Positions 1 through 64,000 of a DNA stretch of 64,000 bases are shown here, in pieces. Each line of letters starts with the position of its first letter. Position 1 is the first letter of the stretch. The notes under the pieces are model-generated. The model made no database searches and was not told where the DNA came from. It saw only the letters and a program-made list of their open reading frames with translations. This DNA is from a bacterium. GTDB taxonomy: Bacteria > Bacteroidota > Bacteroidia > Flavobacteriales_D > Crocinitomicaceae. Where the stretch lies: contig JANSYQ010000012.1 in assembly GCA_024742305.1 (NCBI GenBank), forward strand, positions 1 through 64,000, read 5' to 3'. Both the position numbers and the translations under genes were made by a program.

Positions 1-526
1 CTATGAGTTGTGGCGCCTCAAGCTGCATGCCGCTATCGTATTGATCTAGGTCTAGCTCCTCAATTATTTTGATTAGCTTCTCCGGATACGTTGGACTTGT
101 GGCGTACCCCGCTTTTTTCAATCCCTTTGCCCATGATTTGTAATCGGTTACATCGTATTCAAATAGAAAAGCGTAGCGACTGTAAGTTTTTAAGAATGTA
201 GAATGATCCTCGTACGAATCGCTCGCATCTTTATATACACGAAAGCATTCTCCCTTGGCGTCGTCATCGACGTACATTTTCTTTCCTGTCCATCCGTGAC
301 ATTTAATCCCAAAATGATTGTTTCCTTTTGTCGCCAATGCAGAATTACCGCTTCCACTTTCTAAAATTCCTTGCGCCAAAGTGATACTTGCCGGAATGTT
401 GTGATCCATCATCTGGCGGATCGCTGTTTCCTTCCACATATCAACGTACTCGGCTCTCGTAATCTTTGCTGCAAAAGAATTCGAGCCTAGCAGTAATAAG
501 GATAGTAATACTAAATTCTTTTTCAT
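1..526 (-). CDS. Glucosaminidase-family peptidoglycan hydrolase (partial, C-terminus outside window)
   Basis: Translated by hand from the minus strand, because it lacks a stop inside the window and is absent from the ORF track. It starts at the ATG 526-524 with a signal peptide (MKKNLVLLSLLLLGSNSFAA), so the product is exported. The visible ~175 residues form a glucosaminidase domain of the GH73/FlgJ type: AQGILESGSGNSALA carries the expected catalytic Glu, and NNHFGIKCHGW is the second conserved block. It should cleave the glycan backbone of peptidoglycan. Bacteroidota homologues often carry LysM repeats after this domain, but that part is cut off here. It is divergent from clpB. Confidence 0.88.
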   Translation of the reverse strand, partial: MKKNLVLLSLLLLGSNSFAAKITRAEYVDMWKETAIRQMMDHNIPASITLAQGILESGSGNSALATKGNNHFGIKCHGWTGKKMYVDDDAKGECFRVYKDASDSYEDHSTFLKTYSRYAFLFEYDVTDYKSWAKGLKKAGYATSPTYPEKLIKIIEELDLDQYDSGMQLEAPQLI

Positions 527-581
527 TTTTGTTGTGTTTGTGCCCTCTCTTACGTGTATATCGTAATTGTGTTACATAAAA

Positions 582-621
582 TTGTTAATAACTGTCATTT
601 TTTTGTTAATAACTCTCATTT
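582..621. repeat. Pair of 19-bp direct repeats in the clpB upstream region
   Basis: Two copies of TTGTTAATAACTSTCATTT lie at 582-600 and 603-621. They differ at one base and are offset by 21 bp, about two helical turns. They sit in the 217-bp intergenic region between the divergent glucosaminidase gene and clpB. The spacing would suit a protein that binds the same face of the helix twice, but no regulator is known to me for it. Confidence 0.6.
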
Positions 622-743
622 CGCCCTAATACCGGACAATTTGACAGCTCACATCAATCCTAGATGACATTTTTTCCGAAAAACACGTAGAAAAATCATT
701 TGGCGTGCGATTTGACGAATTTGTAGCGAACAAAACGAATAAT

Positions 744-3368
744 ATGGACCAAAATAAATTGACAATTAAGACGCAAGAAGCCTTGCAAGCTGCGCAACAA
801 TTGGCGACACAAAACGGTCATCAAACTATAGAGACCGGCCACGTTTTATCGGGAATTTTACAAGTAGATAAAGACGTTGTACCGTTTTTATTGAAAGCCC
901 TAGACGTGAACACCAATATGCTTGAGAGCGCAACGGATCGAATCGTACAAACCTATCCGAAAGTATCGGGAGGACAAATGTACATGTCGAACCAAATGAA
1001 TCAAGTACTGAACAATGCTTTTGCAGAACTGAAATCTTTCGACGACAGCTATGTTTCCATTGAAGTACTTTTCTATGCCCTACTCTCTTCATCCGATGCA
1101 GTTGGCTCCTTGCTTAAGGACAATGGAATCACTAAAAAGAAATTAAAAGACGAAATAATGAACCTACGTAATGGCGAAACAGTGCAATCAAATAGCACAG
1201 ACGGGAACTACAAGTCCCTAGACAAATACGCCAACAACTTAAATGAATTGGCAAAAGCTGGAAAATTGGATCCAGTAATTGGTCGTGATGACGAAATTCG
1301 ACGGGTACTTCAAATTCTTACACGTAGAACCAAGAACAACCCAATTCTTATCGGTGAACCAGGTGTGGGTAAAACAGCTATTGCTGAAGGTATTGCGCAT
1401 CGAATCATTGAAGGGGATGTTCCTGAAAACCTCAAAACGAAGATTGTATATTCATTAGACATGGGCGCGTTGATTGCCGGTGCGAAGTACAAAGGAGAAT
1501 TTGAGGAGCGATTGAAATCTGTCGTAAAGGAAGTCATCAAAGCAGATGGCGAAATCATTCTCTTTATTGATGAGATTCATACGCTTGTTGGTGCCGGTGG
1601 CGGTGGCGAAGGAGCGATGGACGCGGCAAACATCCTCAAGCCAGCTTTGGCACGTGGAGAACTGCGTGCTGTCGGAGCAACAACCTTAAACGAGTATCAG
1701 AAATACTTTGAAAAGGACAAAGCATTGGTACGCCGATTCCAAACGGTGATGGTCGATGAGCCATCCACGGAAGACGCTATTTCTATTCTACGAGGAATTA
1801 AGGAGAAATATGAAAATCATCACAAAGTATTGATCAAGGACGCAGCGATTATTAACGCCGTGGAACTTTCACAACGCTACATCACAGAGCGTCATTTACC
1901 GGATAAAGCCATCGACTTAATTGATGAGGCAGCTTCCAAGTTGCGCATGGAGATCAACTCCAAACCAGAGGAACTGGACGAAATTGAACGTAAAATCATG
2001 CAATTGGAAATTGAGCGTGAGGCGATCAAACGAGAAAAGGACCAAGTGAAGATGCAGTCCTTGGAGGAAGAGCTCGCCAACTTAAGTTCAGAGCGAGACG
2101 CATTGAAAGCGAAATGGCAATCGGAGCATGAGGTAGTGGACAACATCCAAAATTTCAAAGAAGAAATTGAGAACCTGAAACTTGAAGCAGATCAAGCTGA
2201 GCGCGCCGGAGATTTCGGAAAAGTTGCGGAGTTACGCTACGGTCGAATCAAAGAGACAGAAACAGCGCTAGAAAAAGCCAAAGCGCAGTTATTGGAAATG
2301 CAAGCTGATTCTAAATTGATCAAAGAAGAGGTGGATGCCGAGGAAATTGCAGAAGTTGTATCAAAATGGACAGGTATCCCAGTCAACAAAATGATCGAAA
2401 GTGAACGTGAAAAGCTGCTGAAGCTGGAGGACCAACTCAGCAAACGAGTTGTTGGACAAAAAGAGGCTATTGAAGCCATTTCAGATGCCGTACGACGCTC
2501 ACGAGCTGGTTTACAAGATGATAAACGTCCGATTGGTTCTTTCATCTTTCTTGGAACCACGGGTGTAGGTAAAACAGAGCTAGCAAAATCATTAGCAGAT
2601 TACCTGTTCAATGATGAAAACGCAATGACTCGCATCGACATGAGTGAATACCAAGAAAAGCATGCCGTGAGTCGATTGGTAGGTGCACCTCCGGGATACG
2701 TTGGCTACGATGAAGGTGGACAATTAACGGAAGCCGTTCGCCGTCGCCCCTACTCGATTGTTTTGTTGGATGAAATCGAAAAGGCACACCCGGACGTTTT
2801 CAATGTACTGCTTCAAGTATTGGATGATGGACGACTCACAGACAACAAAGGTCGTACGGTGAATTTTAAAAACACCATTATCATCATGACTTCGAATCTT
2901 GGCTCGAACTTAATACACGAGCGCTTCGATGGTATTGATGAGAAGGATTTTGACCGAGCAACTGAACAAGCACGCACAGATGTGATGGAATTGTTGAGAA
3001 AAACAATACGTCCAGAGTTCTTGAACCGAATTGACGAGACCATCCTCTTCCAGCCATTGACGCGTGAAAATGTGAATGACATCGTTGCTATTCAAATGAA
3101 TACTTTGAAAAAGCGATTGAAAGAGCAAAATATCAACTTGGTGGTGAAAGAAGATGCCTTGGCATACATCGCCGAAGCCGGATTCGATCCCTTCTTTGGA
3201 GCACGCCCTGTAAAACGGGTTATTCAGAAAATGGTCATGAACGAACTATCGAAAGCCATTCTTGGCAATCAAATAGATACCACACAAAATGTGGTGCTGG
3301 ATATCTTCGATGGGAAAATGGTTTTTCGGAGGCCAATAAATGAAGAGGAAGAAGTTCCGGTGAGTTAA
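744..3368 (+). CDS. clpB: ATP-dependent chaperone ClpB
   Basis: A cytosolic Hsp100 disaggregase that extracts polypeptides from aggregates together with DnaK. At 874 aa from the ATG at 744 it matches the usual ClpB length; the ORF track begins at an upstream GTG that adds 13 residues unlike the family. In order it has a Clp N-domain (about 1-145), AAA1 with Walker A GEPGVGKT near residue 204, a long middle coiled coil (about 400-530) that is the ClpB hallmark, AAA2 with GTTGVGKT near 605, and a D2 C-terminal domain ending in an acidic tail. No ClpP-binding loop is seen, unlike ClpC at 20922. Heat-shock control is expected, but no known heat-shock element was identified. Confidence 0.97.
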
Positions 3369-3380
3369 GTCGAGTGTACT

Positions 3381-3430
3381 TCTCGGCTCCGCTTTGCTTC
3401 GCTGGAGCTTCGCGAAAGCAATGCTCGAGG
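3381..3430. repeat. Intergenic hairpin repeat (copy 1 of the terminator-associated family)
   Basis: The left part, TCTCGGCTCCGCTTTGCTTC, matches 18 of 20 bases of the loop of the terminator at 38678-38744. The right part, GAAAGCAATGCTCGA, matches that loop 15 of 15. The two halves are imperfectly complementary and can fold into a hairpin just after clpB. No clear T-tract follows, so its use as a terminator is uncertain. Confidence 0.6.
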
Positions 3431-3502
3431 TGCGCTATTATGAAATATATTAGAGAGTTTGGCAGTTGTTCGATGTACTATCGAGCGACTGCCTTTCTTT
3501 TG

Positions 3503-3510
3503 TACATTTG
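3503..3510 (+). promoter_or_regulatory. TAnnTTTG -7 element, probably leaderless transcript
   Basis: TACATTTG matches the Bacteroidota -7 consensus exactly. It ends four bases before the ATG at 3515, so the transcription start would fall on or beside the start codon. No good -33 TTG was found at the usual spacing. Confidence 0.55.
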
Positions 3511-3514
3511 TGTC

Positions 3515-4039
3515 ATGAGGGTAATCCGAATTTCAAAACTTGTGCTTTCCGTTGCATTGCTGGCTTCTCTAACAATCGGACTGGTACAATTTTTTAGTCT
3601 TGATGTTGCCGATGAAAACTTTGGGAACAGCATCATTTCAGGAACCTTCTTTCTTTCCTTTTTTGTGCTTTGTGCCACTTATCGAATTGATTGGATCGGC
3701 AAACAAAAAATCAACTGGATCACCTTGGTATTATTCTTACTTACTTCGCTTGGGCTGCTCTTCATGCTCATCAGTCCAAAGAACGTGATGGCACTTTGGA
3801 AACCTACGGTGGCAGCATACGTTCTACTAAGCAGCACAGTATTTTTCTATAAAATTCAAGGCAAGAACTGGAGTGGAATTGCCACAAAGGTCCTACTCGC
3901 CATCACTTCGCTACTGTTTTTGTATCCGCTTTTGATTCAAACTACAGATGCTCTATTCTATCAAGTTTCTTGGTACTTCCTTTTGAGTACAGGTTTACTT
4001 GCCGTTATACATTTGTTGCTGCCCGAAAAGCAATCTTGA
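3515..4039 (+). CDS. Hypothetical multi-pass membrane protein
   Basis: 174 aa from the ATG at 3515. The ORF-track start at 3374 runs through the intergenic hairpin repeat and is rejected. The protein is almost wholly hydrophobic, with about five or six membrane helices starting at residues 8-28 and ending near 165, and short loops rich in Lys. I recognise no family and no catalytic motif. It converges with the NlpC/P60 gene one base after its stop. The promoter element ends four bases before the start codon. Confidence 0.75.
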   Translation: MRVIRISKLVLSVALLASLTIGLVQFFSLDVADENFGNSIISGTFFLSFFVLCATYRIDWIGKQKINWITLVLFLLTSLGLLFMLISPKNVMALWKPTVAAYVLLSSTVFFYKIQGKNWSGIATKVLLAITSLLFLYPLLIQTTDALFYQVSWYFLLSTGLLAVIHLLLPEKQS

Positions 4040-4040
4040 T

Positions 4041-4943
4041 CTACTCGGTAACATAGGTACCGAAACCATGCAATCGCTTTGTCCAGTACTCACTCTTAGT
4101 GATATCGGTAATTATAATCCCCTTGCTAGAGGCGCTATGAATCATTGTTAAGGGCTCGCCTTTTTCCGAAATAACTATTCCTACGTGGGAAATTCCCGAA
4201 CCATTATCAAAGAAGACCAAGTCTCCTTTTTGAACGTGTTTTTCCTTGATTTTTTGCGAAGATTCATACTGATCAACTGCGCGCCTTGGTAGACTTTTAC
4301 CGTTTTCCTTCATTACGTAACTGGTAAATCCGCTACAGTCAAACCCACCGGGAGCACTACCGGCCCATACATAAGGAGTTCCCAAGTGTTGTTTCGCGGT
4401 AATAATGATTTCATCGCGGAAATCTGGGTTTTCGACAACTGTTGTGTCCGGGTTCACAACCGTAGAACCATCGGGCATGTCGTCCAAATCATCAATATTC
4501 TCAAAAAGGACATCAATTATTTCTTGAACGCTCTCGAATTCGTCTTTCTTACCTCGACGCTTTAAATCGGCCGCCCACGCAACCAGCTCATTTTTCACCC
4601 AAGTCAATTCGTATTTGTGTGAAGCGAAAAGCTTCTCGGCATCTTTATCGCGCTTAACTTCCAAGAACAGTTCCTTCGAATCTTCTAACACATGCGGATG
4701 TCGCAATAGCCAATGTTCGTTTTGGCAAAGCTGTAGACCACTCAAACTTTTGTAATATTTCGGTAAAAGTGAGTAATCGTACTCCGGCTTGTCCATCAAA
4801 CGACGCGACTTTCGGTACACTTTTTTATAGTGACGCTGGTCAAATAGCATCTCTAGTTTGTCAAACTCAGGATTTTGCGCCCTTGCTTCGAAGCGTACCG
4901 CGACAAACGCGAGAATCAAGAAAAATGTAAAGTGCCATTTCAT
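4041..4943 (-). CDS. NlpC/P60-family cysteine peptidase
   Basis: A 300-aa exported protein with a signal peptide ending near residue 22 (FEARAQ). Residues 25-160 are a charged, helical region of unknown role. Residues 177-298 are an NlpC/P60 domain, with the catalytic Cys203 in GFDCSGF, His253 in ISHVGI and a third polar residue His269 in MIHSASS. Such enzymes cut the D-gamma-glutamyl to meso-diaminopimelate bond in peptidoglycan stem peptides. Residues 145-175 are acidic and Pro/Thr-rich, probably a linker. The gene stands alone. Confidence 0.9.
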   Translation of the reverse strand: MKWHFTFFLILAFVAVRFEARAQNPEFDKLEMLFDQRHYKKVYRKSRRLMDKPEYDYSLLPKYYKSLSGLQLCQNEHWLLRHPHVLEDSKELFLEVKRDKDAEKLFASHKYELTWVKNELVAWAADLKRRGKKDEFESVQEIIDVLFENIDDLDDMPDGSTVVNPDTTVVENPDFRDEIIITAKQHLGTPYVWAGSAPGGFDCSGFTSYVMKENGKSLPRRAVDQYESSQKIKEKHVQKGDLVFFDNGSGISHVGIVISEKGEPLTMIHSASSKGIIITDITKSEYWTKRLHGFGTYVTE

Positions 4944-5245
4944 CTATTCGAAGTAACGAATTAAACTTTCAGTTGGTACAGCGTGTAGCTAAATTCATTC
5001 CACAATCGAGTGTTTATTTGTCGAGAGTGGCGAAAAGAAGCTAGACCGATACGCTTCTAAACGCGAGAAATTAGACCCTCCTATTCATCAATTCACTGGA
5101 AAAGTAAGTCTAGCGTCCTTTCTCCTCTCACTGTTCACTACTACATTGTCCATTAACAAATTTTATATGACAAGCGGCGTATCAATTGAGTTTGAAATAC
5201 GTTATATTAGTAACAGAATCGAACCGAGATCATTAAAATTATTTC
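4944..5245. other. 302-bp divergent intergenic region, NlpC/P60 and S41 protease
   Basis: No gene is supported here; the ORF at 5146-5343 is a chance frame overlapping the S41 start. On the plus strand TATATTAG at 5203-5210 resembles a weak -7 element (one mismatch to TAnnTTTG) upstream of the S41 gene. No clear element was seen for the NlpC gene. Confidence 0.4.
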
Positions 5246-6847
5246 ATGAAATATGTATTATTCGCAGCGGTAACGCTGATGTCGTTCGTTGGCTTAAGTC
5301 AAATCGACAAAAACAAAATCGCTACCACACAAAAATTCGATGAAGTCTTAACGTATGTGAACAAACTGTACGTTGACGACGTAAATCAAGAGGAATTGAC
5401 CGACGCAGCAATTGTTGCACTCCTTGAAAAATTGGATCCCCACTCTACTTTCATTTCGAAAGAGGAAGTAAACGAGGCAAACGAACGAATCAACGGAAAC
5501 TTCGTTGGAATTGGAATTCGATTTCAAATCTTGAAAGATACACTGATGGTAGTTTCAACCATTCCGGGTGGTCCATCAGAAAAGCTAGGTTTGCAAGCAG
5601 GCGATAAAATCATCAAAATTGAAAACGAAGTAGTTGCAGGCGTTGGATTGAAAAATAGCGGCGTTCGTGATCGGTTGTTAGGAGATCGTGGAACCAAAGT
5701 GAAAGTAGAAGTACAGCGCAAGAATACAAGCAAGCCTATTGATTTTGTGATCACTCGTGACATCATCCCGGTAAACTCGGTGGATGCTGTTTACATGGTC
5801 TCAGATAAAACAGGTTACATCAAACTAAACGCTTTCTCTAGAAACTCGCTAAAAGAAGTGCGCGACGGTATTAAAGAATTGAAAGCAGCGGGAATGGAAA
5901 ATCTCATCTTCGACCTTCAAGGAAACGGCGGTGGATTATTACGTGCAGCACAATATTTATCCGACGAATTCCTCTCCGACGACAAGCTGATTGTTTATTC
6001 CGAGGGACGTGCACAACCACGTACAGACTTAACTGCGGGAATTGACGGACTTTGGGAAGATGGGAAGCTGGTTATTTTGACCGACGAGTATTCTGCTTCT
6101 GCAAGTGAAATTTTATCCGGAGCCATTCAGGATTGGGACCGCGGAATGATTATCGGACGTAGAACTTTTGGTAAGGGATTGGTTCAGCGACCTATCGACC
6201 TAACTGACGGTTCACAAATTCGATTAACGATTGCTCGTTACTATACACCGAGCGGGCGCTTCATTCAAAAGTCGTACGAGGACAAAGAAGCTTATCAGAA
6301 AGACTTATTGGATCGTTACGACCGAGGCGAGTTTATGAACGAAGATTCCATTCAATTCGACGACTCTCTGATGTTTGAAACCATGATCAACAAGCGAAAA
6401 GTTTACGGTGGCGGAGGAATTATGCCCGATGTTTTCGTTCCATTGGATACAACAGAAGTAACCGACTACTTCTCTGCCCTTGTTCGCTCCGGTAAAGTCA
6501 ACACGTTTGCGTTAGAATATGTAGACAAAAACCGAGAAGACTTGCTAGGCACGTACGATGAATTTGGCAAATTCCGCGACAACTTCGACCTAGACAAAGA
6601 GTTTATGGATGAGTTTTTCGCTTATGTTGAAGAAGGTAGCGAAGATGATGAGGAGCTAGTCTTCAACGAAGAGGAGTACGAATTAAGCGAAAACCTTTTG
6701 AAATTAAGAATCAAGGCATCCATGGCAAGAGACCTTTGGGGTTACAGCGAGTTTTATCAGATTTACAATGAATCGAATGAAATTTTACAAAAAGCGATTG
6801 AGGTCATTGAATCAGAGCAATACGATTTACTTGGCGACAACAACTAG
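5246..6847 (+). CDS. S41-family C-terminal processing peptidase (CtpA/Prc-like)
   Basis: 533 aa with a short signal peptide (to about residue 18), so periplasmic. A PDZ domain spans about 85-170, with GDKIIKIENE as its core. The S41 catalytic domain follows: EYSASASEI holds Ser285 and RTFGKGLVQ holds Lys310 and Gln314, the same 25- and 4-residue spacing as the Ser/Lys/Gln set of E. coli Prc. These enzymes trim or degrade periplasmic proteins from the C-terminus. The last ~150 residues are acidic and helical, longer than in minimal CtpA. The following DUF1573 lipoprotein has its own promoter. Confidence 0.93.
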   Translation: MKYVLFAAVTLMSFVGLSQIDKNKIATTQKFDEVLTYVNKLYVDDVNQEELTDAAIVALLEKLDPHSTFISKEEVNEANERINGNFVGIGIRFQILKDTLMVVSTIPGGPSEKLGLQAGDKIIKIENEVVAGVGLKNSGVRDRLLGDRGTKVKVEVQRKNTSKPIDFVITRDIIPVNSVDAVYMVSDKTGYIKLNAFSRNSLKEVRDGIKELKAAGMENLIFDLQGNGGGLLRAAQYLSDEFLSDDKLIVYSEGRAQPRTDLTAGIDGLWEDGKLVILTDEYSASASEILSGAIQDWDRGMIIGRRTFGKGLVQRPIDLTDGSQIRLTIARYYTPSGRFIQKSYEDKEAYQKDLLDRYDRGEFMNEDSIQFDDSLMFETMINKRKVYGGGGIMPDVFVPLDTTEVTDYFSALVRSGKVNTFALEYVDKNREDLLGTYDEFGKFRDNFDLDKEFMDEFFAYVEEGSEDDEELVFNEEEYELSENLLKLRIKASMARDLWGYSEFYQIYNESNEILQKAIEVIESEQYDLLGDNN

Positions 6848-6862
6848 AATTTTGTACATTTG
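6831..6862 (+). promoter_or_regulatory. Promoter of the DUF1573 lipoprotein gene
   Basis: A -33 TTG at 6831-6833 is followed after 21 bp by TACATTTG at 6855-6862, a full match to the Bacteroidota vegetative promoter. The predicted leader is about 18 nt, and the element overlaps the end of the S41 gene. Confidence 0.7.
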
Positions 6863-6884
6863 ATCGGTAAAATCTAAACGAAAA

Positions 6885-7403
6885 ATGAAGTATTTATTGA
6901 TACCCGTTTCAGCAGCATTTTTATTGTTTTCTTGTGGCGGTTCTGAGGAAGTAGAAGGAGCAACTGCTCAAAGCGGAGAAATTAAGTCGGCTATTGATGC
7001 CAGCGAAGAATTATCTCCAGAAGCGAAGAAACAATTAGCAGAAGAGCGAAAGCGCATTGCAGAAGAAGAAAAAAAGTTGGAAGCAACTTTGACTAGCATG
7101 ACGTTCGATAAAGAAATGCATGATTTTGGTGATGTTGAAGCGGAGACGGATGTAACTACACAGTTTACTGTGACAAACACAGGAAAGCGCCCATTGGTTA
7201 TTGAAAACGTATCGGCTAGCTGTGGATGTACTACTCCAAAGAAACCGGAAAAACCAATCGCTCCAGGAGCTTCAGACGTAATCGAGGTAAAATTCAAGTC
7301 GAAGCCTGGACAAATGAATGAAATCACCAAAACAGTGACGGTAACAGCGAATACGAAAGAAAAAACGCATCAATTGAAGATTCGCGCATTCGTGAAAGGA
7401 TAA
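6885..7403 (+). CDS. DUF1573 domain lipoprotein
   Basis: 172 aa. The N-terminus AAFLLFSCGG is a lipobox with Cys17, so it is probably lipid-anchored. Residues 25-65 are a charged helix rich in Glu and Lys. Residues 72-172 form an Ig-like DUF1573 domain with the family signature HDFGDV followed by ASCGCTTP. DUF1573 proteins are common in Bacteroidota envelopes but have no established enzymatic role. The gene is followed by a strong terminator. Confidence 0.88.
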   Translation: MKYLLIPVSAAFLLFSCGGSEEVEGATAQSGEIKSAIDASEELSPEAKKQLAEERKRIAEEEKKLEATLTSMTFDKEMHDFGDVEAETDVTTQFTVTNTGKRPLVIENVSASCGCTTPKKPEKPIAPGASDVIEVKFKSKPGQMNEITKTVTVTANTKEKTHQLKIRAFVKG

Positions 7404-7422
7404 AATCATTACTATTGATATG

Positions 7423-7454
7423 AAAAAGCAGCACAATATGTGTTGCTTTTTTTT
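7423..7454 (+). terminator. Rho-independent terminator after the DUF1573 gene
   Basis: AAAAAGCAGCACA pairs with GTGTTGCTTTTT around a three-base loop and is followed by eight T. Its last T is only nine bases before the flippase start codon. Confidence 0.8.
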
Positions 7455-7463
7455 CGGAATCAA

Positions 7464-8948
7464 ATGGGAGTCATACAACGTCAGGGAATCATCAACAGTT
7501 TGGTCAACTACTTTGGTATTGCCCTTGGCTTCTTCGCGACACTTTTTATTTATCCTCTCGATTGGGATCTATATGGCTCTATTCAATACTGGATATCCAG
7601 CGCCATGCTGTTAACGCCAATACTCAGACTAGGGACAAATGGTTTAATTCAGAAGTTTTACCCTTACTTTGAAAAGAACAATATCCCTGGCTTTCTTGGA
7701 ATGATATTTCAGCTCGCGGCCCTAAGTGTTGTCTCGATGTCGTTGCTCATCCTAATTGTTGCGTACTTCCTACAAGACACCAATTTTCTTGAACGTCTTC
7801 AAATGAACCAACACGATGCACTAATTGTGTATCTGTTTTGTCTCGCGTTAATCGCTACAAATATTTTTCAGGCTCAAGCGGCAAATGCTAGAAGAATTGT
7901 TGTTCCTGACCTTATTAGTAACGTCTTCTTCAAGCTTTTCTTAATGACATTGATTCTAGGGAGTTATTACGGCTTTTTAGACAAGGCTCTTTCAGGTCCC
8001 CTGCTGATACTATTTTACGTCGGAACCGCCCTACTTCTTTTGTTTTACATTATTTCGCTTGGTAAATTTTCGGTCAAGGGCTTTTCATGGAAATCGTTAC
8101 CTAAACACTTCAAGCAAGAGGTAATTAGTTATTGGCTGCTCGGTGTCCTGAATACTTTAGGACTTGTTTTGGCGTACAAAATAGACGTCTTTATCATTGG
8201 TTCATCACTCGATAACAAAAGTGTAGGCTATTACAGCATGTTCCTCTTTATGACCAATGTAATGATGGTTCCTATGAATTCGCTCAGCCAAATTTCAGCT
8301 CCTGAAATTTCTGAAAGTTTCGAGCACGACGATATTCCGAGAATCGATCGGATTTATAAGAAGACATCAAACAATTTACTTGTCATTGGAACTGTAATTC
8401 TTGTGACTATTTGGATAGGGATACTTTTCCTGTTAGATATTATGAACAATGGTTCCGAGCTTAAGCCGTTCATTTACTGTTTGTTCTTTTTGGGAATCGC
8501 GAAAATTCTTGATTTATCAACAAGCGTTAACCACCTGATAATCAACTATTCAAAATGGTATCGTTACAACATGCTTTTCCTAGTATTGGTGAGTGCATTG
8601 AACATAACACTGAACCTTATTCTCATTGATCAATACGGAATTGTTGGTGTTGCCATGGCTACCATGACGAGTTTGTTTATCTATAACTCCATTAAAACTT
8701 GGTTCATTTACCACAAGTTGAAAATTCACCCTTTCAATAGCAAGACACTGGTCATTTTCGGAATATTAGCAATCGGATTGTTCATAGGATCTATGCTACA
8801 ATCTACTGCATTATTTCAGAGAGATTTACTTAATTTACTGCTCTATTGTGGTCTAACTGCATCACTTCTTTCACTGTTATTTTATTTTTTGAAGATTTCA
8901 CCGGAACTTAACGCAATTGCAGATAAATTTGTCAAACGAAAGCAATGA
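7464..8948 (+). CDS. Oligosaccharide flippase family (Wzx-like) membrane protein
   Basis: 494 aa from the ATG at 7464. The ORF-track GTG at 7440 lies inside the terminator hairpin, and MGVIQRQGIINSLVNYFG is the usual family N-terminus. It has about 12-14 membrane helices and belongs to the polysaccharide flippase (MVF/MOP) superfamily. It probably moves lipid-linked sugars across the inner membrane. A GT2 glycosyltransferase follows after 27 bp, which supports a role in surface glycan assembly. No other glycan genes are adjacent, so the substrate cannot be named. Confidence 0.9.
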   Translation: MGVIQRQGIINSLVNYFGIALGFFATLFIYPLDWDLYGSIQYWISSAMLLTPILRLGTNGLIQKFYPYFEKNNIPGFLGMIFQLAALSVVSMSLLILIVAYFLQDTNFLERLQMNQHDALIVYLFCLALIATNIFQAQAANARRIVVPDLISNVFFKLFLMTLILGSYYGFLDKALSGPLLILFYVGTALLLLFYIISLGKFSVKGFSWKSLPKHFKQEVISYWLLGVLNTLGLVLAYKIDVFIIGSSLDNKSVGYYSMFLFMTNVMMVPMNSLSQISAPEISESFEHDDIPRIDRIYKKTSNNLLVIGTVILVTIWIGILFLLDIMNNGSELKPFIYCLFFLGIAKILDLSTSVNHLIINYSKWYRYNMLFLVLVSALNITLNLILIDQYGIVGVAMATMTSLFIYNSIKTWFIYHKLKIHPFNSKTLVIFGILAIGLFIGSMLQSTALFQRDLLNLLLYCGLTASLLSLLFYFLKISPELNAIADKFVKRKQ

Positions 8949-8975
8949 CTTCCGTTAAATGATTCTTACAACCTT

Positions 8976-9890
8976 ATGAACAAAGCAACTCATCCTTTCA
9001 AAGTTTCCATTGTTATTTGTACCTATAATCGGGATAAGTTCATCGGTGAAGCATTGGACAGTCTTGCAAATCAAACCTTGAACGCCGAAAACTTTGAAAT
9101 TCTGATCGTTAATAACAACTCAAACGATACCACAGAAACAATTTGCAAAAAGTTCATAAACGACCATCCTGAACTCGATGTAAACTATGTCATGGAAAGG
9201 CAGCAGGGGCTTTCTTATGCAAGAAATCGAGGGATTGAAGATGCAAAGTACGATATCATTACTTATATCGATGATGATGCTTATGCAAAACCCGATTTTG
9301 TGGAGATCGTCTACAACTACTTTAATAAACATCCGGAAACAGCAGGAATTGGAGGAAAAATTAAACCTCGCTACGAAATAGAGGAACCTGAGTGGATGAA
9401 CCCTTATCTGTACGGTGTCGTGTCGGCAGTAGATCACGGCGATAAAGTTCTGAAATTCAACAAGCGCTATCCAGTCGGTTGTAATATGTCATACAGAAAG
9501 GATATACTGAAATCAGTGGGTGGTTTCAACACGAATTTAAAATGGCGCAGCGACGATAAATTCATTTATCTGTCCGTGAGAAAAATATCTGATGAGGTGT
9601 ACTACATACCTGAACTGGAAGTAGAACACACCATTGACGCATACAGGACGACCGATAAGTGCTTTGAAGACATTACAACCAAGTTTGGAAAAGCTGAATA
9701 CACGCGTGTAAAAGATGAAGGCAGTTGGACCTATTTTAAAAAATTGGTCGAGTTCTTTTACAAATTAGCAGGTAGCTTCATTCTTATGATTGGTTTTATG
9801 TTGAAAGGACAGCCTAAAAAAGGACGATATACTTTCCGTTACCGATGGATTGCTACGAAAGCATTTCTGAATATCGGCTCGAATCAATAA
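8976..9890 (+). CDS. Glycosyltransferase family 2
   Basis: 304 aa. The GT-A fold is clear: VSIVICTYNRDKFIGEALDSL at the N-terminus, then the metal/nucleotide site YIDDDAY near residue 90. GGFNTNLKWRSDDK around 180-195 is the acceptor-side block with the catalytic acidic residues. A C-terminal hydrophobic segment (AGSFILMIGFMLKG) and basic tail suggest association with the inner membrane. It likely transfers a sugar to a lipid-linked acceptor moved by the preceding flippase. Sugar specificity cannot be read from the sequence. Confidence 0.92.
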   Translation: MNKATHPFKVSIVICTYNRDKFIGEALDSLANQTLNAENFEILIVNNNSNDTTETICKKFINDHPELDVNYVMERQQGLSYARNRGIEDAKYDIITYIDDDAYAKPDFVEIVYNYFNKHPETAGIGGKIKPRYEIEEPEWMNPYLYGVVSAVDHGDKVLKFNKRYPVGCNMSYRKDILKSVGGFNTNLKWRSDDKFIYLSVRKISDEVYYIPELEVEHTIDAYRTTDKCFEDITTKFGKAEYTRVKDEGSWTYFKKLVEFFYKLAGSFILMIGFMLKGQPKKGRYTFRYRWIATKAFLNIGSNQ

Positions 9891-9903
9891 TCCAGTTAGA
9901 AAT

Positions 9904-9933
9904 AAAAAAGGAGAACAATCATTGCTCTCCTTT
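9904..9933 (-). terminator. Terminator between the GT2 and yfhO genes
   Basis: AAAGGAGA pairs with TCTCCTTT across a loop that contains CAAT/ATTG. The better T-tract reads on the minus strand, so it chiefly ends the YfhO transcript, but it also lies just past the GT2 stop. Confidence 0.65.
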
Positions 9934-9938
9934 CAATA

Positions 9939-12900
9939 TTATTCTTCGCTTTTATCGGCGGTGATTGACGCACCACGAATCTTTTCGAAATAGATGTAAG
10001 CACCTATTAATAGCAATAGTAGAATGGAACCAATCCATGCAATTACGGTTGCTGTATCATACTGACTTGTATCGTATTTGAATTCTACTTTATGATTCCC
10101 CGCCGGAAGCTCCAATCCACGTAGCATATAGTTGACTTTCAATATCTCCTGCTCTTTACCGTCAACGAAGGCTTTCCAACCTTTTTTGTAATAGACTTCC
10201 GAGAATACTGCCAATTGCTTTTTCGATGACTTCGTCTCGTAGGTCAATCGGTTGGGTGCATACGAAGTCATTTCAATAGAACCTTCACCCGAGAATTTCT
10301 TCGTGCTTAACTTCTTCGCCTCAGATGCCAACATCACTGCCTCAGTTCTTGGCTCAAAACTATTCTCAAGGTTTAAAGCCACCAATTTCGTTAAGGAATT
10401 CGAGGAATCTCTCTCAAAGTCAGCATCTTGATAGAAATTAGTCGCTCCTGTTGAATCCATTGCAATATATAGAGACATATCCTCACGCAGTGTTCGTGGC
10501 AAGCCAATATTTACAGAGTCGCCTGGAGCTAAGACGTATTTCATCTCCTCTCCACCGTAAACTGCTGCTTGCTTTGTCGGCGTTCCGTTAATGAGAAGCT
10601 GTCCGCCACCTGCGTTATTCAGGTTGAATTTATTTCCAAGCGCACGCACTTCATCGTTTGGCGTCTCATAGGTTTCTACCTCTTGAACAAACCATCCATT
10701 GCCCATGGCGGTTGGTCTTGGAGTTAACTTCCCACCTTCAATTTCGTACTTCACATTGAACATATCCAATACCTTTTGGTTTCTGTATCGGATTTGGAAG
10801 TCGAATACGTTTTGGATATTTTGCAGTTTCGCTGCATGGTACCCAGAAAGACATTTGTGGAAATATGATGAGCGTGTACTACTCCACAGTCCATCAAAAT
10901 CAAGAACTCGATAATTCGTGTTCATATTTAGCGCGAAAAACTTGTAAGAGTCTATCATACGCTGTCGGTACGGACCATCTAACTCCAAGTCTTCGGCCTT
11001 TTCTTTTGCCTCGCGCTCGGCCGCGTCTATTTTCTTTTTCAGTTCAGGATTCTCTTGCAATTCCGCATCCATAATCTGCTGATCCGCTGGTGTCGCTTGA
11101 ACTGGGAAGTCTTTTTCACCTTGTTCTATCCAATACTGATAGTCACCATTATCAGCAACTGGAGGATCATTATTCAGGTAATTACGGTCTACCACAATCA
11201 AATCAGCAGTGGAGATAATTCCAATTAAAATCATCACAACCACTGAAGGAATGGACGTAAAGAACAACAGCGACATTGCTCCAATTCCAAGAAATGCAAT
11301 TAGCAAGGAGTGATTGGTAGACTTCGCATAAATTTCACGTCGTACCTCCTTCACTTTTTGGAATCCATCCATACGCTGTGCCACCTGGGCATCAATAAAC
11401 TGCTGAATCTGCGCTGGGTTATTTGGATCCACTCCGTAGTTTTGTTGCAATGCCTGTGGCGGGATATTCATGACTTGCTGCGTCATTTGCGCCGTCATAG
11501 TTTCTTCATTGTAGAACTTTGCTTCTTCAGAGGAGTAATATTTGTCATTGATATCAACAAATTTCAACCCTAGCAAGAATGCAAAGAATACCCCAGAGAC
11601 GATGAGGAACTTCTTCCACTCTCCTTTCAACGATTCTCTTTCTTCATAGAACTTTTGAAGAAGCATGACACCAATAACTGGTATACTTACTTCAACCAAA
11701 ATCAATATAATCGTTACTGTTCTGAACTTATTGTAGAGGGGAACATTATCAATAAAGAAGTCGGTCAAGCCCATAAAATTCTTTCCCCAAGAGAGCAGTA
11801 GGGCAAAAATTGAAATCGCCAAGAATGCCCATTTAATTCTGTCTCTTAAGAAAACAAGTCCAAGTACGGCAAGGAAAACGACAATTACTCCTAAATATAC
11901 AGGACCATTTGTAATGGGTTGCTCTCCAAAGTAGGCTCGATTAGAAAGCACCGCTTCTTCTTCAGTGGAGCTTAATTCCATGTCCTCAACAATTGGTGCG
12001 AAGCGTGTTTCAGCTAATGGCACGTTGTTGTGAGACCCCTTAGCGTAAGGAGTGACAAGGGTAAATGACTCTCCTATTCCGTAACTCCAACGAGTAATAT
12101 AATCCTTGTCTAGCCCTCCGCTAGCAGCTGTCTTTGAGGACAACCCATCTGGGGTAATTGTAACATCATTCTTTCCGCGGATAGTAGCATCTGCATACGA
12201 TTTCGTCATGAAGATATTTCCTGAATTGATCCCAATGGCTAAGACATACGCGCCCAAAATCGCAGCGGTAGAGATCGCAAACTTCTTTAATTCCTTTTTT
12301 CTGTATGCTTCTATTAGGAAGAAAATTCCTAGAATCAGGAACATAAAGAGTGAGTAATACGTGATTTGGAAGTGATTGGCTCCCAAGTGCATCCCCATAA
12401 ATATCGCGGAAACAATTCCTCCAAGCTTCCAATTTCTTCGATATGCCAGTATAAATCCGCCTAAGACACCCGGTAAAAAAGCAATAGACATCGCCTTTGT
12501 CATGTGTCCTGCCTGTAAAATGATTATTTCATAACTGGCGAAGGCGAAGGCAAATGCTCCAACTATTCCAATTACGGGCTTAATGCGTAAACAAAGCGCT
12601 AGTATATAGAAACAGATCAAGTGCCACAGGAAAGGATACGCAGGACCTGAAAGAGGTGTACCAAAAAATACGACCACATTCTTTAATACGTTTCCAGAGT
12701 ATAAAACGCTGATTTGCGTGGCTGGCATACCACCAAACATTGCATTGGTCCAAAGTGGCTCTTCACCTGTGAGCTCTCGGTAATGCTTAGCTTCGTTTGA
12801 CATCCCCTTGTATTGTTCGATGTCGTGTTGCTTCAATCCGTAGTCGTTAAACTGAGGAGAGAAATAAGCGTAGGCTACAATGAAAAACAATGCTATCGCA

Positions 12901-12944
12901 ATGAAATGAATTCCATTTTTCTTAAAAAAAGCGCTCAAATTCAT
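9939..12944 (-). CDS. YfhO family membrane protein
   Basis: 1001 aa. The N-terminal ~470 residues are a multi-pass membrane region with GT-C-like topology. YfhO of Gram-positive bacteria is implicated in glycosylation of lipoteichoic acid, and the Bacteroidota homologue has no settled substrate. A long acidic, Gln-rich insertion (about 480-530 and 610-680) lies between membrane segments. The C-terminal ~230 residues form a periplasmic domain ending in a last helix near 955-980. FSEVYYKKGWKAFVDGKEQ and LPAGNHKVEFKY near the end are family hallmarks. The gene is separated from the upstream DUF4834 gene by a terminator. Confidence 0.88.
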   Translation of the reverse strand: MNLSAFFKKNGIHFIAIALFFIVAYAYFSPQFNDYGLKQHDIEQYKGMSNEAKHYRELTGEEPLWTNAMFGGMPATQISVLYSGNVLKNVVVFFGTPLSGPAYPFLWHLICFYILALCLRIKPVIGIVGAFAFAFASYEIIILQAGHMTKAMSIAFLPGVLGGFILAYRRNWKLGGIVSAIFMGMHLGANHFQITYYSLFMFLILGIFFLIEAYRKKELKKFAISTAAILGAYVLAIGINSGNIFMTKSYADATIRGKNDVTITPDGLSSKTAASGGLDKDYITRWSYGIGESFTLVTPYAKGSHNNVPLAETRFAPIVEDMELSSTEEEAVLSNRAYFGEQPITNGPVYLGVIVVFLAVLGLVFLRDRIKWAFLAISIFALLLSWGKNFMGLTDFFIDNVPLYNKFRTVTIILILVEVSIPVIGVMLLQKFYEERESLKGEWKKFLIVSGVFFAFLLGLKFVDINDKYYSSEEAKFYNEETMTAQMTQQVMNIPPQALQQNYGVDPNNPAQIQQFIDAQVAQRMDGFQKVKEVRREIYAKSTNHSLLIAFLGIGAMSLLFFTSIPSVVVMILIGIISTADLIVVDRNYLNNDPPVADNGDYQYWIEQGEKDFPVQATPADQQIMDAELQENPELKKKIDAAEREAKEKAEDLELDGPYRQRMIDSYKFFALNMNTNYRVLDFDGLWSSTRSSYFHKCLSGYHAAKLQNIQNVFDFQIRYRNQKVLDMFNVKYEIEGGKLTPRPTAMGNGWFVQEVETYETPNDEVRALGNKFNLNNAGGGQLLINGTPTKQAAVYGGEEMKYVLAPGDSVNIGLPRTLREDMSLYIAMDSTGATNFYQDADFERDSSNSLTKLVALNLENSFEPRTEAVMLASEAKKLSTKKFSGEGSIEMTSYAPNRLTYETKSSKKQLAVFSEVYYKKGWKAFVDGKEQEILKVNYMLRGLELPAGNHKVEFKYDTSQYDTATVIAWIGSILLLLLIGAYIYFEKIRGASITADKSEE

Positions 12945-13004
12945 GATTTAAAAGGCTGGTTTTACTGAATTAATTGTCCGTGAATATACTGAAAATGGAG
13001 TCAA

Positions 13005-13039
13005 TAAAAAGCGAAGAGGCAGCATTAATCTACCTCTTC
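13005..13039 (-). terminator. Terminator overlapping the DUF4834 stop codon
   Basis: On the minus strand GAAGAGG pairs with CCTCTTC around a 13-base loop that holds the TAA stop, and GCTTTTT follows. It ends the carB-DUF4834 transcript before yfhO. Confidence 0.6.
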
Positions 13040-13288
13040 AAAGTCGACATCTTCAATTCCATCTTTCGACGTTTGTCTTTTACCAATGATTTTGGTTCTG
13101 CCTAGATTTCGTTTTTTCCGTTTCGCCTCGGCATCGAATGCTTTTTTTTGGCGATCCAACTCTTTCTCTTCGGCAATATTCCGTTTGGCAATCATTAACT
13201 GACCTAAAAAGCGAAGCACCACCAAGACCCCGATGATGATTAAAATCATTCGAATGGCTCCGGTTAAGCTTGCCTCGGCAACGGTCAT
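13025..13288 (-). CDS. DUF4834 family small membrane protein
   Basis: 87 aa from the ATG at 13288. One N-terminal membrane helix (about 12-32, RMILIIIGVLVVLRFLGQLM) precedes a basic, charged cytosolic tail and an acidic end (DVDFEEVD). The start overlaps the carB stop as TAATG, so the two are probably translationally coupled; an internal Met14 is an alternative start. The family is restricted to Bacteroidota as far as I know and has no defined function. Confidence 0.85.
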   Translation of the reverse strand: MTVAEASLTGAIRMILIIIGVLVVLRFLGQLMIAKRNIAEEKELDRQKKAFDAEAKRKKRNLGRTKIIGKRQTSKDGIEDVDFEEVD

Positions 13289-16104
13289 TAGCGCGATAAG
13301 TGCATGTTACGCTCCGAATAGATCTTCATGAAATAAGGATCTTTCAAAGAGTCGATGAATCGAATGGCCTCACCGGTGGACTTCATCTCAGGACCAAGTT
13401 CCTTTTTCACTTCAGGGAACTTCTCGTAAGAGAAAACCGGAATTTTAATCGCGTAACCTTGCTTGTTTGGATTAAAGTTGAAATCCTTCACCTTTTTCTC
13501 TCCCAACATTACTTTGGCTGCATAGTTTACGTATGGCTCGTCGTATGCTTTTGCAATGAATGGCACTGTTCGTGACGCACGAGGATTCGCTTCAATCACG
13601 TACACTTTGTCATCTTTGATCGCAAACTGAATATTGATTAATCCTACAGTTTTCAGCTCAACAGCTACTTTTCTCGTAATGTCCTCAATTTGAGTCATTA
13701 CGAAGTCGCCCAAGTTGTAAGGGGGAAGTACAGCGTATGAATCTCCGGAGTGAATTCCGGCTGGTTCAATGTGCTGCATTACTCCAATGATGTAAACGTC
13801 TTCTCCGTCGCAAATAGCATCGGCCTCCGCCTCTATTGCTCCGCCTAGGAAGTGATCCAAAAGAATTTGGTTATCCGGCATGTCACGAAGAATATCTACT
13901 ACGTGGTGCTCCAATTCTTCTTTGTTGATGACAATTTTCATTTTTTGTCCTCCCAATACATACGATGGGCGAACCAACAACGGGAACCCTAATTCATTCG
14001 AGAGTTCCAATGCCTGCTCGGCACTTTCTACAACACCAAATTTCGGGTATGGAATATCCATTTTCTTTAGAACATTCGAGAAACGACCTCGATCTTCTGC
14101 TAAATCCAAAGCGTCGTAGCTTGTTCCGAAAATTTTAATTCCGTATCGCTCTAACTTCTCCGCCAGCTTTAATGCCGTCTGTCCACCTAACTGAACGATA
14201 ACACCTTCCGGCTTCTCGTGTTTGATGATGTCGTAAATATGTTCCCAGAAAACAGGCTCGAAATATAGCTTATCGGCCGTATCGAAATCCGTAGAAACCG
14301 TTTCCGGGTTACAATTGATCATCACCGTTTCATAACCGCATTCTTTCGCAGCCAATACACCGTGTACACAGCTGTAATCGAACTCAATACCTTGCCCTAT
14401 TCGGTTCGGACCTGATCCAAGAACTACCACTTTCTTCTTGTCGGTTACAACACTCTCGTTTTCCAACTCAAATGTGGAGTAATAGTATGGCGTTTGCGCT
14501 TCGAATTCTGCGGCACAGGTATCTACCAACTTGTAAACACGACTGATTCCGAACTCTTCGCGTTTCGCATGCACTTCTGACTCTAAGCAGCGTAACAAAT
14601 GAGCAATTTGTCGATCGGCATATCCTTTTTGCTTGGCTTCAAACAACAAATCTTTCGGAATTGAATCCAAATGATGCTTTTCGATGCGTCCTTCAAGCTT
14701 GATTAAGTCTTCAATTTGCTTCAGGAACCAAATATCAATTTTCGTTTTTTCAACGATAGTTTTAAACGGAATCCCCAGTTTAATGGCATCGTAGATATGG
14801 AACAAACGGTTCCAACTTGGATGCGACAAACTGTGTAAAATTTTATCTTGATCGCGCAATTCTTTGCCGTCAGCTCCCAATCCATTTCGATTGATTTCAA
14901 GCGACTGACATGCCTTTTGAAGCGCTTCTTGGAAGGATCGACCAATTCCCATCACCTCTCCAACTGCCTTCATTTGAAGTCCCAATTCGCGATCTGCGCC
15001 CGGGAATTTGTTGAAGTTCCAACGTGGAATTTTAACGATAACGTAGTCCAATGTTGGCTCGAACAATGCCGAGGTAGTTTTGGTAATTTGATTGCTTAGT
15101 TCATCCAAATGGTAACCAATTGCCAGTTTCGCAGCAATTTTCGCAATAGGATATCCTGTGGCTTTCGAAGCCAACGCCGAAGATCGTGATACACGTGGGT
15201 TGATTTCGATAGCGATAATTTCTTCTTTTTCATCCGGAGATACTGCGAACTGCACATTACATCCACCAGCAAAGTTTCCAATAGAGCGCATCATGTGAAT
15301 GGCCATGTCACGCATTTTTTGAAAAGTGGTGTCCGAGAGTGTCATTGCGGGCGCTACTGTAATGGAATCCCCAGTGTGAATACCCATTGGATCAAAATTC
15401 TCGATGGAACAGATAATAACTACGTTATCATTTGAATCTCGAAGAAGCTCCAACTCATATTCTTTCCAACCCAAAAGGGCCTTGTCAATCATCACTTCGT
15501 GAATTGGTGACAACTGCAACCCTCTTTCCAAAAGGTCATCAAATTCTTTCGGATCATGAACAATTGATGCTCCTGCTCCACCTAGTGTATACGAAGCACG
15601 CACACACAACGGAAAACCGAACTCTTGCGCGATTTCTTTTCCTTGGAGGAAGGATTTTGCTGCTTTTTGCGGAGCCATTCCCACACCGATTTCTGTCATT
15701 AGATCTCGAAATGCTTCGCGGTTCTCGGTGATCTCAATCGCGTTGATATCTACACCGATGGTACGCACATTATACTCGTCCCAAATACCCATTTCCTCGC
15801 ACTTGATGCAGAGGTTCAATCCGGTTTGACCTCCCATGGTAGGAAGTACCGCATCGATATCGTGTTTTTCTAGAATCTCAATAATACTTTGAGGTTCTAG
15901 TGGTTTCAGGTACACGTTATCCGCAACGACTTTGTCAGTCATAATAGTTGCTGGATTCGAGTTGATGAGCGTTACTTCAATTCCTTCTTCACGGAGAGAT
16001 CTTGAGGCTTGTGATCCTGAGTAGTCAAATTCACAGGCTTGACCGATCACAATGGGTCCACTACCTATTATCAGAATGGACTTAATCGAATTGTCTTTTG
16101 GCAT
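13288..16104 (-). CDS. carB: Carbamoyl-phosphate synthase large subunit
   Basis: 938 aa. It makes carbamoyl phosphate from ammonia (supplied by CarA), bicarbonate and two ATP, for pyrimidine and arginine synthesis. Two homologous halves are visible, each with an ATP-grasp domain: ILIIGSGPIVIGQACEFDYS starts the first and VVVLGSGPNRIGQGIEFDYS the second near residue 555. The protein ends about where the E. coli enzyme begins its allosteric MGS-like domain, so direct UMP/ornithine control through that domain is not expected. carA is not in the window. A DUF4834 gene overlaps its stop. Confidence 0.96.
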   Translation of the reverse strand: MPKDNSIKSILIIGSGPIVIGQACEFDYSGSQASRSLREEGIEVTLINSNPATIMTDKVVADNVYLKPLEPQSIIEILEKHDIDAVLPTMGGQTGLNLCIKCEEMGIWDEYNVRTIGVDINAIEITENREAFRDLMTEIGVGMAPQKAAKSFLQGKEIAQEFGFPLCVRASYTLGGAGASIVHDPKEFDDLLERGLQLSPIHEVMIDKALLGWKEYELELLRDSNDNVVIICSIENFDPMGIHTGDSITVAPAMTLSDTTFQKMRDMAIHMMRSIGNFAGGCNVQFAVSPDEKEEIIAIEINPRVSRSSALASKATGYPIAKIAAKLAIGYHLDELSNQITKTTSALFEPTLDYVIVKIPRWNFNKFPGADRELGLQMKAVGEVMGIGRSFQEALQKACQSLEINRNGLGADGKELRDQDKILHSLSHPSWNRLFHIYDAIKLGIPFKTIVEKTKIDIWFLKQIEDLIKLEGRIEKHHLDSIPKDLLFEAKQKGYADRQIAHLLRCLESEVHAKREEFGISRVYKLVDTCAAEFEAQTPYYYSTFELENESVVTDKKKVVVLGSGPNRIGQGIEFDYSCVHGVLAAKECGYETVMINCNPETVSTDFDTADKLYFEPVFWEHIYDIIKHEKPEGVIVQLGGQTALKLAEKLERYGIKIFGTSYDALDLAEDRGRFSNVLKKMDIPYPKFGVVESAEQALELSNELGFPLLVRPSYVLGGQKMKIVINKEELEHHVVDILRDMPDNQILLDHFLGGAIEAEADAICDGEDVYIIGVMQHIEPAGIHSGDSYAVLPPYNLGDFVMTQIEDITRKVAVELKTVGLINIQFAIKDDKVYVIEANPRASRTVPFIAKAYDEPYVNYAAKVMLGEKKVKDFNFNPNKQGYAIKIPVFSYEKFPEVKKELGPEMKSTGEAIRFIDSLKDPYFMKIYSERNMHLSR

Positions 16105-16527
16105 TTTATGCGCAATTATGGGGGTTCAACTTCACGAAAGTTCGCGTCAAATTGAACGCAAATTTAGTATAAAAATGACAAGCACTAAACGCATTTTGCT
16201 GACCTTTTTTCTAATGTTTTGAACAATTCCCGTGGATAACTCCTGATCGGTCCGTTTATGGTGGTTGGTTGGCGATGATAATTAACGAAAGATCAACAGT
16301 TAGACCTTTTAGCTTGGGCTGTTTGATTTTTAGGAATAATGCGTAAACAGCACATATTTACATTTACAATATTTACCCTGGTTGTTCGACACCGTGCCTG
16401 CGCGAGGCAGGCGGGTTGTAGAAATGTACAATTCTAAAATTGCAGTAATATTGAAAACAAAAGCTTCAAAATACTCATCTCCTACTTTATCTCCCTCTGA
16501 AATCTTTAATTCGAAATATTCTCCAAG
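16105..16527. other. 423-bp intergenic region upstream of carB
   Basis: No gene is supported; the plus-strand ORF at 16382-16630 overlaps the next gene and looks random. It holds a -7 element for carB (16159-16166, minus) and a GC-rich hairpin, GCCTGC-GCGAG-GCAGGC, at 16396-16412, unlike its AT-rich surroundings. It also holds a near-match to a DnaA box on the minus strand at 16231-16239. Confidence 0.5.
16159..16166 (-). promoter_or_regulatory. Predicted -7 element of carB
   Basis: On the minus strand TAAATTTG matches TAnnTTTG, giving a leader of about 50 nt. No -33 TTG sits at the ideal distance, so this is moderate evidence only. Confidence 0.45.
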
Positions 16528-18447
16528 TCACTTTCGATATACCCAACCCTCTACGTTATACTTTTTTTTCAAAGTTGATCGCACTGTACTCAACGAATCT
16601 TCCGAATCCGATTCCCCTACAATAACGTAATTCATGCCATTGGGCCCCGGAGCCATAAAGGCATTTATCCCTTTGGATCGGAACCTTTCTACTTCGTTGA
16701 CGGCATTATCTTTTACCCCAAACGCACCTACAACGATGTAGTAATGACCTTTTTGCAAGGATTTACTTGAGGCTAATTTTGAATCAACGACTTGGGTTAA
16801 CTTTTTCTCCACTGGCTTCACAACTTTTTTCGAGACGCTGTTCTTCTCAACAGTTTTAGGCTTAGCTTTTTTCGCAATGTTTACTTCCGGCTTTACGTCT
16901 TCAATTGACTCTGAATTATCTGTACTCTCGCTTCCAAGACAGTATAAGTATCCATTTCGAGAAGCGATGTAAATATTACCTCGATCTGCTACGGGGGAAG
17001 CTTCGAATACACCGTTGCGCTTGACATCAGAGACTATCTCCCCCTGATCATTTACTGTGAACAAATGGAGCCCGTGATACCCCGCCGCTACAATTTTGTT
17101 TCGAACGAATATTGGCGTAGAAATGGACGGCCCTATCTTTCGCTGATCCAACAGCTTCGGCATTGGGTACGTATGTTTGTTGTTCGGCCCTGGACACGTT
17201 TTGTTCGGATCAATACTTTGGTGATCAACAAGGTACATAGTACCGTCAATCCCTGTAAAAACAGCCATCGACGGATATTGTCCATCATTGTAAGAATCAT
17301 TAATCGCAACACTTCCGATTACACCGCCTTTCCAATCAGCAAATTCACGATCGCCGGTTGGAAAGTACCAAACGACAGATTCTTCGGGACTCTTGCTTGG
17401 ATCGAGCTTAAATACACCGCCTTTCCCAGATATGTATTGTTTCTCTACGGTGATTAGCAGGCATCCGTCGGATGTAACCACAGGCGAACCATCCAAATCT
17501 GACCCTATATCGAAGGTCCAATCTATGGTTTTGGTTTTGAGATTGTAGCCGTAAACGTGTCCCGATCCAGATGCAATGTAAATTCGATCACCAATTCTTG
17601 CCGGAGACGCTTCTGTAACTAAGTTTCCACCATGATTCCAAACATCCTCCTTCTCATACAAAGGCAACTCCTGGAAGACACTGGGCTCATAATAAGCGGT
17701 TGAGGCAATTGGCTTTAAATATTCCTTGCCCGGACCAAAAGAGATAAATGAACCATTTTCAAGTCCGATGTAAGCGGTATCGTTAATGGTAATAGCGGAT
17801 GCATCCACATCTCTACTATAGCTACTGCTTCGCTTGCTATTCATTCGCCACAACTCCTTGCCCGTCATGTAAGAAACAGCACGATAACTATAAACGGATG
17901 GTGCCGAAAGCGAGTTTTGGTTCCCCAACCGACTACCTTGTAACACGACCAATCGATCTTCTGGGGTCTCCGCCTTTGGATTGTCCCAAATACTACCGGT
18001 ACCTTTAATTACATCATCATAGGCATACGACCAGACCAATTCTCCGGATGAAGCGTCAATTTTCTTCAAATTATGGTCATAGCAACCCAAAAGAAGAAAT
18101 TTCTTATTGTGTTCACGAACAATTAAGGGTTGCCCGGTCCATCCTGCGCCACTCCACTCTACCGGACCATCTGCAAGGTTTGTAACCCCTGTTCCGAGAT
18201 GCAATTTCCAAAGCTCAGTCAAGTCGTTACCAATGCTGTCTCCGTAATAATTGCGTTGATCATTCCCTAAAAAAGTTCCGTTGAGAATTTGAATGGAGTC
18301 TTCCTTTTCGATAGGATCACTTACTTCTGCACTTGACGCCTTCTCTGCTAATGAGTTTTCGTCAAACGTGTCGCACGCGGAAATCACAAGGCAACCAACA
18401 AATGCCGTCGGAAGCAACACCCTATGAAATCGAATAGTTTTTAGCAT
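16528..18447 (-). CDS. PQQ-like beta-propeller lipoprotein with C-terminal SPOR domain
   Basis: 639 aa from the ATG at 18447. The ORF-track start at 18579 lies beyond the divergent promoter region. LVISACDTF gives a lipobox Cys, so the protein is probably lipid-anchored. Residues about 70-500 carry repeated blades of the PQQ/quinoprotein-like propeller type (for example GELVWSYAYDD, GKELWRMNS, KTIDWTFDIGSDLDGSPV). A Lys/Pro/Val-rich linker follows, then a SPOR domain in the last ~75 residues (HYYIVVGAFGVKDNAVNEV). SPOR domains bind peptidoglycan lacking stem peptides, usually at the septum. The propeller may be a protein-interaction platform as in BamB rather than a dehydrogenase. Confidence 0.85.
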   Translation of the reverse strand: MLKTIRFHRVLLPTAFVGCLVISACDTFDENSLAEKASSAEVSDPIEKEDSIQILNGTFLGNDQRNYYGDSIGNDLTELWKLHLGTGVTNLADGPVEWSGAGWTGQPLIVREHNKKFLLLGCYDHNLKKIDASSGELVWSYAYDDVIKGTGSIWDNPKAETPEDRLVVLQGSRLGNQNSLSAPSVYSYRAVSYMTGKELWRMNSKRSSSYSRDVDASAITINDTAYIGLENGSFISFGPGKEYLKPIASTAYYEPSVFQELPLYEKEDVWNHGGNLVTEASPARIGDRIYIASGSGHVYGYNLKTKTIDWTFDIGSDLDGSPVVTSDGCLLITVEKQYISGKGGVFKLDPSKSPEESVVWYFPTGDREFADWKGGVIGSVAINDSYNDGQYPSMAVFTGIDGTMYLVDHQSIDPNKTCPGPNNKHTYPMPKLLDQRKIGPSISTPIFVRNKIVAAGYHGLHLFTVNDQGEIVSDVKRNGVFEASPVADRGNIYIASRNGYLYCLGSESTDNSESIEDVKPEVNIAKKAKPKTVEKNSVSKKVVKPVEKKLTQVVDSKLASSKSLQKGHYYIVVGAFGVKDNAVNEVERFRSKGINAFMAPGPNGMNYVIVGESDSEDSLSTVRSTLKKKYNVEGWVYRK

Positions 18448-18561
18448 GTGAAAAACTGTGCAATTCGTTATACTCAAAAAACCCATGAAGGTTACGCTTT
18501 CTCTCACGCCAAAAGCATATTCCGCAACGAACATTCCAATCAAATGGCATTCGCTTTTTCT

Positions 18562-18569
18562 TATCTTTG
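18562..18569 (+). promoter_or_regulatory. -7 element of the phosphoribosyltransferase gene
   Basis: TATCTTTG matches TAnnTTTG exactly. It gives a leader of about 14 nt before the ATG at 18588. Confidence 0.55.
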
Positions 18570-18587
18570 CTTCAGTCACATCTAATT

Positions 18588-19082
18588 ATGCAAGAAATAC
18601 TATCACCAGTTCAGTTAGAGCAGAAAATTCAGCGTCTGGCTCACGAGTTACTTGAAAATTGTTTTGAGGAAAAAGACGTTTTTATTGGCGGAATTCATGG
18701 CAATGGCTTTTTATTGGCAGAAAAACTTCAATCAATTCTTGGCGACACGACGGACGTAACATTTCACCTGTTTGAGTTGAAAGTCAATAAGGAAGAACCT
18801 TGGTCCGACCCAATTGAGTTGAGCATCCCGATTCAACAAATGAAAAATGGCTTTATCGTTTTGGTAGATGATGTGTTGAATTCAGGAAAAACAATGCAAT
18901 ACGCCCTCACCGAACTCCTTCAGTTTCCAACCAAGGCAATCAAAACGTTGACTTTGGTAGACAGAACGCACCGTCGTTTCCCAATCAAGGCAGATTTTGT
19001 CGGAATTCGCCTCTCCACCACCCTACAGGAGCGCGTAGAAGTCAAAATGGATGAGAACGGCATAAAAGCGTATTTGACATGA
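18588..19082 (+). CDS. Phosphoribosyltransferase family protein (PyrR-like)
   Basis: 164 aa from the ATG at 18588; the track start uses an upstream TTG inside the promoter. Type I phosphoribosyltransferase fold with the PRPP-binding loop VLVDDVLNSGKTM at residues 91-103. The N-terminal FIGGIHGNGFLLAEKL and the C-terminal LVDRTHRRFPIKADFVG resemble PyrR, which combines uracil phosphoribosyltransferase activity with pyr-operon RNA binding in Firmicutes. No pyr attenuator is nearby, so an RNA-binding role cannot be claimed. Its stop overlaps the murQ start as ATGA. Confidence 0.82.
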   Translation: MQEILSPVQLEQKIQRLAHELLENCFEEKDVFIGGIHGNGFLLAEKLQSILGDTTDVTFHLFELKVNKEEPWSDPIELSIPIQQMKNGFIVLVDDVLNSGKTMQYALTELLQFPTKAIKTLTLVDRTHRRFPIKADFVGIRLSTTLQERVEVKMDENGIKAYLT

Positions 19083-19888
19083 GCCAACGAATTACAGAAT
19101 CGGAATCACTTCACAAGGATTTAGAGCTACAATCAACGAACTCGTTATTGCGCGGAATCAATCAAGAGGACCAAAAAGTAGCCTTGGCAGTAGAAGCTGT
19201 TATTCCCCAAATTGAGGCATTCATTGATGCATGCTGTGAAAATATGAAAGTAGGTGGACGCTTATTTTACATCGGCGCCGGAACCAGTGGCCGTTTGGGC
19301 ATTGTTGACGCCAGTGAATGTCCTCCTACATTTGGAGTAGATCACAACACAGTTATAGGAATCATGGCGGGCGGTGACAAAGCGATTCGAAAGGCGGTTG
19401 AATTTGCGGAAGATGACACTTCACAGGGTTGGAAAGACTTGCAAGAATATTCCATCACGGAAAAAGACACACTTGTTGGAATTGCCGCATCAGGAACTAC
19501 GCCGTATGTATTAGGCGCAATTGAAACAGCTCAAAACCATGGATTGATCACTGGCGGAATCACCTGCAATCCGGATTCGCCACTCTCAAAACTTGCAGAA
19601 TACCCTATGGTCCCTGTAGTTGGACCTGAGTTTGTCACCGGAAGCACACGAATGAAATCAGGAACGGCGCAAAAGCTGGTATTGAATATGATTAGTACAG
19701 CCCTGATGATAAAGCTAGGGCGCGTGAAAGGCAATCGAATGGTGGACATGCATTTAAGCAATAATAAATTGGTGGATAGAGGAACTAAAATGGTCCAGGA
19801 GCAATTGAATATTTCATACGATGAAGCGGCTGCACTATTGGAAAAGCATGGCAGTGTTCGAAAGGCAGTGGAAAATTACACAGCATAA
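19079..19888 (+). CDS. murQ: N-acetylmuramic acid 6-phosphate etherase
   Basis: 269 aa. It cleaves the lactyl ether of MurNAc-6-phosphate to give GlcNAc-6-phosphate and D-lactate, in peptidoglycan recycling. A SIS sugar-phosphate isomerase fold is evident, with FYIGAGTSGRLGIVDASECPPTFG near residue 60, ASGTTPYVLGAI near 140 and VTGSTRMKSGTAQKL near 185, all family signatures. It is slightly shorter than the ~300-aa E. coli protein, at the C-terminus. It overlaps the phosphoribosyltransferase gene by 4 bp. No MurNAc transporter or kinase is adjacent. Confidence 0.95.
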   Translation: MSQRITESESLHKDLELQSTNSLLRGINQEDQKVALAVEAVIPQIEAFIDACCENMKVGGRLFYIGAGTSGRLGIVDASECPPTFGVDHNTVIGIMAGGDKAIRKAVEFAEDDTSQGWKDLQEYSITEKDTLVGIAASGTTPYVLGAIETAQNHGLITGGITCNPDSPLSKLAEYPMVPVVGPEFVTGSTRMKSGTAQKLVLNMISTALMIKLGRVKGNRMVDMHLSNNKLVDRGTKMVQEQLNISYDEAAALLEKHGSVRKAVENYTA

Positions 19889-19901
19889 ATACAATTCGTA
19901 A

Positions 19902-20246
19902 ATGGAAGATTTAATCGACGATCAAAAATTCGTTCAAGAAAAGCTACAAAACAACTCAACTATTTCTGATTCCGATAAGATTGAACTTCCCTATGCAAAC
20001 AGCGTTTACTATAAAGGAATAGCTGCGTTAGTTTTTGTGTTTACGGTGTTTGGATTCATGGTTAGCCTCTACTTAATGAATATTGCACTCAAACGATCAA
20101 AGGAAATGCTCGAAGATTACAAGAAAAGTCCTCAGTCGTACTCACAGAAATCCTTAAAGCGAGTGAAGATAGGTCGAAACTTAGCTTATATTTCTTTGAC
20201 TGTATGGATTGGTCAAATTTTAGCCTTCCTAATCATCTACAACTAA
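19902..20246 (+). CDS. Small two-helix membrane protein, CCC/DUF4190-like
   Basis: 114 aa with membrane helices at about 37-60 and 93-113, joined by a basic cytosolic loop. The loop (LEDYKKSPQSYSQKSLKRVKIGRNLAYIS) is laid out like that of the neighbour at 20461 (KKFEENPGNYTEGSLKNAKAGQICGII), so the two are probably paralogues. This resembles the Bacteroidota CCC-motif/DUF4190 small membrane proteins, whose function is unknown. It begins 13 bp after murQ. Confidence 0.65.
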   Translation: MEDLIDDQKFVQEKLQNNSTISDSDKIELPYANSVYYKGIAALVFVFTVFGFMVSLYLMNIALKRSKEMLEDYKKSPQSYSQKSLKRVKIGRNLAYISLTVWIGQILAFLIIYN

Positions 20247-20250
20247 ACTA

Positions 20251-20427
20251 ATGGGTAATGGCTTACGTCCAGATATTATTGACGACTCTCCCGAAAACCG
20301 TGTAGAACCCTTATCGGAAGACACTGAAAGTGAACCGAGAAGCTTATTGTCAACAATCATACTGACTTTGGTACTTGTACTTTGTGTCGTAGGATTTGCT
20401 TATGGATTGTACAAAGTTTTACATTAA
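20251..20427 (+). CDS. 58-aa single-helix membrane microprotein
   Basis: Too short for the ORF track. The ATG at 20251 comes four bases after the preceding stop, and the frame runs to TAA at 20425-20427. The N-terminal ~32 residues are acidic and soluble (MGNGLRPDIIDDSPENR). One membrane helix follows (SLLSTIILTLVLVLCVVGFAYGLY) with a short basic end, so it probably sits with its N-terminus in the cytosol. Tight packing between two related membrane-protein genes favours a real gene. No family is recognised. Confidence 0.6.
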   Translation: MGNGLRPDIIDDSPENRVEPLSEDTESEPRSLLSTIILTLVLVLCVVGFAYGLYKVLH

Positions 20428-20460
20428 TTGTGCATCTTCACAGAAATAAGACAGGATAAA

Positions 20461-20772
20461 ATGACAGATTCAGAAAACTTAGACGAAGGAATAACGCATC
20501 GCGAAAGCGGCGGAAATATCCAACAAAAAGTACCGGGATCCACAACTGCGTTGGTTTGCGGTATCATCTCCATTCCATTTGCAGGACTGGTGGGTGTAAT
20601 CCTTGGAATCATAGCGATTAGCTCCGGCGGCGGTGCTATCAAGAAATTTGAAGAAAACCCAGGAAATTATACGGAAGGCTCTCTGAAAAACGCTAAGGCT
20701 GGGCAAATCTGTGGTATCATTGGATTGGTAGCCTCAGCGCTATGGCTTATCTATATTTTCGGTCGATTGTAA
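20461..20772 (+). CDS. Small membrane protein, CCC/DUF4190-like
   Basis: 103 aa from the ATG at 20461; the GTG at 20428 in the track is less likely. An acidic N-terminus is followed by a Gly-rich helix (about 29-55, ALVCGIISIPFAGLVGVILG), a polar loop of the ENPGNYTEGSLKNAKAGQ type and a second helix to residue 98. This order matches DUF4190/CCC-motif proteins. It is the last gene of the murQ-side cluster, and its stop codon lies in a 25-bp tandem duplication. Confidence 0.7.
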   Translation: MTDSENLDEGITHRESGGNIQQKVPGSTTALVCGIISIPFAGLVGVILGIIAISSGGGAIKKFEENPGNYTEGSLKNAKAGQICGIIGLVASALWLIYIFGRL

Positions 20773-20807
20773 TAACATAAAATTCGGTCGATTGTAATAA
20801 CATAAAA
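20758..20807 (+). repeat. Perfect 25-bp tandem duplication at the gene end
   Basis: Positions 20758-20782 and 20783-20807 are identical and abutting. The first copy carries the last codons and the stop of the CCC-like gene; the second lies wholly in the 3' UTR. Confidence 0.9.
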
Positions 20808-20862
20808 AAAGGGAACTTAACTCTTTCGCTAAAGCTTCAGCGATGGAGCTCGTTCCCTTTAA
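20804..20862. terminator. Bidirectional terminator between the CCC-like gene and clpC
   Basis: AAAGGGAAC (20808-20816) pairs with GTTCCCTTT (20852-20860), with an inner hairpin built on CTCTTTCGCT/AGCGATGGAG. A and T tracts flank both sides. The inner part resembles, on the opposite strand, the repeat found at 3381. Confidence 0.75.
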
Positions 20863-20921
20863 TGCAAGTAGAGATTCTTACCTCTATTTAATGATGCCAA
20901 CGCAGTAAACTCGCCATTGAG

Positions 20922-23468
20922 TTATTTTTCTTCCTGCTTTGGCTTTGTTTTTTGCGTTTTTCCTTTTTTGATGTCAATCGTTAATTCCTCATCCCCTTCT
21001 TTGTAATCCATTTTAATTGTATCACCCTCATGAAGGTTTGATTTAACGATTTCTTCCGCTAACGGATCTTCGATCAATTTTTGAATCGCTCTTTTCAACG
21101 GACGCGCTCCAAATTTCTCGTCGTATCCTTTCTCAACGATGTAATCCTTCGCTTTTTCCGTCATTTCGATCGTGTAGCCCAAGTCGTTCAAGCGACCGTA
21201 TAGCTTATCCAATTCTAAATCAATGATTCTATGGATATCCTCACGTCGCAATGAGTTGAACATGATCATGTCATCAACACGGTTCAAGAATTCCGGAGAG
21301 AAAGCCTTTCTCAAAGCGTTTTGTACAACCAATTTCGCTGCATCATCTGCCTGATCAATTTTGGCTTTGGTACCGAATCCAACACCTGTTCCAAAATCTT
21401 GCAATTGACGTGCCCCGATATTCGAGGTCATGATCAAAATGGTGTTTTTAAAGTCGATTTTACGACCCAATCCATCCGTCATGTGTCCGTCATCCAATGC
21501 TTGCAATAACAAATTGAATACATCCGGGTGCGCCTTTTCAATCTCATCCAAAAGAACAATTGAATACGGTTTACGACGCACCTTTTCGGTTAATTGTCCA
21601 CCTTCTTCGTATCCAACGTAGCCCGGAGGTGCTCCAACCAATCGAGAGATGGAGAATTTCTCCATATACTCAGACATGTCGATGCGAATCAAGGAATCTT
21701 CAGAGTCAAACAAGTATTTCGCCAAGACTTTCGCCAACTGCGTTTTACCCACACCAGTTGGTCCTAAGAAAAAGAACGATCCAATTGGTTTGTTCGGATC
21801 TTTCAACCCTGCACGGTTACGTTGAATGGCTTTCACCACTTTTTGCACCGCTTCATCCTGACCGATTACTTTTCCTTTAATTTCATCGGACATAACCGCC
21901 AAGCGACCTGTTTCAGACTCAGAAATGCGAGTTACAGGAACTCCAGACATCATGGAAACCACCTCGGCAACATGTTCCTCCGTTACCTCTACTCTGTTTT
22001 CCTTTGACTCCTCTTCCCACTTCTTTTTAGCAACTTCTAATTCTTCCTGAAGTTTACGCTCGCTATCGCGAAGCTCTGCTGCCTTTTCGTACTGCTGCGA
22101 CTTGATTACTTCGTTCTTTTGCTCTTTAAGATCTTCAATCTTTTGTTCGATATCCAAAATCTCTTGAGGAACATTAATGTTGGTCAAGTGAACACGCGAT
22201 CCTACTTCATCCATAGCATCAATCGCCTTATCCGGTAAGTGACGGTCTGTGATGTATCGCTCTGTCAAATGCACACATGCCTCAAGTGCCTCCTTGGTGA
22301 AGCGCACCGAATGGTGATCTTCGTAGCGTTCTTTAATGTTGTTCAAAATCTGGAAAGTCTCGTCTCTAGAGGTAGGCTCTACCAATACTTTTTGGAAACG
22401 ACGCTCCAAGGCACCATCCTTTTCAATATACTGACGGTACTCATCCAGCGTGGTAGCTCCGATTGCCTGCATCTCTCCACGCGCCAAAGCTGGCTTGAAC
22501 ATATTGGATGCATCCAAAGAACCGGAAGCGCCACCAGCACCAATAATCGTATGAATCTCATCAATGAACAAAATCACATCGGGATTCTTTTCGATTTCCT
22601 GCATGACAGCCTTCATACGCTCTTCGAACTGTCCACGGTATTTTGTCCCTGCCACCAAAGAGGCTAGGTCCAACGAAACAATACGTTTGTTGAAAAGTAC
22701 ACGAGACACCTTTCTCTCCACAATGCGAAGCGCCAATCCTTCAGCAATGGCACTTTTACCAACACCAGGCTCACCAATCAGAATTGGATTGTTTTTCTTT
22801 CTACGTGACAAGATTTGGCTCACACGCTCAATTTCCTTTTCACGTCCTACAATTGGGTCAAGACGGCCACCCTCTGCCATTTTGGTTAGGTCGCGACCGA
22901 AATTGTCCAAAACAGGCGTTTTCGACTTCGGATCTGCCTTTCGCTGCGAAGAGAATGATTCCTCTCCTCCAGCAGGCTCGTCATCTGTGCCACCTGGGAA
23001 CTCAGCCCTCGGTGTTATTTGATCATCTTTCATTGATTCTAGTTCGTCTTTTACATTTTCATAAATCACGCCGTACTTATTTAAAATACTGCATGCTGCA
23101 CTGTCTTCATTTTTCAGAATTGACAGTAGAAGGTGTTCGGTCCCAATCATTGGGCTCTTATACAATTTCGCTTCGAGGTATGTTAACTTCAACACACGTT
23201 CTGCTTGCTTTACCAAAGGAATGTTGGTCAAGTTTTGCGTACCGATAGCCGTAGCCGCCGATTTGGTTAAATTTTGTTCAACTTCCTTGCGAATCATTTT
23301 AAGATCCAAGTGAAACTCTTGCAACACGGCGATTGCCTTGCCGTCACCTTCACGTATTAATCCGAGTAAGAGATGCTCCACCCCGATGAAATCATTCCCC
23401 AATCGCAGAGCTTCCTCGCGACTAAAGCTGATAACATCTTTTACTCTTTGTGAGAATTTTGCTTCCAT
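20922..23468 (-). CDS. clpC: ATP-dependent Clp protease ATP-binding subunit ClpC
   Basis: 848 aa. It is the unfoldase that feeds substrates to ClpP (clpP is not in the window). In order: two Clp-N repeats (about 1-145, starting [16 protein letters not shown]), AAA1 with GEPGVGKS, a UVR motif (about 425-460, [20 protein letters not shown]) where ClpB would have its long coiled coil, AAA2 with GPTGVGKT, and a D2 domain. The loop GTGVGFGTK contains the (V/I)GF tripeptide used to dock onto ClpP, which separates it from clpB at 744. It ends in a Lys-rich tail. It is transcribed divergently from gyrA. Confidence 0.95.
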
Positions 23469-23954
23469 ATTGAATGCTGTTTACAATCGTTGTAATGAGT
23501 TGCGAAAAGAGAGCTTTCACTACTCCTACAAATATATAACGTATAAAAAACATAAATCGCAGGCTATTTATGTTCTTTTTCACATTTTACTGTTCGAATT
23601 GAGAAGAATCAAGAACCGTTCCGATTATCACAGCAGGACAATTTGGCAGCACCTTGCACAGTATCCTAATTGATTATCAGAACACTACATTCTTAAATTA
23701 GCTTGTCAGAAGTCTTCCGTTTAGCGTAGACAAACTCACCAACTCCAATTCACTCTAGTAGCAGGGTAAAATTGCGTTTTTCTTGCGTGAATTTCAAAAT
23801 TGTTAATAAGTCGACAAAAACTGCCATTTTCCACAGATTTTTGTTAGTAATTACGATGTTTTCAACAGGTGCTTTTTACCCCGAATTGACTAATTTCGAG
23901 GCTTGCTTTTGAACACGCACAGACCGTGCTAAACACTTAACGAATTAAATACTC
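23469..23954. other. 486-bp divergent regulatory region of clpC and gyrA
   Basis: No gene is supported. It holds a clpC -7 element at 23529-23536 (minus) and a gyrA candidate, TAATTTCG, at 23890-23897 (one mismatch). It also contains TTGTTAATAA at 23800-23809, the core of the clpB upstream repeats, and two near-DnaA boxes, TTTTCCACA (23827-23835) and TTTTCAACA (23859-23867). Confidence 0.5.
23529..23536 (-). promoter_or_regulatory. -7 element of clpC
   Basis: On the minus strand TATATTTG matches TAnnTTTG exactly, giving a leader of about 55 nt. The -33 region has no clear TTG. Confidence 0.5.
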
Positions 23955-26537
23955 ATGGCAGACGGAGAAAGAATAATCCAGATCAATATTGAGGATGAAA
24001 TGAAATCGGCCTACATCGACTATTCCATGTCGGTGATTGTGTCGAGAGCTTTACCAGACGTTCGAGATGGCTTTAAGCCAGTACACCGTCGCGTTCTTTA
24101 CGGAATGCAAGATTTAGGTGTCTACTCGAACCGACCTTACAAAAAGAGTGCGAGAATTGTCGGAGAAGTATTGGGTAAGTATCACCCACATGGAGACAGT
24201 TCTGTTTATGATACAATGGTTCGTATGGCCCAACACTGGTCATTACGCTACCCACTTGTCGATGGACAAGGAAACTACGGGTCTGTCGATGGTGACAGTC
24301 CGGCAGCAATGCGTTACACCGAGGCAAGACTTCGTAAGATTTCGGAAGACATGCTTGGTGATCTTGAAAAGGAAACCGTGGATTTCGCTCCCAACTTTGA
24401 TGATAGCTTGGAAGAGCCGACGGTCTTACCTACAAAAATTCCTAACCTCCTCGTAAATGGAGCCAGCGGAATTGCTGTGGGTATGGCTACTAATATGGCG
24501 CCGCACAACCTAACAGAGGTTTGTAATGGAATGATTGCCTACGTCGACAACAAAGAAATTGACGACGAAGAGTTATTGCAGCACGTAAAAGCGCCTGACT
24601 TCCCTACAGGGGGTATCATTTATGGTTATGACGGTGCTCGTGAGGCATTGTTAACCGGAAAAGGTCGAATCGTGATGCGCGCCAAAGCGGAAATCGAGGA
24701 GACAAAAACGGGGAAAGAAGTAATTATTGTTACTGAGATTCCTTACCAAGTAAATAAGGCGGATATGATCCGTAAAACGGCGGAACTTGTCAACGATAAG
24801 AAAATTGACGGTATTTCCGATATTCGTGATGAATCTGACCGTAAAGGAATGCGCATTGTTTACGAATTGAAGCGTGATGCAATTCCAAACGTAGTACTGA
24901 ACAAATTATTTAAATACACAGCGCTTCAGACTTCGTTCTCGGTAAACAATATTTGTTTGGTGAACGGTCGCCCTGAGTTGCTCAACTTAAAGGATATGAT
25001 TCGTCACTTTGTTGATTTCCGTCACGAAGTGATTGTACGCCGTACAAAGTACGAATTGCGTAAAGCAGAAGAAAGAGCACACATCTTAGAAGGATTAATT
25101 ATTGCTTCGGACAACATTGACGAAGTAATTGCCTTGATTCGAGGGTCAAAAAGTCCGGAAGAAGCACGAGAGAAATTGATTGAACGATTCGAACTTTCGG
25201 ATATTCAAGCTCGCGCCATTGTAGAAATGCGTCTGCGTCAGTTGACTGGACTGGAGCAAGACAAGCTGCGCTCTGAGTACGAAGACTTGATGAACTTGAT
25301 CAAAGATTTGAAAGATATTCTAGATCGTGAAGAGCGTCGAATGGAGATCATCAAAAACGAATTGATCGAAGTTCGTGATAAGTACGGTGATGAGCGTCGT
25401 TCTCAAATTGAGTACTCGGCAAGCGAAATGCGCATTGAAGACTTGATTCCGAACGAAGAGGTTGTAGTTACGATCTCCCACGCAGGATACATTAAACGTA
25501 CAAGCCTTGCGGAATACAAAGTACAAAACCGTGGAGGAATGGGGTCGAAAGGTTCTGCAACGCGTGATAAGGACTTCTTGGAAGAACTATTCGTTGCTAC
25601 AAACCACAACTACCTCCTCATCTTCACCGAGAAAGGTAAATGTTTCTGGATGCGAGTGTTCGAAATTCCTGAAGGATCGAAAACAGGAAAAGGTCGAGCT
25701 ATCCAAAACTTGTTAAACATAGAACAAGACGATAAGATCAAAGCGTATGTTAAAGTAACCGATCTTACCGATAAAGAATACTTGGACAACAACTTCGTAG
25801 TAATGGCGACCAAACAAGGTGTTATTAAGAAAACATCTTTGGAAGCGTATTCTCGTCCACGTAGTAATGGTATTAATGCCATCACAATTCGTGAGAATGA
25901 CGAGTTGCTTGAAGCAAAGTTGACGAATGGATCCAACGAAATCGTACTAGCAACCACTAACGGTCGTGCTATACGATTCAATGAGAATACAGTTCGTGCG
26001 ATGGGAAGAAATGCAGCCGGAGTTCGAGGTGTAAAATTAGCCGACAGCAACGATGAAGTTGTTGGAATGATCTGTGTAGAAGACGTATTCTCAACCATTC
26101 TCGTGGTATCTGAAAAAGGATACGGAAAACGTACCTACTTGAACGATCCTGAAGACGAAGAACCAGTTTACAGAATCACCAATCGTGGTGGTAAAGGGGT
26201 GAAAACTTTGAATATTACTGAGAAAACTGGTAAATTGCTTTCCATTAAAAATGTGACAGACGAAGAAGATCTCATGATTATCACAAAATCAGGGGTCACT
26301 ATTCGAATGCATATTGACACGATACGTACTATGGGACGTGCCGCACAAGGGGTGAGACTGATCAACTTGAAAGGAAAATCAGAAATTGCCGCAGTTGCGA
26401 GAGTCCCACGAAGCGAAGATGAAGATGAAGTAGAATTCGACGAGGATGGAAACCCAATCATCAACGAAGAATCTTCAGAAAACGACACTTCCAACGAAAG
26501 TGGCACGGATATTGAAAATGATGGTGCTGTGGAATAA
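23955..26537 (+). CDS. gyrA: DNA gyrase subunit A
   Basis: 860 aa. It is the strand-breaking subunit of gyrase, introducing negative supercoils with GyrB. The catalytic Tyr is Tyr121 in [10 protein letters not shown]. The quinolone region reads [15 protein letters not shown], keeping Ser82 and Asp86 (E. coli Ser83 and Asp87), so no common resistance change is present. The C-terminal pinwheel has the Bacteroidota version of the GyrA box, QNRGGMG, near residue 520, which argues for GyrA over ParC. The last ~45 residues are a strongly acidic tail. A TPR protein gene follows after 33 bp. Confidence 0.96.
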
Positions 26538-26570
26538 GTGCATTTAGTGCATCAAAAGAATAAAGTAACT

Positions 26571-27794
26571 ATGAAAATGACATTGAAAAATGTAGGGCTT
26601 GTATTGGGATTGACTGCAATATCTTTCTCAGGAATGGCTCAAAAAAACAAGGTAGTAGATGCTGCTTTGGAATTCGATAAGATCAGCGGTCACATGGCTG
26701 CCGGTGATTATGAAAGTGCTCGATCTGTTGCCAAAACGGCGAAGGAGTACATTGATGAGTCCTACGAGTATGCGAAGATGAATCCTACCGAGAAAAAAAT
26801 CGATAAGGTTTATTGGTACCGAGGAAAAATATATACAGCATTAGTTAATATGGATATAACCATTAATGCTACAACTCCTGAAAAAATAAACGCAGAAGAG
26901 ATCACTGAATACATAAATACAGCAATTTCAGCCTACGATGAAGGATATGACCTTGCTAGTAAGTACAAAAAGGACATTGAAACTTCCGCGAAATACACAG
27001 CAGGAATCATGAGTTTCATGGCGAATACGTTGTATGAGGCTGGAGAGTACGGTGATGCGGGAGAAGCTTTCGAAATGGCCGGAAAGTGTTTTTCAGCAAT
27101 TGACATATTGGATTCAAACTATTACTACAACGCTGGTTTGAGTTACAGAAATGCAAAAATGTATGCGGAAGGTGCTCGAGCATTCGAAGTATTAGCGGAA
27201 GCTGGTTATCGAGGTGCGACAGGTGCTGTATTGGCAGCTTCATGTTATTCAGGAGCGAAAAACTTCGAAAAGGCACACGCTACTTTGGACGCTGCTGAGA
27301 AGAAGTTCCCAGGTAACTTGGACATTTTGAAGCAACGCGTTGATGTTTACTTGGCGCAAGAGGATGATGAAGCAGCTATGAAAGCATTGGACGATGCTAT
27401 TGCGGCTGACCCGAAAAATCCAGTGCTCTACTACTCTATCGGAAGTATCCAAATGAAATTGGAAAACTTCGAAGAGGCAGAAAAAGCGTTAATGACTTCT
27501 TTGGAACTTGATGGTTCTAACGTGAACACTCAGTACCAATTGGGAGCCTTGTTGTATAACTGGTCAGGAGTATTGGCTGTTGAGGCGAAGAACCTTCCGC
27601 TCGGTGATCCGAATGTTTCTAAATTGGAGCAGAAATCTGACGAAAAGATGAAGGCTGCGATTAAGTACTTAGAAATGTACCTTGAAAGTGAACCAAACGA
27701 CAAGTATGTATTGGACAACTTGTACAAAGCGCACTACAAACAAGGAAACGAAGAGAAATCGAAAGAATATAAAGAGCGATTGAACTCTTTGTAA
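26571..27794 (+). CDS. Exported tetratricopeptide-repeat protein
   Basis: 407 aa from the ATG at 26571. A signal peptide ends near residue 24 (SFSGMAQ), so it is periplasmic or outer-membrane associated. Several TPR units are visible between about residues 120 and 330, with the typical A/G-Y-P spacing (for example AAMKALDDAIAADPKNPVLYYSIGSI and FEEAEKALMTSLELDGSN), and one more near the end. TPR arrays bind proteins; no enzyme domain is present. Its proximity to gyrA may allow cotranscription, but a functional link is not apparent. Confidence 0.85.
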   Translation: MKMTLKNVGLVLGLTAISFSGMAQKNKVVDAALEFDKISGHMAAGDYESARSVAKTAKEYIDESYEYAKMNPTEKKIDKVYWYRGKIYTALVNMDITINATTPEKINAEEITEYINTAISAYDEGYDLASKYKKDIETSAKYTAGIMSFMANTLYEAGEYGDAGEAFEMAGKCFSAIDILDSNYYYNAGLSYRNAKMYAEGARAFEVLAEAGYRGATGAVLAASCYSGAKNFEKAHATLDAAEKKFPGNLDILKQRVDVYLAQEDDEAAMKALDDAIAADPKNPVLYYSIGSIQMKLENFEEAEKALMTSLELDGSNVNTQYQLGALLYNWSGVLAVEAKNLPLGDPNVSKLEQKSDEKMKAAIKYLEMYLESEPNDKYVLDNLYKAHYKQGNEEKSKEYKERLNSL

Positions 27795-27814
27795 TCAAAA
27801 TCTCATAAGATTGG

Positions 27815-27852
27815 AAAACCCTGGCATCGAAAGATGGTCAGGGTTTCTTTTT
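27815..27852 (+). terminator. Terminator after the TPR gene
   Basis: AAACCCTG pairs with CAGGGTTT and is followed by CTTTTT. Confidence 0.75.
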
Positions 27853-27882
27853 GAGTATCAGGTAAATTAAATATTAATTCCC

Positions 27883-27890
27883 TATCTTTG
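27883..27890 (+). promoter_or_regulatory. -7 element of rpsA
   Basis: TATCTTTG matches TAnnTTTG. It lies 186 bp before the rpsA start codon, which gives an unusually long leader. Confidence 0.55.
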
Positions 27891-28076
27891 CGCTTCCGTA
27901 GCCGAAGCGTTTTCTTCATTGTACTCATTTGCAGCGAAGTAACTTTAGCGCAGAGGCTGCACTCCCTTTCTGTGTTTAAGGGAATTTTAATTTGTCGCAA
28001 CCCTTTAATAGAGCGACTTTTTATTAACTCTTTCGGGATTTTTAGGGTTACCCGAAATACAATTATTTAAGCCATT
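27891..28076 (+). promoter_or_regulatory. Structured 5' leader of rpsA
   Basis: Three hairpins can be drawn: CGCTTC/GAAGCG at the very 5' end (27891-27909), GTCGC/GCGAC followed by TTTTTATT (27994-28025) resembling a weak attenuator, and TTTCGGG/CCCGAAA (28031-28057) only 19 bases from the start codon. S1 autoregulates translation in proteobacteria, so a feedback site here is plausible, but this is inference. Confidence 0.45.
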
Positions 28077-29846
28077 ATGGCAGATAACAAAACAACGCAA
28101 GGAATTGCGGATTTTGACTGGGATGCATTAGCATTGGACGGTTACAACGCGGCAGAACGTGCTGAGTTGTCAGACAAGTATGACGGAACTTTAAACTCCG
28201 TAGCAGAAAAAGAAGTTGTTGAGGGAACAATTGTTTCCATGAACAAGAAAGAAGTAGTAATCAACATCGGATCTAAATCTGAAGGTGTAGTTGCTACCAA
28301 CGAATTCCGCTACAATCCGGATTTGAAAGTAGGTGATACTGTTGAAGTGTACGTAGAAACTCAAGAGGACAAATACGGTCAGCTTGTGATTTCACACAAA
28401 GTAGCCCGTACTCACAGCGCTTGGAGAAAAGTGAATGAGGTATTGAAAACGGGTGAAGTAATTACAGGGTACGTTAAGTGTCGTACTAAGGGAGGATTGA
28501 TCGTAGACGCATTTGGTCTTGAAGCATTCTTGCCTGGTTCACAAATTGACGTGAAGCCTATCCGTGACTACGACATGTACGTAGGAAAGAACATGGAATT
28601 CAAAGTAGTTAAGATTAACGAAGAATTCAAAAACGTTGTTGTTTCTCACAAAGCATTGATTGAAGCGGAACTTGAAGAACAGAAAAAACAAATCATCTCT
28701 GGTCTTGAAAAAGGTCAGGTATTGGAAGGAACTGTTAAGAACATCACATCGTACGGGGTATTTATCGACCTTGGAGGTGTAGATGGTTTGATTCACATCA
28801 CAGACCTTTCTTGGGGTCGCGTGAACCACCCAGAAGAAGTGGTAGAGTTGGATCAGAAATTGAACGTAGTAATTTTGGACTTCGACGACGAGAAGAAGCG
28901 TATTGCTCTTGGATTGAAGCAGCTTGAGGCGCATCCTTGGGATTCTCTTGACGCTGAAATGAACGTTGGAGACAAAGTGAAAGGAAAAGTGGTTGTTATG
29001 GCTGACTACGGTGCATTCGTTGAGATTGCTCCAGGTGTAGAAGGTTTGATCCACGTTTCTGAAATGAGCTGGTCACAGCACTTGCGTTCTGCACAGGACT
29101 TCTTGAAAGTTGGAGACGAAGTAGAAGCAGTGATTTTGACATTGGATCGCGAAGAGCGTAAAATGTCTTTGGGAATCAAGCAATTGATGCCAGATCCATG
29201 GGCAGACATCGAAACGAAGTTTGCTGCTGGAACAAAGCACTCCGCTAAGGTTCGTAACTTCACTAACTTTGGAGTATTCGTAGAGTTGGAAGAAGGAGTA
29301 GACGGATTGATCCACATCTCTGATCTTTCATGGCAGAAGAAAATCAAGCACCCATCTGAATTCTGTAAAGTTGGAGACATGATGGACGTTGTTGTATTGG
29401 AAATCGATCGCGAAAGCCGTCGTATTTCTCTAGGACACAAGCAGCTTGAAGAAAACCCTTGGGATGTGTTCGAATCTACTTTCGCAGAAGGTACAACACA
29501 CGAAGGGACAATCATCGAGAACAAAGACAAATCAGGAATCGTTTCTCTTCCTTACGGATTGGAAGGAATCTGTCCAGCGCGCCACATGCGTAAAGAGGAT
29601 GGATCAAACGCGAAAGTTGATGAGACTTTGAACTTCGTGATTATTGAATTCAACAAAGACGCACGCAAAATCGTTGTTTCTCACACGAGAACATTCGAGG
29701 AAGGTGAAGATCACAAACCATCTAAGAAAGGTGGCGGAAGTTCATCTGCAGCAGTGAAAAACGTAAACCAAAGTGCAGCGAAATCTACAATGGGAGATTT
29801 GGATGCTTTGGCAGCGTTGAAAGAAAAAATGGACAAAGGAGAATAA
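28077..29846 (+). CDS. rpsA: 30S ribosomal protein S1
   Basis: 589 aa. It binds mRNA on the 30S subunit and helps initiation, which matters in a phylum that mostly lacks Shine-Dalgarno pairing. Six S1 OB-fold repeats are visible, starting near residues 47, 127, 211, 297, 384 and 470. The third to fifth are the most typical, with the (Y/F)G(V/A)F(I/V) and GL(I/V)H(I/V)S motifs. A Gly/Ser/Lys-rich tail follows. It has a long structured leader and a strong terminator, and is probably a single-gene transcript. Confidence 0.96.
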   Translation: MADNKTTQGIADFDWDALALDGYNAAERAELSDKYDGTLNSVAEKEVVEGTIVSMNKKEVVINIGSKSEGVVATNEFRYNPDLKVGDTVEVYVETQEDKYGQLVISHKVARTHSAWRKVNEVLKTGEVITGYVKCRTKGGLIVDAFGLEAFLPGSQIDVKPIRDYDMYVGKNMEFKVVKINEEFKNVVVSHKALIEAELEEQKKQIISGLEKGQVLEGTVKNITSYGVFIDLGGVDGLIHITDLSWGRVNHPEEVVELDQKLNVVILDFDDEKKRIALGLKQLEAHPWDSLDAEMNVGDKVKGKVVVMADYGAFVEIAPGVEGLIHVSEMSWSQHLRSAQDFLKVGDEVEAVILTLDREERKMSLGIKQLMPDPWADIETKFAAGTKHSAKVRNFTNFGVFVELEEGVDGLIHISDLSWQKKIKHPSEFCKVGDMMDVVVLEIDRESRRISLGHKQLEENPWDVFESTFAEGTTHEGTIIENKDKSGIVSLPYGLEGICPARHMRKEDGSNAKVDETLNFVIIEFNKDARKIVVSHTRTFEEGEDHKPSKKGGGSSSAAVKNVNQSAAKSTMGDLDALAALKEKMDKGE

Positions 29847-29870
29847 GCACATTCTCTTCTGAATATTGGA

Positions 29871-29912
29871 AAGACCGCGTCTCGACTAGCTCGACGACCG
29901 GTCTTTTTTTTT
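29871..29912 (+). terminator. Terminator of rpsA carrying a short form of the repeat family
   Basis: AAGACCG (29871-29877) pairs with CGGTCTT (29899-29905), followed by T9. The loop contains TCTCGACT and GCTCGA, the outer parts of the element seen complete at 38691. Confidence 0.85.
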
Positions 29913-29944
29913 GGTTAAAACTCAAGAATAAAAGAAGTCCGTCA

Positions 29945-30085
29945 TTTTCACCGCCAAGGAGCAAAGAACGCGGGGAATATTTTGAAGTATTGATCCCGAC
30001 TAAGCCAGGATACCTATAGATTACTTTGAGCAAAGCGAAAAGTTAATAGGCCTCTATATCTCATTGCGCCTTTGCGATAATTTGG
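29945..30085. repeat. Intergenic inverted-repeat element A (CACC..AAGG arms)
   Basis: The left arm TTCACCGCCAAGGAGCAAAG and the right arm (as its complement) TTATCGCAAAGGCGCAATGA align at about 15 of 18 positions with one gap. They flank ~95 bp without coding potential. The arms resemble those of element B at 61822-61975. It lies between the rpsA terminator and the DinB gene. Confidence 0.5.
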
Positions 30086-30095
30086 AAGTGCATTA

Positions 30096-30608
30096 TTAGA
30101 GATATCGTTCTTCAAAAACCCGTTGATGATGCAATTGATGTCCGGAAACTAAATAACCAATGGCACGCACCGAGATCAAGTGTGCATTGGCCTCTCCTTT
30201 TTCTATCAGCATTTCCTCCGTAAAGCTTCCAAATAAAGTGATGGATGCCTGACGCACCGCAATAAATTCGTCGATTAAACTTTGAAGTGTTCGCTTATTT
30301 CCGAAAGCGACGTCGTTATAGTTATCATGGTCGAATCCCGGAAGTGGCGTTGCATCCTTTCTTGCGAAGCGTAATGCACGGTTTTGAAAAATGCGCTCGG
30401 TGTCGTTTATGTGCTGTAATAATTCTTTAATCGTCCACTTTCCTTCCGCATATCGGAAAGTTTCCTTCTCTTCCGGGAGTGCTAACAATAACTCAACGAA
30501 TGATTGCGCACTGTTCTCCAAAATTTCTGTAATGGATTCATTGCGCTCTGCCAACGGCCCGATATACGTTTCAAAGTAAGAATGGTACTCGTTTTTATTT
30601 AGGTTCAT
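30096..30608 (-). CDS. DinB family protein
   Basis: 170 aa. A four-helix-bundle DinB/YfiT-like putative metalloenzyme. The metal-binding His residues are visible as LLQHINDTERIF (about 50) and SGHQLHHQRVF (about 155-161). This superfamily includes thiol transferases such as bacillithiol and mycothiol-dependent enzymes, and the exact substrate is unknown. It is the last gene of a leftward run, 37 bp after the MscS gene. A PIG-L deacetylase heads the same run; both families take part in low-molecular-weight thiol metabolism elsewhere, but nothing here proves that link. Confidence 0.85.
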   Translation of the reverse strand: MNLNKNEYHSYFETYIGPLAERNESITEILENSAQSFVELLLALPEEKETFRYAEGKWTIKELLQHINDTERIFQNRALRFARKDATPLPGFDHDNYNDVAFGNKRTLQSLIDEFIAVRQASITLFGSFTEEMLIEKGEANAHLISVRAIGYLVSGHQLHHQRVFEERYL

Positions 30609-30645
30609 AGTTGAAAAATTAGAAGATGGAAGATTTTAGAATTTC

Positions 30646-31527
30646 CTATGCATTACCTTTTCCGACGATGCCTGAAGCAACATCATCTTGTGAGAACTCC
30701 AAAGTACGAATTGGGAACGGAATGGTGATTCCTTTTGAATCAAATGCTTTTTTAATTTCCATAATTCCTTTACTTCTTGAATTTAAAAAGTCCTTCTCCC
30801 CCGTCTCCTTGATCCAATAGCGCAATGTAAAGTTGATGGAACTATCTCCAAACTCTGTGTACATAAATTCAATAGGACGCTCTTCCAAGCGCTCTATATT
30901 CGATTCAATAGCCGACAACGCGGTTTCCTGAACCATTTGTAAATCTGAATCGTATGCCACACCACAGTCGATATCAACCCTACGTTCGGCTGAAAACGAG
31001 TAATTGACAATGGAGTTTTGCACAACTATTTTATTGGGCAGGATGACATCCTCACCTGAAAGAGATTTAATTATAGTGGTTCGCAAGGATATTCTTTCCA
31101 CAAAACCGTAGTGGCCATTGGTTCTCACCAAATCGCCAATTTTGAACGGTACGCGCTTCACTGACAAGATCACTCCAGAAATAACGTTTAAAATTGGGTC
31201 CTGAAACGCCAAACCTATAGCTAATCCAACAACCCCAGCACCAGCAAGAAGGGACGTTACGGTTTTACTCAAGTCCAATATTCCTAAGGCAATAAACAGT
31301 CCTATCAATACTACAACTACCGTAATTACATTCGCCAATAGTCGATTGACTGCCTTGTTATCTGAAACCTTGTTCAGTAATTTGTTTAGGAACTTCTTAG
31401 AATATCTCGCAATGAAAATAAAACCGACGAAAATAACGATCGCCACTGCTAGATTCGGCAACATTAAAATGAAGCCTTCCCACCAAGAGTGCAACTTATC
31501 CGTTAGTGATTGGAATATATTTTTCAT
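30646..31527 (-). CDS. Mechanosensitive ion channel, MscS family
   Basis: 293 aa inner-membrane channel that opens on membrane tension during hypo-osmotic shock. Three helices lie at about 18-40, 62-84 and 88-115. The pore helix has the Ala/Gly-rich pattern LLAGAGVVGLAIGLAFQDPI typical of MscS TM3, followed by the beta domain (PFKIGDLVRTNGHYGFVERISLRTTII). The C-terminal cage domain is complete. It begins 10 bp after the AI-2E-type gene, so they are probably cotranscribed. Confidence 0.93.
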   Translation of the reverse strand: MKNIFQSLTDKLHSWWEGFILMLPNLAVAIVIFVGFIFIARYSKKFLNKLLNKVSDNKAVNRLLANVITVVVVLIGLFIALGILDLSKTVTSLLAGAGVVGLAIGLAFQDPILNVISGVILSVKRVPFKIGDLVRTNGHYGFVERISLRTTIIKSLSGEDVILPNKIVVQNSIVNYSFSAERRVDIDCGVAYDSDLQMVQETALSAIESNIERLEERPIEFMYTEFGDSSINFTLRYWIKETGEKDFLNSRSKGIMEIKKAFDSKGITIPFPIRTLEFSQDDVASGIVGKGNA

Positions 31528-31537
31528 ACAATTACAG

Positions 31538-32596
31538 TTATTTATCTGATTTTTGTTCGAGTAATTCAGCGATAGGCTCCGTATCTCCCATGGAACTTAA
31601 AATAATTTTCACAGTAGCGATTATCGGCACGGCAAGAAGCAGTCCGAGCAAACCGCCAAGCGCCCCAAAAACGATCATTCCGATAATGATGACCAGCGGG
31701 TTAAGGTCCACGCTTCTCCCAACAATATAAGGCGTAAGTAAATATCCCTCAATCACTTGAACTGCAATATATACGCCGAGAACAGCTAATGCATACAAGG
31801 GAGAATCCATGGTAATCAATGCAATAACCACAGGTAAAACCGCACCAATTACAGCCCCCACGTACGGAATTACAATTAAAATTGCCGTAACGAGCGCCAA
31901 AAATGTAGCGAACGGAACTTCTAAAAGGTGAAGCCCTACTCCATAAAGAACCGTAACTGCAGCAATTACGAGCACCAGTCCACCTAAATACGACTTGATC
32001 ATTTCACCGGTTTTCTCAAAAATTTCCATTCCTGCTTTTGACCCTCTTTTAGAAAGGAAATCATTTAGAAACTTCTTCCATCTTCCACGATACGAGAGCA
32101 TAAAAAAGGTATAAATGGGAACTAAGGACATGAACACCAACGTAGATTGTAGCATGGACGCACCTCTTTGAAGTACTGTTCCCGAAACGCTGATCACTTT
32201 TTGTGTGGTAGAGTTTATAGCTTTCTCTTTGTCCGGAATATCAATTGTTGATTTGTTTTCTAGCCAACCTCCAAATTCTTCTAGAATCGGAACCACTTTT
32301 TGTCCAGATCCTAAGTTCAGCGTTTCCACAAGTTGATACCCTTCAAACGAAACAAATATCATCAGAGCGAAAACAGCCGCATTCGCAAGCAATACAACTA
32401 ACAGGGAAGATACATTTCGTGGAACGCCAATTTTTTCTAGCCATCTCGCCGGGGTTAGAAGTGCGAGACTAATGAAAAATGCAAATACTAAGGGGAAAAT
32501 GATGGAACCTCCGTAGTACAAAAGGAGTACGAGAAGCGCCGCAAGAATTGAAAGTTTAAAAATTTTGTCCAGCTGCTCTTTCTTTCTCATATTCAT
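31538..32596 (-). CDS. AI-2E family transporter
   Basis: 352 aa, about seven to eight membrane helices. The family (Pfam AI-2E_transport) includes TqsA and Na+/H+ antiporters, so the name does not prove autoinducer export. Conserved blocks include VLYGVGLHLLEVPFATFLALVTAILIVIPYVGAVIGA and SVDLNPLVIIIGMIVFGALGGLLGLLLAVPI near the C-terminus. A soluble loop between the second and third helix pairs spans about residues 95-160. It lies 61 bp after AlkB and 10 bp before the MscS gene. Confidence 0.9.
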   Translation of the reverse strand: MNMRKKEQLDKIFKLSILAALLVLLLYYGGSIIFPLVFAFFISLALLTPARWLEKIGVPRNVSSLLVVLLANAAVFALMIFVSFEGYQLVETLNLGSGQKVVPILEEFGGWLENKSTIDIPDKEKAINSTTQKVISVSGTVLQRGASMLQSTLVFMSLVPIYTFFMLSYRGRWKKFLNDFLSKRGSKAGMEIFEKTGEMIKSYLGGLVLVIAAVTVLYGVGLHLLEVPFATFLALVTAILIVIPYVGAVIGAVLPVVIALITMDSPLYALAVLGVYIAVQVIEGYLLTPYIVGRSVDLNPLVIIIGMIVFGALGGLLGLLLAVPIIATVKIILSSMGDTEPIAELLEQKSDK

Positions 32597-32657
32597 TCCT
32601 TCCCTAGATTAATAAACAATTTATTTTCAATTAAGAAGTGTTTCCGCACCATTATTT

Positions 32658-33236
32658 TCAAGGGGATGGCATTTTTACCCACCGAAAGGTAACATTCAAT
32701 CGTGGTTCATTGACCTTCTTCTCTTTCGGTAATTCATGCTTCCACTGATGTTGTAATGCTCCTCTCATTATAAGAAGATCTCCATGCGATAACAGAACAA
32801 TTACTTTCTCTTTCGTTTCTCGCTTTCGGAAAATCATCTTTCTTGTGGCACCGAAACTAACACTGGCAATGACTGGGTTGTTCCCAAGTTCTTTCTCATC
32901 ATCAGCGTGAACTCCCATGCTATCGTTACCATCTCGATAATAGTTGAGCAATCCCGTATTAAAATCGACGCCACACATTCTTGAACAATCTTCCGCTAAC
33001 TCTTCTAACATACCCGTCCATGGTATGGCTGTGAAAAGCTTGCCACTGTATTTGTAAGATGTCCCCTTCTTTCCGTACAATCGGGATAACCGCGGTTGAT
33101 TTACTTGTTTTCCGAACAATACGATTGATTCTTGTTGAAGACCAAAACTATCCAGCTCTTTCAAAAGGTTTTTAGAAGAAAAATACCTTGGATAAACTAA
33201 AATTTCTCCGCTATCGTCGTTTAAAATCGTGGTCAC
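32658..33236 (-). CDS. AlkB-like alpha-ketoglutarate-dependent dioxygenase
   Basis: 192 aa. An Fe(II)/2-oxoglutarate oxygenase that reverses N-alkyl damage in DNA or RNA. The iron ligands are His110 and Asp112 (GVHADDE) and His167 (WKHELP); Arg179 and Arg185 in RLNVTFR would bind 2-oxoglutarate. The size and NYYRDGNDSMGVHADDE motif resemble ALKBH2/3-type bacterial proteins. It starts with GTG (33236), overlapping the symporter stop as GTGA, so its translation is probably coupled to the gene before it. Confidence 0.92.
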   Translation of the reverse strand: MTTILNDDSGEILVYPRYFSSKNLLKELDSFGLQQESIVLFGKQVNQPRLSRLYGKKGTSYKYSGKLFTAIPWTGMLEELAEDCSRMCGVDFNTGLLNYYRDGNDSMGVHADDEKELGNNPVIASVSFGATRKMIFRKRETKEKVIVLLSHGDLLIMRGALQHQWKHELPKEKKVNEPRLNVTFRWVKMPSP

Positions 33237-34930
33237 GTATCAATTAGTTCCTTATTCTTTTTGCTTCCAATCATCGCCTGAATGAACATGGCTACGAGCA
33301 ATACAACTCCGCTTCCAATGATATTGTACATCAGGTAACTCAACTCAATTTTACCCCAAACAACCATTAGATGAATTCCAAGCACCACAATTTGTCCGAC
33401 AATTCCACCAATAAATGCCGCAGTCCCTTTTACCCATTTAAAGAAGAATGCCAAGAGGAATACTCCGAGGATGGTTCCGTAAAATAAGGAGCCAAGAATA
33501 TTGACTAGCTCTATCAGGTTATCGAATAGGCCCGCTATTAACGCGATGAAGATGGCCATGACACCCCACGCAACGGTGAGCAATTTACCTACATTCAAAT
33601 CACGTTTGTCATCATCTGATTTAGCGATGAATTTCTTGTAGAAATCAATAGTGGTGGTTGATGCTAATGCATTTAATTCTCCGGCTGTAGAAGACATTGC
33701 GGCCGAGAAGATAACCGCCAATAACAGGCCTATCAATCCAACAGGCAGATGGTCCAAAACGAAGGTCAGGAAGATATAATCACCGTCTTTGTCTTCGTAA
33801 TCCTCATCGAAACTGGCTAATTTTTGTTTGTAGTTTGCGCGTAGTGTATCTTGATAGCGCTGCATGGATTGAATCGGTGCGTAGTCTCTATCCGTAGGAT
33901 ATTCCGGTAGATTGATGATCGCTAAACGCTTTTCCTCAAAGTTGACATCGTACGCCTTTTCAATTTCGTCCAGCTCTGCCTGTTCTGTTGGAGTTAAATC
34001 GACCGTGTGGTGATTGAAGACAATAGGTGGTTTGTTGAATTGGAACGATATAAACACCATCACCCCGATGAAGAGGATCAAAATCTGCATTGGAATCTTC
34101 ACCAAACCGTTAAACATCAGTCCAATTCGAGAAGCTTTCAACGATTTACCACCTAAGTAGCGCTGTACTTGAGATTGATCGGTTCCGAAGTACGAAAGCG
34201 ACAAAAATAATCCGCCAGTGAGTCCGGAAAGTAAGGTGTAGCGATTATCAAGTTCTGGAGAGAGGTCAATGATTTCCATCTTCCCCAAACTTCCTGCTAA
34301 ATTAACTCCATCTGAAAAGGCGAAAGTGTCGGGAAAACTTTGTACAACGAAGAATGCCGCTGTTATCATCCCTCCCATAATAATCATCATTTGCCATTTC
34401 TGCGTAAGGGAAACAGCTCGACTTCCCCCGGAAACAGTGTAGAAAATCACAAATCCTCCGATCATCACGCAGGTCAGCTCTAAGTTCCAACCAAGCAAGG
34501 TAGAGAGAATAATGGAAGGCGCGTAAATAGTTATTCCAGCGGCCAATCCTCTTGACAAAAGAAACAGAAGCGCGGTAAATGCACGAACGCGGCCATCGAA
34601 ACGACGTTCTAAATACTCATACGCTGTATAAACCTTCAGACGATAATAAATAGGAAGAAAGAAGGCGGAAATAATAATCATCGCCAACGGCAAGCCGAAG
34701 TAGAATTGTGCGAACCCCATCCCCTCCTCGTATGCCTGTCCGGGAGTTGAAAGAAAGGTAATGGCACTAGCTTGCGTAGCCATAATGGACAAACCAATGG
34801 TCATCCAATTTTCAGAGTTGTTTCCCTTTAAATAGCCTTCAAGATTGTTGTTCTTACGCGTTTTCCAACTACCGTACAGAACAATCGTCAGCAAGGTTAA
34901 AAACAAGACTGCCCAATCTAGCCAATTCAT
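33233..34930 (-). CDS. Sodium:solute symporter family protein
   Basis: 565 aa, an SSS-family transporter with about 13-14 helices and the LeuT-like fold. The N-terminal GYLKGNNSENWMTIGLSIMATQASAITFLSTPGQAYEEG block is typical. An extra hydrophilic stretch of about 75 residues (TEQAELDEIEKAYDVNFEEK onward, around 310-385) is inserted before AAVIFSAAMSSTAGELNALAS. The solute is unknown; neighbours suggest a sugar derivative or amine, but only weakly. Both ends overlap neighbouring genes by 4 bp (microprotein before, AlkB after). Confidence 0.92.
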   Translation of the reverse strand: MNWLDWAVLFLTLLTIVLYGSWKTRKNNNLEGYLKGNNSENWMTIGLSIMATQASAITFLSTPGQAYEEGMGFAQFYFGLPLAMIIISAFFLPIYYRLKVYTAYEYLERRFDGRVRAFTALLFLLSRGLAAGITIYAPSIILSTLLGWNLELTCVMIGGFVIFYTVSGGSRAVSLTQKWQMMIIMGGMITAAFFVVQSFPDTFAFSDGVNLAGSLGKMEIIDLSPELDNRYTLLSGLTGGLFLSLSYFGTDQSQVQRYLGGKSLKASRIGLMFNGLVKIPMQILILFIGVMVFISFQFNKPPIVFNHHTVDLTPTEQAELDEIEKAYDVNFEEKRLAIINLPEYPTDRDYAPIQSMQRYQDTLRANYKQKLASFDEDYEDKDGDYIFLTFVLDHLPVGLIGLLLAVIFSAAMSSTAGELNALASTTTIDFYKKFIAKSDDDKRDLNVGKLLTVAWGVMAIFIALIAGLFDNLIELVNILGSLFYGTILGVFLLAFFFKWVKGTAAFIGGIVGQIVVLGIHLMVVWGKIELSYLMYNIIGSGVVLLVAMFIQAMIGSKKNKELIDT

Positions 34931-35064
34931 GGTTTATACATATTTGTGATGAGCAAATACACGATAATTTGAAGCGCCAACGCTGCAATAAGTCCCATAT
35001 ACCAACCGTTCCAATTGGTTGGATCGTCTTTCGGTTTTTTGCTGTCTAATGGATCTTCTATCAT
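34927..35064 (-). CDS. 45-aa single-helix membrane microprotein between the PIG-L and symporter genes
   Basis: Too short for the ORF track. The ATG at 35064 overlaps the PIG-L stop (ATGA), and its own TGA overlaps the symporter start (ATGA). The sequence starts with a charged segment (MIEDPLDSKKPKDDPTNW) and then has one membrane helix (WYMGLIAALALQIIVYLLIT). This exact tiling of three frames makes a real, co-translated gene very likely. It could be an accessory subunit of the symporter; that is inference. Confidence 0.75.
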   Translation of the reverse strand: MIEDPLDSKKPKDDPTNWNGWYMGLIAALALQIIVYLLITNMYKP

Positions 35065-37508
35065 GGCTTGTAGCTTAGTAAGTTAGCAAACAATCGGTAA
35101 GCACCAACCACTCCGTTGGGAAGTTCGCGGAAAAATGAAATTCCTGTGTAAACGAATTGCCCTTTGCCGTGCTCCAGCACGATAAGTCCACCCAACACGG
35201 GTTCTTCCCCTTGATCTGCCCAGGAGAAAATCGGCGTATATGCTTCATCCCATTCCCCGGCAAAATAGAGTCCGCGCTCTTGTACCCAATCGTCGAAATC
35301 TTCTTGTGTGATTTTATTCGGCGTGTTCAATACATCATGGTCTGGATCTAAAAAAGTAACAGCTGCATCTTCCTCCGTAACACGGTTTCTTGATAATTGA
35401 AAAGGCTTCGGTCCGAATTCATTGTCACCGGAACGCGATGCCGTATTGTACTGCATAATTAGATTTCCACCGTTGAAAACGTATTGATAGAGTTTTTCCT
35501 CGAAATTGCGCAATTCAGGGTACACGTTGTAGATTCGTATACCAAGCACCACCGTTTGATAATCTGAGAGGTTCAAATCTGAAAGATCGCTTACTTCGAA
35601 AGTTGTTACGTCAAATCCAAGTGTAGCGATGGCTGTTGGCACCGCATCTTCTACGCCTTTGATGTAGGCGACTTTTCCGGATCTAATTTTTGCATTCATT
35701 TGAATACACTCCAGTTCCGCCGGACTGAAAATCGTTTGCGTAGGAATGTGGTCGTAGGCGATTTCTTGGTACTGAAACAAAGTTTCGCCGTTTCCATCCT
35801 TCAAAGTAAGCGTACTTCTTTCCGCCTCTTTCCCTGTTGCTTTCAGATGAAAAGTTAACCAGGTCTCACTACCTTTTTGGACAATAGTAACAGGCAGTTC
35901 TTTTTCTTCAATTTCCCAACCAGTTAATTCGCCCCAAGTGATTTTATCCTTCAAATTATCGGCAAAACTTCGAACCTTAACGCGAATTTCTTTCGTTTCG
36001 CCCGTTTTCATCAAAACAATCTCCTCTTCGAAGGTAGCGGTAAACCTTGGTGCACCAATTACCGGACGAGATCGCTCACCATAGGAAGGATCACGCCATT
36101 TGTATTTTGCTTCGAGCGGAATATCCACGCTTGTTTCATTAATAATTAACCGAAGCATGCCGTGGACCGAGGCGTCTCCTTCTGCTCTCAATCGACCATC
36201 TACATGGGCAACATCAAACACCTCGTTGAAAGGTTTGTCTAGCCAAAAGGGTGAGCCTAAATCTCCTGTGGTTCCCAGCTTAAGCTCATAAGTGGCTGGT
36301 TCGTTTTGTTCTAAGTCTAGATTAATAAGCTCCCCTTTGAGCATGTGTGGTGCAAAGAATTCAACGTGCACTGGAACCGATGAACGATTGAGAAGTTCCA
36401 ATTGAAAATCCACCGTTTGCCCAGCGATATAGTAATAGTCGTTCCCCAAAAGCTCCGCGCGCAAACCAAGGCAATCCATGATTATTTCTCGACATCGGTT
36501 TAACTTTTCTGATTTGAAGTAAGAATTGGGTAAGGTCTCCAGCTCTTTGTAGATTTCTAATAATGCAGGAATATTATTTTCCACCTTCTTGAAATCGAAG
36601 TTATCAAGCAGATTGGAAAACTTCTCATCTAATTTTGCACTCGACAAATCTGCCCAAGTGCGATTGTTCTTTTCGAAGAACGATTCTTGCAATTTCTCAC
36701 CACCTAGATGCTGGAAATACTCCTCACGCGACCCACGTTCTATGATAGCGCCAAATCCTTGGCATTTGTGCTGACTTCGTGCAATTGTTCCAATTTCGTT
36801 GTACGACATTCCGAGCAATGGGTTGTAATCACCAATTTCTTCAATCAGGTAATCAGGGTTATCCACTGCGTATTCACGAATATCTTTGTCCCACCAGTAG
36901 GAAGTGTTCCAATAAATGGATGTTGTTTTCCAGGTTCCGAACTCCTCCACCTGTTTAGGAAAAATGGAAGCATCGGCTGCTTTTCCAAAAGCCTCAATCG
37001 CCAATTCTGCCGAGGCTGTGTGATGTCCATGTCCACCGCGTTCATCAGGAGGGAAGCGAGTAACGATAACATCAGGCTGGAACATACGAATCATTAGCAC
37101 CAAATCTTCCAGAAGGGCTTCTCTGCCCCATTTATCAAACGACTCATCTGCGGATTTTGAATAACCAAAGTCTACAGCCCGTGAAAAATACTGCTTTGCG
37201 CCATCGTATGATCGAGCTGCCAACAATTCTTGCGTGCGCAGAACTCCTAGTTTTTCACTGAGTTCATCTCCAATTAAATTCTGACCGCCATCACCTCTCG
37301 TCAGGGAGAAATAAGCTGTTTCAGCCTTCTCGCCTAGTGAGAACCAAGCCAACGCCCGTGTATTTTCGTCATCGGGGTGCGCCGCTACATAAAGAACTCT
37401 TTTAAGCGAGTGCAATTTTTGAAGGTTGACATAAATACTGCCGGGATTTTCATTGGCACGGAGAGTAAATGCACAAAGAACAAGAAGCAAGAGGAGAATT
37501 GATCGCAT
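35061..37508 (-). CDS. PIG-L family deacetylase, large exported form
   Basis: 815 aa from the ATG at 37508; the track start at 37814 adds 102 unrelated residues that run over the divergent DUF2911 region. A signal peptide (MRSILLLLLVLCAFTLRA) directs export. Residues about 38-270 are the PIG-L/LmbE fold with the zinc motif AAHPDDE and the later HGHHTASAEL. The rest (about 300-815) contains beta-rich domains and, near the end, a region with YQTVVLGIRIYNVYPELRN resembling a glutamine-amidotransferase-like fold. Substrates would be N-acetyl-glucosaminyl compounds, but which is unknown. It heads the leftward gene run. Confidence 0.88.
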   Translation of the reverse strand: MRSILLLLLVLCAFTLRANENPGSIYVNLQKLHSLKRVLYVAAHPDDENTRALAWFSLGEKAETAYFSLTRGDGGQNLIGDELSEKLGVLRTQELLAARSYDGAKQYFSRAVDFGYSKSADESFDKWGREALLEDLVLMIRMFQPDVIVTRFPPDERGGHGHHTASAELAIEAFGKAADASIFPKQVEEFGTWKTTSIYWNTSYWWDKDIREYAVDNPDYLIEEIGDYNPLLGMSYNEIGTIARSQHKCQGFGAIIERGSREEYFQHLGGEKLQESFFEKNNRTWADLSSAKLDEKFSNLLDNFDFKKVENNIPALLEIYKELETLPNSYFKSEKLNRCREIIMDCLGLRAELLGNDYYYIAGQTVDFQLELLNRSSVPVHVEFFAPHMLKGELINLDLEQNEPATYELKLGTTGDLGSPFWLDKPFNEVFDVAHVDGRLRAEGDASVHGMLRLIINETSVDIPLEAKYKWRDPSYGERSRPVIGAPRFTATFEEEIVLMKTGETKEIRVKVRSFADNLKDKITWGELTGWEIEEKELPVTIVQKGSETWLTFHLKATGKEAERSTLTLKDGNGETLFQYQEIAYDHIPTQTIFSPAELECIQMNAKIRSGKVAYIKGVEDAVPTAIATLGFDVTTFEVSDLSDLNLSDYQTVVLGIRIYNVYPELRNFEEKLYQYVFNGGNLIMQYNTASRSGDNEFGPKPFQLSRNRVTEEDAAVTFLDPDHDVLNTPNKITQEDFDDWVQERGLYFAGEWDEAYTPIFSWADQGEEPVLGGLIVLEHGKGQFVYTGISFFRELPNGVVGAYRLFANLLSYKP

Positions 37509-37639
37509 ACCTGATTTTTCTAATGATCGTAAATTTACAAGGAAATAATGGAAATACTTTCCATGGTAAAGATTTTTCCTGTCCACTTCACTCAATCCCC
37601 TTGGATTGCGTAATTTTAAGGCAACAAAAACACAAAAGC

Positions 37640-38536
37640 ATGATGAAAAACGTACTTTTTGCTCTTTCTTGCTCGGCGGTAATGTCGGCATCAGCGCAGA
37701 TTGAAACGCCGCAACCAAGCCCTGCGGCAGAGGTGAAACAAACGGTGGGACTAACAGAAATCTCTGTGGCCTACTCCCGACCGTCGAAAAAGAAACGTGA
37801 TATTTTCGGATCATTGGTTCCTTTCAACGAGATGTGGAGAACGGGTGCAAACAAAAATACTATGATCACTACCGATAAGATCTTGATTTTCGGTGCTGAC
37901 ACGTTGCAACCAGGGACTTACGCTATTTTCACGAAGCCTTCTCCAGGTGCTTGGGAAGTATATTTCTATACGGATACAGAAAACTGGGGAACACCTGAAA
38001 ACTGGGATGATGAGAAAGTAGCAGCGAAGGTTGCTGGTCTTACTTATGCTATGAATGATGTTACTGAGACATTCACGATTGGATTTGAAAACCTTACATC
38101 GAAAGGTGCCGATTTGACATTGGCTTGGGACAAAACGAAAGTGTCAGTTCCATTCAAAGTGAATACGGAAGCCCAGGTAACAGCTGCGATTGACCAAGTG
38201 ATGAGCGGACCAACTGCTGGAGATTATTACCGCGCAGCCAACTATTACTTGGAAGAAAAGAAAGACATGAACCAAGCGTTGACTTGGGTGAATAAGTCGA
38301 TTGAAATGGACGGAGGTGAAGGAAAGTTTTGGGTACTTCGTCGTAAAGCTTTGATTCAAGCCGAATTGGGAGATTACAAGGCAGCTATTGAAACAGCAAA
38401 GAAATCGAAAGAAGGTGCTGAAAAAGCAGGATACGACAACTACATCAAAATGAATGAGGAGTCTATCGCAGAATGGTCAAAAATGGTGAAAGGAACATCA
38501 GGAAGTAAGCCACAACGCGAAAAAGCACGCATGTAA
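37640..38536 (+). CDS. DUF2911 domain protein with TPR-like C-terminus
   Basis: 298 aa from the ATG at 37640; the track start lies inside the PIG-L gene. A signal peptide ends near residue 18 (VMSASAQ). Residues about 20-165 are DUF2911, recognisable by SVAYSRPSKKKRDIFGSLVPFNEMWRTGANKNT. The C-terminal ~100 residues form two or more TPR-like helical hairpins (DYYRAANYYLEEKKDMNQALTWVNKSI). The family is common in Bacteroidota and has no known function. It is followed by a terminator. Confidence 0.87.
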   Translation: MMKNVLFALSCSAVMSASAQIETPQPSPAAEVKQTVGLTEISVAYSRPSKKKRDIFGSLVPFNEMWRTGANKNTMITTDKILIFGADTLQPGTYAIFTKPSPGAWEVYFYTDTENWGTPENWDDEKVAAKVAGLTYAMNDVTETFTIGFENLTSKGADLTLAWDKTKVSVPFKVNTEAQVTAAIDQVMSGPTAGDYYRAANYYLEEKKDMNQALTWVNKSIEMDGGEGKFWVLRRKALIQAELGDYKAAIETAKKSKEGAEKAGYDNYIKMNEESIAEWSKMVKGTSGSKPQREKARM

Positions 38537-38558
38537 TTCTTTACAACAACATTTACAT

Positions 38559-38590
38559 AAGGTCGGCAATTGTTTGTCGGCCTTTTTTTG
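38559..38590 (+). terminator. Terminator of the DUF2911 gene
   Basis: GGTCGGC pairs with GTCGGCC (two G-U pairs) and is followed by T7. Confidence 0.7.
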
Positions 38591-38677
38591 TGGATTGGGC
38601 TTGTTGGAAAAGTTAAAGAGAATGTAGTGGCTTGACTGATTGGTATGACGGATGAAGAAGATTAATGACCTCAAATG

Positions 38678-38744
38678 AAAAAGCCCCGCATCTCGACTCC
38701 GCATTGCTTCTTGAAAGCAATGCTCGATGACCTCGGGGCTTTTT
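38678..38744. terminator. Bidirectional terminator with the full terminator-associated repeat in its loop
   Basis: AAAAAGCCCCG (38678-38688) pairs with CGGGGCTTTTT (38734-38744). The loop carries a second perfect hairpin, GCATTGCTT/AAGCAATGC (38701-38723), flanked by TCTCGACTCC and TCGATGA. The loop matches the element at 3381-3430. It ends the thioredoxin gene on the minus strand. Confidence 0.85.
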
Positions 38745-38766
38745 TCTTTGTCTAGTTTTATGTGTC

Positions 38767-39234
38767 TTATATCACTGACTTCGCTAATGCAATCAATTGG
38801 TCACTTGTTTTCATACCAACGGCTTGTTTTACAAGTCTTCCGTTTCCATCGATGATCAACAAAGTTGGATATGCTGCAACGCGGTATTTACGGGCAATCA
38901 TTGGACCATCAGCATCTTTTTCCATTTCTACCTTGATGTTGATGAAGTTTTTATTGAACACATCCCCTACTTTGGGATCTTTGAAAGAAGTTGCCGCCAT
39001 GCGCTTACAAGGTCCACACCAGTCCGTATACGCATCAATGAAAATCAACTTTCCTGATTTCTTTGCCTCTTTCATTGCATCTTCCAACGATTTCTTTTTA
39101 AAAGAAATCCCCGGCGAAGGTGCCAATTTACCTGATTTATCGTAGGTAGCATGACCTGAATCCGAAGAGCAAGTTGAGCTCATGAATGCAAGCGATAAAA
39201 ATCCGACACCTACTAATGCAATTAATTTTCTCAT
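38767..39234 (-). CDS. Thioredoxin-family protein, exported
   Basis: 155 aa from the ATG at 39234 (the track start adds 21 residues). An N-terminal hydrophobic segment ends in FMSSTCSSDSG, a possible but imperfect lipobox, so it is periplasmic and perhaps lipid-anchored. The thioredoxin domain covers about 45-155, with the active site DWCGPCKRM (Cys73, Cys76) and the cis-Pro in AAYPTLLI. It is likely a thiol-disulfide reductase in the envelope; the electron donor is not in the window. Confidence 0.9.
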   Translation of the reverse strand: MRKLIALVGVGFLSLAFMSSTCSSDSGHATYDKSGKLAPSPGISFKKKSLEDAMKEAKKSGKLIFIDAYTDWCGPCKRMAATSFKDPKVGDVFNKNFINIKVEMEKDADGPMIARKYRVAAYPTLLIIDGNGRLVKQAVGMKTSDQLIALAKSVI

Positions 39235-39370
39235 TTGTGTTGTTTTTCGTTCTACGTTTGAACTTTGGTTCGTTAAAGTAAGTATTACCTTACACATCTA
39301 CAAGACGATTGCAAAGGCAAACTTGTAAAGCAATTGTTGTTACCTTTAAATCAAATTCCATTCCAAAAGC

Positions 39371-40378
39371 ATGCAATTGCAGTTCCATACCGATGATTCT
39401 TCCATTCAGGACGCTGTACACTCCTTTATTAATCAATGGAGTAACGATGACGATTTCTTGCATGTGAAGACTTCAGGCTCTACCGGTACTCCCAAAACCA
39501 TCCGAATCTTGAAACTGCATGCTCGTTCCTCTGCGAGAATGACAGGGTCGTATTTAGGTTTGTACACTGGACAAAATGCCCTTCTCTGTCTCTCTCCTGA
39601 CACTATTGCGGGAAAAATGATGATTGTTCGCGCGCTCGAATGGAACCTTAACTTGCATGTCGTATCGCCTTCCGCAAATCCGTTTAAAAATATAACGCAA
39701 CCCATGCATTTCGTTGCAATGGTACCCTATCAGACGCAGCGAGTAATTGAAGAGAATCCTGAGGTATTTCACAATAAAATGCAGCTGATTATTGGTGGAG
39801 GACCGATTCCCGCTGGATTAGAGAGTAAAATTCGGAGGTTACCGTGTCAGTCCTATCATACTTTTGGAATGACGGAGACCATCTCACACATCGCTTTACG
39901 TAACCTCTCCAAGAAAAATTCAAAGTTTCGGTTATTAAATGGAGTTTCTGCGGGTATTGAAAACGGCAAACTACAAATTTCAGCACCGCATTTGGGTGTG
40001 GATAACATCGTGACCAACGACTGCGTTACCTTCCATGGACCACGCGAGTTTGAATGGCACGGAAGATTGGACTTCGTGATCAACAGCGGAGGGGTCAAAA
40101 TTCACCCGGAAGAAGTAGAAAAACGTCTAGCTCCGTTATTCGACGTAAATTTTTTCGTGATTGGAATTCCCGATCAACAGCTGGGAGAGCGACTTGTTTT
40201 GTGCGTAGAATCTTCCCCGATGACCATACATAAAACTCAATTAGAAGAACTTTTGCCCAAATATCACGTACCCTCGAAGGTGTTTTTCTACCAAAAGTTT
40301 ATCTATACAAAAAGTGATAAAATCAATCGTTTGGCGACATTAGCCGATGAAGAGCGACATGAAGAGCCGATATTATAA
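39371..40378 (+). CDS. menE: o-Succinylbenzoate--CoA ligase (AMP-binding enzyme)
   Basis: 335 aa, an ANL-superfamily adenylating enzyme. The P-loop is TSGSTGTPKTIRI near residue 36, GMTETISHIALR near 165 is the A5 motif, DFVINSGGVKIHPEEVE near 240 is the A8 hinge, and KSDKINR at the C-terminus holds the adenylating Lys. The short length fits the compact MenE of Bacteroidota, which acts in menaquinone synthesis by activating o-succinylbenzoate. No other men gene is adjacent, so the assignment rests on size and motifs. Its end overlaps the next gene by about 20-30 bp. Confidence 0.82.
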   Translation: MQLQFHTDDSSIQDAVHSFINQWSNDDDFLHVKTSGSTGTPKTIRILKLHARSSARMTGSYLGLYTGQNALLCLSPDTIAGKMMIVRALEWNLNLHVVSPSANPFKNITQPMHFVAMVPYQTQRVIEENPEVFHNKMQLIIGGGPIPAGLESKIRRLPCQSYHTFGMTETISHIALRNLSKKNSKFRLLNGVSAGIENGKLQISAPHLGVDNIVTNDCVTFHGPREFEWHGRLDFVINSGGVKIHPEEVEKRLAPLFDVNFFVIGIPDQQLGERLVLCVESSPMTIHKTQLEELLPKYHVPSKVFFYQKFIYTKSDKINRLATLADEERHEEPIL

Positions 40379-41225
40379 AATATTAGGTCTACCCGACAAC
40401 GCTCCGCTATCCGATGTGCGAAAACAATATCGCAGGTTGGTGATGCAATATCACCCTGATAAAAATCCATCGCCTGATGCACAGCGCAGATTCATCGAAA
40501 TAAAAGATGCCTACGAAGTTTTAACAGGAAAAAAAGCGGCTCCGGTTCAACGCCTCACGAAAAGAAAATCTTCGAGAAGTTCGTCTCCTTCGCAGAGTAA
40601 CTCGGATGCAGAGCAGGCAAGACGAGCAAAGGAGGCTCAAATGCGATATGAGGAGCAAAAATTGCGAGAGTATCTTGAAAACGAGCTTTACTTTCGGAAA
40701 CTTACGAGTGGCTGGCGCTGGAAACTCATGAAATCTTCAGCCATATTGGGAATTATTGTAGCCTTTGCCATGTCAATTGACCTACTCCTTCCCCATCATT
40801 ATTCTGACGATATGATTACCGCGTTCAATTCTAACTCGGCCTTTGGAATTGGTGGAAAACGGGTGAGCTTGATTCAAACAGAGGACAGCGGAAAATTTTG
40901 GATCGAACGCTTCAATTCACAGTTGTATTATGGAAATCATGAAATCTTGGTGGAGTCTAGTTGGATCTTCCACAACCCGATACGTATTCAAAAGCAAGAC
41001 AAAACAGCTACCTATGGTTATCCTATTAACTTCAATATTTTCCGATTGAGTTTTATTATCATTCCGCTCCTGCTGCTCCCCGCTTTTGTCTTGTACTACA
41101 AAAGACGAAAAATCTCATTTACTGTACTTTACCAGTTTTGTATGTACGGTGTAAATGGATTGATGCTTATTATTCTTGTTTCCGGGGATCGCTGGGCACA
41201 TTTGTTAACGTTCGGATTTCTCTGA
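40347..41225 (+). CDS. Membrane-anchored J-domain protein
   Basis: 292 aa if started at the ATG 40347; the ATG at 40359 is equally good and gives 288 aa. Residues about 8-68 are a J domain with the HPD motif (MQYHPDKNPSPD), which stimulates DnaK ATPase. A basic, Ser-rich linker follows. About three membrane helices come next (about 130-150, 232-252 and 262-285), with a soluble stretch between the first and second. It lacks the G/F and zinc regions of DnaJ, so it is a class C J-protein, probably recruiting DnaK to the membrane. It overlaps the menE 3' end. Confidence 0.85.
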   Translation: MKSDMKSRYYKILGLPDNAPLSDVRKQYRRLVMQYHPDKNPSPDAQRRFIEIKDAYEVLTGKKAAPVQRLTKRKSSRSSSPSQSNSDAEQARRAKEAQMRYEEQKLREYLENELYFRKLTSGWRWKLMKSSAILGIIVAFAMSIDLLLPHHYSDDMITAFNSNSAFGIGGKRVSLIQTEDSGKFWIERFNSQLYYGNHEILVESSWIFHNPIRIQKQDKTATYGYPINFNIFRLSFIIIPLLLLPAFVLYYKRRKISFTVLYQFCMYGVNGLMLIILVSGDRWAHLLTFGFL

Positions 41226-41235
41226 TTGGATTGTG

Positions 41236-41243
41236 TATATTTG
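41236..41243 (+). promoter_or_regulatory. -7 element of the DUF4293 gene
   Basis: TATATTTG matches TAnnTTTG exactly and gives a leader of about 16 nt before the ATG at 41264. Confidence 0.55.
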
Positions 41244-41263
41244 AATTCGATAGTTTTATTAAT

Positions 41264-41890
41264 ATGTTACAACGACCACAAACCTTAGTCTTTATCGCCG
41301 CAGCGATTCTTTGTTTTATTACGGCATACGTTCCATTAGTGGGTTACTCTTCTGATTACTCAGAACTACCTGACGATGTGCAAAAACGAGTGACTGAATC
41401 CAATCCTCAAATTGTTGTAAAAGCATCAGGTTTGGACTACCAAATGAACAAGCCAAGTGAACCGAAACTATCTGATGAGGAGTTTGAAAAGGGCATGAAG
41501 AAAGTGAATGAGCAGTTGGATGAGGAGGTTGAAAAGCGCGATCTTGGCATCATTTTCATGTTTGGTACTGCTGGATGTATTCTACTGGGATTGAGCATTA
41601 TTGGACTCATATTCTTGTTTAAAAGACGCCGACTTCAAATCCGTTTTGGAGTGGTGTTGGTATTATTGACGCTTCTAGTTACCACCGGTGTATTCATCGC
41701 TTCGAAAGTTGCGCTAGATGCTATGGTAGAACTGGAGTTACTTCCTACTCGCATGAGTGATGTAGAATTGGTCACTACTTACAAACTGGGCTTCTTTTTG
41801 TTGCCTGCGATTGCCGTGTTACTGCTTGTTGGAGTGATTTTGGTACGCAAGGATGACAATCTCGTAAAAAGCCTTGATCGACTTCGTTAA
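41264..41890 (+). CDS. DUF4293 family membrane protein
   Basis: 208 aa from the ATG at 41264; the track start lies inside the J-protein gene. MLQRPQTLVFIAAAILCF is the family N-terminus. Four membrane helices (about 7-26, 103-125, 133-153, 175-197) with a charged, Glu/Lys-rich loop after the first. DUF4293 is a conserved Bacteroidota protein of unknown function. It converges with smpB with no spacer. Confidence 0.85.
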   Translation: MLQRPQTLVFIAAAILCFITAYVPLVGYSSDYSELPDDVQKRVTESNPQIVVKASGLDYQMNKPSEPKLSDEEFEKGMKKVNEQLDEEVEKRDLGIIFMFGTAGCILLGLSIIGLIFLFKRRRLQIRFGVVLVLLTLLVTTGVFIASKVALDAMVELELLPTRMSDVELVTTYKLGFFLLPAIAVLLLVGVILVRKDDNLVKSLDRLR

Positions 41891-42346
41891 TTAATTGTAG
41901 GATTTCATGGCTCTGTCCATGGCACGTTTGTCGTCTTTCTCCTTAAGGTCCTGACGTTTGTCGTGGAGCTTTTTACCTTGAGCAGTAGCAATTTCGAGTT
42001 TTGCCCACCCCTTTTCGGAAATAAACATGCGCAACGGAACTAAGGCATTCCCCTTCACCTTCAGGAACTTTTCAATCTTATTGATTTCCTTTCGGTTCAA
42101 CAATAATTTTCTATCGCCTCGAGGCTTGTGATTGTAATAGGAGCCGTTTTCATACGCGGCAATGTGCATGTTGCGGATGAACACCTCTCCATCTTGAAAA
42201 ACACAGTAGGCCTCAACAATACTCGCCTTGCTGTTCCTTATACTTTTAATCTCAGTACCAGTCAATTGCATGCCCGCAACGAATTTATCAATCAAATGAT
42301 ATTCGAAGCGTGCCTTCTTGTTCTGTATGTTGATTTGATTTTTCAT
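41891..42346 (-). CDS. smpB: SsrA-binding protein
   Basis: 151 aa from the ATG at 42346 (the track adds 7 residues). It binds tmRNA and delivers it to stalled ribosomes in trans-translation. IQNKKARFEYHLIDKFVAGMQLTGTEIKSIR is the family N-terminus, and the C-terminal tail KKLHDKRQDLKEKDDKRAMDRAM is the Lys/Arg-rich segment that enters the mRNA channel. The ssrA gene is not in the window. It is divergent from recR, and a TACTTTTG element on the minus strand (42365-42372) lies just upstream. Confidence 0.96.
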   Translation of the reverse strand: MKNQINIQNKKARFEYHLIDKFVAGMQLTGTEIKSIRNSKASIVEAYCVFQDGEVFIRNMHIAAYENGSYYNHKPRGDRKLLLNRKEINKIEKFLKVKGNALVPLRMFISEKGWAKLEIATAQGKKLHDKRQDLKEKDDKRAMDRAMKSYN

Positions 42347-42364
42347 GTTCACGACGGTACTGTG

Positions 42365-42372
42365 CAAAAGTA
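42365..42372 (-). promoter_or_regulatory. -7 element of smpB
   Basis: On the minus strand TACTTTTG matches TAnnTTTG, giving a leader of about 15 nt. Confidence 0.5.
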
Positions 42373-42407
42373 ATCAATCACTGCGACTTGCATCTTTCTT
42401 TTATCGG

Positions 42408-42415
42408 TACTTTTG
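42408..42415 (+). promoter_or_regulatory. -7 element of recR, probably leaderless
   Basis: TACTTTTG matches TAnnTTTG, with a TTG 17 bp upstream (42388-42390). It ends four bases before the GTG start codon. Confidence 0.55.
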
Positions 42416-42419
42416 AGGT

Positions 42420-43025
42420 GTGAAAGTTCCTTCCAAGCACATTGAATCAGCTGTAGACCAAATTGCCTCACTCCCAGGAATTGGCCGTAGAACGGCATTA
42501 CGACTGGTTTTGAACTTATTGCAGCGATCTGAAGATGAAGTTCAGGCTTTTTCCGATGCTTTTACTGAAATGAAAGCCAATGTGCATCAATGTAAAACCT
42601 GTGGCAACATCTCAGATTTAGAGGTATGTTCTATTTGTCTTGATACTAGAAGAGATGAAACTACCATTTGTGTGGTGGAAGATATTCGCGACATTCTCGC
42701 CATAGAAGCCACCGAATCCTACAAAGGGAGATATCATGTATTGGGAGGAATTATTTCACCAATGGACGGCGTCGGTCCGTCTGATTTGAACATTCAAACA
42801 TTGATTGAACGCGTTTCAAAGGGCAACATCCATGAGGTAATTTTTGCATTGAGCCCCACTATGGAGGGAGATACAACGAATTATTACATCTACAAAAAAA
42901 TCAGAGAATTCGAAATTACGGTGTCAACTTTATCACGCGGAGTTTCCGTGGGATCTGAGCTTCAATACGCGGATGAAGTCACTTTGAGTCGTTCACTACT
43001 CCATCGTCAACCGTTTAAAATGTAA
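42420..43025 (+). CDS. recR: Recombination protein RecR
   Basis: 201 aa, starting with GTG at 42420. It works with RecF/RecO to load RecA onto gapped DNA. A helix-hairpin-helix (LPGIGRRTALRLVLNLL) is followed by a zinc finger with Cys58, Cys61, Cys70 and Cys73 and a Toprim domain from about residue 81 (ICVVEDIRDILAIE). The length is standard. The -7 element ends four bases before the start codon, suggesting leaderless translation. Confidence 0.96.
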   Translation: MKVPSKHIESAVDQIASLPGIGRRTALRLVLNLLQRSEDEVQAFSDAFTEMKANVHQCKTCGNISDLEVCSICLDTRRDETTICVVEDIRDILAIEATESYKGRYHVLGGIISPMDGVGPSDLNIQTLIERVSKGNIHEVIFALSPTMEGDTTNYYIYKKIREFEITVSTLSRGVSVGSELQYADEVTLSRSLLHRQPFKM

Positions 43026-43130
43026 TTCGTTTCCATACTTCCATGTGGATAACATTGTCATACTCAAATTAATTTCAGGTTAGTCTTCTTGCTATTTTTA
43101 GCAGTGAGTATTCATTTAAACCTAAACAAA

Positions 43131-43499
43131 ATGTGGAAAGAATTTAAAGAGTTTATTTCACGAGGTAATGTAATCGACTTAGCGGTTGCCCTTGTGATTG
43201 GTGGGGCGTTTACCTTGATTGTGAAGTCGTTGGTGAACGACATCGTGATGCCAATAATTGGTTCATTCTTAGGTGAATCCTTTGCCTCGATGTCCCACAC
43301 AATCAACGGCGTGGATGTTAAGTACGGACTGTTCATTCAAGCCATTGTAAATTTCTTCGTTATCGCATTTGCTGTATTCATGGTAATTAAGGCAATTAAT
43401 AAGATGAAGAAAAAGAAAGAAGAGGCTCCTGCAGCGCCTCCGGCTCCAACGAAGGATCAGGAATTATTAACGGAAATCCGCGACCTATTGAAGAAATAA
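43131..43499 (+). CDS. mscL: Large-conductance mechanosensitive channel
   Basis: 122 aa from the ATG at 43131; the track GTG/TTG-type start at 43089 adds 14 residues. It is a pentameric pore that releases solutes under strong hypo-osmotic shock. FKEFISRGNVIDLAVALVIGGAFTLIVKSLVNDIVMPIIG is the conserved TM1, and the second helix spans about 70-92. A Pro/Ala linker and a C-terminal coiled coil (TKDQELLTEIRDLLKK) complete it. A second osmotic valve (MscS type) is at 30646. A terminator follows. Confidence 0.96.
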   Translation: MWKEFKEFISRGNVIDLAVALVIGGAFTLIVKSLVNDIVMPIIGSFLGESFASMSHTINGVDVKYGLFIQAIVNFFVIAFAVFMVIKAINKMKKKKEEAPAAPPAPTKDQELLTEIRDLLKK

Positions 43500-43519
43500 C
43501 AGTTTCGCAACATAAAAAT

Positions 43520-43549
43520 AAAGAATCGGGATTGCTCGGTTCTTTTTTT
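43520..43549 (+). terminator. Terminator of mscL
   Basis: AAGAATCG pairs with CGGTTCTT (one G-U) and T7 follows. Confidence 0.7.
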
Positions 43550-43619
43550 GTGCCTAGATTTGACGCGTACTATTTTTTAAGTATATTGCTAATATTAATA
43601 CATTCTCTCACAATCTGAT

Positions 43620-44249
43620 ATGACCAATATTTTTGTGGCAAAGCTCGACTTCGGTGTAAGCGATGAAGCCCTGAAATCCCTATTCGAAAACTACGGAACA
43701 GTAGTTAAGTGTCACATTGCCAAGGATCGTGAAACAGGAAATCCTCGTGGTTTTGCTTTTGTTGAAATGGGTACTACGGAAGAAGCTCAAGAAGCCATTC
43801 GTGCACTCGACGGTCATGCAATAAACGGAAGAAACATGGTGGTAAAACTCGCCGAAGACAGAAGCGGCGGAAACAAACCTCGACCTTCCGGGCCTCCAAG
43901 AGATCGCAATCAACAACGTGATTCACGTCCACCTCAAAGAGACGCGCGACCGCCACGAGCAGATAGTGCGGATGGACGTCCACCTAAAACCGACGACTTC
44001 AAAGCGCCAATTGCCCCGCGAGATGACGATGATAGTTCGGATTCATCAACAGTGGAAAAAACATCGAAGCGAGGAAAGAATAAAAAGAAGAAGTCGAGCG
44101 ATAAGCCGGAAAATCGCGAGTTCAAAATGTCTGCCTACAAGAAAAGTGGCAAAAAGCCCCGCGTAGAGTTTGAAGATGATGATGATTGGGAGTTGGAACT
44201 TCTAAAGCAAAAGCGTCGGGGTTGGACCGAAGACGACGAAGACATGTAA
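43620..44249 (+). CDS. RRM-domain RNA-binding protein with charged tail
   Basis: 209 aa. Residues 2-80 are a single RNA-recognition motif with RNP2 (IFVAKL) and RNP1 (RGFAFVEM). Residues 83-209 are disordered: an Arg/Pro-rich part (RPPQRDARPPRADSADGRPP), a Lys/Ser segment, then an acidic end (EFEDDDDWELELLKQ). Bacteroidota commonly encode small RRM proteins proposed to act in post-transcriptional regulation, as they usually lack Hfq. The long tail is unlike the ~90-aa minimal forms. Confidence 0.9.
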   Translation: MTNIFVAKLDFGVSDEALKSLFENYGTVVKCHIAKDRETGNPRGFAFVEMGTTEEAQEAIRALDGHAINGRNMVVKLAEDRSGGNKPRPSGPPRDRNQQRDSRPPQRDARPPRADSADGRPPKTDDFKAPIAPRDDDDSSDSSTVEKTSKRGKNKKKKSSDKPENREFKMSAYKKSGKKPRVEFEDDDDWELELLKQKRRGWTEDDEDM

Positions 44250-44326
44250 CCAAATCAACGTATCGGATTATAACTGTAGGACTTTTATAAAGTACCTATA
44301 CTTCCTGTACGTTGGTGGCGTGACTT

Positions 44327-44791
44327 TTAGGGCATTGAATGAAAATTCGGGTTACGCCACCCAACGTTCTCTCGCTTTAACCACATTTCCCGAAATTCTT
44401 TTCTTTCAATGGGATGGTCAAAGTTGTAGCTCACGCGTAAAATCCACTCAATGCATTCCCTTACCTCACTACATGTTCCACTGTATTTCTCGAAGTAACC
44501 CAACGCTCCTTTTTTGTAAGCTTTTAGCTTCACACTAACGTCTTCCTGTCCTGAAACCAGCAGAATTTCGGCGTTTACTCCCTTCTTTTCCATTTGATGA
44601 ATCATTTCCAAACCCGTCGATTGTTCTAGGTGGTAATCAAGAATGATAATATTTGGAGGCGTTTCAAGTGCTTTCAAAAAATTGCGTTCCGTTTTGAAGT
44701 GCTTCACTTCATCCACAATAGCCTCCAACTCCTTTTTCAAGCAGCGCCCAAAATAGAGATCGTCGTCAAGAATAAATAATGATGTACTCAT
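44327..44791 (-). CDS. Single-domain response regulator (orphan)
   Basis: 154 aa. A receiver domain covers about 4-125, with the acidic cluster DDD at 9-11, the phosphoacceptor Asp52 in IIILDYHL, and the switch residues Ser80 (LVSGQE) and Lys (YFEK). The C-terminal ~30 residues are basic and aromatic without a known output domain. No histidine kinase is adjacent. It is convergent with the RRM gene. Confidence 0.87.
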   Translation of the reverse strand: MSTSLFILDDDLYFGRCLKKELEAIVDEVKHFKTERNFLKALETPPNIIILDYHLEQSTGLEMIHQMEKKGVNAEILLVSGQEDVSVKLKAYKKGALGYFEKYSGTCSEVRECIEWILRVSYNFDHPIERKEFREMWLKRENVGWRNPNFHSMP

Positions 44792-44977
44792 GTCAGTGGT
44801 AAAGCGAAATCAGTGCCGAAGGCTCTAAAGCATTGTTTTACAAGACATAAACTTCTCGTCAAAAACTAAAAAGTCATCAATTTGAAATCGTTTGTTTTCA
44901 TTTTGAAAAAATTTAAAAAAAAATTCCAACCCTTTGAAAACTCGATACATCTACCCTTTGAACGAAACACAAAAACT

Positions 44978-45427
44978 ATGAGAAAGTTATTTTATTTACC
45001 AGTGATCCTAGTAGGAGCAACAATGCTGATTGCTTCTTGTAACAAGTACGACAACGGTGGAAGCAAAGCTCGTGCCGAGAAAAACATCAAAAAGACTTGG
45101 AAACTTGAGGCATATTACCTTGACGGAGTCGATCAAACGCAGAATCTGTTGATTAGTAACTTCATAGAAACTTTCAACGATGATGGTACCTACACGCGTA
45201 ATTACACGGATGGAAGTGGTGACCAGCAGGAAGACTTGGGCAATTGGGTATTAGACAACGAAAAGTCAACTATCAACGTTTCAGGAACGGGAAGCTATGA
45301 ATTGACCAATGAAACTTCGACGGTTTCGGCATCCGATTACATCATTCTCAAATTAAAGAAAGATGAGTTATGGTACCAGTTTACTAATGGTGGAAGCACA
45401 CACGAATTTCATCTAATACCCAATTAA
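44978..45427 (+). CDS. Lipocalin-like lipoprotein
   Basis: 149 aa from the ATG at 44978. MLIASCNKYD is a lipobox. The mature part has the lipocalin-like pattern of small Bacteroidota lipoproteins: KTWKLEAYYLDGVDQT at the start, then FNDDGTYTRNY, GNWVLDNEKSTINV and LWYQFTNGGSTHEFHL, all short beta strands. The ligand is unknown. It is the first of two lipoprotein genes leading into the sigma/anti-sigma pair. Confidence 0.78.
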   Translation: MRKLFYLPVILVGATMLIASCNKYDNGGSKARAEKNIKKTWKLEAYYLDGVDQTQNLLISNFIETFNDDGTYTRNYTDGSGDQQEDLGNWVLDNEKSTINVSGTGSYELTNETSTVSASDYIILKLKKDELWYQFTNGGSTHEFHLIPN

Positions 45428-45525
45428 AAAGGAGTCAAAACAATGAGAATTCCTAAATTGAGGTTTATTCGACGGGCGCACTCCAGCAAAAGAAGCGTTT
45501 GTGTAGAAAAAGTAATTTTTTGAAT

Positions 45526-46206
45526 ATGAAACGGAAATGGCTACTTCTTGTAATGCTAATTGCGGTAACCGCTTGTAAAAAGCAGCAATTAAAGCAACCA
45601 ACAGATGTTTCCTTTAGCGTAGACATCAATCGAAATGCTAGTAATAATGGGAATTTGATATTTGAAAGTGGATACATCCTCCTGTCTTCCTTTGATGTAG
45701 AAGGTGAAAGACAGGAAGGTGATCCGATTGCCTTTTCGCGCAGCTTTTCGAACGGATTACTCGTTAATTTTGACGCTACTGGCGTTATAGGCGACCTGAA
45801 CTTCGATATCCCCCAAGGCGTGTACACGGAATTGAGGGTTCGATTTGCCACTTTCGATGATAACGGCGACGCGACCATTACAGTGAATGGTTCGTTTACC
45901 AACAGCCAGGGAACCGATGTTCCAATCCGTTTTGAGTTCATGTCCTCTGAAACTTTTGAGATTAGTGGTGAAGACGACGTAAACTCCGGTGTCGTAGTAT
46001 TGGACGCCGATATGCCTTCCAGTGCAATTATTCGACTCGACCCTATTTATTGGTTCGATATTCTAACAACCAATCAGTTGGAAAATGCCAACTTGGTTGA
46101 TGTTAATGGTGTTCAAACCATACTAATCAACGAGAGCAATAACGATAACCTGTACGATTTACTTGCCGATCGTGTTGATGAATCGACTGAAGCCGTTTTT
46201 AATTAG
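45526..46206 (+). CDS. Hypothetical lipoprotein upstream of the ECF sigma factor
   Basis: 226 aa from the ATG at 45526. LIAVTACKKQQ is a lipobox with Cys17. The mature protein is acidic and beta-rich (SFSVDINRN, TELRVRFATFDDNGDATITVNG, PIRFEFMSSETFEI), probably a beta-sandwich. I recognise no family with confidence. Its TAG stop at 46204-46206 is directly followed by the sigma-factor frame, so it is almost certainly in the same operon and may be involved in the same signal. Confidence 0.72.
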   Translation: MKRKWLLLVMLIAVTACKKQQLKQPTDVSFSVDINRNASNNGNLIFESGYILLSSFDVEGERQEGDPIAFSRSFSNGLLVNFDATGVIGDLNFDIPQGVYTELRVRFATFDDNGDATITVNGSFTNSQGTDVPIRFEFMSSETFEISGEDDVNSGVVVLDADMPSSAIIRLDPIYWFDILTTNQLENANLVDVNGVQTILINESNNDNLYDLLADRVDESTEAVFN

Positions 46207-46208
46207 TC

Positions 46209-46757
46209 ATCGAAAACTATACTAACATATCGGATGAAGAGCTTGTAAGCGCCTGTCTCAATAATGTTCGAGAAGCTCAGGAAGCGTTTTATCGAAAGTT
46301 TGCCGATAAAATGTTCTCCGTTTGCAAGTACTATGCAGAGGACCGAGACGAAGCGTGCGACTTTCTTCAGGAAGGTTTCATTACGGTTTTCCGTAAACTT
46401 GATCGATACAATTTCGAAGGCTCGCTTGAAGGTTGGATTCGTAGAATCGTTGTAAATACTGCACTCCAAGAAATACGCAAGAAGAAAGTATTTCAGGAGC
46501 ATTACAACTTGATCAAAATTGAACAGGAAGAGCTTTACAAAGAAGATGTTAGTACCTCTGAGCTGAATCCTAAAGACATTATTCAATGGGTAAATGAACT
46601 TCCGAAAAAAGCAGGGTTGATCATGAAACTCTATGCGATTGAAGGATATACACATCCTGAAATCGCGGAGATACTAGACGTTAGCGTCGGTACTTCAAAA
46701 TCTCAATTGAACAGAGCTAGAGCTCTATTAAAAGCAAAAATGAACGCGCAAGGATGA
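46209..46757 (+). CDS. ECF RNA polymerase sigma factor with non-standard start
   Basis: The track gives 148 aa from ATG 46311, but the conserved sigma region 2 begins before it. Reading back in frame gives (I)ENYTNISDEELVSACLNN and AFYRKFADKMFSVC, typical of ECF N-termini, until a TAA at 46200. There is no ATG, GTG or TTG between 46203 and 46311, so I set the start at ATC 46209 (182 aa); ATA 46227 is the alternative. Region 2 includes DEACDFLQEGFITVFRKLD, and region 4 includes HPEIAEILDVSVGTSKSQLNRARALL, a helix-turn-helix. Its last codons overlap the anti-sigma start (ATGA). Confidence 0.85.
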   Translation: MENYTNISDEELVSACLNNVREAQEAFYRKFADKMFSVCKYYAEDRDEACDFLQEGFITVFRKLDRYNFEGSLEGWIRRIVVNTALQEIRKKKVFQEHYNLIKIEQEELYKEDVSTSELNPKDIIQWVNELPKKAGLIMKLYAIEGYTHPEIAEILDVSVGTSKSQLNRARALLKAKMNAQG

Positions 46758-48001
46758 GCGAAGATTTGGACCATATCGTTAATGATGCGTTTGAAAACGC
46801 AGGTTCAAAGGACCGTGCTCCAGAAATGGCGTGGTCGGCCATCAGCTATGAATTGTCTCGCAGTAAAGTCGATACCGCAGTAAAGGAAAGCTTTGAAGGA
46901 CAACAGGACACCGCGCCGGAAATGGTTTGGGAACGAGTTCAGGATCAATTGGACATCGATCGCGTTTGGACACGCATCATGGGAAGAATTTACATTCAGA
47001 AACGCTTCCACTTCCTCCGATACGCCGCCGTTCTATTGATACTGTTGCTTCCCTTTCATCTAGACTTCGATTTCTTTGAATCGAACAGTGCAGAGGGAAG
47101 CGTGAGCCATCCCCATGTATCCACAGCGCCCGTGCAGCGCAATACCAATTCTAAAGAGTTCGTCCAACCGACGAACGCAACAGAAACTTCTGCGCAGAAC
47201 GCTTCGGTAAAAAACGTGTTGCCCTCTCCTACTCCCATTGAGGATATAACTTCGGACAACGGAGATGACTTGGCAACGAACAATACTCTGAAAAGATTCC
47301 AAGCGCTCCCTGGTACCTTGGCACTTGCTACATTGGAGCCGCATCGAGAAGACTTTTCAATTCCTTCATTTGAGCAGCCAAAGCCACAGCACTCTCTTGG
47401 TTTGACAATCGGAGGAATTTCTTCCTTAGAGAATACATGGATTTTGGATAATGAAACACGCGAAGGTTTTGATTCTGAGTCGCTGGTAGAGAATGAAATT
47501 GCCTTAGGGGCGAGTTACGGCGTTTTTGCGGAGTACCAGTTACGGCCGAGGCTGGCAATTACAGCTGAGTACTTATTTCAATCGCGAACGAATCAACGCA
47601 CGAATTACTACAACCATGGTACTTATACGAATAAAGTGCGTGAGATCAATCATTCCAAGTTAAGTTTGCTGCTTGGCTGGAATTCGCAACCGCATTACTT
47701 TGGCGTATCGCATAGCACAGTAGCACGATTGGGTGCTTACTATTCACGCGTGAAAAGCGATTATACCTATAACAATGGATTCCTTACAGACATAAATAGT
47801 GTGTACCAAAGAAGTGATGCTGGTTTGCGCATGGAGTTAGGGAAACGAATCTATTGGAAATCCCTCCAATTTGAAGGTGGATTGGTTGCTAATTATGGGA
47901 TGATCAATCTTGCTTCATCGAAGAGCTACATTCCGTCACACTTGAATTTCACACGACTGGTTTCTGGAGGACTTTACTTACGTGCTGGATATACGCTTTA
48001 A
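46754..48001 (+). CDS. Dual-membrane-spanning anti-sigma factor (cytosolic domain, TM helix, OM beta-barrel)
   Basis: 415 aa. Residues 1-84 are a soluble, acidic region with two repeats of APEM-x-W-x(6)-L (22-34 and 54-66), the expected sigma-binding part. One membrane helix follows (about 87-104, LRYAAVLLILLLPFHLDF). Residues 108-210 are Ser/Thr/Asn/Pro-rich and probably disordered. Residues 212-415 look like an eight-stranded outer-membrane barrel with alternating strands (GASYGVFAEYQLRPRLAITAEYLF, GGLYLRAGYTL), ending in a hydrophobic residue as barrel proteins do. From memory, such dual-membrane anti-sigma factors (Dma) were described in Bacteroides thetaiotaomicron. The start overlaps the sigma stop. 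Confidence 0.85.
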   Translation: MSEDLDHIVNDAFENAGSKDRAPEMAWSAISYELSRSKVDTAVKESFEGQQDTAPEMVWERVQDQLDIDRVWTRIMGRIYIQKRFHFLRYAAVLLILLLPFHLDFDFFESNSAEGSVSHPHVSTAPVQRNTNSKEFVQPTNATETSAQNASVKNVLPSPTPIEDITSDNGDDLATNNTLKRFQALPGTLALATLEPHREDFSIPSFEQPKPQHSLGLTIGGISSLENTWILDNETREGFDSESLVENEIALGASYGVFAEYQLRPRLAITAEYLFQSRTNQRTNYYNHGTYTNKVREINHSKLSLLLGWNSQPHYFGVSHSTVARLGAYYSRVKSDYTYNNGFLTDINSVYQRSDAGLRMELGKRIYWKSLQFEGGLVANYGMINLASSKSYIPSHLNFTRLVSGGLYLRAGYTL

Positions 48002-48011
48002 ACTTCAGCCA

Positions 48012-48920
48012 TCACTCCCAAACAAGTATTTGTCGATGACACTGGTTCCATCCAGCACTTAGTGTACCCGATAGTGCTCTCCATCTAACTTTCACTTCGT
48101 GCTGACCAGCAGAAAGTTGCTCAATACACTTTAAATTGACTTGCTTTACATCAGAAATACTAACATACTGAACAATAACCAAGTCAGTCTGAACGCCATC
48201 AACTATGAGTTCATAGTGTCCTACCGCTCCAGTTGAACTATTATAAGTACCCGGAATACTGGCTTGGATCATGACTGGTGAGTTCCCGGAAGTAAAGTTT
48301 GTCGTCATTCCTGCCATATCCGTAAAACTACTCGATGAAGTTTGAGTAGATGTATAGGTGCCGACACTATATCTAGTGCCAGTCGTAGTATCTAAAGGCA
48401 ATGTAACTGTATTACCTCCAGTACCAGATATTGAGAGATCAAGACCATTCAGTGACAAAGTCTGGATCTCATTCAAAGTATCAGAGTCAGCATCGTTAAC
48501 ATTGTCAATAATTGCAGATTCCGCTACTTTTGAATGAAGCGAATAAGGAACAGATAGAAACTCTGATGAACCAAATAAAACATAATTAGTACCACCATTT
48601 AAGTCAAGTAAGGTTTCTAAAAAGTAAGGCCCGTTTGACCAATCGATGCTACTGAAGATAAATTGTGAATTGCCTGTACCAATACTTAAATCAATCAACC
48701 CATAGGCATTACTAACGGTTGTAAAAGTCTCAGAGTATTCTATTGGTCCTATTGTGCTTCCCTGTCGAATGATAAATTGTACGCCCAAAGTTGAATTTGC
48801 AACTATTTGGTTATTAGCGTCTCGAATAACTGCTTGATATTTAAATGCCTCAGGCGATTGAGCGACTGAGAAATTTGAAAAGCTTACTAGCAATAGGATG
48901 CAGAGTGTGAATCGATTCAT
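48012..48920 (-). CDS. Hypothetical secreted beta-rich protein
   Basis: 302 aa with a signal peptide to about residue 20 (NFSVAQ). The N-terminal SPEAFKYQAVIRDANNQIVANSTLGVQFII followed by FTTVSNAYGLIDLSIGTG is a pattern seen repeatedly in Bacteroidota surface proteins, which are often annotated only as hypothetical. A middle Gly/Thr/Ser-rich part is followed by a C-terminal beta sandwich (HYELIVDGVQTDLVIVQYV, QHEVKVRWRALSG). No type IX secretion tail is seen. Function unknown; it converges on the anti-sigma gene. Confidence 0.75.
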   Translation of the reverse strand: MNRFTLCILLLVSFSNFSVAQSPEAFKYQAVIRDANNQIVANSTLGVQFIIRQGSTIGPIEYSETFTTVSNAYGLIDLSIGTGNSQFIFSSIDWSNGPYFLETLLDLNGGTNYVLFGSSEFLSVPYSLHSKVAESAIIDNVNDADSDTLNEIQTLSLNGLDLSISGTGGNTVTLPLDTTTGTRYSVGTYTSTQTSSSSFTDMAGMTTNFTSGNSPVMIQASIPGTYNSSTGAVGHYELIVDGVQTDLVIVQYVSISDVKQVNLKCIEQLSAGQHEVKVRWRALSGTLSAGWNQCHRQILVWE

Positions 48921-49145
48921 GGCGCTGAAATATTTAAGAATGAATAGTCAATAAGAGATTGACAACAAAACACTTACAAAAATAATCAGCAAACATTCTT
49001 TATTCAATAAGTACTAATACCTAAATTGATCATTGTTTAATTATCCATAAATAAGCCTTGCAATCATTTTATTCAGGTGGTTCACCCTTTATAGAGCTGA
49101 ACCTCCTTGTTCACCATAGATTGAATCTTCAGTTAAGTACACATT

Positions 49146-49802
49146 CTAATTGATTTTCCACGCAAGGTCCAATCCGAAAATGTGAAAACGATCGTTTGAT
49201 TTTTTGTTGAATTCCTGTTCCAGTCGGTAAAAAGTTCGAACATCCACTCTTTTATTGATGCGCCAGGTCAATCCAGTGTTGAAACGCCATATTCTAAACT
49301 CGTTCCTGCGATCAAGACGATAGAATATCTCTCCTGCGATAAAAGGATCTACCAATTTACTAGCATTATACTCAAACGACAATTTGTTTCTTAGATAGGA
49401 CTTGCGGCGATCACCGTCAAAAGGTGACCTGTTTTGATAGCGCAAGCGGTTCTTTACACGCAACGGAAATTTTTTCTTATCCCAGCTATAATTCAAATCT
49501 GCTGAAATTCTCCCATGGTTGTCATCATTTGGAACAAAGGTATATCTGTATGTCGGAGTAAACGAAAATCTCTTATTCATTTTCCATCTCCAACCGAATG
49601 CCGTAAAGGTATTTTTCACTGAGGAAATCCTGTCATCAAATCGAACTTGTTGCTCGAGTTCCAACCTATGCTTTTTCGCTACTTTGTACGTTACGCTTAC
49701 ACCCGACCACAACTCGTAATCTGTAGTTTGAGAGATTGCGGAAAAGGGATAAAGAATAATTCCAACAAAGAAAATTGACAAAGAGAGGTGACGTGCTTTC
49801 AT
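49146..49802 (-). CDS. DUF2490 outer-membrane beta-barrel protein
   Basis: 218 aa with a signal peptide ending near residue 24 (FSAISQ). DUF2490 is recognisable by ELWSGVSVTYKVAKKHRLELEQQVRFDD at the N-terminus. Strands rich in Arg and aromatic residues follow (RFSFTPTYRYTFVP, FPLRVKNRLRYQNRSPF, RRNEFRIWRFNTGLTWRI), ending in GLDLAWKIN. This fits a barrel of about ten strands in the outer membrane. The family has no defined function. Confidence 0.85.
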   Translation of the reverse strand: MKARHLSLSIFFVGIILYPFSAISQTTDYELWSGVSVTYKVAKKHRLELEQQVRFDDRISSVKNTFTAFGWRWKMNKRFSFTPTYRYTFVPNDDNHGRISADLNYSWDKKKFPLRVKNRLRYQNRSPFDGDRRKSYLRNKLSFEYNASKLVDPFIAGEIFYRLDRRNEFRIWRFNTGLTWRINKRVDVRTFYRLEQEFNKKSNDRFHIFGLDLAWKIN

Positions 49803-49879
49803 GCGTTACTAATTTACAATTGAACCAATGTATGTATAAGATGTCTACGAAAGGAAACGGTTGGAAAATGCCGAGGAAA

Positions 49880-49919
49880 AACCAAAAAATAAGCCCCGAA
49901 ATCATTTGACTTCGGGGCT
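49880..49919 (-). terminator. Terminator of the lipoprotein gene at 49949
   Basis: AGCCCCGAA pairs with TTCGGGGCT (9 bp, perfect) and on the minus strand a T-rich tract follows. Confidence 0.8.
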
Positions 49920-49948
49920 CACCCTATAACTTAAACTATGCGATTAGA

Positions 49949-50392
49949 TTAATCCACAGGGCTCAAAGAGTAACTTCCATCTCCGTTGAAGTCAGTGAGA
50001 ATAATAGAAACTTTCCACATCCCCTTCTTCCCTTCTTCAGAAACTCCTGCGAAAGTATCGTTTCCGCCTGCAGAACGTGTTGCATTCAATACTTCGTTAC
50101 CACGAGCGTCATAAACAATCATTTGCACAGATCCTGAACTTGTGGTGATATCAAAGTTTACTTGGGCCTTACTTTTCGTGTTATCCCAAGCAAATGAATA
50201 TTCACCTGTATCACCATTTCCCGTAAAGTCTCCGGCAGGATCACTTCCTGTTGAAGTTACAAGAACCGCACCAGAATAGGTATTGTCAATCACTTCATTG
50301 TTATCATATTTTCGGTACTTCTGACAAGATGTAAAAGCCAAAAGTCCAACAAGTGCCAGTGAGAACGTAAGTAATTTCATTGCTTTTTTCAT
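49949..50392 (-). CDS. Hypothetical lipoprotein
   Basis: 147 aa. GLLAFTSCQKY is a lipobox (Cys23). The mature part is beta-rich with GEYSFAWDNTKSKAQVNFDITTSSGSVQMIVYDARGNEVLNATRS, resembling a small C-terminal-type sandwich domain. No family is recognised. It lies between DUF2490 and a NarL-type regulator, and has its own terminator. Confidence 0.7.
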   Translation of the reverse strand: MKKAMKLLTFSLALVGLLAFTSCQKYRKYDNNEVIDNTYSGAVLVTSTGSDPAGDFTGNGDTGEYSFAWDNTKSKAQVNFDITTSSGSVQMIVYDARGNEVLNATRSAGGNDTFAGVSEEGKKGMWKVSIILTDFNGDGSYSLSPVD

Positions 50393-50557
50393 AATTCCAT
50401 TTTTGATTTACACTGAGAAGATGAGGTGAAACTTTCTAGGGTTGGAAATCGAACTATAAAATAGATTTATGAAACGAATAAGCTGAAATGGAATAAGAAA
50501 GGGAACAACCTTGACACCTCTCAAAGACGGCAAGATCTAGAATATAATCGTAAGAAA

Positions 50558-51238
50558 TTAAGAGTTTGCGTCGGACGTAAACAAAAATTTGTTCGGGGAA
50601 ATCAGGTTCGTTTTTACGGCATACATGACTATTCCCGCGGTGTTCTTAACACCCAACTTCGACATTATATTCTTTCGATGCGTATTGATCGTGTGCGAAC
50701 TCAGGAATAATTTGTCGGCAATTTGCGTATTGGTATTTCCTTCAGCGATAAGCGTAATAATTTCACTTTCTCTTTTAGAAATAAGTACCGGCTCGCACGT
50801 GAATGAATCCAGTTCGATATCGTCGATATTTAAGTTGGCTTCTTGAATGGTCTCAAGGATTTGTCCGCAGAAGAACTTGTTTTCTTTCGATGTTTCCTTA
50901 ACCGCTTCAAGAATCTCAGGGAAGGAACAGTCTTTTTTAACGTAGCTCGTTACCCCCGCACGAAGAGCATCTACAAGCACCTGTGCTGATTGCTCAGGTG
51001 TAATTGCCAATAAGTTGATTTTAGGAAACTCACGTTTGATTACGGCGATATCATCAATATCGAATCCGGCTGAAGTGAAATCCATAATGATTACGTCCAC
51101 TTCAAACGATTCTATAATATCTAACAGTTCCGGTGAATTGGCTGCTTCCCCAACAATTTCGCAATCCAACTCAGACTTCAGCAAAACGCGAATGCCCAAA
51201 CGGATTAATTCATTGGTATCTGCCAATACAATCTTCAC
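50558..51238 (-). CDS. LuxR/NarL-type response regulator
   Basis: 226 aa. Receiver domain 1-120 with the phosphoacceptor Asp53 (VIIMDFTSAGFD) and Lys104 region (SYVKKD). The usual acidic pair is reduced to Asp7 followed by Thr (VLADTNELI), which weakens Mg2+ binding. Residues about 155-215 are a LuxR-type helix-turn-helix (KRESEIITLIAEGNTNTQIADKLFLSSHTINTHRKNIMSKL). No histidine kinase is adjacent. A -7 element lies just upstream on the minus strand. Confidence 0.9.
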   Translation of the reverse strand: MKIVLADTNELIRLGIRVLLKSELDCEIVGEAANSPELLDIIESFEVDVIIMDFTSAGFDIDDIAVIKREFPKINLLAITPEQSAQVLVDALRAGVTSYVKKDCSFPEILEAVKETSKENKFFCGQILETIQEANLNIDDIELDSFTCEPVLISKRESEIITLIAEGNTNTQIADKLFLSSHTINTHRKNIMSKLGVKNTAGIVMYAVKTNLISPNKFLFTSDANS

Positions 51239-51268
51239 AAAACTTATTTAGAATTATTCTAGTTAAGA

Positions 51269-51276
51269 CAAATATA
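51269..51276 (-). promoter_or_regulatory. -7 element of the LuxR-type regulator
   Basis: On the minus strand TATATTTG matches TAnnTTTG and gives a leader of about 26 nt. Confidence 0.5.
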
Positions 51277-51298
51277 GTGCTCAAACGATTAGCTTCAT

Positions 51299-51327
51299 AA
51301 AAAAAGCCTCGAAAATATCGAGGCTTT
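51299..51327 (-). terminator. Terminator of ilvE
   Basis: AAAGCCTCGA pairs with TCGAGGCTTT around a five-base loop, with T7 on the minus strand. Confidence 0.8.
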
Positions 51328-51342
51328 ATGAACATTCGTTCG

Positions 51343-52413
51343 TTAGAATCTCAGCATCCAATTGAATTCATCTTCAATTGCACCTGATTTTAAATCCGTT
51401 AAATATTTTTTGATTTTGTTGGATGTCGTTCTTGTTTCCAGTCCTGGGAGTTCAAACAACTCGTCTCTGAAACCAATCTTGGCAACAGGAGCAATTGTCG
51501 CAGCTGTACCAGCACCAAAGGCATCGGTAAGCTTGCCGTCGCGAGCTGCTTGAACAATTTCCTCTACAGTTACTTTTCTTTCCTCTACTGGAATCCCCCA
51601 ATGTTTCGCAATCTCGACTACCGAACGCTTGGTTACTCCACGCAAAATGGTATCGGAATCTTCGGATGGGGTAATCAATTTCCCATCAATTTCAAACACT
51701 ATGTTCATAGTTCCTGACTCCTCAATGTACTTATGCTCTTTTGCATCCGTCCAAACCAATTGATGGAACCCTTTTGCTTGCGCCAATTTTGCAGGGTACA
51801 ACGAAGCCGCGTAATTTCCAGCTGTTTTTGCTCGTCCTACACCTCCTTCTGCGGCACGTGTATAGTGTTCTTCAATTTTCACGTTCACCGGCTGAGAATA
51901 ATACGCTCCAACTGGACACGTGAAAATCACGAACTTGTAATTATCTGAAGGTTTGATACCGATGAAATCGTCTGTGGCAAATAAAAATGGACGAATGTAC
52001 AAAGAGTATCCATCTTTCTGTGGCACCCAGTCGCGGTCGACATCAACTGTTCTACTGATCAGCTCTGTGAACATTCCTTCCGGAAGTACTGGCATACACA
52101 TGCGCTCGCAAGATTCAGCAAAACGCTTCTCATTCATGTCCGGACGAAAAATCATCACTTCACCATTATCATTGCGATACGCCTTCATTCCTTCAAAGAT
52201 CGACTGACCATAGTGAATTGCAGAAGTTGCTGGGTGTAATGATAAATTTCCAAATGGCATGATTTCAGGCTCCTGCCACGCACCGTTCTTGTAATCCATA
52301 ACCAACATGTGATCGGAAAAGACTTTACCGAACGGCAAATTGTCCCAATCCACCTCCGCTATTCGAGAATTCTGTGTTTTGTTGATTTTTATGGAAATAG
52401 TGTCTTTAATCAT
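51343..52413 (-). CDS. ilvE: Branched-chain amino acid aminotransferase
   Basis: 356 aa, class IV PLP enzyme of the eukaryote-like BCAT type. It transfers the amino group between glutamate and the branched-chain keto acids in the last step of Val, Leu and Ile synthesis. The PLP Lys is Lys196 in GRAKTAGNYAASLYPAK. ESGTMNIVFEI (about 233) and DTILRGVTKRSV (about 260) are cofactor and substrate blocks. A consensus promoter (TTG, 20 bp, TATCTTTG) is read on the minus strand. It stands alone, divergent from recQ. Confidence 0.95.
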   Translation of the reverse strand: MIKDTISIKINKTQNSRIAEVDWDNLPFGKVFSDHMLVMDYKNGAWQEPEIMPFGNLSLHPATSAIHYGQSIFEGMKAYRNDNGEVMIFRPDMNEKRFAESCERMCMPVLPEGMFTELISRTVDVDRDWVPQKDGYSLYIRPFLFATDDFIGIKPSDNYKFVIFTCPVGAYYSQPVNVKIEEHYTRAAEGGVGRAKTAGNYAASLYPAKLAQAKGFHQLVWTDAKEHKYIEESGTMNIVFEIDGKLITPSEDSDTILRGVTKRSVVEIAKHWGIPVEERKVTVEEIVQAARDGKLTDAFGAGTAATIAPVAKIGFRDELFELPGLETRTTSNKIKKYLTDLKSGAIEDEFNWMLRF

Positions 52414-52430
52414 ACCTTAGAAATGTGGTG

Positions 52431-52461
52431 CAAAGATACTGAGATTCTCCTATTAATCCAA
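52431..52461 (-). promoter_or_regulatory. Consensus promoter of ilvE
   Basis: On the minus strand TTG (52461-52459), a 20-bp spacer and TATCTTTG (52438-52431) match both Bacteroidota promoter elements. The leader is about 13 nt. Confidence 0.7.
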
Positions 52462-52494
52462 TAGAGTAGAGATTTTCACCTTTTTTTTATTTGT

Positions 52495-52502
52495 TAGCTT
52501 TG
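52495..52502 (+). promoter_or_regulatory. -7 element of recQ
   Basis: TAGCTTTG matches TAnnTTTG and lies 16 bases before the TTG start at 52519, giving a leader of about 11 nt. Confidence 0.5.
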
Positions 52503-52518
52503 ATCTCTCAGTAAAGAT

Positions 52519-54414
52519 TTGGAAAAAAGTCGCGAGATACTGCAAAAAATATGGGGCTATCCTGCCTTCAGACCGCTACAAGAAGAAATAGTCGATAGCG
52601 TGATCTATGGTCATGATACCTTGGCGATTTTGCCAACTGGTGGCGGTAAGTCGGTCTGTTTTCAGGTTCCCGGCTTGGCACTCGACGGCATTACCTTGGT
52701 AATCTCTCCATTGATCGCTTTGATGCAGGACCAAGTGAGTCAATTGGAAAAACGAGGCATTCGTGCAGCACTCATCTCCAGCGGACTCTCCTACCGTGAA
52801 ATTGATATTGCCTTGGATAACGCACGATTTGGCAATACGAAGTTTCTATACACATCTCCGGAACGCTTAAAATCGGAACTCTTTTTGGAACGTTTCAAAC
52901 GCATGAATGTTGGACTCATTGTGGTGGATGAAGCACACTGTATTTCCGAATGGGGACATGATTTTCGACCTTCGTACCGAGACATCGCTTCTATTCGAGC
53001 ACACCATCCCACTACTCCAATTATTGCCGTGACGGCTTCCGCCACGCAGAAAGTAAAAGAAGACATTGTGGCTAAGCTGGAACTCAAGCAACCAAAGGAG
53101 TTTGTGGGTTCATTGGAGCGCAAGAACCTATTGTATAGTTTGCATGCTGCCGAAAACAAAATGCAGCGCGTTTTGGAACATTGTCAGAAGCATCCCAAGG
53201 AAACGGGTATTGTGTATTGTCAGACGCGGCGAAGCGTAAAGGAGGTCGTCACGCAATTGCGGGCACATAAAATTTCCGCGGGAATTTATCATGGTGGCAT
53301 GTCTTCAGAGGACCGAAGCTACATGTTGCAAGAATGGATGCAGGATCGATTGAAAGTCATGGTGGCCACAAACGCTTTTGGAATGGGGATTGACAAACCA
53401 GATGTACGATATGTTCTACATTACGAGTTGCCCAACAACCTAGAAGCATATTATCAAGAAGCAGGTCGAGCCGGGCGCGATGGTCAGCCCGCAGAGGCAG
53501 TTGGCTACTGGAACGAACGCGATCTATCGCAAATGGAAGAACGCTTGCAGGCGCAATATCCTTCTAGAGAGCGGATTAAAATGATTTACAATGCCATTTG
53601 TAATTATTTGCAGGTCGCCATTGGATCAGGAAAGGACGAAACCTATCCATTTAATTTACCCGCATTCTCCAATACTTTTGATGTTTCTGCAAGCGAAACG
53701 TATTATGCCTTGCGTATTTTGCAGTTGAATGAGACCATTGGATTTACCGAGTCAACTTTCTTTCCGACGCGTTTGAGAATTCTGATCGGAAACAAGGCGC
53801 TGTATACATTTCAGGTGTCGCACGACAGTTTGGCTCCGTTAATTACTTTACTAACGAGAAGTTACCCAGGTGTTTTTGATCGCTTCATCACCTTGCATGA
53901 AGGAAGAGTTGCCAAACGTTTGAATATTACGGAAAAGGAGCTGCAAAAACAGTTGGAACGATTGGAGCAATTTGGCGTCATTGATGTTCAGTTTCAATCG
54001 AACTTGCCCAAGATTACCTTTTTGAAGGAGCGCTTGTCTGACTCTGATTTGTCTTTGAGTCCAACAGTATATCTTCTTCGAAAGGAGCGTGAGGAATCGA
54101 AACTACAGGCCCTTGTTGACTTTGTTCAGTCGGATGAGTGTCGATCCAAGCTCATTTCTCAATACTTCGCTGATGATACCGAGGATGATTCATCCAACAC
54201 CCTAAAGGTTTGTGGCATCTGTGACAACTGTCTGCGTCAAGAGTTTGACTCAAAAACCTTGCATGAGATCATTTTGGCGAAATTGCCGAGTTCCTTCGCT
54301 CTATTGGAACAGGAAATTCCCGCTTCAACCGAGCTATTGAAAAAAGCGATTCGGGCGTTGATGCATGATGAGGCGATATACTACGAAGAAGGAGTTTATT
54401 TCAAAGCAAAATGA
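52519..54414 (+). CDS. recQ: ATP-dependent DNA helicase RecQ (short form)
   Basis: 631 aa from a TTG start at 52519; the family N-terminus EILQKIWGYPAFRPLQEEI begins within 7 residues of it. SF2 helicase motifs: Walker A LPTGGGKSVCF, DEAH in VVDEAHCISEWGHDFR, TASAT, and motif VI YYQEAGRAGRDG. A zinc-binding region with Cys in SDECRSKLI and CGICDNC follows about residue 540. No HRDC domain is seen at the C-terminus, unlike E. coli RecQ. Bacteroidota often carry two RecQ forms, and this would be the shorter one. Confidence 0.93.
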   Translation: MEKSREILQKIWGYPAFRPLQEEIVDSVIYGHDTLAILPTGGGKSVCFQVPGLALDGITLVISPLIALMQDQVSQLEKRGIRAALISSGLSYREIDIALDNARFGNTKFLYTSPERLKSELFLERFKRMNVGLIVVDEAHCISEWGHDFRPSYRDIASIRAHHPTTPIIAVTASATQKVKEDIVAKLELKQPKEFVGSLERKNLLYSLHAAENKMQRVLEHCQKHPKETGIVYCQTRRSVKEVVTQLRAHKISAGIYHGGMSSEDRSYMLQEWMQDRLKVMVATNAFGMGIDKPDVRYVLHYELPNNLEAYYQEAGRAGRDGQPAEAVGYWNERDLSQMEERLQAQYPSRERIKMIYNAICNYLQVAIGSGKDETYPFNLPAFSNTFDVSASETYYALRILQLNETIGFTESTFFPTRLRILIGNKALYTFQVSHDSLAPLITLLTRSYPGVFDRFITLHEGRVAKRLNITEKELQKQLERLEQFGVIDVQFQSNLPKITFLKERLSDSDLSLSPTVYLLRKEREESKLQALVDFVQSDECRSKLISQYFADDTEDDSSNTLKVCGICDNCLRQEFDSKTLHEIILAKLPSSFALLEQEIPASTELLKKAIRALMHDEAIYYEEGVYFKAK

Positions 54415-54626
54415 ATTTCGCTTTGAAAATTATGAATGATGAATAAGGAATGATGAATTGATTTGCTCGAAACTAGCGTTGCGTTTTATTTGATGATCAA
54501 ATTATTCTAGACTGAAAGTATCTCGGGAATTTAGTTTCATTTAGAGCTGTCCAAATAATAAATGAAAACATCAATCTAAGTCGAGAAAGTGAAAATTCGC
54601 TCTCACACTGTTACTCACTCTGCCCT
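54415..54626. other. Intergenic region between recQ and the XRE-S24 gene
   Basis: 212 bp without a supported gene. Around 54431-54460 the A/T-rich run carries several AATGATGAAT-like repeats. Nothing else was seen. Confidence 0.4.
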
Positions 54627-55430
54627 TCACTCTCCTTTAATCATCCCTTTCAAATCATGCACTTCTTTCTGCAATGATTTTATCGACTGCGACAATCCGC
54701 TGTCGTCCATGCGAACCTCCGGGAGCTCTGGTGAAATATAGTTGACAAACTTCCAAATTTCCAGTATGTCGTTGGCATGAACTGTGTAGGGTTCGTAGAA
54801 CGTATTGGTAGAACACAACTGGAAGGACTGCTCTGAGCTCAATAAGTTGTGCAATACCTTGAACACAATTCCTTCATCTTTGGTAACGACAATACACGGC
54901 GTTCCGTTTCGAATAGACATCCAATTCTGAACGAATTCACCAATCACAAAGGACCCTTCTACTACAGGGGGCATGGAATCTCCTTTAATTGGAAATGAAC
55001 GGTACTTTCTATCTTTTGAAAGGAAGGGTAAATGAAATGTCGGCAACACTTTTATGTAATCAGGATCGGCATAACCGGCAGTATAACCGGCACTCGCTTT
55101 CATTGGAACCAGTTCAATCAGCTCTTCATCGTTTGAGTCGACCATGGCTGTTAGAACGCGTAACTTCTGTCCTTTGACATCCGCATGTAAGCCTTGATCC
55201 ACACGCTTCCAATCGCTCTCTTTGAACGTAGAGAGATCTTTACGAACCAAATCATCAATTGTCACTTTGTAATAATCGCTGAGCAAAATCAAACTCTCGA
55301 GGTTAGGTTGCGCAACACCATTCTCATAGCCGGAATAAGAACTTCTCGTTAATTCCAAATCCGCTGCTACCTCTCCTTGAGACTTCTTTAAGCGATTTCG
55401 TAAAAGCTTTAAATTTTTTCCGATTTCCAT
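54627..55430 (-). CDS. XRE-family repressor with S24 (LexA/CI-like) peptidase domain
   Basis: 267 aa. Residues 1-62 are a Cro/CI helix-turn-helix (KKSQGEVAADLELTRSSYSGYENGVAQPN). The C-terminal half is an S24 domain: an Ala-Gly pair at 114-115 (ASAGYTAGY) fits the self-cleavage site, with Ser152 in KGDSMPP and Lys191 in GIVFKVLHN, spaced much like the LexA dyad. It could therefore be relieved by RecA-stimulated self-cleavage after DNA damage. No phage genes are near, so it is more likely a host stress regulator. A palindrome sits just upstream of its promoter. Confidence 0.88.
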   Translation of the reverse strand: MEIGKNLKLLRNRLKKSQGEVAADLELTRSSYSGYENGVAQPNLESLILLSDYYKVTIDDLVRKDLSTFKESDWKRVDQGLHADVKGQKLRVLTAMVDSNDEELIELVPMKASAGYTAGYADPDYIKVLPTFHLPFLSKDRKYRSFPIKGDSMPPVVEGSFVIGEFVQNWMSIRNGTPCIVVTKDEGIVFKVLHNLLSSEQSFQLCSTNTFYEPYTVHANDILEIWKFVNYISPELPEVRMDDSGLSQSIKSLQKEVHDLKGMIKGE

Positions 55431-55453
55431 ACCAAGTTGTTCCTTTAACTGGT

Positions 55454-55484
55454 CGAAAATAGTAACTTCTTAGAAATTAAACAA
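55454..55484 (-). promoter_or_regulatory. Promoter of the XRE-S24 gene
   Basis: On the minus strand TTG (55484-55482), a 20-bp spacer and TATTTTCG (55461-55454) match the Bacteroidota consensus with one mismatch. Confidence 0.5.
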
Positions 55485-55485
55485 G

Positions 55486-55508
55486 TAATGATCAATATTT
55501 AATCATTA
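55486..55508. promoter_or_regulatory. Candidate operator palindrome of the XRE-S24 repressor
   Basis: TAATGAT and ATCATTA form a perfect 7-bp inverted repeat with a 9-bp centre. It is two bases upstream of the predicted -33 element, where a dimeric CI-like repressor or activator could bind. Confidence 0.5.
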
Positions 55509-55509
55509 T

Positions 55510-56376
55510 TTATTCCTTTGTTTCAATCGGTGTTCCAAGGAAATTAGCGTAAACACAAGAGAATTTGGCTCCGAGAAACAAGATTTGAGAGGAGTAGTAC
55601 ACCCACACTAAAATGATAAGTAATGTTCCCGCTACTCCGCCTTCTGCCGCGAAAAAATAGTTTGCGAGATAAAACTTGATCAATAACTGTCCGAGATAGA
55701 GAAAAATACCCGTTATAATTCCTCCGGTAATAGCCACTTTCCAACGAACAAAACCATCATGTAGGTACTTAAAAATGAACGTAAACACGAAGAAATTCAG
55801 AATAATGGGCAGGATGTGGTGCGCGAAATTCGAAAACAACCAACTTACGAAAGCGTTATCAGCGAAGTATCTTTCTTCCAAGCTTAAGACAAGAGTTTCC
55901 AAAAAGTAAATTGCAATGACCACACTCGTCATAACACCGATTACCACCATGGAAACTAGGCGAAAAATAATGTTTCGGACGATTTTCTTTCTACGACCTA
56001 ATTTCAGTCTGTCTAAATCGTAGAATTCGTTAATACTTCTTTTTAATGAATTCAAAATGGCTGTTGACGATAACATTAATGCAATGGCCCCCATTGTTTT
56101 CAAGGCAAAGCTGCCCGATAAATCAACTTGTCCTAAAAAGTCGATAATCCCCCCTACCTCATTTACACCTACGTTTTCATGCAAAAGTTCGCGAATGATA
56201 TCTTGCATGGTGTCCTGTCCCACAAAGCTTCCGAAAATGGTCACACTCAGGTACAGAATTGGAATTAACGCCATTAATGCGTAGTAAGAAAGCGCCGCTC
56301 CATGATGCAAAGGGTGCTCACGGGTGAATTCCAACACCGTGGTTTTTAGTAAACGTCCTAAATCGCGAAAGGTCAT
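55510..56376 (-). CDS. YihY/BrkB family membrane protein
   Basis: 288 aa with about six membrane helices. YihY/virulence factor BrkB family: HPLHHGAALSYYALMALIPILYLSV at the N-terminus and LLIILVWVYYSSQILFLGAKFSCVYA at the C-terminus are diagnostic. The family was once called RNase BN in error and its transport role is unsettled. Its start overlaps the ABC ATPase stop (ATGA), so translation is likely coupled. Confidence 0.92.
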   Translation of the reverse strand: MTFRDLGRLLKTTVLEFTREHPLHHGAALSYYALMALIPILYLSVTIFGSFVGQDTMQDIIRELLHENVGVNEVGGIIDFLGQVDLSGSFALKTMGAIALMLSSTAILNSLKRSINEFYDLDRLKLGRRKKIVRNIIFRLVSMVVIGVMTSVVIAIYFLETLVLSLEERYFADNAFVSWLFSNFAHHILPIILNFFVFTFIFKYLHDGFVRWKVAITGGIITGIFLYLGQLLIKFYLANYFFAAEGGVAGTLLIILVWVYYSSQILFLGAKFSCVYANFLGTPIETKE

Positions 56377-57293
56377 GCGTGCTTTTGAATTCGAATGGCC
56401 GTTACACCTTCCATTGATTCTCGAGAGGACAGTACAATCCGTGTGTTTGTTTCAGTTAAAAAGTAATTAAACACAACGATCCCCGTATCAAATCCAGAAT
56501 CGAATTTTACGGAAATATTTGGGTTCTCTAACGTGTACTCTGTTGGACGGAATAGCACTTCTTCGCCATCAATCATCAATTTATTGACAATTCCCATGAG
56601 AACAGCCTGGCGTTCATTCTCCGGATGGTAGTACATATCATTCGCTGAAGCAATTCGTTGAATGGAACCATCTGATAGGTGTACTACATCATCCACGAAC
56701 CCCATCATTTCTGCACCGTCGTGAGAAACAAGTAAAATCGTAGTATTGCGCACATTGTTCAATGATTTTAAATGTGCCATCAACTTCATACGAAGGCGTT
56801 GATCAAGGTGTACGAAAGGCTCGTCTAACAATAAATAACGTGGCTCACAGGCCAATGCACGGGCAATAGAAACGCGTTGTTGCTCTCCTCCTGAAATAGA
56901 GCGCACTTGTCTGTCACGAATATCGTTCAATTCCAAAAGCTCCAGCATTTCTTCCACCATTGCAGACTGATGCTCTTTTGGTAAATGCAGTACTTTCTCT
57001 TTAATATTTTCGGCAACGGTGTGAAAAGTTTCTAATTCAAAATCTTGATTGACCAACTGAATTTCTTCGTAACCAGGCACCAATTTTTCCGATGGACCAA
57101 TGAGTTTTTTTCCGTCCAGCGATACTTTTCCTTCAACAATATCAAGAAATCCAGCAATCGCCTTCAAAAAGGAGGTCTTTCCGGCACCACTATCGCCAAT
57201 CACCCCCATCAATTTACCTTGTGGAAGTTCAAGCGATACGTTTCGGAATACCCATTCCTCTCGTAATACACCTATGTTTTCTATTCGTATCAT
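56373..57293 (-). CDS. ABC transporter ATP-binding protein, stand-alone
   Basis: 306 aa. Nucleotide-binding domain with Walker A GDSGAGKT (33-40), the signature SISGGEQQRVSIARA near 132, and Walker B YLLLDEPF near 157, followed by His near 190 (LVSHDGAE). The C-terminal ~80 residues form a small beta domain like the regulatory tail of PotA/ModC-type importers. No permease or solute-binding gene is adjacent, so its partner is unknown. It overlaps the hypothetical gene before it and the BrkB gene after it by 4 bp each. Confidence 0.92.
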   Translation of the reverse strand: MIRIENIGVLREEWVFRNVSLELPQGKLMGVIGDSGAGKTSFLKAIAGFLDIVEGKVSLDGKKLIGPSEKLVPGYEEIQLVNQDFELETFHTVAENIKEKVLHLPKEHQSAMVEEMLELLELNDIRDRQVRSISGGEQQRVSIARALACEPRYLLLDEPFVHLDQRLRMKLMAHLKSLNNVRNTTILLVSHDGAEMMGFVDDVVHLSDGSIQRIASANDMYYHPENERQAVLMGIVNKLMIDGEEVLFRPTEYTLENPNISVKFDSGFDTGIVVFNYFLTETNTRIVLSSRESMEGVTAIRIQKHA

Positions 57294-57721
57294 TCTTGTG
57301 AAATCAATTTCTTTGGGAAGTAACGAGATGCAATGTAGATTCCAGTTACCGGATTTGCCAAAGGCTCCTCCCCTTTCATGTATGCTTCCAAAACAATTTC
57401 TTCTTCACCTTCTTGAATAGAGTACGAATCCAGCAATACTTCGGAACATCCAACAACTGCCACTGGCGTATCCATGTCCATTAAATAAAAGAGTCGCATA
57501 TCCGCAATTTCTTCCGTAAACGGTGTTTCGCCGCTTTTTCCTTGCAGTGGATACGTAGAATAATCGCGTGCGTCTACTTTCGTCACCTTCGTTTTAATCG
57601 CGAATTCGTCCTCCCAAAGGTACTTACGGTTCATCTCTGAAGGCTCGCCGTTGTTCTGTTCATCCGCATACTCTTGTGAGTAATGATCATTGAGTAGATA
57701 AAAATGAATTCGGCAAGTCAT
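57290..57721 (-). CDS. Hypothetical cytosolic protein coupled to the ABC ATPase
   Basis: 143 aa, no signal peptide or membrane helix. It is acidic with an aromatic-rich N-terminus (MTCRIHFYLLNDHYSQEYADEQNNGEP) and beta-like strands later (MRLFYLMDMDTPVAVVGCSEVLLDSY). I recognise no family. Its stop overlaps the ABC ATPase start (ATGA), and it heads the three-gene set, which suggests a joint role. Confidence 0.75.
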   Translation of the reverse strand: MTCRIHFYLLNDHYSQEYADEQNNGEPSEMNRKYLWEDEFAIKTKVTKVDARDYSTYPLQGKSGETPFTEEIADMRLFYLMDMDTPVAVVGCSEVLLDSYSIQEGEEEIVLEAYMKGEEPLANPVTGIYIASRYFPKKLISQE

Positions 57722-57788
57722 GCTTTTAGATTTAGTGCAAAAATATCAACTTTCTTAGGAATCGTAAGTTCTGTTTCATCGGAGCGAC

Positions 57789-57796
57789 TATTTTTG
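57789..57796 (+). promoter_or_regulatory. -7 element of the RlmI-like gene
   Basis: TATTTTTG matches TAnnTTTG and lies 11 bases before the ATG at 57808. Confidence 0.5.
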
Positions 57797-57807
57797 CTCT
57801 TCGCATT

Positions 57808-58980
57808 ATGAAAAGAACGGTTACTATACATCCCAAAAAATTGCATTCCATCGAGCGCAAGCATCCTTGGATATTTTCGGGTGCCATCACTTCGAAAACA
57901 GAAACTTTTGAGGATGGAGACTTAGTTGCCGTTACCGATTCCAAAGGAACAGTTTTGGCGCGTGGTCATTTTCAACATGCTACTATAGCAGTTCGCATTC
58001 TCAATTTTGGCGATGAACCCATTGATCACGTTTTCTTTAAGAATCGTATTTCGAATGCGGTGCAATCAAGAAGAAACAGCGGGCTTTTTCGTGAAGACAA
58101 TTCTATTTGCCGTATTATTCACGGTGAGGGAGATGGATTGCCTGGACTCATTGTAGATTATTATGCTGGGGTAGCTGTTGTTCAATGTCACAGTATTGGT
58201 ATGTATCGTGAATTGGATAAAATTGTTCCTGCTTTGGTACATGCATTGAACGATGATTTGATTGCTGTATATTCTAAATCGAGTGAAACCCTACCGGAGC
58301 GCTCTGATGTAGAGGACGGTTACCTTCAAGGAGATTGCGAAGTTCCTCATGTCGCCTTGGAGAATGGTGTAAAGTTCAATATTGATTGGATTACGGGACA
58401 GAAAACGGGCTTTTTCATCGATCAGCGTGAGAACCGAATGTTATTGGCGAAGTATGCCCAAGGCAAAAAAGTGCTCAATACTTTCTGTTACTCCGGCGGT
58501 TTTAGTCTTTTGGCGCTGCAAAACGGTGCTTCTTTAGTGCATTCATTGGATAGTTCGAAAAAGGCAATCGAATTGACAGATGCCAACATTGAGTTAAACG
58601 GATTCACGAAGCAGCATACATCGATTGTGGCAGATGCAATGCATTACATGAAGGAACTTCCGGAAGATTACGACATCATTGTTTTGGATCCACCGGCATT
58701 TGCCAAGCACCGAAATAAGCGACACAAAGCGGTTCAAGGTTATAAGCGATTGAACGCGCACACTATTCGTCAAATTAAACCTGGAGGAATCATATTTACT
58801 TTTTCCTGTTCTCAGGTGGTAGACAAGCAGCTTTTTACCAATACTGTAATTGCCGCAGCTATTGAAACAGGAAGAAACGTCCGCATCTTGGAGCAATTGC
58901 ACCAGCCTATGGATCATCCCATAAGTGCCTTTCATCCTGAAGGAGAATATCTGAAAGGACTCGTTATTCAGGTGGACTAA
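57808..58980 (+). CDS. Class I SAM-dependent rRNA methyltransferase (RlmI-like)
   Basis: 390 aa. A PUA domain at the N-terminus (about 1-75, HPKKLHSIERKHPWIFSGAI) is followed by an insert and a Rossmann-type methyltransferase from about 190. The SAM site is KKVLNTFCYSGGFSLLAL. Motif IV is VLDPPAFAK and motif VI is FTFSCSQVV with the catalytic Cys. This layout matches RlmI, which makes m5C1962 in 23S rRNA. The stop overlaps the MATE gene start as TAATG. Confidence 0.9.
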   Translation: MKRTVTIHPKKLHSIERKHPWIFSGAITSKTETFEDGDLVAVTDSKGTVLARGHFQHATIAVRILNFGDEPIDHVFFKNRISNAVQSRRNSGLFREDNSICRIIHGEGDGLPGLIVDYYAGVAVVQCHSIGMYRELDKIVPALVHALNDDLIAVYSKSSETLPERSDVEDGYLQGDCEVPHVALENGVKFNIDWITGQKTGFFIDQRENRMLLAKYAQGKKVLNTFCYSGGFSLLALQNGASLVHSLDSSKKAIELTDANIELNGFTKQHTSIVADAMHYMKELPEDYDIIVLDPPAFAKHRNKRHKAVQGYKRLNAHTIRQIKPGGIIFTFSCSQVVDKQLFTNTVIAAAIETGRNVRILEQLHQPMDHPISAFHPEGEYLKGLVIQVD

Positions 58981-60308
58981 TGCTTGATTTACGTTACAGT
59001 ACCATTTTATCCGTTGCCATTCCGTTAATGGCTTCGTCGTTCATACAATCTATTGTTATGATTACCGACTCGTCATTCTTGAGTCGTTACAGCACGGTAG
59101 CATTTGATGCCGCGGGAAATGGAGGAATGATCTTCGTAACGCTCTTTGTGGCACTCATGGGAATTAGCGATGGCTCTCAAATTTTGATGGCACGACGCAT
59201 TGGAGAGAAAAAAGAACATCTCTTAGCACAAATCTTCGGCACCACACTTCTTATAAATGTGGCTATTGCTGCCATACTACTTGTAGGAATTCAATTCTTT
59301 CTTCCCGAATTGATTCGCAGCTTTACCTATCACGAGAACATTGCCGAGGCAGAAATAGTTTTCGTTCGGATTCGAAGTTTTGGTTTGCTCTTCAGCATGA
59401 TCACCCTTGCCATTAACGCCTACTTCATGGCCATGGGAAAAACCTATATGATTTTAATCAGTGCCGCAGTAATTGCATTAACCAACATCTTTTTGGACTA
59501 CGGTCTTATTTTTGGAAATGTAGGCATGCCTGCTATGGGAATTGCCGGGGCTGCCTACGCTTCTATGCTAGCTGATGGAGCGGGAATGATTTTCCTGATT
59601 ATAGCGCTCATTGTAAGTGAAGATAGAAAACGCCATCAACTCTTTAAAAGCATTCGCTACAATTCGGCATCGTTCAAGTCACTATTAAAAGTTGGTTCTC
59701 CCATCACGCTGCAGCTACTCGTAGCACTCATCACTTGGACCGTATTCTTTATTTGGATTGAACAAAAAGGCGAATACGAATTAACCGTCTCACAAACCAT
59801 TCGGACCTTGTACTTCTTGGCCTTTGTCCCAATTTGGGGGTTCTCCTCTACCACGAAGACGTACATAAGTCAATATTTAGGAAACAAATCCTACGATTCC
59901 ATTAGGACCATTCACCGAAGGATTCAATTCCTCACAATCGTATTCCTCTTTGGTCTATTTCATGGGGCGCTATTTTACCCCGATTTTTTAGTGAGCATGA
60001 TCAATCCCAATGAAGTATATATAGAAGGTACGGCAAATCTCCTCCGCTTCATTTCAGGCTCTATATTATTGTACGGAATCTCTTCAGTGTACTTCCAGAC
60101 GATTGCCGGAAGCGGTAATACTCGCGTGACCTTTTATATAGAAACGATTTCTGTGGGTGTGTACGTCTTGGCGGCTTACTTCTTTATAAAGGTGTTGAAT
60201 TGGAATATCTATTGGATTTGGACCGTGGAATATATCTACTTCATATTACTCGGATTATTGAGTGTTGGTTATCTTCGCTTCTTCGATTGGAAAACTAAAA
60301 GCATTTAA
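58980..60308 (+). CDS. MATE family efflux transporter
   Basis: 442 aa, about 12 membrane helices in two homologous halves. MATE-type cation/drug antiporter with FIQSIVMITDSSFLSRYSTVAFDAAG near the N-terminus and GSGNTRVTFYIETISVGVYVLAAYF in the second half. Substrate unknown. It starts at the RlmI-like stop, and fmt follows two bases after its own stop, so the three probably form one transcript. Confidence 0.9.
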   Translation: MLDLRYSTILSVAIPLMASSFIQSIVMITDSSFLSRYSTVAFDAAGNGGMIFVTLFVALMGISDGSQILMARRIGEKKEHLLAQIFGTTLLINVAIAAILLVGIQFFLPELIRSFTYHENIAEAEIVFVRIRSFGLLFSMITLAINAYFMAMGKTYMILISAAVIALTNIFLDYGLIFGNVGMPAMGIAGAAYASMLADGAGMIFLIIALIVSEDRKRHQLFKSIRYNSASFKSLLKVGSPITLQLLVALITWTVFFIWIEQKGEYELTVSQTIRTLYFLAFVPIWGFSSTTKTYISQYLGNKSYDSIRTIHRRIQFLTIVFLFGLFHGALFYPDFLVSMINPNEVYIEGTANLLRFISGSILLYGISSVYFQTIAGSGNTRVTFYIETISVGVYVLAAYFFIKVLNWNIYWIWTVEYIYFILLGLLSVGYLRFFDWKTKSI

Positions 60309-60310
60309 AG

Positions 60311-61270
60311 ATGAGTGATCTTCGCGTCGTATTTATGGGAACCCCTGAGTTCGCCGTTACTATTCTCGATAAATTGGTTCAAGAAAACATGGATATTGCT
60401 GGAGTGGTTACAGCTCCGGACAAACCATCGGGGCGCGGAAGAAAAATCAACCAAAGCGCTGTGAAAGAATATGCAGTAGCCAATGACTTGCACGTTCTCC
60501 AACCCACCAACTTGAAAGACCCTGAGTTTATTGATGAACTGCAGCAGCTCCAAGCCGATGTTTTTGTGGTCGTGGCATTTCGAATGCTGCCGGAAGTTGT
60601 TTGGGGAATGCCACCAAAAGGAACGATCAACCTTCACGCCTCCTTGTTACCTAATTACAGAGGTGCCGCACCTATCAACTGGGCCATAATTAATGGTGAA
60701 ACAAAAACGGGCGTAACCACTTTCTTCATTGAGAAGGAAATTGATACGGGGAAAATCATTGAACAAGCCGAGGTAACTATTGGTCCTAATGAAACCGTTG
60801 GAGAACTCTACGAGCGCTTGATGAACCTCGGAGCGGATGTGATGCACCACACACTTCTTAACTTGGATGAAGGTATGGCAAATGCACAATCACAAGGCGC
60901 ATTGATGCAAGCACACTTCCGTCCGGCTCCAAAAATCTTCAAGCAAGATTGCCAAATAGATTTCAATCAACCCGTGCAGTACGTACATAACTTCTGCCGT
61001 GGACTATCTCCGTACCCAGCTGCTTGGTGTCAACTTACGGATGAATCAAAGGAGGAAACGAAAACCTACAAAATCTTTGGAACAAAAATCTCCGAGCAAT
61101 CCGTTAGCTCTAACAATAGAATTGAACAAAGCACCGAGGGCCTTTTATTTCCATGTGAAGATTTCTATCTAATCGTAACAGAAATTCAACCCGAAGGAAA
61201 ACGACGAATGAAGTTCAATGAGTTTTTGGCGGGAAATTCTGTGGAAAACCTCACTATATCTAAGGTGTAA
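60311..61270 (+). CDS. fmt: Methionyl-tRNA formyltransferase
   Basis: 319 aa. It formylates initiator Met-tRNA using 10-formyl-tetrahydrofolate. GTPEFAVTILDKL at the N-terminus and the active-site block NLHASLLPNYRGAAPINWAI (Asn/His/Asp dyad region) are clear; DTGKIIEQ holds the catalytic Asp. The C-terminal OB-like tRNA domain spans about 210-315. It starts two bases after the MATE gene stop. Confidence 0.96.
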   Translation: MSDLRVVFMGTPEFAVTILDKLVQENMDIAGVVTAPDKPSGRGRKINQSAVKEYAVANDLHVLQPTNLKDPEFIDELQQLQADVFVVVAFRMLPEVVWGMPPKGTINLHASLLPNYRGAAPINWAIINGETKTGVTTFFIEKEIDTGKIIEQAEVTIGPNETVGELYERLMNLGADVMHHTLLNLDEGMANAQSQGALMQAHFRPAPKIFKQDCQIDFNQPVQYVHNFCRGLSPYPAAWCQLTDESKEETKTYKIFGTKISEQSVSSNNRIEQSTEGLLFPCEDFYLIVTEIQPEGKRRMKFNEFLAGNSVENLTISKV

Positions 61271-61364
61271 CTACTTAACCGATTCAACGACAATTTTTAG
61301 TTATTCGTCGAAAACCCCTTTATAAATGGCGTTTTCAGGGTGTTTTATTAACAAATCGACGTAC

Positions 61365-61373
61365 TTATCCACA
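61365..61373 (+). promoter_or_regulatory. Perfect DnaA-box match upstream of the HU gene
   Basis: TTATCCACA lies between fmt and the HU gene, close to TTATTAACAA at 61345-61354. A single box of this length may be chance; a second perfect match is on the minus strand at 43044-43052. Confidence 0.3.
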
Positions 61374-61400
61374 AAATACGCCTTTTTTGCCCGCTATTCC

Positions 61401-61430
61401 TTGCGTGGCAAGGATATTAAGATATATTTG
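61401..61430 (+). promoter_or_regulatory. Consensus promoter of the HU gene
   Basis: TTG at 61401-61403, a 19-bp spacer and TATATTTG at 61423-61430 match both Bacteroidota promoter elements, the best example in the window. Confidence 0.75.
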
Positions 61431-61468
61431 TCTTCAACAATTTTTTAACAAACTAAAAAACCAAAACT

Positions 61469-61741
61469 ATGAACAAAGCAGAATTGATCGATGCAATGGC
61501 TGAGTCAGCTGGATTGTCTAAAGCAGATGCTAAAAGAGCATTGGACGCATTTGTAGGAGCAACTGCAGACGCATTGAAAAAAGGAGATCGTATTTCTTTG
61601 GTAGGATTCGGATCTTTCTCAGTGTCTGAGCGTGCGGCGCGTACAGGACGTAACCCACAGACTGGTAAAGAGATTCAAATCGCTGCGAAAAACGTTGTTC
61701 GTTTCAAAGCAGGTTCAGAGCTTTCTGAGAAAGTAAACTAA
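61469..61741 (+). CDS. HU family DNA-binding protein
   Basis: 90 aa nucleoid protein, a homodimer that bends [31 protein letters not shown] is the helical body, and [24 protein letters not shown] is the signature arm with the DNA-intercalating Pro. It has a full consensus promoter and a strong terminator, so it is a highly expressed single-gene transcript. Confidence 0.97.
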
Positions 61742-61761
61742 TCTGAACTTTAAGATTATCG

Positions 61762-61795
61762 AAAGGGAGCACTTCATTGTGGCTCCCTTTTTTTG
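61762..61795 (+). terminator. Terminator of the HU gene
   Basis: AAAGGGAGC pairs with GCTCCCTTT, followed by T7. Confidence 0.85.
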
Positions 61796-61821
61796 ATTCT
61801 ACCAATCCCATAAATGGTAAT

Positions 61822-61975
61822 TTATCACCACAAAGCCACAACGAACGTCAAGCTATTTAAACCTGATATGTTTGTAGACACAAGGGATTATAACTAGTCA
61901 TAACCTAGTGTCCTTATCAAATCACATTTTGGCTTACTACCCTGTAACTATTTTGTGCCTTCGTGGTGAAAAGAA
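61822..61975. repeat. Intergenic inverted-repeat element B (CACCACGAAGG arms)
   Basis: The left arm TTATCACCACAAAGCCACAA and the complement of the right arm TTTTCACCACGAAGGCACAA agree at about 14 of 16 core bases and flank ~105 bp of non-coding DNA. The arms resemble element A at 29945. From memory, CACCACGAAGG-type strings recur in intergenic DNA of Bacteroidota. Confidence 0.6.
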
Positions 61976-62007
61976 AATAGCACCCATGTATAAATCAGAG
62001 ATTTCTA

Positions 62008-62697
62008 ATGACCGTTGACGAGAAAGTATTGGCCGCCTTTTACAACATCATTTCTGAAAGTAAGCAGGAAATGTATGATCGCATTGCTGCCGATAGAACG
62101 CGGCATTTGGTTGTTGTGATGGAGAACATCCGAAAGGACCACAATGCCTCTGCCGTAATGCGTACGTGTGATTGTTTCGGAATTCAAGACTTACATACCA
62201 TTGAGAAAGATGTGGAATACGTCGTTCAAAGAGAAATTGCCAAAGGCGCCAGCACTTGGATAGACTTACATTCTCACTCCACAGGTGAAAATCCGGGATT
62301 AGAATGCATCAATGGATTAAAAAAGCAAGGTTATCAAATTGTATGCACCAGCCCGCATACGGAGCAGTCTCTAGACGACATCGTCCTTGAGCAACCCACA
62401 GCCTTGGTATTTGGGACGGAGATTCACGGTATTTCAGAAGACATCCTTGCTGTTGCCGACCAAACCATTCGACTGCCTATGTACGGTTTTACAGAAAGTT
62501 TCAATGTTTCTGTTTCAGCCGCGCTATCGTTGCACACCTTACGTAACCGATTAGAAAAATCCGATATCGCTTGGAAGCTTATTCATGAGGAGCAAGTGTG
62601 CCTAAAAATTAAGTGGTGCACTAAAATCATTCGTGATGGAGAAGCCGTAGAACGAGAGATTCGCCGCCGTGTTTTAGAAAAAGAATATAATAAATAA
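62008..62697 (+). CDS. SpoU/TrmH-family tRNA or rRNA 2'-O-methyltransferase
   Basis: 229 aa. A SPOUT-knot methyltransferase; LVVVMENIRKDHNASAVMRTCDCFG is motif 1 (with the conserved Asn/Arg), ALVFGTEIHGIS is motif 2 and LPMYGFTESFNVSVSAALSLHTLRNRL is motif 3. The size and N-terminal helix resemble TrmH, which makes Gm18 in tRNA. It precedes the bTHX gene, which has its own promoter. Confidence 0.9.
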   Translation: MTVDEKVLAAFYNIISESKQEMYDRIAADRTRHLVVVMENIRKDHNASAVMRTCDCFGIQDLHTIEKDVEYVVQREIAKGASTWIDLHSHSTGENPGLECINGLKKQGYQIVCTSPHTEQSLDDIVLEQPTALVFGTEIHGISEDILAVADQTIRLPMYGFTESFNVSVSAALSLHTLRNRLEKSDIAWKLIHEEQVCLKIKWCTKIIRDGEAVEREIRRRVLEKEYNK

Positions 62698-62705
62698 TAT
62701 ATTTG
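62698..62705 (+). promoter_or_regulatory. -7 element of the bTHX gene
   Basis: TATATTTG matches TAnnTTTG and lies 28 bases before the ATG; no clear -33 TTG. Confidence 0.5.
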
Positions 62706-62733
62706 TACTGAACCAAAAAACATAAAACAGACT

Positions 62734-63024
62734 ATGGGAAAAGGAGATAGAAAAACGGCAAGAGGAAAAAGAATTTTAGGAACTTACGGAAACTCTAGAA
62801 GACGTAAGTCAAAATCTCCATCAGGATCCGTCTCGGCAGCTATCCCAAGTCAAACGAAGCCGGCAAAACCGAAAGCGGTGAAAAAAGCGGCAACAAAAAC
62901 AACCACCAAGAGCAAAGCGAAAGTAGCTGCGGAAGATAAAGAAGAAGCAAAAAAGGCACCTGCTAAGAAAACTACCGCAAAGAAAGCTACGACGAAAAAA
63001 ACTGACGACAAGAAAGAAGATTAA
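62734..63024 (+). CDS. 30S ribosomal protein bTHX with long basic tail
   Basis: 96 aa. Residues 1-27 (MGKGDRKTARGKRILGTYGN and SRRRK) are bTHX, a tiny 30S protein that binds in the head of the subunit. The remaining ~68 residues are an Ala/Lys/Thr/Pro repeat (KKAPAKKTTAKKATTKK) like the tail of histone H1, ending in an acidic stretch. bTHX is usually about 25-35 aa in Thermus, so the tail is an addition. It has its own -7 element and terminator. Confidence 0.85.
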   Translation: MGKGDRKTARGKRILGTYGNSRRRKSKSPSGSVSAAIPSQTKPAKPKAVKKAATKTTTKSKAKVAAEDKEEAKKAPAKKTTAKKATTKKTDDKKED

Positions 63025-63034
63025 TACATATAAC

Positions 63035-63061
63035 GGCTGCCTGATTGGCAGCCTTTTTTTT
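63035..63061 (+). terminator. Terminator of the bTHX gene
   Basis: GGCTGCC pairs with GGCAGCC around a five-base loop, followed by T8. Confidence 0.85.
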
Positions 63062-63081
63062 AACCATAATCCACAATAAAA

Positions 63082-64000
63082 ATGAAACACAATTTTGGAG
63101 CCGGACCATGTATTTTGCCGCAAAACGTATTCAAAGAAGCTGCAGCAGGAGTCCTAGATTTCAACGGATTATCGATTTTAGAAGTTTCGCACCGTAGCGC
63201 AGACTTCGTAGCTGTAATGGAGGAAGCACAAGATCTTGTAAAAAAGGCACTCAATGTCCCTGAAGGATATTCAGTCCTGTTCTTACAAGGAGGTGCAACA
63301 CTCGGGTTTACTATTGCCGCATTGAACATGATGCGCGACACAAAAAAAGCAGGCTACATTAACACAGGTACCTGGGCGAAAGGTGCGATTGGAGAAGCAA
63401 AAGCTGTTGGAATTGATGTTGATGTATTCGCATCATCCGAGGATAAAAACTTCTCGTACATCCCGAAAGGATGGAATGCACCCGAAGACGTAGATTATAT
63501 CCACTACACTTCGAACAACACTATTTTCGGAACTCAGTTTCAAGCAATTCCTGAGGTAAATGCTCCTTTGGTTTGTGACATGTCATCAGACATCTTCTCA
63601 AAACCGGTGGATGTATCAAAATTTGATTTGATTTACGCTGGAGCGCAGAAAAACATGGGGCCGGCTGGAGCAACCTTGTACATCGTAAAAGATGAATTAT
63701 TAGGGAAATCGACTTCTTCTTTCATGCCGAAGTACTTGAACTTGAAGAATCACGCCGATAAAGGTTCTATGATGAACACACCTCCGGTATTTTCAGTTTA
63801 CGCTGCCATGCTCAACTTACGCGACTTGATGGCAACTGGAGGCGTTCAAGGCGCTGCAGATCGCAACAAAGCGAAAGCAGATGCACTTTACAACGAAATT
63901 GACGAGAACCCAATGTTCAAAGGAACAACCGCAGTTGAAGATCGCTCTTCGATGAACGTAACCTTCTTATTGAACGACGAATCGGCGAAAGAAGAGTTCG
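63082..64000 (+). CDS. serC: Phosphoserine aminotransferase (partial, C-terminus outside window)
   Basis: At least 306 residues from the ATG at 63082, read by hand because the stop lies beyond the window. MKHNFGAGPCILPQNVFKEAA is the family N-terminus. The PLP Lys is in YAGAQKNMGPAGATLYIV, and GLSILEVSHRSADF near 30 and LFLQGGATLGF near 68 bind substrate and cofactor. It makes phosphoserine from 3-phosphohydroxypyruvate and glutamate in serine synthesis. Immediately upstream is the bTHX terminator. Confidence 0.95.
   Translation, partial: MKHNFGAGPCILPQNVFKEAAAGVLDFNGLSILEVSHRSADFVAVMEEAQDLVKKALNVPEGYSVLFLQGGATLGFTIAALNMMRDTKKAGYINTGTWAKGAIGEAKAVGIDVDVFASSEDKNFSYIPKGWNAPEDVDYIHYTSNNTIFGTQFQAIPEVNAPLVCDMSSDIFSKPVDVSKFDLIYAGAQKNMGPAGATLYIVKDELLGKSTSSFMPKYLNLKNHADKGSMMNTPPVFSVYAAMLNLRDLMATGGVQGAADRNKAKADALYNEIDENPMFKGTTAVEDRSSMNVTFLLNDESAKEEF

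Follow-up and report, generated by a model that had tools for sequence, protein, structure and literature searches.

A probable dual-membrane anti-sigma factor of the Dma/Reo type and its linked lipoprotein in the Crocinitomicaceae

A 415-amino-acid protein encoded in a 64,000-nucleotide stretch of a Crocinitomicaceae genome (the whole of this stretch is hereafter the window) is very probably a dual-membrane anti-sigma factor of the Dma/Reo type, as judged by comparing its architecture, gene neighbor, phylum, and tether with published descriptions. Dual-membrane anti-sigma factors as such are already known in gut Bacteroides and Phocaeicola; what looks new is a fixed lipoprotein partner and a predicted set of controlled genes. 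We propose that the protein acts as a leash of the Dma/Reo type, with lipoprotein-linked release of the sigma factor and an autoregulated envelope regulon, and we place the probability of this model as a whole at roughly two in three.

Architecture of the probable anti-sigma factor

The sigma factor gene, the gene for the 415-aa protein (here called Dma), and the parts of the latter are arranged as follows.

46209-46757, + strand: ECF sigma factor with regions 2 and 4 (Pfam PF04542 and PF08281); probable start ATC at 46209
46754-48001, + strand: probable Dma/Reo-type anti-sigma factor, 415 aa, ATG start
46754-47005, + strand: residues 1-84 of the 415-aa protein, helical repeats, predicted cytoplasmic
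47012-47062, + strand: residues 87-103 of the same protein, transmembrane (TM) segment
residues 104-213 of the same protein, + strand: disordered tether
47402-47995, + strand: residues 217-414 of the same protein, predicted barrel

A sequence-only reading of this DNA had described a single chain with a cytosolic region of about 84 residues bearing two APEM-x-W motifs, one hydrophobic helix, a disordered linker, and a terminal outer-membrane barrel, encoded by a gene overlapping that of an ECF sigma factor by ATGA, and this outline stands. The start codon overlaps the stop of the sigma gene (TGA, 46755-46757), and the two motifs are present as APEMAW (residues 22-27) and APEMVW (residues 54-59). 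The helix corresponds to residues 87-103, the sole strong hydrophobic segment of the protein, whose flanks carry a net charge of +4 on the N-terminal and -4 on the C-terminal side, i.e., an N-in/C-out pattern by the positive-inside rule. An AlphaFold2 model, computed from an alignment of ten divergent sequences, has helices over residues 4-98 at low confidence (pLDDT about 50), disorder over residues 98-213 (pLDDT about 30), and eight long strands over residues 217-414, where pLDDT is mostly 72-94 with dips to ~49-67 at loops. The linker is indeed disordered, with 75% disorder-promoting residues, but its length, given earlier as ~100 aa, is nearer 110. The anticipated barrel of ~200 aa with a hydrophobic end is borne out both by the strands and by its best Foldseek matches, namely, OmpA, OprG, Ail, OmpW, OmpX, and NspA (E down to 1e-8), and the last residue of the chain is Leu. 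Structure prediction had been put forward as a check that could have returned no barrel; what it returned is a helix, a disordered tether, and an eight-stranded barrel.

Pfam searches with the 415-aa protein yield only weak, sub-cut-off matches to OMP_b-brl (E 0.001). An anti-sigma factor of the FecR type was dropped from consideration because Pfam finds neither a FecR domain nor a TonB-receptor match in the protein. The ZAS/RseA type was likewise dropped, because the entire chain is devoid of cysteine, and so of an HxxxCxxC motif, and no RseA or zinc-finger anti-sigma domain is found by Pfam.

The sigma factor shows 34-55% identity in an alignment with 12 relatives. Membership in class ECF21 would be expected of a Dma/Reo sigma factor; among the best 25 NCBIfam matches of the one described here, only the generic ECF superfamily scores above the cut-off. 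Its gene has an odd start: from the in-frame stop at 46200 to position 46311 on the + strand, ATG, GTG, and TTG are all absent, and the start methionine of the relatives aligns to the ATC at 46209, where the conserved N-terminus begins. Either an unusual start codon or an error in sequencing may account for this ATC, which does not affect the main conclusion. The sigma genes of four relatives (L159-L162) start with GTG or TTG.

Conservation of the chain and of its pairing with the sigma factor

Among 100 genomes of Crocinitomicaceae, a single-sequence search found the 415-aa protein in 14, and a profile search of Dma gave matches in 24. Across the phylum, the same profile returned only weak matches outside the family, so that the prevalence of Dma there is a lower bound. 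A scan of named genomes for further loci, using the sigma factor alignment as query, added loci in Aureispira, Saprospiraceae, Marinilabiliaceae, Carboxylicivirga, and Bacteroidales MAGs. The relatives share 21-29% identity with the window protein, pointing to fast evolution, and all full-length ones retain the same order of parts in one ORF at this level of divergence, which argues that the architecture is not due to chance.

Conservation is unevenly distributed along the chain, with a mean pairwise identity of 31-32% in the N-terminus, 27-28% in the barrel, and 15-16% in the linker, whose estimated length ranges from about 103 to 204 aa across the lipoprotein-linked relatives. Thus, the length of the linker is kept while its sequence is not, as expected of a tether that crosses the periplasm. 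We regard it as likely that the protein spans both membranes unbroken in the cell. It could instead be made as one chain that is constitutively cut in the linker, so that an ordinary anti-sigma factor would stay in the inner membrane and the barrel would be a protein of its own in the outer membrane. Such a cut would suit a linker that is long, disordered, and unconserved, and one relative (L065:5537-6244) has the N-terminal repeats and TM segment without a barrel. However, the fusion is retained in every relative other than L065, and the estimated linker is never shorter than about 103 aa, although a protein that is cut would not need a crossing length; this renders constitutive cleavage improbable. 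A length of ~103 aa is near the minimum for crossing a periplasm of 20-30 nm. The barrel-less L065 protein is possibly an ancestor or a reduced form.

The N-terminus, the most conserved part of the Dma relatives, is built of a repeat of the form SFx..APxxxWxxhxxxL, present in one copy (L027, L034) to four copies (L003, L004). At every homologous locus examined, the sigma and Dma genes occur together; they always adjoin, mostly with an overlap or a gap of a few bases. We hold it highly probable that residues 1-84 bind the sigma factor, as predicted. That the protein is not an anti-sigma factor at all, its sigma neighbor being incidental, might be argued from the lack of any known Pfam anti-sigma domain in the N-terminal region; however, both the superior conservation of that very region and the invariant pairing run counter to such a view, which is exceedingly improbable.

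Several related proteins depart from the common form. Three loci of Saprospiraceae (L078, L090, and L092) encode anti-sigma-like proteins of 592-752 aa, with no lipoprotein and with an XTP pyrophosphatase-like gene upstream of the sigma gene; those of L078 and L090 have many N-terminal repeats, a TM segment, a linker, and a probable barrel. In the genome from which the window comes, another locus (L024, G000:C40:63747-67100) has an ECF sigma gene followed by a gene in which a similar short N-terminus and TM segment are fused to an extended stretch reminiscent of a von Willebrand type A domain. One sequence in the set (CP034120.1, L055), titled Glaciecola amylolytica, groups with the Fluviicola genome family, and its title looks wrong.

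A lipoprotein that travels with the sigma-Dma pair

Directly before the sigma gene lies a further gene, a conserved neighbor of the sigma-Dma pair.

45526-46206, + strand: partner lipoprotein, lipobox ..AVTAC

Sequence searches of Pfam, NCBIfam, and the PDB gave no match for this protein. Its AlphaFold2 model is confident (pLDDT 89, pTM 0.80), and no PDB fold matches the model at E < 0.001. A profile search for the lipoprotein located 25 places in 21 of the 100 Crocinitomicaceae genomes. A Dma profile match lies alongside at 22 of these, and inspection added two (G070 and G034), so that the sigma-Dma pair stands beside the lipoprotein at 24 of the 25 places, with G073 as the exception. Counted from the other side, the lipoprotein is present at each of the 19 distinct places where Dma matches at E <= 1e-9 (that in G094 by inspection); other genomes of the family gave weaker Dma matches (E 1e-6 to 1e-8). 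A second full lipoprotein-sigma-Dma copy occurs on contig 16 of the window's own genome (L023/L116). In other families, the sigma-only scan recovered the three genes in that order at 12 loci, and a thirteenth (L032) is reordered as sigma-lipoprotein-lipoprotein-Dma. A search of homologues for the same gene order, suggested at the outset, thus finds the trio maintained, and the neighboring lipoproteins that had been pointed out in passing are not incidental: one is this conserved partner, and two others have a predicted sigma-dependent promoter.

The linkage is a property of one branch, since barrel-bearing anti-sigma factors without the lipoprotein (L053, L078, L090, L092) exist alongside the barrel-less L065. 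The sequence-only reading had suggested that a surface change could reach the sigma factor with no distinct receptor; within that branch, the near constancy of the linkage implies that the barrel may not function alone. We judge the odds to be about even that the lipoprotein is a co-sensor rather than a mere product. It might otherwise be a regulon product only, envelope-protective like NigD in Bacteroides, and placed in the operon for autoregulation with no part in sensing. This reading, to which we give somewhat less than even odds, agrees with the presence of the same promoter motif before other lipoprotein genes near the locus, with the lipoprotein paralogues on either side of sigma in L032, each preceded by the motif, with stand-alone relatives of the lipoprotein elsewhere in the phylum, and with the surface lipoproteins that make up the P. 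vulgatus regulon (PMC13114119). It does not readily account for a partner that is found beside the sigma-Dma pair at nearly all family places while the other lipoproteins vary, or for its still adjoining Dma in L032 despite the changed gene order.

Promoter motif and predicted regulon

The upstream sequences of the lipoprotein-sigma-Dma operons have in common the motif TTCCAACC-N15/16-C[AG]NCTTA, an ECF-type motif written in shorter form as CCAACC-N15/16-C[AG]NCTT. ECF promoters usually carry AAC and CGTC-like elements, and the operon motif has both kinds. In a loose form, the motif is present in 17 of 24 operon upstream regions versus 0.08 expected from shuffles. In the window, the predicted promoters and the genes that they precede are the following.

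44924-44953, + strand: predicted ECF promoter TTCCAACC-N16-CATCTA, 25 nt before the lipocalin-like gene, predicted operon 44978-48001
44978-45427, + strand: lipocalin-like lipoprotein (PF13648), first gene of the predicted operon
49838-49864, - strand: predicted ECF promoter CCAACC-N15-CATCTT, 36 nt before the DUF2490 gene
49146-49802, - strand: DUF2490 outer-membrane protein (PF10677, E 3e-21), predicted regulon member by motif
50418-50445, - strand: predicted ECF promoter CCAACC-N16-CATCTT, 26 nt before the small lipoprotein gene
49949-50392, - strand: small lipoprotein, predicted regulon member by motif

The exact pattern is found twice in the window versus 0.11 expected, both times at this locus. 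A strong terminator (49925-49886, - strand) separates the small lipoprotein and DUF2490 genes, which would therefore each need their own promoter. Homologues of the small lipoprotein are encoded just downstream of Dma in relatives. Genome-wide, the exact motif is not enriched (12 matches versus 11 in a reversed control); hence, a genome-wide regulon drawn from the motif was rejected as too noisy, and only sites with conserved context are to be trusted. The only sites that look real are those adjoining this locus and a single other (L125/L163), a good copy 21 nt before the gene of a secreted protein of 233 aa that weakly matches OMP_b-brl (L163:1256-2005, G000:C42), which is likely a distant regulon member and probably forms a barrel. 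Taken together, the motif positions predict positive autoregulation with the anti-sigma factor in the loop and a small envelope regulon. The shared motif likewise predicts that loss of the anti-sigma factor would raise the operon and the envelope lipoproteins. Between Dma and the predicted regulon genes lies a gene for a secreted 302-aa protein (48012-48920, - strand), which weakly resembles, below the cut-off, the mosaic adhesive trimer family (NF053851).

In some relatives, a stretch of ~150-200 nt without a likely gene comes after the motif copy beside Dma and ends in a strong hairpin with a T-run. We consider these stretches to be candidate small RNAs beside the Dma gene, as listed here.

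L002:1301-1500: candidate small RNA
L003:1251-1480: candidate small RNA
L004:958-1200: candidate small RNA
L048:6874-7055: candidate small RNA
L055:6884-7065: candidate small RNA

The stretch is conserved, and its sequence in L048 and L055 differs from that in L002, L003, and L004. Rfam offers no credible match for the candidates or for the window, and the window itself showed no candidate of that kind. In E. coli, the sigma-E response has a small-RNA arm, which the predicted small RNA of the relatives would parallel.

Comparison with known systems

Dma1 and Dma2, with Das1 and Das2, were reportedly described in Bacteroides thetaiotaomicron by Pardue et al. in PNAS in 2024 (121:e2321910121), and EcfO-Reo, a system of Bacteroides fragilis and Phocaeicola vulgatus, is said to go back to work by Ndamukong in 2013. 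Published accounts give Dma an anti-sigma region, a TM helix, a long disordered tether, and a C-terminal barrel, and place the Dma operon among the targets of its own sigma factor, i.e., under autoregulation (PMC13088901, from 2026). In EcfO-Reo, the sigma gene is followed by that of an anti-sigma factor reaching from the cytoplasm to the outer surface, the regulon in P. vulgatus consists of surface lipoproteins (NigD), and the system is induced by the toxin BcpT (PMC9308784, PMC13114119) and also by Bd-A (PMC13114119). In these systems generally, loss of the anti-sigma factor raises expression of the operon, and envelope-active proteins are inducers (PMC13088901, PMC9308784, PMC13114119). The topology seen here fits the published descriptions of both Dma (PMC13088901) and Reo (PMC9308784, PMC13114119), so that the class membership proposed by the sequence-only reading was well placed, as was its suggestion of a flavobacterial member: the source organism belongs to the Crocinitomicaceae, outside Bacteroides, and the protein is of a divergent sequence type.

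The window locus resembles Dma1/Dma2 in the order of parts, the adjacent ECF sigma gene, its occurrence in Bacteroidota, and the (here predicted) targeting of the operon by its own sigma factor; unlike it, the Dma2 operon has DUF4943/DUF4858 genes (PMC13088901) in place of an upstream lipoprotein. With EcfO-Reo it shares the sigma gene followed by a dual-spanning anti-sigma factor and the lipoproteins in the (here predicted) regulon. However, no NigD domain was found in the lipoproteins at the window locus, and the EcfO-Reo papers (PMC9308784, PMC13114119) do not describe such a lipoprotein partner. An upstream lipoprotein partner is mentioned in neither the published Dma (PMC13088901) nor the Reo (PMC9308784, PMC13114119) accounts, and we therefore count the lipoprotein-linked system as a new variant.

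As in FecI-FecR, an ECF sigma factor would be controlled from the outer membrane; however, that system comprises three separate proteins with a FecR domain and a 22-strand TonB-dependent receptor, none of which is found at the window locus. A FecI/FecR pair is encoded at another place in the genome that contains the window (L025). In the Rcs envelope stress response, the lipoprotein RcsF acts with OmpA-type barrels. The resemblance to RcsF, in that a lipoprotein and an OmpA-type barrel would sense together at the outer membrane, is one of logic only, since Rcs works through IgaA and a phosphorelay and involves no anti-sigma factor covalently joined to the sensor.

Proposed mechanism

We propose that the repeats (residues 1-84) would keep the ECF sigma factor bound at the inner membrane, while the TM helix and a disordered tether of ~110 residues would join them to an OmpA-like eight-stranded barrel in the outer membrane. 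When the outer membrane is disturbed, a change perhaps sensed together with the co-encoded lipoprotein, the hold on the sigma factor would loosen; that the trigger may be outer-membrane stress is suggested by analogy with EcfO-Reo. The freed sigma factor would transcribe its own operon (lipocalin-like lipoprotein, partner lipoprotein, sigma, and anti-sigma) as well as nearby envelope genes from CCAACC-N15/16-C[AG]NCTT promoters, and newly made anti-sigma factor would close the loop.

The barrel might, however, serve as a sentinel of barrel assembly rather than as a surface receptor: failure of BAM or of chaperones would leave it unfolded in the periplasm, where attack by periplasmic and intramembrane proteases would free the sigma factor, and the tether need bear no force. 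The general logic of sigma-E/RseA fits this alternative, as does the ordinary eight-stranded type of the barrel in the Foldseek comparison. Moreover, the toxin that induces the P. vulgatus EcfO-Reo regulon elicits a response overlapping with the one to a BamA inhibitor (PMC9308784, PMC13114119). The periplasmic linker nonetheless has no conserved cleavage-like element (15-16% identity), and the constant lipoprotein partner would be left unexplained; we consider the sentinel role less likely than not. As an extension of the leash model, we tentatively picture a two-part outer-membrane sensor, itself on the doubtful side, in which the lipoprotein docks on or threads the tethered OmpA-like barrel. 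Its presence or absence (e.g., upon failed lipoprotein traffic or toxin action) would be relayed along one chain to the sigma factor, which would make more lipoprotein and, in some relatives, a small RNA. If true, such a circuit would run directly from outside to inside, unlike RseA, FecR, or Rcs.

What the Dma/Reo proteins sense was left open in the papers describing them (PMC13088901, PMC9308784, PMC13114119). A lipoprotein encoded almost constantly beside one branch of Dma provides a concrete candidate for a sensing partner, and the promoter motif supplies a ready reporter and a target list. More generally, the presence of the system in Flavobacteriales and in non-gut Bacteroidales indicates that it is not only a specialization to the gut.
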